Below, piece after piece: positions 1-22,872 of a stretch of 22,872 bases of DNA. Below the pieces are notes generated by a model, which worked only from the letters and a program-made list of their open reading frames with translations, had not been told where the DNA came from and did not search any database. Both the position numbers and the translations under genes were made by a program. Numbering within the stretch: the first letter of the stretch is position 1; each line of letters begins with the position of its first letter. The DNA lies in contig PWOD01000178.1 of the NCBI GenBank assembly GCA_003557545.1, forward strand, positions 1 through 22,872. Direction: 5' to 3'. The DNA is from a bacterium (GTDB lineage Bacteria > T1Sed10-126).

Positions 1-656
1 AGCTCGACCAGCGCCTGCTTCTGACCCTCCGACAGCCCCACTTTCTTTAAAAAACGACGCAGATCCGGTTGATTTTTTTGATGGATAAGTTTCCACAACT
101 CAGCCCGATCCGGGGCCTCTAAAGAGAGACCTTCGAGTAATCCCTGATAGACCTCCACATTGCCAAGATCAACAACATAATTTTCCAGGTTACAACAGTC
201 CAGAAGCTCAAACATTAAATTCAACAGACTGCGGTCGGCAGCCAGCTTATCCTCACCAAGAATCTCCGCACCAAACTGCTGAAACTCCCGAGATTCTCCG
301 CGACGCAGTTCGAAATCTCTGAAATTCCGACAGGAGTAACAGTATCTTCCGGGAAGTTGCTCCGACTCCAGTCGACCGGAAAGAATTTTAGCGACCTGGG
401 CGGTAGCATCCGGCCGGAGAGCAAGCCGCTCACCCTGTCCATCATAAAACTGATAGGTTCGACGGGCCAGCTCCCGACTGACTCCCCGGGTAATAGAATC
501 GTAATAATCCAGGGTTGGCAGATCTAACTCCAGAAACTCATGGCGAGCAGCAGTATCAAACAACTGATTGACCAGCAGCCGTTTACGGCGGCTATCCTCC
601 GGCAGGTAGGCCCGGACACCGGCCGGTAAAAGTGTTAGTTCACGTGAAATACTCAT
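1..656 (-). CDS. hisZ: ATP phosphoribosyltransferase regulatory subunit HisZ, partial
   Basis: The reading frame runs off the left edge, so only the N-terminal 218 residues are present. They form a class II aminoacyl-tRNA-synthetase-like fold related to histidyl-tRNA synthetase. The motif-2 region shows LRPDATAQVAKIL near residue 80 and REFQQFGAEILG near residue 120. HisZ is the catalytically dead HisRS paralogue that partners short-form HisG in the first step of histidine synthesis. The short, divergent motif 2 and the start MSISRELTLLPAGVRAYLP favour HisZ over a true HisRS, but the C-terminal part that would settle this lies outside the window. It starts 59 bases after the aminotransferase stop and is probably cotranscribed with it. 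In many Bacillota hisZ heads a his operon, so hisG may follow to the left (inference). Confidence 0.8.
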   Translation of the reverse strand, partial: MSISRELTLLPAGVRAYLPEDSRRKRLLVNQLFDTAARHEFLELDLPTLDYYDSITRGVSRELARRTYQFYDGQGERLALRPDATAQVAKILSGRLESEQLPGRYCYSCRNFRDFELRRGESREFQQFGAEILGEDKLAADRSLLNLMFELLDCCNLENYVVDLGNVEVYQGLLEGLSLEAPDRAELWKLIHQKNQPDLRRFLKKVGLSEGQKQALVE

Positions 657-715
657 GTTTGATCACTTCCTCAAAATTTCGTCAATAACTTACTGATGAC
701 TGGCAGCCTAAGATT

Positions 716-1867
716 TTAGCTATCCAGTAGAGAACCGGCAACCTCTTGAGCTGTTTTAAGCATCGTTCCGGGGCGAGTTTTATAACCAAATTTAACTAAA
801 CTCAGCTCCAGGGCGGACAGTGCTGCTAACAGGTCAAAATAGTCAACATCCCCCAGATGACCGATCCGTAAAATTCGTTGTTGTAACTCTTCCTGTCCGT
901 AAGGTATATAAAGTTTACAATTTTTATAGATATAATCATGAATTTTTTTAGCCGGCAACCGGTCGGGTAATTTTACCGCAGTTCCAACAACCGACGGCAC
1001 GCTGGAAAATATTTCTAATCCTGCAGCCACCACCGCTGAGCGACAGATGGTGGCCAGATTTTCATACTGCCGGTAAACCTCGTGGGGACCACGGTGGAAA
1101 ATTTCCTGTAAAGAGTTAAGCACTGCCCTTAACAAAGAAATTGGCGGTGTCCAGACCGTCTGCGAACCAGTTTCAAACCTATCCAAAGCTCGTGCCAGAT
1201 CAAAATAAGGCACCGGACATTCAAGCCTTTTCAAAGCTTCGACAACCCGGGGACCGACAGCCAGAAAGGCCAACCCGGGCGGGGCCATCAGAGCTTTCTG
1301 GGAACCACCAACTACCAGATCGACCCCGGCTGTTTCCGGAGAGAACGGTTCGGCACCCAACCCACTAATAGCATCGACAACAACCAGCGGGCCCAATTCA
1401 GCAATCATCGGGGCTAATTTTTCAATTGGATGGCGGACCAGAGTGGAGGTTTCGACCATAGTTAAAAAGACAGCTTTAACATCTCGAGCGGACAGCAGAT
1501 CTGAACGAAACTGCCGGGGATCGACTGCTTGCCCCCGCTCCACCCTGTGGACTATTATATTACAGCCAAAAGCCTCTAACAGCTCAACCCAGCGACGGCC
1601 AAACTTGCCACTGTCCACAACCAGCACAGTATCACCAGGCGAAACCGTATTAAGAACCGCCATCTGCATCCCTCCGGTACCGGTCGCCGCCACCGGTATA
1701 ACCGGCCAGTCAGTTTCAAGTAACCGCTGCAGGTATGCAGAGAGCTCCCCGATAACCCGGGAAAACTCAGCTGTTCGATGGTATTCCAATGATCTGGCCT
1801 GTATCAGGCGGGTAGACTCAGGTTGAGGAGTGGGTCCGGGAGCAATAAATCGCTGTTTAAACCACAT
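716..1867 (-). CDS. Class V PLP-dependent aminotransferase (serine-pyruvate / alanine-glyoxylate type)
   Basis: A 383-residue fold-type I aminotransferase. It has the family's N-terminal GPTP (residues 11-14), the cofactor aspartate in VVVDAISGLGA (about 165) and the Schiff-base lysine in GGSQKALMAPPG (K191). This family includes serine-glyoxylate and alanine-glyoxylate transaminases, the so-called soluble hydrogenase 42-kDa subunit, and more distantly 2-aminoethylphosphonate transaminase (PhnW). The start ATG is preceded by a strong GGGGGAG site. It lies 69 bases after clpX and 59 bases before hisZ, which suggests amino-acid metabolism, perhaps serine or glycine interconversion. Because a phosphonate locus lies about 10 kb away, a PhnW-like role was considered, but the location does not support it. 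Length is normal for the family. Confidence 0.82.
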   Translation of the reverse strand: MWFKQRFIAPGPTPQPESTRLIQARSLEYHRTAEFSRVIGELSAYLQRLLETDWPVIPVAATGTGGMQMAVLNTVSPGDTVLVVDSGKFGRRWVELLEAFGCNIIVHRVERGQAVDPRQFRSDLLSARDVKAVFLTMVETSTLVRHPIEKLAPMIAELGPLVVVDAISGLGAEPFSPETAGVDLVVGGSQKALMAPPGLAFLAVGPRVVEALKRLECPVPYFDLARALDRFETGSQTVWTPPISLLRAVLNSLQEIFHRGPHEVYRQYENLATICRSAVVAAGLEIFSSVPSVVGTAVKLPDRLPAKKIHDYIYKNCKLYIPYGQEELQQRILRIGHLGDVDYFDLLAALSALELSLVKFGYKTRPGTMLKTAQEVAGSLLDS

Positions 1868-1925
1868 TACAACTCCCCCGCCGGAGAGATCAAATAGCAG
1901 CTTTCAGAACAACTAACAGGTCTGA

Positions 1926-1940
1926 CTGAGTTCAACTCAG
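1926..1940. repeat. Perfect short palindrome over the clpX stop codon
   Basis: Two 7-base arms (CTGAGTT and AACTCAG) flank a single central base and span the clpX stop codon at 1937-1939. No T-run follows on either strand, so it is not a standard intrinsic terminator. It could be a weak hairpin or a protein site between clpX and the aminotransferase, or chance. Confidence 0.3.
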
Positions 1941-3196
1941 GCCGACTCTTTTTCCTCTTTTTCTCCCGGATAGACACAGATCGGTTTCTCTTTACCACGG
2001 ATCGTATCAGCCGTTATAACACATTCCTGAATCTCATTATCATCCGGTATATCATACATAATATCCAGCATGGCGGTTTCCATGATAGATCGTAACGCCC
2101 GCGCACCGGTGTCACGCTTAATCGCCTCAGAAGCAACTTCTTCAAGAGCTTCGGGGGCAAACCGGAGTTTCACATCATCCATTTCGAAAAGAGTCTTATA
2201 CTGATCTACCAGGGAATTTCTTGGATCCTTTAAAACTTTTATCAGATCATCCCGATCCAGTTTATCCAGCGTCGCAGTGACGGGAATTCGACCGGTCATT
2301 TCAGGAATGAAACCAAAATCCAATAGATCCTTGGGCTGAACATGCTGAAGAATCTTACTGCGTTCTTTAGCGTCAAGGCTGGTAACTTCCGAACCAAAAC
2401 CCACAACATTGTTGTTCATTCTACGTTCGATGATCTTTTCCAGCCCAACAAAGGCACCGCCACAGATGAACAGTATATTAGAAGTATCAATCTGAATATA
2501 TTCCTGGTGGGGATGTTTACGGCCGGCCTGGGGAGGCACATCGGCAACAGTTCCCTCAATAATCTTAAGTAATGCCTGCTGGACTCCCTCACCACTGACA
2601 TCCCTGGTGATCGAAGGATTATCAGCTTTACGGGCGATCTTATCGATTTCATCGATATATATTATCCCCCGCTCAGCCTCCTGAAAATCAAAATCAGCCG
2701 CCTGAATCAGACGCAACAGGATATTTTCTACATCCTCTCCTACATATCCGGCTTCAGTCAAAGCAGTGCTGTCGACGATTGCAAACGGCACCTCAAGGAT
2801 ATCGGCCAGCGTCCGGGCCAGCAAGGTTTTCCCACAACCTGTTGGGCCGATCAGCAGAATATTACTTTTTTCCAATACAGTATCAGTATTAAGCTTCTTG
2901 GGCATCATAATCCGCTTGTAGTGGTTATAAACAGCAACCGAAATAACCTTCTTAGCCCGATCCTGACCGATCACATATGAATCAAGATAGTTATATATTT
3001 CGGCCGGCCGGGGAAGGGTAAACTCACGATCCTCAACCTCTTCAAGCAGATCCTCCGATACTATCTCATTACAGACCTCAATACATTCATCACAGATATA
3101 AACATTAGGGCCGGCGACAAGACGTTTAACTTCCTGCTGCTGTTTTCCACAAAATGAACACTGCAAATCCTTTTCTTCATCACCATAGCGAAACAT
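1937..3196 (-). CDS. clpX: ATP-dependent Clp protease ATPase subunit ClpX
   Basis: Full-length ClpX, 419 residues. The N-terminal C4 zinc-binding domain has CxxC at 13-16 and CxxC at 35-38. The AAA+ module follows, with Walker A GPTGCGKT (117-124), pore loop GYVG (150-153), Walker B IIYIDEID (178-185), the RKH-type loop in GRKHPHQEY, the VGFG segment that docks on ClpP, and sensor-2 [10 protein letters not shown]. It unfolds tagged proteins and feeds them to ClpP in the cytoplasm. The upstream gene is clpP, 194 bases away, and tig precedes that, which is the classic order. A nested inverted repeat lies in the clpP-clpX gap. No truncation or odd residues were seen. Confidence 0.98.
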
Positions 3197-3259
3197 AAAA
3201 ACCCGCCTCTTTAGCTGAAATAATATTAAATAACCCAGAGCAAAAAACTGCTACCAGTG

Positions 3260-3344
3260 CAATGATTGATAGTAACAGTTTCAACCATAAGCAGTTAAAA
3301 AGCAACTTATGGTTAAAAAATCTAATCAAACAGAAAAATCATTG
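3260..3344. repeat. Nested inverted repeats in the clpP-clpX gap
   Basis: An inner perfect 9-base inverted repeat (3283-3291 with 3306-3314, 14-base loop) sits inside an outer perfect 8-base pair (3260-3267 with 3337-3344). Together they could fold as a two-tier hairpin in the transcript between clpP and clpX. There is no terminal T-run on either strand, so an intrinsic terminator is unlikely. An attenuating, processing or stability element is possible. Confidence 0.4.
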
Positions 3345-3390
3345 TTTGGTTCAGGTAGATAATAACAAAATAGAGCTGATTTTATTACCT

Positions 3391-3996
3391 CTACTCCGTT
3401 TCTAACTCCTCAACCTCTTTATGAGATTCCAGAACCTTATCGATCAGGCCATATTTGCAGGCCTCTTCAGAACTCATAAAATAATCCCTGTCGATATCTT
3501 TGTTAATCGTTTTTTTGGAGTTACCGGTGTGCAGCGCCAGCACCTCAACTATCTGTTTTTTTATCCGGAGCAATTCCTTGGTTCGAATCTCCACATCGGT
3601 TGCCTGTCCTTCGGCTCCTCCGAGCGGTTGATGGACCATGAATCTGGAGTTAGGCAGAGCAAACCGGTGACCATCGGTACCGGCAGCAACTAACACCGCC
3701 CCCATACTGGCGGCCTGACCGACACAGATGGTATTAACCACCGGTTTTACATACTGCATCGTATCGTAAATTGCCATACCCGATGTAACCTCACCACCCG
3801 GACTATTAACATAAAGATAGATATCCCGTTCCGGGTTATCAGCCTCCAGAAATAACAGCTGAGCGATAACTGCATTGGCGCGTTCCGATTCGATCGGACC
3901 GCTAACAAAAACGATTCTATCCTTTAATAGCCGGCTATAAATATCGTATGAACGTTCCCCTTTGGGAGTCTGTTCAACAACAAATGGAATTGTCAT
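3391..3996 (-). CDS. clpP: ATP-dependent Clp protease proteolytic subunit ClpP
   Basis: A 201-residue serine protease of the ClpP family, which forms the barrel chamber served by ClpX. The catalytic triad is visible: Ser97 in [10 protein letters not shown], His122 in MVHQPLGG and Asp171 in IDRDYFMS. The handle and N-terminal loop regions are of normal length. The start ATG shares one base with the trigger factor stop (TAATG), so the two are translationally coupled. The clpX gene follows after 194 bases. Confidence 0.98.
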
Positions 3997-5369
3997 TACT
4001 CTGTCTCCTTTTTCTGATTGTCCTGGGTCTCCCCGGTTTCTGGCTCTTTCTCCTTAATTTCGGCCTGTTCAATCAAGTAATCAAGTACCTTCTCATCAAG
4101 TTTCCGTTTGCGAAGATTACTCATCAGCTCTTCATCTTTAAAATGCTCTTTAAACTTTTCAAGTGACATGCCAATATTAACCTGAGCAAGCCACTCTTCA
4201 AGATATTGTTCAAACTCCTCATCGGTCAATTCAATCTCTTCGGCCTCAATAATGGCCTGAAAGATAATCGTAAGTTTAATCCTTCGTTCCGCTTCCGGGG
4301 CCGCCTCTTCAACCAGTTCCTCACGGGTTTTATCATTCTTCTCAAGAAAACTTTCCAGTGATTGACCCTGTGATTCAAGTTTCTGGCCGAAATCATCAAT
4401 CATCTGATCCTGTTCTCTTCGCTGCAATTTTTCAGGAATTTCACACTGAACATTTTCCAGCAACTGCTCATAAATCTGGTTGGTCAGCTCCTGATTACGA
4501 TTACTTTCTGCAACCTCAAGTAGATTTTCTTCAACCTTTTCACGCAGATCCTCAAAACTCTCAAATCCACGTTCTTTAAGAAACTCCTCATCCTCCAGAT
4601 CCGGGGTTTCTTTCTGAGATATCTCCTTTATTTCCACATCAAAAAAGACCTCTTTACCGGCCAGATTTGAATCAAGAAACTCTTCAGGAAAATGAGCTGA
4701 TACCCGGCATTTTTCTCCAACATTAGCATCGATCAGTCCTTCGCCAATTTCTGCCATAATTCCGGAAGCTTCACCACCAACCTCCAGAGTGGCATCCTGT
4801 TGAGCGGTTCCTTCAACCGGATTGCCGATATTGTCATATCCCTGGAGATCAGCCCGCACAAAATCACCTTCACGAACCGGCCGGGTAATCTCAACCGGTT
4901 TAAGCACACTGGACTGAGTTCTGATCTTTTCCAGATGCTGCTCGACCTCTTCCTCGCCCACCGTCCAGTCACTGGAAACCAACTCGATCCCCAGATAATC
5001 CTCCGATTTTAGATCGACCTCCGGAAGCACCTCGACAACAGCTTTCAGATAGAACCCATCATCAAACTTAAAATCTTCTACCTGGGGATCGGCTATCGGC
5101 TGCAACTGCTTTTCCCGATAGACCTCCATTAAGGCCCGGGGCATAAGTTTTTCTGCCAGCTGCTGTTTAACCTGCAAGCCATATTTGTTGTTGATTATTC
5201 CAGCCGGAACCCGACCTTTTCTAAAACCGGGCTCTTCAACTTTTTGCTGGAGCTCATTGACCACCTGTTTTTTAGTAGACTCCACGACCTCCTGCGGAAC
5301 AGTTACCTCCAACCGCACCTGGCTTTCCTCCAGATCTTCCACTTTCATCTCCCAATTTTTTGCTGTCAC
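3996..5369 (-). CDS. tig: Trigger factor, ribosome-associated chaperone
   Basis: Trigger factor binds the ribosome exit tunnel and shields nascent chains. The reading frame is open back to 5540, but that extension crosses the tRNA-Leu gene. A GTG at 5367-5369 preceded by GAGGAGG at eight-base spacing is the likely start, giving 457 residues. The N-terminal ribosome-binding signature GFRKGRVP lies at about 48-55. A PPIase-like domain follows ([12 protein letters not shown] region), then a long acidic helical C-terminal chaperone domain with Lys/Glu-rich runs. Length fits the family. The stop overlaps the clpP start. High acidity is notable and would fit a salt-adapted host, but it is common in trigger factors generally. 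Confidence 0.95.
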
Positions 5370-5450
5370 GACATCTTCCTCCTCATTACTCAGTAGATTA
5401 TTTAACCAGTTATCATGCCGGGCAACCAGCCAGCTCAGAGTTACCCACAA

Positions 5451-5533
5451 TGCGAGGGGCGGGAGTCGAACCCGCACGCCATAAAGGCACAGGATCCTAA
5501 ATCCTGCGCGTCTGCCAGTTCCGCCACCCTCGC
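5451..5533 (-). tRNA. tRNA-Leu (UAG)
   Basis: The reverse strand folds into a class II tRNA. The acceptor stem is GCGAGGG with CCCTCGC, the D-arm is GCGGAACTGGCAGACGC, and the anticodon stem CAGGA/TCCTG encloses loop TTTAGGA with anticodon TAG. There is a long variable arm, the T-arm GCGGG-TTCGACT-CCCGC and discriminator A. No CCA is encoded. It sits about 80 bases upstream of tig and may be on the same transcript. Confidence 0.97.
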
Positions 5534-5728
5534 ATACCAACTTTAGGTTGTTAAATTTATTACCATTTCTGCGGGCGCCAGCTACCTGGACGCCAGTTAA
5601 ATCAACCCGATTCTATCCAGTGGCTGACTATCACCTCAATTCACTCAGATAGTTACAGGGAGGAATAGCTTACAGCCCAACCAACAATCATCACCCGTTT
5701 GAGGCAGTTTCCCCGATAACGCTGGATA

Positions 5729-5756
5729 AGTATATATTTTTTATCTCAAAATGCAA
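5729..5756 (-). promoter_or_regulatory. Candidate promoter for tRNA-Leu / tig-clpP-clpX
   Basis: On the reverse strand, TTGCAT (5751-5756) and TATACT (5729-5734) are spaced by 16 bases. The hexamers lie about 195 bases upstream of tRNA-Leu, which would give a long leader, so a nearer promoter may have been missed. The rest of 5534-5806 shows no gene. Confidence 0.35.
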
Positions 5757-5806
5757 TTGGTTTGACTACGTAAAATCTGAGCGGGAGAAACTGATCAGTC
5801 CATCGA

Positions 5807-7615
5807 CTACTGTTCATCCAGCGTAAGAATTGACAGGAAAGCTTCCTGGGGGACATCCACATCACCCATCGATTTCATCCGTTTTTTACCTGCTTTCTGT
5901 TCCTCCAGCAGCTTTCTTTTTCGGGTGATATCTCCTCCATAACATTTTGCTGTGACATCTTTACGCTGGGCCGGTTTTGTTTCACGGGCGATCACATTGC
6001 TTCCAATCGCCGCCTGGATCGGCACCTCAAACTGATGCCGGGGCAGAATTTTTTTTAGTTTTTTAACCATTTTCCGGCCCATTCGATAGGCTTTATCTCG
6101 ATGAACTATGAAAGCCAGTGGTTCCACAGAGCTCTTATTCAATTTGATCTGTAACTTAACCAGATCAGCCGGACGGTATTCAATAAACTGATAATCCATT
6201 GAACCATACCCCCGGGTGACTGATTTTAAAGCATCAAAAAAATCAACGACAATCTCAGCCAGTGGTATTTCATATTCAAGTCTAACCATGGTTTCATCGA
6301 GATATTCCATAGTGACAAATTCCCCCCGGCGAGTCTGACAGAGTTTCATAAGGTTACCCAGGTGTTCATCCGGAGTGTAGCAGTTTAGCTGGACCACGGG
6401 CTCAAGGATCTCTTCATAGTCATTCGGATCGGGCAGTTCGCCGACATAGGAAACATCCTTAATCTCTCCGCTGTTGAGTTTAATTTTATAAAGAACATTC
6501 GGCGAGGTGACCAGCAGATCGATATTGAACTCACGTTCCAATCGTTCCCGGATTATCTCCATATGTAACAATCCCAGAAAGCCACATTTAAAACCAAAGC
6601 CCAGAGAGTTAGATACAGAGGGTTCAAACTCAAAGGAAGCATCGTTTAAAGCAAGTTTCTGCAGACTGTCCCGCATCTCCTCGTAATACTCCCCTTCCAT
6701 CGGGTAAAAACCACAAAAGACCATCGGTTTGACCTCTTTATAGCCGGGAAATTTTTCTGCTTCCGGCAGGGGATCAGCGGCCCCGGTGACAGTATCACCG
6801 ATCTTTATCTGCTCCAGGGTCTTAACCCCGGCCAGAAAATAACCGACCTCGCCGGCTTCCAGTCGATCCACCTCTTCCATTGTCGGGTTGAAAACCCCCA
6901 CCTCGGTAACCTTGTACTGCTCCCCTGATTGTAAAAAGACGACCTCATCACCGGCTTCAATAGCCCCCTGAAAAAGTCTCAGGTAGATAACCGCACCTTC
7001 ATAGGAGTTATAGTGAGAATCAAAAACCAGCGCCTTCAACTGATCTGAACCGGTATCCTCCGGAGGTGGAATCTGATCAATAATCTTTTCCAGTAGTTCC
7101 TCCACTCCCACCCCGGTTTTAGCACTTACGCCTACCATCTCGTCCTCTTCAAACCCCCGATCTAACAGCTGAATCTTAGTCCGATCGATCTGGGCACTGC
7201 TGAGATCAATTTTATTAATTACCGGAATTATTTTCAGACCAACTTTTCGCGCCTGATAAAGATTCAACAGAGTCTGTGCCTGAACACCCTGAGCCGCATC
7301 AACCAGCAGCAAGGCTCCTTCACAGGCGGCCAGTGAGCGACTAACTTCATAGGTAAAATCAACATGTCCGGGAGTATCAATCAGGTTGAACTGGTATTTT
7401 TCTCCCGCTTTCGATTGATATTCCATGCGGACAGCCTGAGCTTTAATGGTTATACCCCGCTCCCGCTCAAGATCCATACTATCGAGCATCTGCTCCTTAA
7501 ACTCACGGCTGGAGATCGCTCCTGTATGTTCAAGAAACCTATCGGCCAGCGTCGATTTACCATGGTCAATATGGGCTATAATACAAAAGTTTCTGGTATG
7601 AGACAGTTTTTTCAC
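5807..7615 (-). CDS. lepA: Elongation factor 4 (LepA), back-translocating GTPase
   Basis: LepA is a ribosome-bound translational GTPase. The G motifs are clear: AHIDHGKST (P-loop), RERGITIKA (switch I), DTPGHVD (switch II) and NKID. The EF-G-like domains and the LepA-specific C-terminal domain (GGDITRKRKLLEEQKAGKKRM begins the final part) follow. The frame is open to a GTG at 7631-7633, but the only good ribosome site, GGAGG, lies between that codon and the GTG at 7613-7615. The downstream GTG gives 602 residues and the usual short stretch before NFCIIAHIDHGKST. The longer form would add six residues. The gene ends with TAG and has its own promoter. Confidence 0.96.
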   Translation of the reverse strand: MKKLSHTRNFCIIAHIDHGKSTLADRFLEHTGAISSREFKEQMLDSMDLERERGITIKAQAVRMEYQSKAGEKYQFNLIDTPGHVDFTYEVSRSLAACEGALLLVDAAQGVQAQTLLNLYQARKVGLKIIPVINKIDLSSAQIDRTKIQLLDRGFEEDEMVGVSAKTGVGVEELLEKIIDQIPPPEDTGSDQLKALVFDSHYNSYEGAVIYLRLFQGAIEAGDEVVFLQSGEQYKVTEVGVFNPTMEEVDRLEAGEVGYFLAGVKTLEQIKIGDTVTGAADPLPEAEKFPGYKEVKPMVFCGFYPMEGEYYEEMRDSLQKLALNDASFEFEPSVSNSLGFGFKCGFLGLLHMEIIRERLEREFNIDLLVTSPNVLYKIKLNSGEIKDVSYVGELPDPNDYEEILEPVVQLNCYTPDEHLGNLMKLCQTRRGEFVTMEYLDETMVRLEYEIPLAEIVVDFFDALKSVTRGYGSMDYQFIEYRPADLVKLQIKLNKSSVEPLAFIVHRDKAYRMGRKMVKKLKKILPRHQFEVPIQAAIGSNVIARETKPAQRKDVTAKCYGGDITRKRKLLEEQKAGKKRMKSMGDVDVPQEAFLSILTLDEQ

Positions 7616-7709
7616 CCGATTAAAAACCTCCACTACAAACAGAATCTAACCAACTTTATACAACTCCCGGCAGAGGGAGACAGCCTGCCCTATAAAAATA
7701 ACCGGGAAA

Positions 7710-7739
7710 ACTATAGAGGATGTTAACAACGCAGGTCAA
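7710..7739 (-). promoter_or_regulatory. Candidate lepA promoter
   Basis: On the reverse strand, TTGACC (7734-7739) and TATAGT (7710-7715) are spaced by 18 bases, with a leader of about 85 bases to the lepA start. The leader contains short complementary pieces (CCCGG/CCGGG and GGCAG/CTGCC) that overlap and compete, so it may fold in two ways. Confidence 0.5.
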
Positions 7740-7750
7740 CTGCTAATTGC

Positions 7751-7787
7751 GCCGGACAAACAACTGCTTAATCAGTTTGGCCGGACA
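7751..7787. repeat. Direct repeat pair GCCGGACA in the lepA-aspC gap
   Basis: GCCGGACA occurs at 7751-7758 and again at 7780-7787. The pair lies just upstream of the lepA promoter on the other strand. It could be a regulator site, but GCCGG-rich words are common in this sequence. Confidence 0.25.
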
Positions 7788-7880
7788 GATTTCCACCTCT
7801 GCTGTGCTTAATATTTTAACAGCTAGATCAGTCAAACAAAACTCCACTATGAGATTTTTTAGTAAAATATTATCCAGCTG

Positions 7881-7909
7881 ACCGGTATCACCGATTATTT
7901 AACCGGTAT
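7881..7909. promoter_or_regulatory. Tandem ACCGGTAT boxes, possible operator
   Basis: Two identical 8-base words, each containing the palindrome ACCGGT, lie at 7881-7888 and 7902-7909. They are exactly 21 bases apart, two helical turns. They sit about 53 bases upstream of the rightward promoter's -35, where an activator could bind on one face of the DNA. Confidence 0.3.
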
Positions 7910-7961
7910 AGCCGACAATTCAGAATTTTTTTCGCTGTTTTCTCAATTTAATAAACTTATT

Positions 7962-7990
7962 TTGTAAATTCTTCTATTCTTTGCTAAAAT
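7962..7990 (+). promoter_or_regulatory. Promoter of the aspartate-type aminotransferase gene
   Basis: TTGTAA (7962-7967) and TAAAAT (7985-7990) are spaced by exactly 17 bases, with an extended -10 TGC immediately before the -10 hexamer. A start near 7997 would give a leader of about 95 bases to the ATG at 8093. Confidence 0.6.
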
Positions 7991-8092
7991 TCCTCAACAT
8001 CCAAACTCAGATAAGCTGGTTGCAATATTTTAAATCAAGCTATTTTCAGCACTATTGAGTATCAGATGAATTTTACGCCGGAGGTTAAAAAA

Positions 8093-9274
8093 ATGTGCAC
8101 TTCAGAGCGAGCCCGATCTATACAACCCTCTCCCACCCTGGGAATTTCAGCCAAGGCCGGACAGATGCGGGACGAGGGAATAAATATTATCGATTTCGGC
8201 GCCGGCGAGCCCGACTTCAATACTCCCGATTCGGTTAAAGCAGCAGGAATCAAAGCGATTGAAGATAACTTTACCGGATACACTCCGGCCTCCGGAACGG
8301 CGGAATTAAAAACAGCAGTCAAAGCTAAATTATATCGTGATGAACAGTTAAATTATGATCTTTCGGAGATTACAGTTGGCTGTGGAGCAAAACATGTACT
8401 GTTTAACCTGATGGCCACTCTGCTCAACCCCGGGGACGAAATTCTTGTTCCCGTACCGTACTGGGTTTCATATCCTGAACAAATCAGATTTTTCGGTGGT
8501 AAAATGCGAACGGTTGACACAACCGATAATGATTTTATGCCCACAGCTGAAAATCTGGCCGCACGGTTAACCCCAAACTGTAAAATATTGCTGTTAAACT
8601 CCCCCGCCAACCCCACTGGAGTCGTTTATTCCCAACAGCTACTGGAAGAGCTGGGCCAGTTCTGTCTGGAAAACAACCTGCTAATTATCAGTGATGAAAT
8701 CTACGAAAAACTCACCTATGAGGGGAAACATCTCTCGCCGGCTCAGATTTCTGATGAGATTAAAAAAATAACAGTAATCGTCAATGGAGTTAGCAAAGCC
8801 TACTCTATGACCGGCTGGCGGATTGGCTATGCTGCCGGCCCCCGAACAATAATCAGCAAAATCAACAGCCTGATGAGCCACTCAACTTCCAACCCCTGTT
8901 CAATCAGTCAGAAAGCCGCAACCCGTGCACTGCAGCTGGAGGATGAGGAGATCAGGCCGATCATCAGCGAATTCAACGAACGGCGACAACTGATCGTGGA
9001 GGGATTGAACAGAATACCTGGAGTCAGCTGTGAAAGTCCAGGTGGAGCCTTTTATGCCTTTCCCAACTGCCAGCAGCTAATCGATCAGGTTAGCTCGATT
9101 AACTCCGACATGGAGCTGGCTGAAAAACTGCTCGAAGATACCCACGTGGCAGTGGTTCCCGGATCAGCCTTTGGAACCCCCGGCTATCTACGGCTATCTT
9201 ATGCAACTGATCGACAAACCATCAGCGACGGTCTGGAAAAGATTTCAGAATGGGCCCGGCAAAAGCTCGACTGA
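8093..9274 (+). CDS. Class I PLP aminotransferase, aspartate / aromatic type
   Basis: A 393-residue aminotransferase of the AspC-like Ib subgroup, catalysing transfer of the amino group from aspartate or similar donors to 2-oxoglutarate. Visible residues are GAGEPDF near the N-terminus, PVPYWVSYPEQ (cofactor-stacking region), NSPANPTG, and the Schiff-base lysine in GVSKAYSMTGWR (K235), with GYLRLSYA near the end carrying the carboxylate-binding Arg. The frame is open to an ATG at 8066, but GGAGG lies inside that stretch, eight bases before the ATG at 8093, so the shorter start is chosen. It is a single gene behind its own promoter. Substrate choice among aspartate, aromatic and related acids cannot be read from sequence alone. 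Confidence 0.9.
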   Translation: MCTSERARSIQPSPTLGISAKAGQMRDEGINIIDFGAGEPDFNTPDSVKAAGIKAIEDNFTGYTPASGTAELKTAVKAKLYRDEQLNYDLSEITVGCGAKHVLFNLMATLLNPGDEILVPVPYWVSYPEQIRFFGGKMRTVDTTDNDFMPTAENLAARLTPNCKILLLNSPANPTGVVYSQQLLEELGQFCLENNLLIISDEIYEKLTYEGKHLSPAQISDEIKKITVIVNGVSKAYSMTGWRIGYAAGPRTIISKINSLMSHSTSNPCSISQKAATRALQLEDEEIRPIISEFNERRQLIVEGLNRIPGVSCESPGGAFYAFPNCQQLIDQVSSINSDMELAEKLLEDTHVAVVPGSAFGTPGYLRLSYATDRQTISDGLEKISEWARQKLD

Positions 9275-9541
9275 CCGGTTATTTCAGAATAAATTAGATC
9301 CAACCTCAAAACTGCCATTTCACTGCTATCAACCATCCAGATAAAGTTTAGGCAATCTCAATATCGAAGAAAAATTTGAAATTAATAAAGATTTTCTTAA
9401 AGATTTTTTTTGAGGATTCGATACTTATTTATGTAAGAGGCGAACAAATAAATAACGACAGCAACAAGGGAACAGCAAGAATGTTAAGCAGTTAGCTTCA
9501 CCTGAGATAACTGTAAAGATATATATTCCCTTCCCATTCAC
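9275..9541. other. Gene-free stretch after the aminotransferase
   Basis: No reading frame, tRNA or convincing intrinsic terminator was seen. The stretch is AT-rich, with an imperfect direct repeat of AAAGATTTT around 9380-9412 followed by a run of T. It leads into the structured element at 9542-9635. Confidence 0.4.
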
Positions 9542-9635
9542 ATTTTTGTAGCACCAGGTAAGTAGGTAAGGCCCGGCAGACGCAGTCCCATAATGCACCC
9601 CGTCCGGGCCTTCCCTGCTTATTCTTTACAAAAAT
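9542..9635 (+). ncRNA. Candidate structured RNA, three-tier rod-like hairpin
   Basis: Three nested stems stack into one rod. The outer stem is 9542-9550 with 9627-9635 (9 perfect pairs). An asymmetric bubble of 8 and 5 bases follows, then 9559-9566 with 9614-9621 (8 pairs, one of them G-U on the plus strand), then a 1x1 mismatch. The top stem is 9568-9576 with 9604-9612 (9 perfect, GC-rich), and the loop has 27 bases. The G-U pair slightly favours a rightward transcript, but the strand is uncertain. No T-run follows, so it is not a plain terminator. The shape recalls 6S-type rods, though it is much shorter. The SRP RNA hallmark (GGAAGCAGC) is absent. A near-copy of 9553-9569 recurs at 9668-9684. 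Confidence 0.4.
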
Positions 9636-9692
9636 TCCCAAATATAACTAAAAGAACAAAACATCCAACCAGGCAAGCAGGTAAACTTCAAG

Positions 9693-9766
9693 GGTGGCCG
9701 ACCGGATTCGAACCGGCGACAACTCGGACCACAACCGAGTGCTCTGCCTGCTGAGCTACGGCCACC
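9693..9766 (-). tRNA. tRNA-His (GUG)
   Basis: The reverse strand gives a full cloverleaf with the extra G at -1 paired to C73, typical of tRNA-His. The anticodon stem CTCGG/CCGAG encloses loop TTGTGGT with anticodon GTG, and the T-arm is GCCGG-TTCGAAT-CCGGT. No CCA is encoded. It is last in the tRNA-Arg, tRNA-Pro, tRNA-His cluster. Confidence 0.97.
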
Positions 9767-9776
9767 ATTCTAATAA

Positions 9777-9852
9777 TCGGGCAGCCCGGATTCGAACCGG
9801 GGATCTCCTGCTCCCAAAGCAGGCGCGTTAAGCCAAACTACGCCACTGCCCG
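9777..9852 (-). tRNA. tRNA-Pro (UGG)
   Basis: On the reverse strand the acceptor stem is CGGGCAG with CTGCCCG. The anticodon stem CCTGC/GCAGG encloses loop TTTGGGA with anticodon TGG, the T-arm is CCCGG-TTCGAAT-CCGGG, and the discriminator is A. It lies ten bases upstream of tRNA-His in the same orientation. Confidence 0.97.
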
Positions 9853-9939
9853 GGCAGTTGGCCCTGTTTTGTATCAGCTAGAATTATATACTAAAAGCCC
9901 CCCTGATAACAACAATAATTTCTGCTATTTTCAAAAAAA

Positions 9940-10014
9940 TACGCCCGGCAGGATTCGAACCTGCGACAAGCGGCTTAGAAGGCCGCTGCTCTGTCCTGGC
10001 TGAGCTACGGGCGC
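9940..10014 (-). tRNA. tRNA-Arg (UCU)
   Basis: On the reverse strand the acceptor stem GCGCCCG pairs with CGGGCGT, leaving a G1-U72 wobble at the end. The anticodon stem GCGGC/GCCGC encloses loop CTTCTAA with anticodon TCT, the T-arm is GCAGG-TTCGAAT-CCTGC, and the discriminator is A. A T-run follows the 3' end. It is first in the cluster; its 5' end faces the accessory region. Confidence 0.96.
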
Positions 10015-10068
10015 GTCAAATAGTTTTTTTCACGAGTAGAAATTCTATCGAAAACCGACCTTTTTTTA

Positions 10069-10101
10069 CAGCAAAAAATTTGTTGATCGCTTTTTTTGCT
10101 G
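10069..10101. repeat. AT-rich perfect inverted repeat between sulfotransferase and tRNA-Arg
   Basis: Ten-base arms (10069-10078 with 10092-10101) enclose a 13-base loop. The arms are A-run/T-run with a CAGC/GCTG end. It lies where transcription of the leftward accessory operon should stop before the tRNA genes, but the arrangement is not a standard GC-stem terminator. Confidence 0.4.
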
Positions 10102-10151
10102 CTGGCCTATGATCATTCCCGGCTCGATTGGTCAGAAACTACCGGAGGAAA

Positions 10152-10943
10152 CTAAAAACCCTGTTCCCAGAAATGTTGCGAACCGGGCCGACCTCTCCCG
10201 TAACCCAGTAATCGGTTCAAAGCATCGGCGCCAGTATCAATAAAAATCTTCTTTTGCCAGTCCTCCCAGTCCCGGTACATTCCATGCCGTGCTTTAAACC
10301 CCTGCTCAATCCGATCCAGCTCTGGCTGGTCCACGGAAAAGCCAGTAAATCCCAGGAGTTTTTTTGCAGAAGTTTGAAAATCTCTCGTAAACTGCTCATA
10401 TTTAATCCTGATTATCCGCTCTTTAAAACTGTTTAAAAGAGCCAGTTGACCCTGTGTGAAATCAATAAACCGGAGAACAGCTCCAACAAATCTTTCCTTT
10501 TTTTCAGTTCCCAGAAAATCAAACTTAGTCTGTGGCCAGTGATCGGGATCGGGATTATAAAAGGATTCCACCTGGTCACGGCCATCCCTGGTAGTCCAGA
10601 CAAATCGCGATTTGGGAAAAACTTTCATAAGTGCCGGAACAATATTAAAATCAAACAAAAACTTGAAAACAAACCTCCGATGTATTGCCAGGGTTAACCG
10701 GTCTAACGGCAGACTGTTAAAGCCCAATCGCTTCATCAACTCCGGGCGGGGATTTTCATTGCTGGATCCACAATTTATTTTATCCTCCGTTTCAGAAACT
10801 GAAGAGCACTGGATAAACTCCCAGGGTTCCTTGTAAGCCGGTTGCTGGAAGGCTCCAAAGAAATAGCTGGTTAACCAGGAAGAACCGGTCCTGGGAAGTC
10901 CATAGATCCAGATTGGATATGATCGTCGGGCCAGCCGTTTCAA
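10152..10943 (-). CDS. PAPS-dependent sulfotransferase, N-terminus cut by an in-frame TAG
   Basis: The uninterrupted part is 263 residues from a TTG at 10941-10943. It shows the PAPS 5'-phosphosulfate loop YGLPRTGSSWLTSYF near residue 14 and the 3'-phosphate-binding segment KSRFVWTTRDGRDQVESFY near 109-127, so it belongs to the sulfotransferase superfamily that moves sulfate from PAPS to a hydroxyl or amine. The frame is open further upstream to an ATG at 11055-11057, except for a single TAG at 10977-10979. The residues on both sides of that stop read as one continuous helix-like protein. The catalytic core is complete and may be made from the TTG. It is the last gene of the leftward phosphonate run. 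Its acceptor is unknown. Confidence 0.75.
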   Translation of the reverse strand: MKRLARRSYPIWIYGLPRTGSSWLTSYFFGAFQQPAYKEPWEFIQCSSVSETEDKINCGSSNENPRPELMKRLGFNSLPLDRLTLAIHRRFVFKFLFDFNIVPALMKVFPKSRFVWTTRDGRDQVESFYNPDPDHWPQTKFDFLGTEKKERFVGAVLRFIDFTQGQLALLNSFKERIIRIKYEQFTRDFQTSAKKLLGFTGFSVDQPELDRIEQGFKARHGMYRDWEDWQKKIFIDTGADALNRLLGYGRGRPGSQHFWEQGF

Positions 10944-10976
10944 TTGATCGGCAAACTCCCTCTCATCCGCTGCCTT

Positions 10977-11057
10977 CTAAAGCGACTCCAGGCGACTCGG
11001 ATCGGCATTCTTTAAAAATCTTTCCGGATAAAGGTTTAGCAGTTCTTTCCCATTCAT
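10977..11057 (-). pseudogene. Detached N-terminal piece of the sulfotransferase gene
   Basis: ATG at 11055-11057 opens a 26-codon frame (MNGKELLNLYPERFLKNADP, then SRLESL) ending in TAG at 10977-10979. The same frame then continues without another stop (KAADEREFADQLKRLARR) into the sulfotransferase P-loop. A CAG to TAG change (C to T in a Gln codon) would explain the break. TAG also ends lepA, the hydrolase and this gene, so it looks like an ordinary stop here. Confidence 0.6.
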
Positions 11058-11119
11058 AACTATCATTCCGATCTTGAAAATTAATAAAACTTATCGTCCT
11101 ATAAACCAACGGTGAACTC

Positions 11120-11833
11120 CTACTGTTTTGCTGTGGTTTCAGTTAAAAAATCCCTGATCCGGCCCGCATAAATCTGTTCACCGGCAAACCAGGGAAGATT
11201 ATTATGACCGGCCCCTTCGACAAACCAGCGTTGTTTGGGTTGATCGCTCTTCTGATACAGCAGACGGCCAAGTGCTGGTGGAACAACCCGATCAGCCGTG
11301 CCATGAATTATCAACTTATCAATACCCGCGCCCGATTTTTCAGCCCGGGCAAGATTTTCCAGACTATTAAAATTCACCCGTAAAAGTTTTTCAATTCCCG
11401 GAACCGGTAAAACTACTCGAGCCATTGCTGCAGCGTTGGGAAAACCACTTTCAAGAATAATTCCAGCTGGACGATGGTAAGCTGCAGCGTGGGTTGCCAT
11501 GACCGAACCCAGTGAGCGACCATGATAGAATAAGGGACCTTCTGTCTGTTTTTTTAAAAAATTAACCGCTGCTTCAACATCCCTGTACAGCCCCTGTTCA
11601 GAAGGTTTTCCCTCTGAAAGACCATATCCCCGATAATCAAAAATCAAAGCCGTCCAACCCGGCGGAGGAACCAGTTCTAACCACCAGATTCTACCGGTAA
11701 GATTTCCCGCATTTCCCGGGAAGAGCAATAACGCCGGAGAATCGGACCGACCCGGTTTTAAAACTCCAGTTAAGGTTATATCGTCCTCTGCTGTAAACTC
11801 TACCGGTCGATAGCTGGCTCCAACTGTGTCCAA
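11120..11833 (-). CDS. Alpha/beta hydrolase (BEM46-like), membrane anchor cut off by an in-frame TAA
   Basis: The uninterrupted frame gives 237 residues from a TTG at 11831-11833. It is an alpha/beta hydrolase with oxyanion region LLFPGNAGN, DYRGYGLSEG, nucleophile elbow GRSLGS (Ser near 107), acid HGTADRVVPP and catalytic His in EGAGHNNLP. This is the pattern of the BEM46/YfhR group of membrane-anchored serine hydrolases whose substrates are mostly unknown. The expected N-terminal membrane helix is present in the same frame upstream, but a TAA at 11846-11848 separates it. It sits 49 bases after the alcohol dehydrogenase, in the phosphonate run. Restart at TTG would give a soluble protein. 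The role in the pathway is unknown; ester cleavage of an intermediate is a guess. Confidence 0.75.
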   Translation of the reverse strand: MDTVGASYRPVEFTAEDDITLTGVLKPGRSDSPALLLFPGNAGNLTGRIWWLELVPPPGWTALIFDYRGYGLSEGKPSEQGLYRDVEAAVNFLKKQTEGPLFYHGRSLGSVMATHAAAYHRPAGIILESGFPNAAAMARVVLPVPGIEKLLRVNFNSLENLARAEKSGAGIDKLIIHGTADRVVPPALGRLLYQKSDQPKQRWFVEGAGHNNLPWFAGEQIYAGRIRDFLTETTAKQ

Positions 11834-11845
11834 CCAGTCAGCACT

Positions 11846-11965
11846 TTAAGGCCGTGGATGGTAGATCCCCCAGCTCTCCTGGATTCTGATATAAGCCCAG
11901 AGAAGCACCAGCAGAGCTACCAGCACAAAGATCAGGTAACCGACATATAAAGATGGAAACTTCAT
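11846..11965 (-). pseudogene. Detached N-terminal membrane anchor of the hydrolase gene
   Basis: ATG at 11963-11965 opens 39 codons (MKFPSLYVGYL, a hydrophobic helix, then SWGIYHPRP) ending in TAA at 11846-11848. The same frame continues as SADWLDTVGASYRPVEF into the hydrolase. BEM46-type proteins normally carry such an anchor followed by a YxPxR-like linker, so this is one gene split by a nonsense codon. A CAA to TAA change (C to T) would account for it. Confidence 0.6.
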
Positions 11966-12014
11966 TAACCGTGAACCCTCTCCATAAAACTAATTTTACC
12001 CCACGACTAACCTC

Positions 12015-13160
12015 CTATAACTCCAACCAGCTGGCGGTCTGATCGACTATCCCCACGATATCCTGACGTTCAACAGGCCGAAAGTTATTACCGGCACGAT
12101 CCGGCGTATACATCTCATCAACCAGTTCAAACAGCAGCTCCCGATCGTGAAGATAGTTCTTCACCAGCCGCTCAACTTCCAGAGTTTCCAACAACGTCTT
12201 CAGGGCTTCAGTAAAATTATCCGGCCCCATAAACCCGATTCGAGCGGCGATCTGGGCAAAGCTGGCCGGATCCGCCTGGCAATTAAACTCCCAGATAGCC
12301 GGAACTGTAATACTGCAGGCCAGTCCGTGGGGAATTCCCAGATGAGCGGTCAAAGGATAAGATATTGAATGGGCCAGGGCAGTCTTAGTCTGACTTATCG
12401 CCAGACCTGACAGCAGACTGGCCGTAACCAGCGCAGTGCGATATTCAAGCTCGTCGGGAGCCTGTAGAGCTTTCTGCAGATTGTCCAGCACCAACCGCAC
12501 TGTTTCGGCGGCAAGCAGATCTGTTACCGCGCTCCGGTTATGGTTCCAGAGAGCCTCCAGACCCTGGCTCAGGGCATCCAATGCTGTAGAGATTGAAACC
12601 TCATCAGGCAGAGTCAATGTCAGCTGCGGATCAACTATGGCTCGCCGGGGAAATAGCTGTGGCCCCGACAGAGAATATTTTTGTTTTTCCTCCCCATCCC
12701 AGAGGGTAGCGAAGGGAGTAACCTCACCCCCGGTTCCATGGGTTGTCGGAACTGTTGTAAGATCGAGTGGCCGACTACCTGATAATAACTCTGCTGATTG
12801 AATAACAGCTTTCAGTCCGGTGTTGGGAAAATCGTCAGTCAGCAGAACCGATAAAGTTTTTGCCGAATCGATAGCACTGCCACCCCCAAGCCCGATAATC
12901 GAATCAAACTGCCCTTCTGACAGACTGTGAGCGGCCGCTTCCAGATCAGCAATCTGTGGGTTGGGCGTCACATTATCATAGACCGCGGCCAGCCGCCGGC
13001 CCAACAAATTTCTGACTCTATCAGTTAAACCGCGCCGGGTGCTCCCCCGGGTGGTGACCAGCAAAATCTTTTCGCCGGGAACCAGCCTGTCCAGTTGCTT
13101 CAGACCGGCAGCTTTAAACAGTATTTCTACCGGATTAACATATTGCCAGCTATGCTCCAT
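12015..13160 (-). CDS. Iron-type (group III) alcohol dehydrogenase, probable phosphonoacetaldehyde reductase
   Basis: A 381-residue group III alcohol dehydrogenase with the NAD(P)-binding GGGSAIDSAK (92-101) and the THGTGGEVTPF segment (141-150). Metal ligand positions are Asp195, Gln199 (usually His in this family), His264 and His278. In phosphonate loci such enzymes (PhpC/FomC type) reduce phosphonoacetaldehyde to 2-hydroxyethylphosphonate. Its place after pepM, ppd and a nucleotidyltransferase supports that role, and no dedicated AEP transaminase lies in the run. The ATG start has a GGGAAG-type site. It lies 36 bases after the nucleotidyltransferase and 49 bases before the hydrolase. The Gln at position 199 may be a subfamily trait or may alter metal use. 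Confidence 0.82.
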   Translation of the reverse strand: MEHSWQYVNPVEILFKAAGLKQLDRLVPGEKILLVTTRGSTRRGLTDRVRNLLGRRLAAVYDNVTPNPQIADLEAAAHSLSEGQFDSIIGLGGGSAIDSAKTLSVLLTDDFPNTGLKAVIQSAELLSGSRPLDLTTVPTTHGTGGEVTPFATLWDGEEKQKYSLSGPQLFPRRAIVDPQLTLTLPDEVSISTALDALSQGLEALWNHNRSAVTDLLAAETVRLVLDNLQKALQAPDELEYRTALVTASLLSGLAISQTKTALAHSISYPLTAHLGIPHGLACSITVPAIWEFNCQADPASFAQIAARIGFMGPDNFTEALKTLLETLEVERLVKNYLHDRELLFELVDEMYTPDRAGNNFRPVERQDIVGIVDQTASWLEL

Positions 13161-13196
13161 CCTAAAACTTCCCTTTCAATCAAACCCTAAACTTAC

Positions 13197-13904
13197 TCAG
13201 CTCGCAAAATCTTCTCTGGCAGCTGCCAGATCAACCTCATCATCAATCTCTCTCCAGGGTCTGCCTCCCGTCTGTAATAGTTGGAACTCAGCCCCCTGCT
13301 CAGCCAGCCGGTTAAAGGCGGCGGTATCATAAGCATTAAACTGCCCGTCAAGCAGCAACTCTCGAGCCATCTCTGTAAAACTTTCCAATCCATTCTGAGA
13401 AAAGAAACTCAGCCCAGTCCACTCACCATCCGCTTCAGCAAGGGGTATTTCCTTACTTGATTGTTGAAATTTTCCATCTGAAAGCTGAATTTTCATTGCC
13501 TCCTGATGAATACTATCTGGATCATAAATCAGGCTTAGATCGGCCTGTGAACGCTGCTCCACTGCCGTCCTGAGAATTTCTGGATGATAGATAAGATCAC
13601 TATGGGAATAAAGCAGTTCTCCCCGTCCAAGATGAGGAATTGCCATCCACAACGAGGCCATATTATTGGTACTGGCATAAAAAGGATTGTAGATATATTC
13701 AACCTGCTTGCCCAGGTAATCAACCAGCTTATCCGATTGAAAACCGACCACCAGGTAGATTTTTTCAACTCCATTTTCCCGAAACAGACGGAGGGCCCGA
13801 TCAATCAACCTCTCACCGTCAATTTTCAACATACATTTAGGCAACTCAATTGTTCGCGGATAAAGCCGCGAAGAGCGTCCGGCTGCAACAATCAAACCAT
13901 TCAT
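13197..13904 (-). CDS. Stand-alone nucleotidyltransferase, probable phosphonate cytidylyltransferase
   Basis: A 235-residue nucleotidyltransferase of the sugar-phosphate/choline-phosphate NTP-transferase fold. The N-terminus carries GLIVAAGRSSRLYP and ELPKCMLKIDG, followed by SHSDLIY (metal site) and WREIDDEVD near 217-225. An EADGEW motif (157-162) also occurs in the C-terminal domain of the neighbouring PEP mutase fusion. Such enzymes (PntC type) make CMP-phosphonates from CTP and 2-aminoethyl- or hydroxyethylphosphonate. The start is the ATG at 13902-13904, eight bases after AAAGGAG; a GTG one codon upstream is less likely. Gaps to ppd (41 bases) and to the dehydrogenase (36) fit one operon. 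The exact substrate is inferred from context. Confidence 0.82.
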   Translation of the reverse strand: MNGLIVAAGRSSRLYPRTIELPKCMLKIDGERLIDRALRLFRENGVEKIYLVVGFQSDKLVDYLGKQVEYIYNPFYASTNNMASLWMAIPHLGRGELLYSHSDLIYHPEILRTAVEQRSQADLSLIYDPDSIHQEAMKIQLSDGKFQQSSKEIPLAEADGEWTGLSFFSQNGLESFTEMARELLLDGQFNAYDTAAFNRLAEQGAEFQLLQTGGRPWREIDDEVDLAAAREDFAS

Positions 13905-13945
13905 CACAACTACTCCTTTAAATCAGTCTCTAAAGATCAGATACC

Positions 13946-15103
13946 TCAGGTTAAGTTTGTCCCGATCGCCGCGGCTAACCGCCGGAAGTTTTCTTCCGGG
14001 GTAAAAGGCGGGCGGGGAAGTTCAGATGGAGAACCGGGCTTAATTTTCAGCCGTATGAACTGTGGTCCTTTCCTGGTAAAGGCCTCCTGTAAAGAACGGC
14101 TGTATTCGGCGGCGGTGCGGGCCCGATAAACCCGCCGGTAATTACAGGCGGCAGCCACACCGGCAAAACTAACCGCCGGGGAAGCGGTCGCCTGCCCGCC
14201 GGTTGAATCATGACACTCATTATCAAGTAAGATATGTAAAAGATTCTTCGGTTGATAAAGACCAACTGTTGCCAGATTACCCAGTTTCATGAGGGCTGAA
14301 CCGTCACCATCCAGGACAACAACCGGCAAGTCAGGTCGATTTAACGACAGCCCACATCCAATCGCCGAGGCAGTCCCCAGCCCCCCTACTACGTAAAGAT
14401 TTTTTTCCCTATCATCTACCGCATAAAGCTCCCGCCCGGTTTTACCGGTCGAACCGATGACAACGGTCTCCTCCTGCAGCTGCTCAACCAGCAGTTCTAT
14501 TGCCCGCGTCCGGCTAAGCTCAGGTTGCCGATGATTATTTGCCGGCGGCCCGTGACCGAGGAAATTATCGGCCGGGTCTGCAGCTGTCACGCTCAACTCA
14601 TACGGAGCCACCAGCCCCCGGGGCATCAGGATAGCATAAGGCCGCTGCTGACTGGCGAACCACCGGTCAGCGTCGGCCAGCAGTTCCTCCAACTGTGACA
14701 AACTGTCCGGCATTCGTGACCAGGGTATATCCAATTTTTCCAACAGACCGGGGGTTATTTTGCCCATAAACTGATGCTGCGCTGCGTCTGTCGTGCCCGG
14801 CTCCCCTCGCCAGGTCACCACCATCAGACTGGGCACTTTAAAAGGATAATTTAACGACGTGAGTGGATTGACCATATTTCCAAGTCCAGAATTCTGACAG
14901 AGCAGTAAATTTTTGACCCCGGCCAGACTGGCTCCAAAGTTCAACCCGACCGCTTCCCCTTCACTGCTGGCAGCCAGATACCGTAACCGTTTTTCCTCAA
15001 TAATCCGGTTTATCAGAGGAGTTAAAATCGAACAGGGAACACCACTTGCCTGACGATAACCACTTTCGAGAAAAAGTTCGACAACCGCTTCTGCATCCAA
15101 CAT
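13946..15103 (-). CDS. ppd: Phosphonopyruvate decarboxylase
   Basis: A 385-residue thiamine-diphosphate enzyme that removes CO2 from phosphonopyruvate to give phosphonoacetaldehyde, pulling the unfavourable PEP mutase step forward. The N-terminal pyrimidine-binding half has the activating glutamate in SEGEAVG (Glu50) and QNSGLGNMVNPL. The C-terminal half has the diphosphate-binding motif starting GDGSALMKLGN (266) and ending with Asn295 in LDNECHDSTGGQ. Both hallmark stretches are typical of this family. The start ATG is one base after the pepM stop, with an AGGA site inside pepM, so the two are tightly coupled. No truncation or odd residue was seen. Confidence 0.95.
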   Translation of the reverse strand: MLDAEAVVELFLESGYRQASGVPCSILTPLINRIIEEKRLRYLAASSEGEAVGLNFGASLAGVKNLLLCQNSGLGNMVNPLTSLNYPFKVPSLMVVTWRGEPGTTDAAQHQFMGKITPGLLEKLDIPWSRMPDSLSQLEELLADADRWFASQQRPYAILMPRGLVAPYELSVTAADPADNFLGHGPPANNHRQPELSRTRAIELLVEQLQEETVVIGSTGKTGRELYAVDDREKNLYVVGGLGTASAIGCGLSLNRPDLPVVVLDGDGSALMKLGNLATVGLYQPKNLLHILLDNECHDSTGGQATASPAVSFAGVAAACNYRRVYRARTAAEYSRSLQEAFTRKGPQFIRLKIKPGSPSELPRPPFTPEENFRRLAAAIGTNLT

Positions 15104-15104
15104 T

Positions 15105-16715
15105 TTAAAAGTCCTGGGCCCGGCTCAGGTCTTCCAGATCATCAACGTCAACCCAGTGGCCGGTAATATACAGGATACTAACATCATTCCCCGCTTCAAC
15201 CAGCCGGTTGATCAGCTGTTTGAACCTTAACTTTCTAAACTCCTGACTATTCTTCTGTAACTCCTCCAGTATACGAACAATCTCCCGGGTTCCCCGGGCC
15301 GAGCTCTTCATCAATCCGATCCACTCACCATCCGCTTCCTCAACCGGCATGGTGGGATCCATCCTGCACAATTTTACCGGCTCTTCTGTATAATTAAGGC
15401 TATAGGAACGGGAAGCTTTAACCAGATCACGGTAATCATCACGAGGTTTTGTCTCTCGAAAGGCCGCGTCGACGACCAGCACTATATCCCCCTCCTCCAG
15501 AAGCAGATTATTTAAAATATACTGCCGGAAAATAATATCTCCATAGCTAATCACCATGGGGCCCTTTAGAAATTCCCGGGCAGCAGCCAGCGAGACAAGT
15601 TCACCCGCCCCCTCATAATCCTCCGTATCGATAAACTGCATACCGGACGCCTTGATCTGCTGCTTTTTATATCCGCGGACAGTTATCTGATCAGTAATTT
15701 TAAATTTTTTGAACTGCTCCTGCAGTTTATGCAGCAGCGGTTTACCTCCCACCTCAATCATTGTTTTAGGCCGATCAGTAGTTAAAGTTTCAAGCTCTTC
15801 CCCCCGGGTTGCGGCTAAAAACAGGGCACGATAACCACTGTTCTGTTCGGGTAAATATCTCTCTTCGGCCGTTAACAGCTCTTCAGCCTGCTGCAGTCGA
15901 AATATCTCTTTCACAGGGACAATATCATCTTCCGCCTTAACCGGTGTTTTTTCATTATAAATATCCGCCGTAACCTCCTGCATAGCCCGAATTGAAGCGC
16001 GAAGATTATGGTTGGCCCAGATAACCAGACTGATACCGGCCTTTCGATAAAATTCAACCGGCGTACTGTAATAGGTGGTGGGTACAATCACCAGTGGAAG
16101 ATCACGCTGCCAATTTTCGGCAAAAGACAGCACATCTTCCGGACGTGATTTTTTGCTGTGAACAAGAATCGCATCAGCTCCGGCATCAGCGTAAAGATTT
16201 GCCCGTTTAAGCGCCTCCTCCAATCCCCAACCCGCGATAAACGCCTCAATTCTTGCAACCACACAAAATTCCGCGCTCTGTTGAGCATCTTTTCCTGCTG
16301 CGATTTTTCCGGCAAATTCATGCGGATCGGCCAGCGGCTGTTTTTCACTCTGGATGAAAGAATTGGTTTTGGGGAACTCCTTATCTTCAATACAGACCCC
16401 GGCCACCCCGCGCTGTTCCAGTTTTGTTACCAGACGCCGCATGTTGTTGAAATTACCGAACCCGGTATCACCATCCAGCAGAATCGGCAGGTCAGAAGAA
16501 TCAGCCATAAATTCAACCTGGTTAAGCACCTGCGTCCAGGAAAGCTCATTGTTATCCCGCACCCCATGAGCCGCCGAAATAGTTAATCCACTGGCCCAGA
16601 TGCCATCGAACTGACTTTCAGAAACAATCCGAGCGCTAATACCATTGTGAGCCTCCATTAAAAAATTCAACTCATCATTATAAAGTAACTGCCTGAGATT
16701 TTTACTCTGATCCAT
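15105..16715 (-). CDS. pepM: Phosphoenolpyruvate mutase fused to a nucleotidyltransferase domain
   Basis: The mutase interconverts PEP and phosphonopyruvate, forming the C-P bond that commits carbon to phosphonates. Residues about 1-275 are an isocitrate-lyase-superfamily barrel with [10 protein letters not shown] (80-88) and the diagnostic [10 protein letters not shown] (110-119). Residues about 293-536 are a nucleotidyltransferase domain ([33 protein letters not shown] at 460-465, [10 protein letters not shown] near the end). The glycine loop is altered to AATRGEEL, as is usual in PEP mutase fusions. The ATG at 16713-16715 follows GAGGAG at seven bases; a GTG five codons upstream overlaps that site and is rejected. 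The fused domain probably activates the phosphonate as a CMP derivative. First gene of the leftward run. Confidence 0.95.
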
Positions 16716-16787
16716 TAAATTACTCCTCACTGGCTATTTTTTGGTACAATCAAACTTAAAGAACGATCAGCCTGCTGGCGGAGTTTA

Positions 16788-16815
16788 ATTATATGTAATA
16801 TACTGTCAGCCTCAA
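16788..16815 (-). promoter_or_regulatory. Promoter of the pepM run
   Basis: On the reverse strand a perfect TATAAT (16788-16793) lies 16 bases after TTGAGG (16810-16815), giving a leader of about 65 bases to pepM. No equally good rightward promoter was found in 16816-16958. An isolated GGAGG at 16902-16906 there has no start codon at a useful distance. Confidence 0.5.
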
Positions 16816-16958
16816 AGAAGTTTGTCTGATCCTGACAATGGGCTGGCTGCTTGACAGTGGCCGCTGATTAATAAACAGTTACTATTCTATCAGAATAAAT
16901 TGGAGGTCAGCTTTACAGCCACAGGTTTACTGATCAACCGCCAAACGGCTAAATAACT

Positions 16959-17921
16959 ATGGATTTCACTAACTACAGAGCGGTCCAAAACCGAAAACTT
17001 CCCCCCCTGTTTAAATTTCTAATCAAACCGGTAGAGCTGCTGCTACTGCCTGTAGTTGTTCGTCTTCCCCTGCAGCCAAATCTCTGGACTCTATTATCGC
17101 TGGCCGCCAACCTGCTGGCCGTCATCTGGATATATCTTCACCTGCCCTGGGGCTGGATTCCACTGTGGCTCTATCTATCCCTGCTTTTCGATGGATTTGA
17201 CGGTGCGGTCGCTCGCTGGCGCAATCAGACAAGCCTGGTGGGGGCCTGCGCCGACACACTGACCGATATTTTTGGTTCCTCACTGCTGATCGCCGCCGCG
17301 GGAGCCTACTGGCTGAGCACAACTACCGATCCAGCCCGGGCAGGCCGGTTAATTGTCGGGGTCATTTTCCTTGAAATTCTCTACCAGACGACCCTCGTAT
17401 GTCGAGCTATATCGGGGAACCTGCTGAAACAACAGATATCTCTCCCCGCCTGGAATCAATGGTTAGAAGACCGTAATATACTGCCCTTCTACTTTATCGA
17501 CTCCCTGTTCCTGATTATCGCTGTTGGTCCCCTGCTATTTTCCTTTCAAACAGTTTTTTCTCTTTTACTGCTCTACCAGGCAATCTCTCTAATCTATCTG
17601 CTACTAATACTGTTTCGAGCAGCCCTCCAACACCCACGGGGAGCAACAATTATCCGGGGAATAATAACTAAACTGCTGCTCCGGGCCGGCTTTTTTATGA
17701 TTTTCATCCATGCTGTCCCACCGCTTTTTCTCGCACCCTTAAGAGCAACCCGATTCCCCTGGCTAATTACTGGCTGGCTGGAATACTGGATCTTCTACTG
17801 CAGCATAATCATCCTGCTAAAACAGGGCCGAATTATTCCCCGACAAGAACCGCAGCGCAGCAGCTTTCTGGCTGAATTAACCCAAAAAAATATGCAGTTT
17901 TTTCAACAATGGTACCCCTGA
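16959..17921 (+). CDS. CDP-alcohol phosphatidyltransferase family membrane protein
   Basis: A 320-residue integral membrane protein with several hydrophobic segments (about 25-65, 65-77, 105-120, 165-220, 245-300). The family signature D-x2-D-G-x2-A-R-x8-G-x3-D-x3-D is complete, with Asp78, Asp81, Gly95, Asp99 and Asp103. Such enzymes move the phospho-alcohol group from a CDP- or CMP-linked donor to an alcohol acceptor at the membrane. Beside a pepM/ppd/cytidylyltransferase run, the natural reading is transfer of a CMP-activated phosphonate to a lipid or glycan acceptor, giving a C-P head group (inference). An in-frame TAA just upstream fixes the ATG at 16959, but there is no good ribosome site. 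It is divergent from pepM and overlaps the next gene by 13 bases. Confidence 0.9.
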   Translation: MDFTNYRAVQNRKLPPLFKFLIKPVELLLLPVVVRLPLQPNLWTLLSLAANLLAVIWIYLHLPWGWIPLWLYLSLLFDGFDGAVARWRNQTSLVGACADTLTDIFGSSLLIAAAGAYWLSTTTDPARAGRLIVGVIFLEILYQTTLVCRAISGNLLKQQISLPAWNQWLEDRNILPFYFIDSLFLIIAVGPLLFSFQTVFSLLLLYQAISLIYLLLILFRAALQHPRGATIIRGIITKLLLRAGFFMIFIHAVPPLFLAPLRATRFPWLITGWLEYWIFYCSIIILLKQGRIIPRQEPQRSSFLAELTQKNMQFFQQWYP

Positions 17922-18859
17922 ACAACAGCGTCGAAAAACAGGATATACTGCTCAGCCTTGGCTGGTTCCGCTCCGGCACAACCTATCTTTTCAACTGTCT
18001 GAAAAACTCGCTTCCCGACTGGGAACATTTCTATGAACCGTTCAATCCGGGAATTGGTCGATTTGTCGAACAATACCAGCAGCTCCAGCAAAACCACCCC
18101 GGCAAAACAGTTCGTTTAAAGATCAAACCGGGCCAGGAGGATTTTCTTTTCCATCCCTATTTTATCCGCCAGAGATTTGTCAACCGGCGCTTCTCTGAAA
18201 AATTTGGTTTAAAAAACTTCCTGCTATCCAGCCAGTCCCGACAGCCCGATATGGAACGCTATCTGCGGGGCTTAACACGCAGTCCACATCCAATCCATTT
18301 GCAGCTTAACCGGGGGCTGGGACGGCTTCCCTGGTTATCCCGTATATTTCCCCGGGCACGGCTGATAGTCATTCTCCGCAACCCCTGCGCCGTCTGGGCA
18401 TCGATGCAGGGCTATCCGGAAGATCTCCTGGACCCCCGGCTCGATCCGGGAAAATTTCAGCTTAACAGATTACTTTCCGAACTGGTTGAATACCAACACG
18501 GACAGGGAGAGACCGAGCTTAATTTAAAAAAAATCTCATTTCTTTCGCCATTTCAACGATTTTTATTGGCCTGGGGACATCTCCATAAAATCGCCGATCA
18601 GTGCAGACCAAAATTTAAAAAAATCTGCTGGATTAAATATGAAGAGCTGGTTACTGACCAGGCTGAAACAGTTCGGCGGCTCGGCAAAAAACTCGCTTTA
18701 AAACTCCACTATGACCAAGCTATTACTGCTCAACAAAAACCTCTGGAGCGCTGGAAAGGACTGACCAACTCCGAGCTGCTCCAGACCCTTCTAAACTCCC
18801 TTCCTGACGATCATGTCAGCCTGCCTTATCTCCAAAAATTCAACTACTTAACCGACTGA
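17909..18859 (+). CDS. PAPS-dependent sulfotransferase family protein
   Basis: A 316-residue cytoplasmic protein with the 5'-phosphosulfate loop LGWFRSGTTYLF (17-28) and the 3'-phosphate-binding strand ARLIVILRNPCAVWASM (150-166). These mark the P-loop sulfotransferase superfamily, which uses PAPS to sulfate hydroxyls of lipids, sugars or small molecules. The ATG lies inside the end of the CDP-alcohol transferase gene with no Shine-Dalgarno sequence, so translation is probably coupled. The pairing suggests both act on the same lipid or glycan product. The 3' end overlaps the end of the opposing phosphatase-superfamily gene by 12 bases. It differs clearly from the interrupted sulfotransferase at 10152. 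The acceptor is unknown. Confidence 0.85.
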   Translation: MVPLNNSVEKQDILLSLGWFRSGTTYLFNCLKNSLPDWEHFYEPFNPGIGRFVEQYQQLQQNHPGKTVRLKIKPGQEDFLFHPYFIRQRFVNRRFSEKFGLKNFLLSSQSRQPDMERYLRGLTRSPHPIHLQLNRGLGRLPWLSRIFPRARLIVILRNPCAVWASMQGYPEDLLDPRLDPGKFQLNRLLSELVEYQHGQGETELNLKKISFLSPFQRFLLAWGHLHKIADQCRPKFKKICWIKYEELVTDQAETVRRLGKKLALKLHYDQAITAQQKPLERWKGLTNSELLQTLLNSLPDDHVSLPYLQKFNYLTD

Positions 18860-20440
18860 ACTACCGGCCTCCACCGGCTGAGCAAAGGGAAACTCCTGAC
18901 AATCGAAGCTATTGGGAAAACGCTGATTAAGCCGGCGATCCAGTTTTTGGGCCAGCACAGCAGTTGTGGGTGAAATAGAACTTAACAGATTTTCCGACTC
19001 CGAATAATCCTGCCGCCAGTTGTACAGCTCACGCTCTGGTGGATCGGTTTCTAACATCTGCCGAACAAAAGCTACTCGCCGCGCCAGAGAATCGTTTTTC
19101 AAAAATTTGTTAACCACCGGCTGCAGCTGCTCTAACCTGTAAGTTTCACCACGTATTTTATAAAAAACTCGCCAGATAAACTGGTCAACTGGCGCCGCTA
19201 GATCATTTTCATCCAGAGCCGGCAGTTGCCGGTAATATTTATAACCCCGTGAACTAATTATCGCATTCCAGTTAACCAGACAAAACCGGGGGAACTCATC
19301 CCGTAGATCACTTATGGTGGAGCTTTCCGTATAAACATAATACTCCGCCGGTGGCGGATGACGCAGATCATTTCCAGAAAAAGCTGGTGGATCAGACAGA
19401 TCAAACAGACCACTCAGGGTGGGGGCAATATCTACGCTGGAAGAGATTTTCCATCTATCCAGATCAGACTGTTCTAGAGAACTGTTTAACCAGATCGACG
19501 GGACATGGACTAGATCCTCAACCGGCTTACCGGCGTGGTAGAAGGTAGGAATTCGACTTCCCTCCCGGCGGCGAAGGGTCTGGCCGTGGTCAGATGTAAT
19601 CACCGTGACAGTATTTTTACCTATTTCGTCGGTCAGCAAAAAACGACGCAGCTCCGCCAGTTGATAGCTATCATAATGGTTTATCCCCTCAATATACATG
19701 GTGACTAATAGTTTAAACAGCCTGACCGGTTCGATACGTTCCAGCCAGTCAGGTGTTTTGACCTGGAGCTCCCGATGAAATTTCCAGACCGGGTAGTAGC
19801 GGTTGGACTCCCAGCTGATTCCCGGCATCTGACAGACCCCCTGGGCATCATCACGTCCCCAGGAATAATCAAGCTCACACAACCGGGCCAGACGATTGGC
19901 CCAGGCGATAGCCCGATCATGATAATCTGCTGTTGGAGGAAAATTTGACATCATGTAGGTTCCGTGGGTATCGTCGGTATGCATCAGGACAAAAACCGGT
20001 TTCCCCTGATGATTAAGCCGTTTAATCCGCTCAATCAAATTTTTCAACGGTCCCTGACCACACTCATCAAATCGACTATCCGCCTGCAACACAGGCTTAA
20101 GCTTAGGAAAATCTGTCCAAAAGACAGTACGATATCCGGCCCGCTTAAACAGTTTTTCAAGACCAACTGTCGAGGGATCCATCGGTCGGCCATTAGCCGA
20201 GGCAAAAGCTCCATGTTCCCGGGGATAGAGACCGGTTAAAATAGTCGCCAGAGAGGCCGCAGTTCCCGGCCATGGTGAAATCATTCGGCGGGTCATTACA
20301 CCAGCTTTTTTGAGACGATCAAGCTGAGATGTCTGAATTTTCTGCTGCAAACCCAGCTCAGATAATAGTCCCCGGTCAAACTGCCGGTCAACAGCGTCAT
20401 AACGCAATGAATCCAGTACACAGATCAAACAGTTTTTCAT
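18848..20440 (-). CDS. Alkaline phosphatase / sulfatase superfamily protein with Thr at the nucleophile site
   Basis: A 530-residue member of the alkaline phosphatase superfamily. The first metal aspartate is in CVLDSLRYD (Asp10), a second metal site is VITSDHGQTL, and MHTDDTHGTY supplies further ligands. Aligned on the conserved TGLYPxxHG (69-77), the position of the sulfatase Cys/Ser is Thr60 in PGTAASLATILTG, and the usual Arg four residues on is Leu. Formylglycine cannot form from Thr, so a true sulfatase is unlikely. Thr is the nucleophile in phosphodiesterases and in phospho-head-group transferases such as LtaS and EptA. No membrane helix is seen. The start ATG at 20438-20440 has an AGGAG site; a longer frame adds 21 residues. 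It could hydrolyse or transfer phosphonate or phosphate diesters (inference). Confidence 0.8.
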   Translation of the reverse strand: MKNCLICVLDSLRYDAVDRQFDRGLLSELGLQQKIQTSQLDRLKKAGVMTRRMISPWPGTAASLATILTGLYPREHGAFASANGRPMDPSTVGLEKLFKRAGYRTVFWTDFPKLKPVLQADSRFDECGQGPLKNLIERIKRLNHQGKPVFVLMHTDDTHGTYMMSNFPPTADYHDRAIAWANRLARLCELDYSWGRDDAQGVCQMPGISWESNRYYPVWKFHRELQVKTPDWLERIEPVRLFKLLVTMYIEGINHYDSYQLAELRRFLLTDEIGKNTVTVITSDHGQTLRRREGSRIPTFYHAGKPVEDLVHVPSIWLNSSLEQSDLDRWKISSSVDIAPTLSGLFDLSDPPAFSGNDLRHPPPAEYYVYTESSTISDLRDEFPRFCLVNWNAIISSRGYKYYRQLPALDENDLAAPVDQFIWRVFYKIRGETYRLEQLQPVVNKFLKNDSLARRVAFVRQMLETDPPERELYNWRQDYSESENLLSSISPTTAVLAQKLDRRLNQRFPNSFDCQEFPFAQPVEAGSSVG

Positions 20441-20569
20441 TCTTTCACTCCTGATGGTGATAGTCATATCATCGACCGGATCACCCCCGAAGTAAAGCCG
20501 CAAGAGATCGACAGCTGGATTAAAATATTTGGTTTAGAAGAAAAGATTATCCATCCGGACGGTGGGTAA
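20411..20569 (+). other. Open, protein-like stretch without a start codon; possible gene remnant
   Basis: The plus strand is open from 20411 to a TAA at 20567-20569 and has no start codon. From about 20450 it reads like the end of a real protein (PDGDSHIIDRITPEVK, then IDSWIKIFGLEEK). It runs through the gap between the two leftward genes and slightly into the phosphatase-superfamily gene. It may be a remnant of a displaced gene, or chance. No family is recognised. Confidence 0.2.
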
Positions 20570-20571
20570 AA

Positions 20572-22269
20572 TCAGATTACCGAATCATACCAGCCATTAC
20601 ATTTTTCACAGCTGTTAAACGAACTGTTTGATTCCAACTGCTTTTTTAAAAACTCCTGGTGACTGTCGGACAACCAGCAATCAGCCAGGGAATCAGCGCC
20701 GGTCAACCGACCCAGACAGATCTGTTCAGAACCGGTGGGTGCGACGACACAGGGATAGACATCCCCGCCCGGCCCCAGGTAGAGAGCCTCCCTCAAACGC
20801 CGGCAGGGAAACCGTTTGTAAGGGCTGTAATTCGAACTATCTTTACCCAGAGTATTCGCCATTTTTTCACGGATGACCGGACTCCAGGTCAACTTTCCGG
20901 TTCCCTTATAAAAAATTTCACACACCTTCTGGTAATCAATACCAGCCGGACTGTCAAACCGCTTTTCAAGATCAGCCCAGCTAACCCAACCCTCAGTAAG
21001 ATCCCGGTAAGCCTCAAGGTCCTGCTCCTCTGGCAACTGAAAAACTGCGGACAGTAACGGGTCGACTGGATAATCAGGAACTGCCCGTTGACGCCATCTA
21101 CGGGCAAGAGCACGATGGAATAGTTTATAGGCAACCTGGCGCTCCTCAAAACTAACGGAACTTTCAGGAAACCCCTTCAGATAGAGAAAAATTTCATCCA
21201 CCAGGCTGCTAAGCTTGCGGGCCCGACTGGCCGTTAGGTTCACCCCGCCAGTATGCAAACCAATCTTAAGCGGCAGATCCTCGAGCAGCTCCAGAACCCT
21301 TTCCAGCTCTCGACAGGCCAGAGGGTCGAAAAAACAACCGAGCTGGAGATAACGCTGAAACAGGGGATCCGGACGGGCTTCAGACAATCTCTGCAAATTT
21401 TCAACCAGGAGTTCAACCTGCAGTTTGTCCTCTCCACCCTGATAAAACTCCGCACCGGCCAGTGGCACCGACGACGGCAGGTCAAGCTGCAGGGCCAGCG
21501 GTGCGGATGGATGTTCCGCTAACCGGCGGCTGTTGAGATTAACCAGCCGGGAAAAATCAGGCTGCTTGTCGGCACCCATTTGGTTCCAGTGATCGGCGGT
21601 TTTGCGGGTGGTTAGATAAGGTCTGAAAACCCCCGGGCGATGATGTGAAAATAGATCGTCACCCCACTCCAATCGATCTGTCTTAAGCTCTAACTGACGC
21701 TCCATCGGAGCTACTAACCGTGACGGATAAAGCCAGGGGGGGATCTCGGGATTGATCAGAGAATCCGGTGAAAAATCGGTCTTTTGTCTAACCGGATCCT
21801 GATAATTACTACCGAATTTTTCCAGCCCCTGCCCCAGAGCTCTGGCCCGGCTTACCAGGGGCAGACAGTGGGCAAAGTTGACTGAAAACTTTACCAGATC
21901 AAGCTGCTCGTCAACTAACTTTTCAACCGCCAGCTGGAGCAGCTCACATTCCGCCAGAATAAGATATGGGGAATGAAACAAAACCGGTAACTCCGGAGGA
22001 AGTTGCTGTAAAATATTAACCATCCCCCGGTCCTGATAAATCTCCTCCGTAACCCGCTCAACCTGAATGTCATACTGCTGTGCAAAACTGGCCAGCCGGT
22101 CATCAGCTGGTGAGCCGGTTGTAACCAGATAGACTGGCTCACTGTTAAACTTCCCTAACAGCTCAAGCTGGTTTTCAAGATACTGTCCCTCAAGCAGAAG
22201 CTCCGGGTTGAAACCCCAGGTAGAATCAACTGATGAACACTGCATTAAAACTGCTATATCCAATTTCAT
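20572..22269 (-). CDS. Nucleotidyltransferase-like / degenerate radical SAM / SPASM fusion protein
   Basis: A single intact frame of 565 residues in three parts. Residues about 1-150 resemble an SpsF-like nucleotidyltransferase (YLVTTGSPADDRLASFA, then a Pro-rich acceptor region), but the usual ARMxSTRLPGK signature is gone. Residues about 255-380 align with a radical SAM barrel start (LALQLDL), where the CxxxCxxC cysteines are Val268, Gly272 and Phe275; the GGE motif is GCF (311-313). Residues about 485-560 keep a SPASM domain with Cys489, Cys507, Cys518 and CEKC (554-557), which normally bind an auxiliary 4Fe-4S cluster. SAM cleavage therefore looks lost while the auxiliary cluster is kept. 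It starts at ATG 22267-22269 after AGGGTGA. The role is unknown; a scaffold or binding function in phosphonate or glycan assembly is a guess. Confidence 0.75.
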   Translation of the reverse strand: MKLDIAVLMQCSSVDSTWGFNPELLLEGQYLENQLELLGKFNSEPVYLVTTGSPADDRLASFAQQYDIQVERVTEEIYQDRGMVNILQQLPPELPVLFHSPYLILAECELLQLAVEKLVDEQLDLVKFSVNFAHCLPLVSRARALGQGLEKFGSNYQDPVRQKTDFSPDSLINPEIPPWLYPSRLVAPMERQLELKTDRLEWGDDLFSHHRPGVFRPYLTTRKTADHWNQMGADKQPDFSRLVNLNSRRLAEHPSAPLALQLDLPSSVPLAGAEFYQGGEDKLQVELLVENLQRLSEARPDPLFQRYLQLGCFFDPLACRELERVLELLEDLPLKIGLHTGGVNLTASRARKLSSLVDEIFLYLKGFPESSVSFEERQVAYKLFHRALARRWRQRAVPDYPVDPLLSAVFQLPEEQDLEAYRDLTEGWVSWADLEKRFDSPAGIDYQKVCEIFYKGTGKLTWSPVIREKMANTLGKDSSNYSPYKRFPCRRLREALYLGPGGDVYPCVVAPTGSEQICLGRLTGADSLADCWLSDSHQEFLKKQLESNSSFNSCEKCNGWYDSVI

Positions 22270-22396
22270 TCTGATAAATCACCCTGACGATTAAAAGACA
22301 AACTATCTGACGCGTTGATTGCACAATAGCAAACCACTTTCAAAGGACTGACCGGCCCCGGACGACGCTGACAGGCACGCCATCGTGTCGATAATT

Positions 22397-22426
22397 ATCA
22401 TACATCATCCGGCGGATTTTTAGCAA
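22397..22426 (-). promoter_or_regulatory. Candidate promoter for the fusion gene run
   Basis: On the reverse strand TTGCTA (22421-22426) and TATGAT (22397-22402) are spaced by 18 bases, about 130 bases upstream of the fusion gene start. The rest of 22270-22495 shows no gene. Confidence 0.35.
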
Positions 22427-22495
22427 GTCCACTCCACTTTTTAATAAATTCTCCCGAGCAATCATCTTCGACTACCGGATAACTGGCCGGCCTGC

Positions 22496-22501
22496 TAAAA
22501 T
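22496..22501 (+). promoter_or_regulatory. Candidate extended -10 for the small membrane protein gene
   Basis: TAAAAT is preceded directly by TGC, the same extended -10 word as in the promoter at 7962-7990. No good -35 was seen. The start codon lies 37 bases downstream. Confidence 0.35.
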
Positions 22502-22537
22502 CTAATTCTATTCCAATCTATAGAGGAGCTGATCTTC

Positions 22538-22702
22538 ATGCTGAAAGCTACTGCAGAAAAACTGGTCAACCTGGGCTGGCTGGGATTTTTAGGTTTTCTT
22601 GGGTTTTTGTATCAACCCTTATTCTATCTATTTTTTCTATTCTTTTTCTTCTTTTTTGGCTTCCATTTGTTTCTTGGCGAAAAAAATTCCTCGGCCGATT
22701 AA
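22538..22702 (+). CDS. Small hydrophobic membrane protein, 54 residues
   Basis: ATG at 22538 follows AGAGGAG at nine bases. The product begins with a charged helix (MLKATAEKLVNLGWLG), then LGFLGFLYQP, then a very Phe-rich membrane segment (about 28-46) and a polar tail ending EKNSSAD. It has one or two membrane helices and no recognised catalytic motif. The GWLGFLGFLG run recalls small proteins of the DUF3796 kind, but similarity may be compositional. It is convergent with the glycine-oxidase-like gene, 17 bases away, and too short for most automated calls. Its function is not known. Confidence 0.6.
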   Translation: MLKATAEKLVNLGWLGFLGFLGFLYQPLFYLFFLFFFFFFGFHLFLGEKNSSAD

Positions 22703-22719
22703 CCCTGGTATCCAGACTC

Positions 22720-22872
22720 TTAGCTGTTTAAACGCCCCGGCAGAAAGGGACGGGCACCATCGGGAGTTTTCCCCTCAATCAGCATCTGACGGATAAACCG
22801 AACCGTGATCGGAGTCATAAGAATCCCATTACGATAATGGCCGGTGGCAAACAACATATCATAAACACCACC
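22720..22872 (-). CDS. thiO: FAD-dependent glycine oxidase-like protein (ThiO type), C-terminal part
   Basis: Only the last 50 residues are in the window. The stretch VYDMLFATGHYRNGILMTPIT and the ending RPFLPGRL match the C-terminal FAD/substrate-binding segment of the glycine/D-amino-acid oxidase family. ThiO makes the imino-acetate used for the thiazole of thiamine. ThiO is favoured by GHYRNGI followed by TP, but other family members cannot be excluded without the rest. The stop TAA is at 22720-22722. Confidence 0.7.
   Translation of the reverse strand, partial: GGVYDMLFATGHYRNGILMTPITVRFIRQMLIEGKTPDGARPFLPGRLNS

Follow-up and report, generated by a model that had tools for sequence, protein, structure and literature searches.

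A diverged spiroSPASM-type protein that has lost the SAM-cluster cysteines and kept four auxiliary-cluster cysteines beside a phosphonate gene cluster

A bacterial contig of 22,872 nucleotides, analysed here over its whole length (the window), encodes a 565-residue protein, P0001, for which the best explanation, judged from its sequence, is a divergent member of the two-domain spiroSPASM-type family, nearest to NCBIfam TIGR04321. The three cysteines that would hold the SAM-cleaving cluster have been replaced in place, and four cysteines of an auxiliary-cluster domain have been retained. P0001 is probably a non-radical accessory or adaptor protein with a single [4Fe-4S] cluster, a far-diverged member of its family that takes part in surface glycan or glycolipid assembly.

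The reading frame begins with ATG and has no internal stops in 565 codons; its GC content at the three codon positions (0.61/0.39/0.53) is coding-like and resembles that of the neighbouring genes. The features of the gene are collected in Table 1. The top NCBIfam match of P0001, as of all eight relatives tested, is spiroSPASM TIGR04321. The length class and the order of the parts are the same, but P0001 scores only 30.7 bits (E 1.3e-7) against a curated cut-off of 250, in its C-terminal part alone (residues 477-561); two of the eight relatives pass that cut-off. The sole Pfam domain is SPASM (E 2.9e-7, 31.1 bits, cut-off 21.5), and a Pfam profile search found no Radical_SAM match in P0001.

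Table 1. Positions in the window of the P0001 gene, its parts and the adjoining gene.
Feature	Position	Strand	Basis or remark
P0001 gene, pseudo-radical-SAM/twitch protein, 565 aa	20572..22269	-	Intact ATG-to-stop frame
N-terminal domain, residues 1-230	21580..22269	-	SpsF-like in relatives; P0001 N-domain vs SpsF <1% (hhalign)
Degenerate radical SAM-type barrel region, residues 245-470	20860..21537	-	hhalign over 219-561 and AF2 model of 245-565
Lost SAM-cluster motif, V268..G272..F275 replacing CxxxCxxC	21445..21468	-	Alignment with intact relatives
Changed GGEP motif, FFDP, residues 313-316	21322..21333	-	Alignment
Twitch/SPASM auxiliary-cluster domain, residues 489-558 (C489, C507, C554, C557)	20596..20805	-	Pfam SPASM
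Sulfatase/alkaline-phosphatase-fold gene	18848..20503	-	68 bp downstream of the P0001 gene, same strand; PF00884 E 1e-19

By computation, residues 219-561 belong to this family and share its fold. A profile made from 56 relatives, with P0001 excluded, matches them in hhalign at 98.1% (E 8.6e-14). In hmmsearch the auxiliary/SPASM part reaches 52 bits against the family profile, and the barrel piece alone 5.5 bits (E 3e-4 as a single comparison; best of 200 shuffles, 0.4). An AF2 model of residues 245-565, of modest confidence and made from an input alignment of four relatives, has a pTM of 0.64, a mean pLDDT of 57 and a core pLDDT of 70-81; a full-length model failed (pLDDT 39). The best structural match of the partial model is BtrN (Z 14.7), followed by ChlB, DesII and anSME, with PqqE also matched. 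Its top matches in Foldseek are radical SAM enzymes (DesII, E 1.7e-7), and a profile search of solved structures with a C-terminal alignment that includes P0001 itself returned BtrN (E 1.5e-9). The predicted fold thus has the partial TIM barrel of the radical SAM superfamily. An earlier note, made from the sequence alone, had placed the start of a radical SAM barrel at LALQLDL (residues 258-264) and proposed structure prediction as a check; the hhalign match upholds a fold of this type, and the prediction returned a radical SAM/twitch fold rather than a chain with no barrel.

Alignment by MAFFT with intact relatives such as L024 (IIKLEPTNECHASCFNC) places the first SAM-cluster cysteine column on V268 and the +4 and +7 columns on G272 and F275, exactly the residues that had been named. 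The GGE motif had also been thought altered, and the segment in P0001 reads LGCFFDPLA, with GE changed to FD and the proline retained. By script count, GE stands at the GGEP segment in 54 of the 57 aligned proteins, or 53 without L064, which has GD at the motif. CxxxCxxC, the mark of an active enzyme of the superfamily, is absent throughout P0001 in a pattern scan of the whole protein, despite its 12 cysteines, and it does not occur elsewhere in the chain in any of the relatives that lack it at the usual site. Since the site of the SAM-cleaving cluster is gone, the usual radical SAM chemistry is impossible in P0001.

The C-terminal cysteines are arranged as C489-X12-G-X4-C507-X46-C554-X2-C557, with 8 further residues to the end of the chain. 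A full SPASM domain follows the pattern CX9-15GX4C-gap-CX2CX5CX3C-gap-C, with seven cysteines and two clusters (PMC6231123). P0001 has only the first four of the seven, the pattern that characterizes a twitch domain, though the Pfam SPASM score is above its cut-off. The suggestion that the SPASM cysteines remain is therefore correct as to the four auxiliary cysteines, which by their sequence pattern would form a twitch-like domain with one cluster and not a seven-cysteine SPASM. In BtrN four such cysteines fully ligate one [4Fe-4S] cluster (PMC6231123), and when the SAM-cluster cysteines of that enzyme are changed to alanine the auxiliary [4Fe-4S] cluster still forms (PMC9012708). On these grounds one auxiliary cluster is expected in P0001, and its twitch domain most likely holds one predicted [4Fe-4S] cluster. 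BtrN (4M7T, 4M7S), a twitch-type radical SAM aminocyclitol dehydrogenase, resembles P0001 in its barrel and its four-cysteine, one-cluster twitch; unlike P0001, it has CxxxCxxC (C16, C20, C23) and no extra domain at the N-terminus.

Scans for close homologues with P0001 covered genome contigs and viral contigs, and the first of these returned none from either. A scan of 59 relatives with P0001 gave distant matches only, and a three-row alignment found no match in G001, the nearest kin (same family, and the only such relative in the searched set). Relatives in named records belong to Lindowbacteria and to one Hydrogenedentes bacterium. Matches at E 1e-15, some of them less than full-length, are present in 124 of 149 genomes of the G018 phylum and in 31 of 39 genomes of the G119 phylum, with further relatives in G209 and G068. 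Most relatives are 470-670 residues long; contig ends truncate a few of the frames. Because two members of the G018 phylum, L025 and L033, score above the spiroSPASM cut-off, that phylum is referred to in this text as spirochaete-type.

Among the 119 full-length relatives collected, P0001 included and many of them from few genera, CxxxCxxC is present in 63 and absent from 56. In 49 of the motif-less members all three positions lack cysteine; of the other seven, five have just the middle cysteine, one just the first and one just the last, a partial retention that looks like decay in place. The four auxiliary cysteines stand in all 119, motif-bearing and motif-less alike; the relatives were gathered with a profile that scores highest in the auxiliary-cluster region, so this uniformity is partly a matter of ascertainment. 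With the motif columns excluded from tree building, at least 12 changes of motif state are required, eight of them imposed by well-supported branches; if the motif can never be regained, the number of losses comes to 15. As the tree is a quick one, these counts are approximate. P0001 forms the longest branch, with about 4 changes per column (4.1), and its position in the tree is unsure. The earlier note had regarded a double pseudoenzyme holding only an auxiliary cluster as unusual, a view that the census does not bear out, since the same three cysteines have been lost in so many relatives. To its question whether they are lost throughout the clade, the answer is that the loss recurs without spanning it. 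That about half of the relatives show the same loss points to an independent function for the second cluster.

The N-terminal domain had been described as nucleotidyltransferase-like with its signature lost. A pattern scan found the SpsF signature, (Q/A)RxxSxRLPxK, in none of the 119 family proteins, P0001 among them; it is missing also from members with an intact radical SAM site, so the loss of this nucleotide-binding signature is a trait of the whole family. The likeness to SpsF is seen in the N-terminal domains of the spirochaete-type relatives (hhalign 99%, E 8e-18, 202 columns) and the G119-phylum relatives (94%), but not in that of P0001 (0.7%), which has no significant match to SpsF or to any family set by hhalign (<1% throughout) or hmmsearch. 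An SpsF-like reading of this domain in P0001 is plausible. SpsF itself, the cytidylyltransferase of the legionaminic acid pathway (PMC7439481), is related to the family in two ways: it matches the spirochaete-type N-terminal domains, and its gene is usually close by.

Flanks are short for many loci, and the counts of neighbours are lower bounds. An SpsF-type gene lies within 2.5 kb of at least 40 of 44 motif-bearing spirochaete-type members, compared with at least 24 of 48 motif-less ones, nearly always downstream on the same strand, and SpsG-like genes are found near 32 members of this set, again with short flanks. The spiroSPASM-SpsF arrangement in the G018 phylum is a conserved operon to which the literature found assigns no function. 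At loci such as L112:5521-10644 and L114:5640-8817, the spiroSPASM gene is followed by SpsF, or by SpsF and an SpsG-like gene; in L112 and L113 one gene stands between the two, and the SpsF of L112 carries additional fused domains, a methyltransferase among them. In the G119 phylum FliS lies within 2.5 kb of 16 of 19 members, and those loci that were read at length also contain FliD, FlaG-like and Maf genes. Two motif-bearing relatives of this phylum (L116, L117), which stand beside FliD, FlaG-like, Maf and FliS genes, are candidates for a radical SAM enzyme of flagellin sugar modification. These neighbours link the family to nonulosonate and flagellin glycosylation.

A broader proposition can be put forward tentatively, as a possibility rather than the probable case: in a widespread bacterial family with these links the auxiliary cluster is the indispensable part and functions without the SAM cluster, which evolution has given up about a dozen times, and P0001 is an extreme, non-flagellar example beside a phosphonate pathway. 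The role of SPASM and twitch auxiliary clusters has long been hard to demonstrate directly (PMC9012708), in part because they are accompanied by the SAM cluster. Repeated natural removal of that cluster, with the auxiliary ligands intact in the 119 collected cases, provides ready-made natural mutants for the question. The family also suggests that nonulosonate and flagellin glycosylation has an overlooked component, in spirochaete-type bacteria and in others. An annotation as radical SAM within this family is no evidence of radical chemistry. Among the matches listed from open-licence full-text literature on spiroSPASM, on SPASM and radical SAM pseudoenzymes and on radical SAM proteins lacking CxxxCxxC, no paper dealt with this family, which is a weak form of absence. 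The category is already known, since NCBIfam names another SPASM family, TIGR04347 (pseudo_SAM_Halo), a pseudo-SAM/SPASM protein; it is a different family and is not among the matches of P0001.

The setting of P0001 differs from that of its relatives. The 22.9 kb window has no nonulosonate or flagellar genes, SpsF, Maf and NeuB partners included; other contigs of the host genome encode flagellins, three clear Maf-type PF01973 proteins, NeuB and an SpsF-SpsG fusion. A phosphonate cluster occupies 10152-18859, with an Fe-ADH nearest to PsrA, a nucleotidyltransferase, phosphonopyruvate decarboxylase and PEP mutase, the last with an intact EDKxxxxxNS motif, and then a CDP-alcohol phosphotransferase and two sulfotransferases. 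It is probably a phosphonate pathway for a surface lipid or glycan (phosphonolipid or phosphonoglycan), a role that has been argued for comparable clusters (PMC6697681). Since the partners of the relatives are missing from the window and the neighbouring genes make phosphonate, function is carried over from the relatives to P0001 by inference.

The adjoining sulfatase-fold protein (SPWPGTAASLATILTG) has no C/S-x-P/A-x-R formylglycine motif in its N-terminal active-site region, so that no maturase seems needed; it is probably a threonine- or serine-type phosphotransferase or hydrolase. A role for P0001 as an anaerobic sulfatase maturase was considered and rejected, given this neighbour and the lost radical SAM site.

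In the accessory role favoured above, P0001 would consist of an N-terminal domain that in relatives is SpsF-like and signature-less, a BtrN-type radical SAM barrel and a twitch domain. The barrel would serve as a binding or scaffolding surface, and P0001, without radical chemistry of its own, would assist the cytidylyltransferases and transferases encoded nearby in building a surface glycan or glycolipid. What we infer is the presence of the cluster, the scaffolding function and a connection with the phosphonate or surface-polymer genes of the window.

It has also to be considered that the lone auxiliary cluster exchanges electrons with a separate, intact radical SAM enzyme, which would make P0001 a dedicated redox partner. 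As read from the sequence, both Hydrogenedentes-type loci (L118, L119) have an intact radical SAM/SPASM gene nearby, along with NeuB-like and SpsF-like genes, and intermolecular electron transfer involving an auxiliary cluster has been reported for PapB and QueE (PMC10470005). On the other hand, no other radical SAM gene was recognised in the window, most motif-less relatives have no adjoining radical SAM gene in the loci read, and the fully ligated auxiliary cluster of BtrN has a very low potential (PMC9012708); the explanation is unlikely. One of the two Hydrogenedentes-type loci has NeuA-like and SpsG-like genes as well. At each of them the motif-less relative and the intact gene share a nonulosonate-type cluster, and the two proteins are possibly an enzyme and its pseudoenzyme.

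Alternatively, P0001 could be a non-radical enzyme or a sensor, in which a sugar nucleotide or phosphonate would still bind to the barrel, gated by the cluster in response to redox state or oxygen. The closest solved structures, BtrN, DesII and BlsE, act on sugars or nucleosides, and the retention of the GE segment in most motif-less relatives suggests a ligand pocket under selection. GE has also been lost in P0001, however, and no new conserved catalytic site was seen, so that we think this improbable.

A decaying pseudogene that is open by chance would account for the very long branch, and a second copy of the P0001 gene in the same genome, on contig C137, is already a frameshifted fragment. 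That copy indicates, at the same time, that unselected copies break in this genome. At about 4 changes per column an open frame of some 565 codons would not have survived without selection, yet P0001 has kept the frame, C489, C507, C554, C557, W560 and the KRFPCRRL block, and its codon-position composition is normal; the earlier argument from the intact frame to selection is borne out. Comparison with the C137 relic gives dN 0.32 and dS 0.62, a dN/dS of about 0.5 over only 39 codons, which is too short. A pseudogene or an assembly fault is unlikely, and chance decay in particular deserves very little credence.

That P0001 is still an active radical SAM enzyme with its cluster held by other residues, such as C312 and C319, the two extra cysteines of CFFDPLAC adjoining the former SAM site at the old GGE position, is scarcely credible, since enzymes of the superfamily as a rule carry all three ligands on a single loop, iron cannot be bound by V, G or F, and no such pair appears in the aligned segments of the other motif-less members.

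Two further observations concern the window. The PEP mutase gene (15105-16730, minus strand) also encodes a fused MobA-like nucleotidyltransferase domain, which seems to have a broken signature and may be inactive; a separate nucleotidyltransferase (13197-13907) retains AAGRSSRLYP. The thiO-like gene at the right end of the window (22560-22872) recurs at 94% identity on contig C137, where the frameshifted second copy lies beside it. Positions 1-3042 of that contig (L010, G000:C137) begin, in terms of genes, where the window ends, an arrangement that suggests a tandem duplication or a mixture of strains in the assembly.
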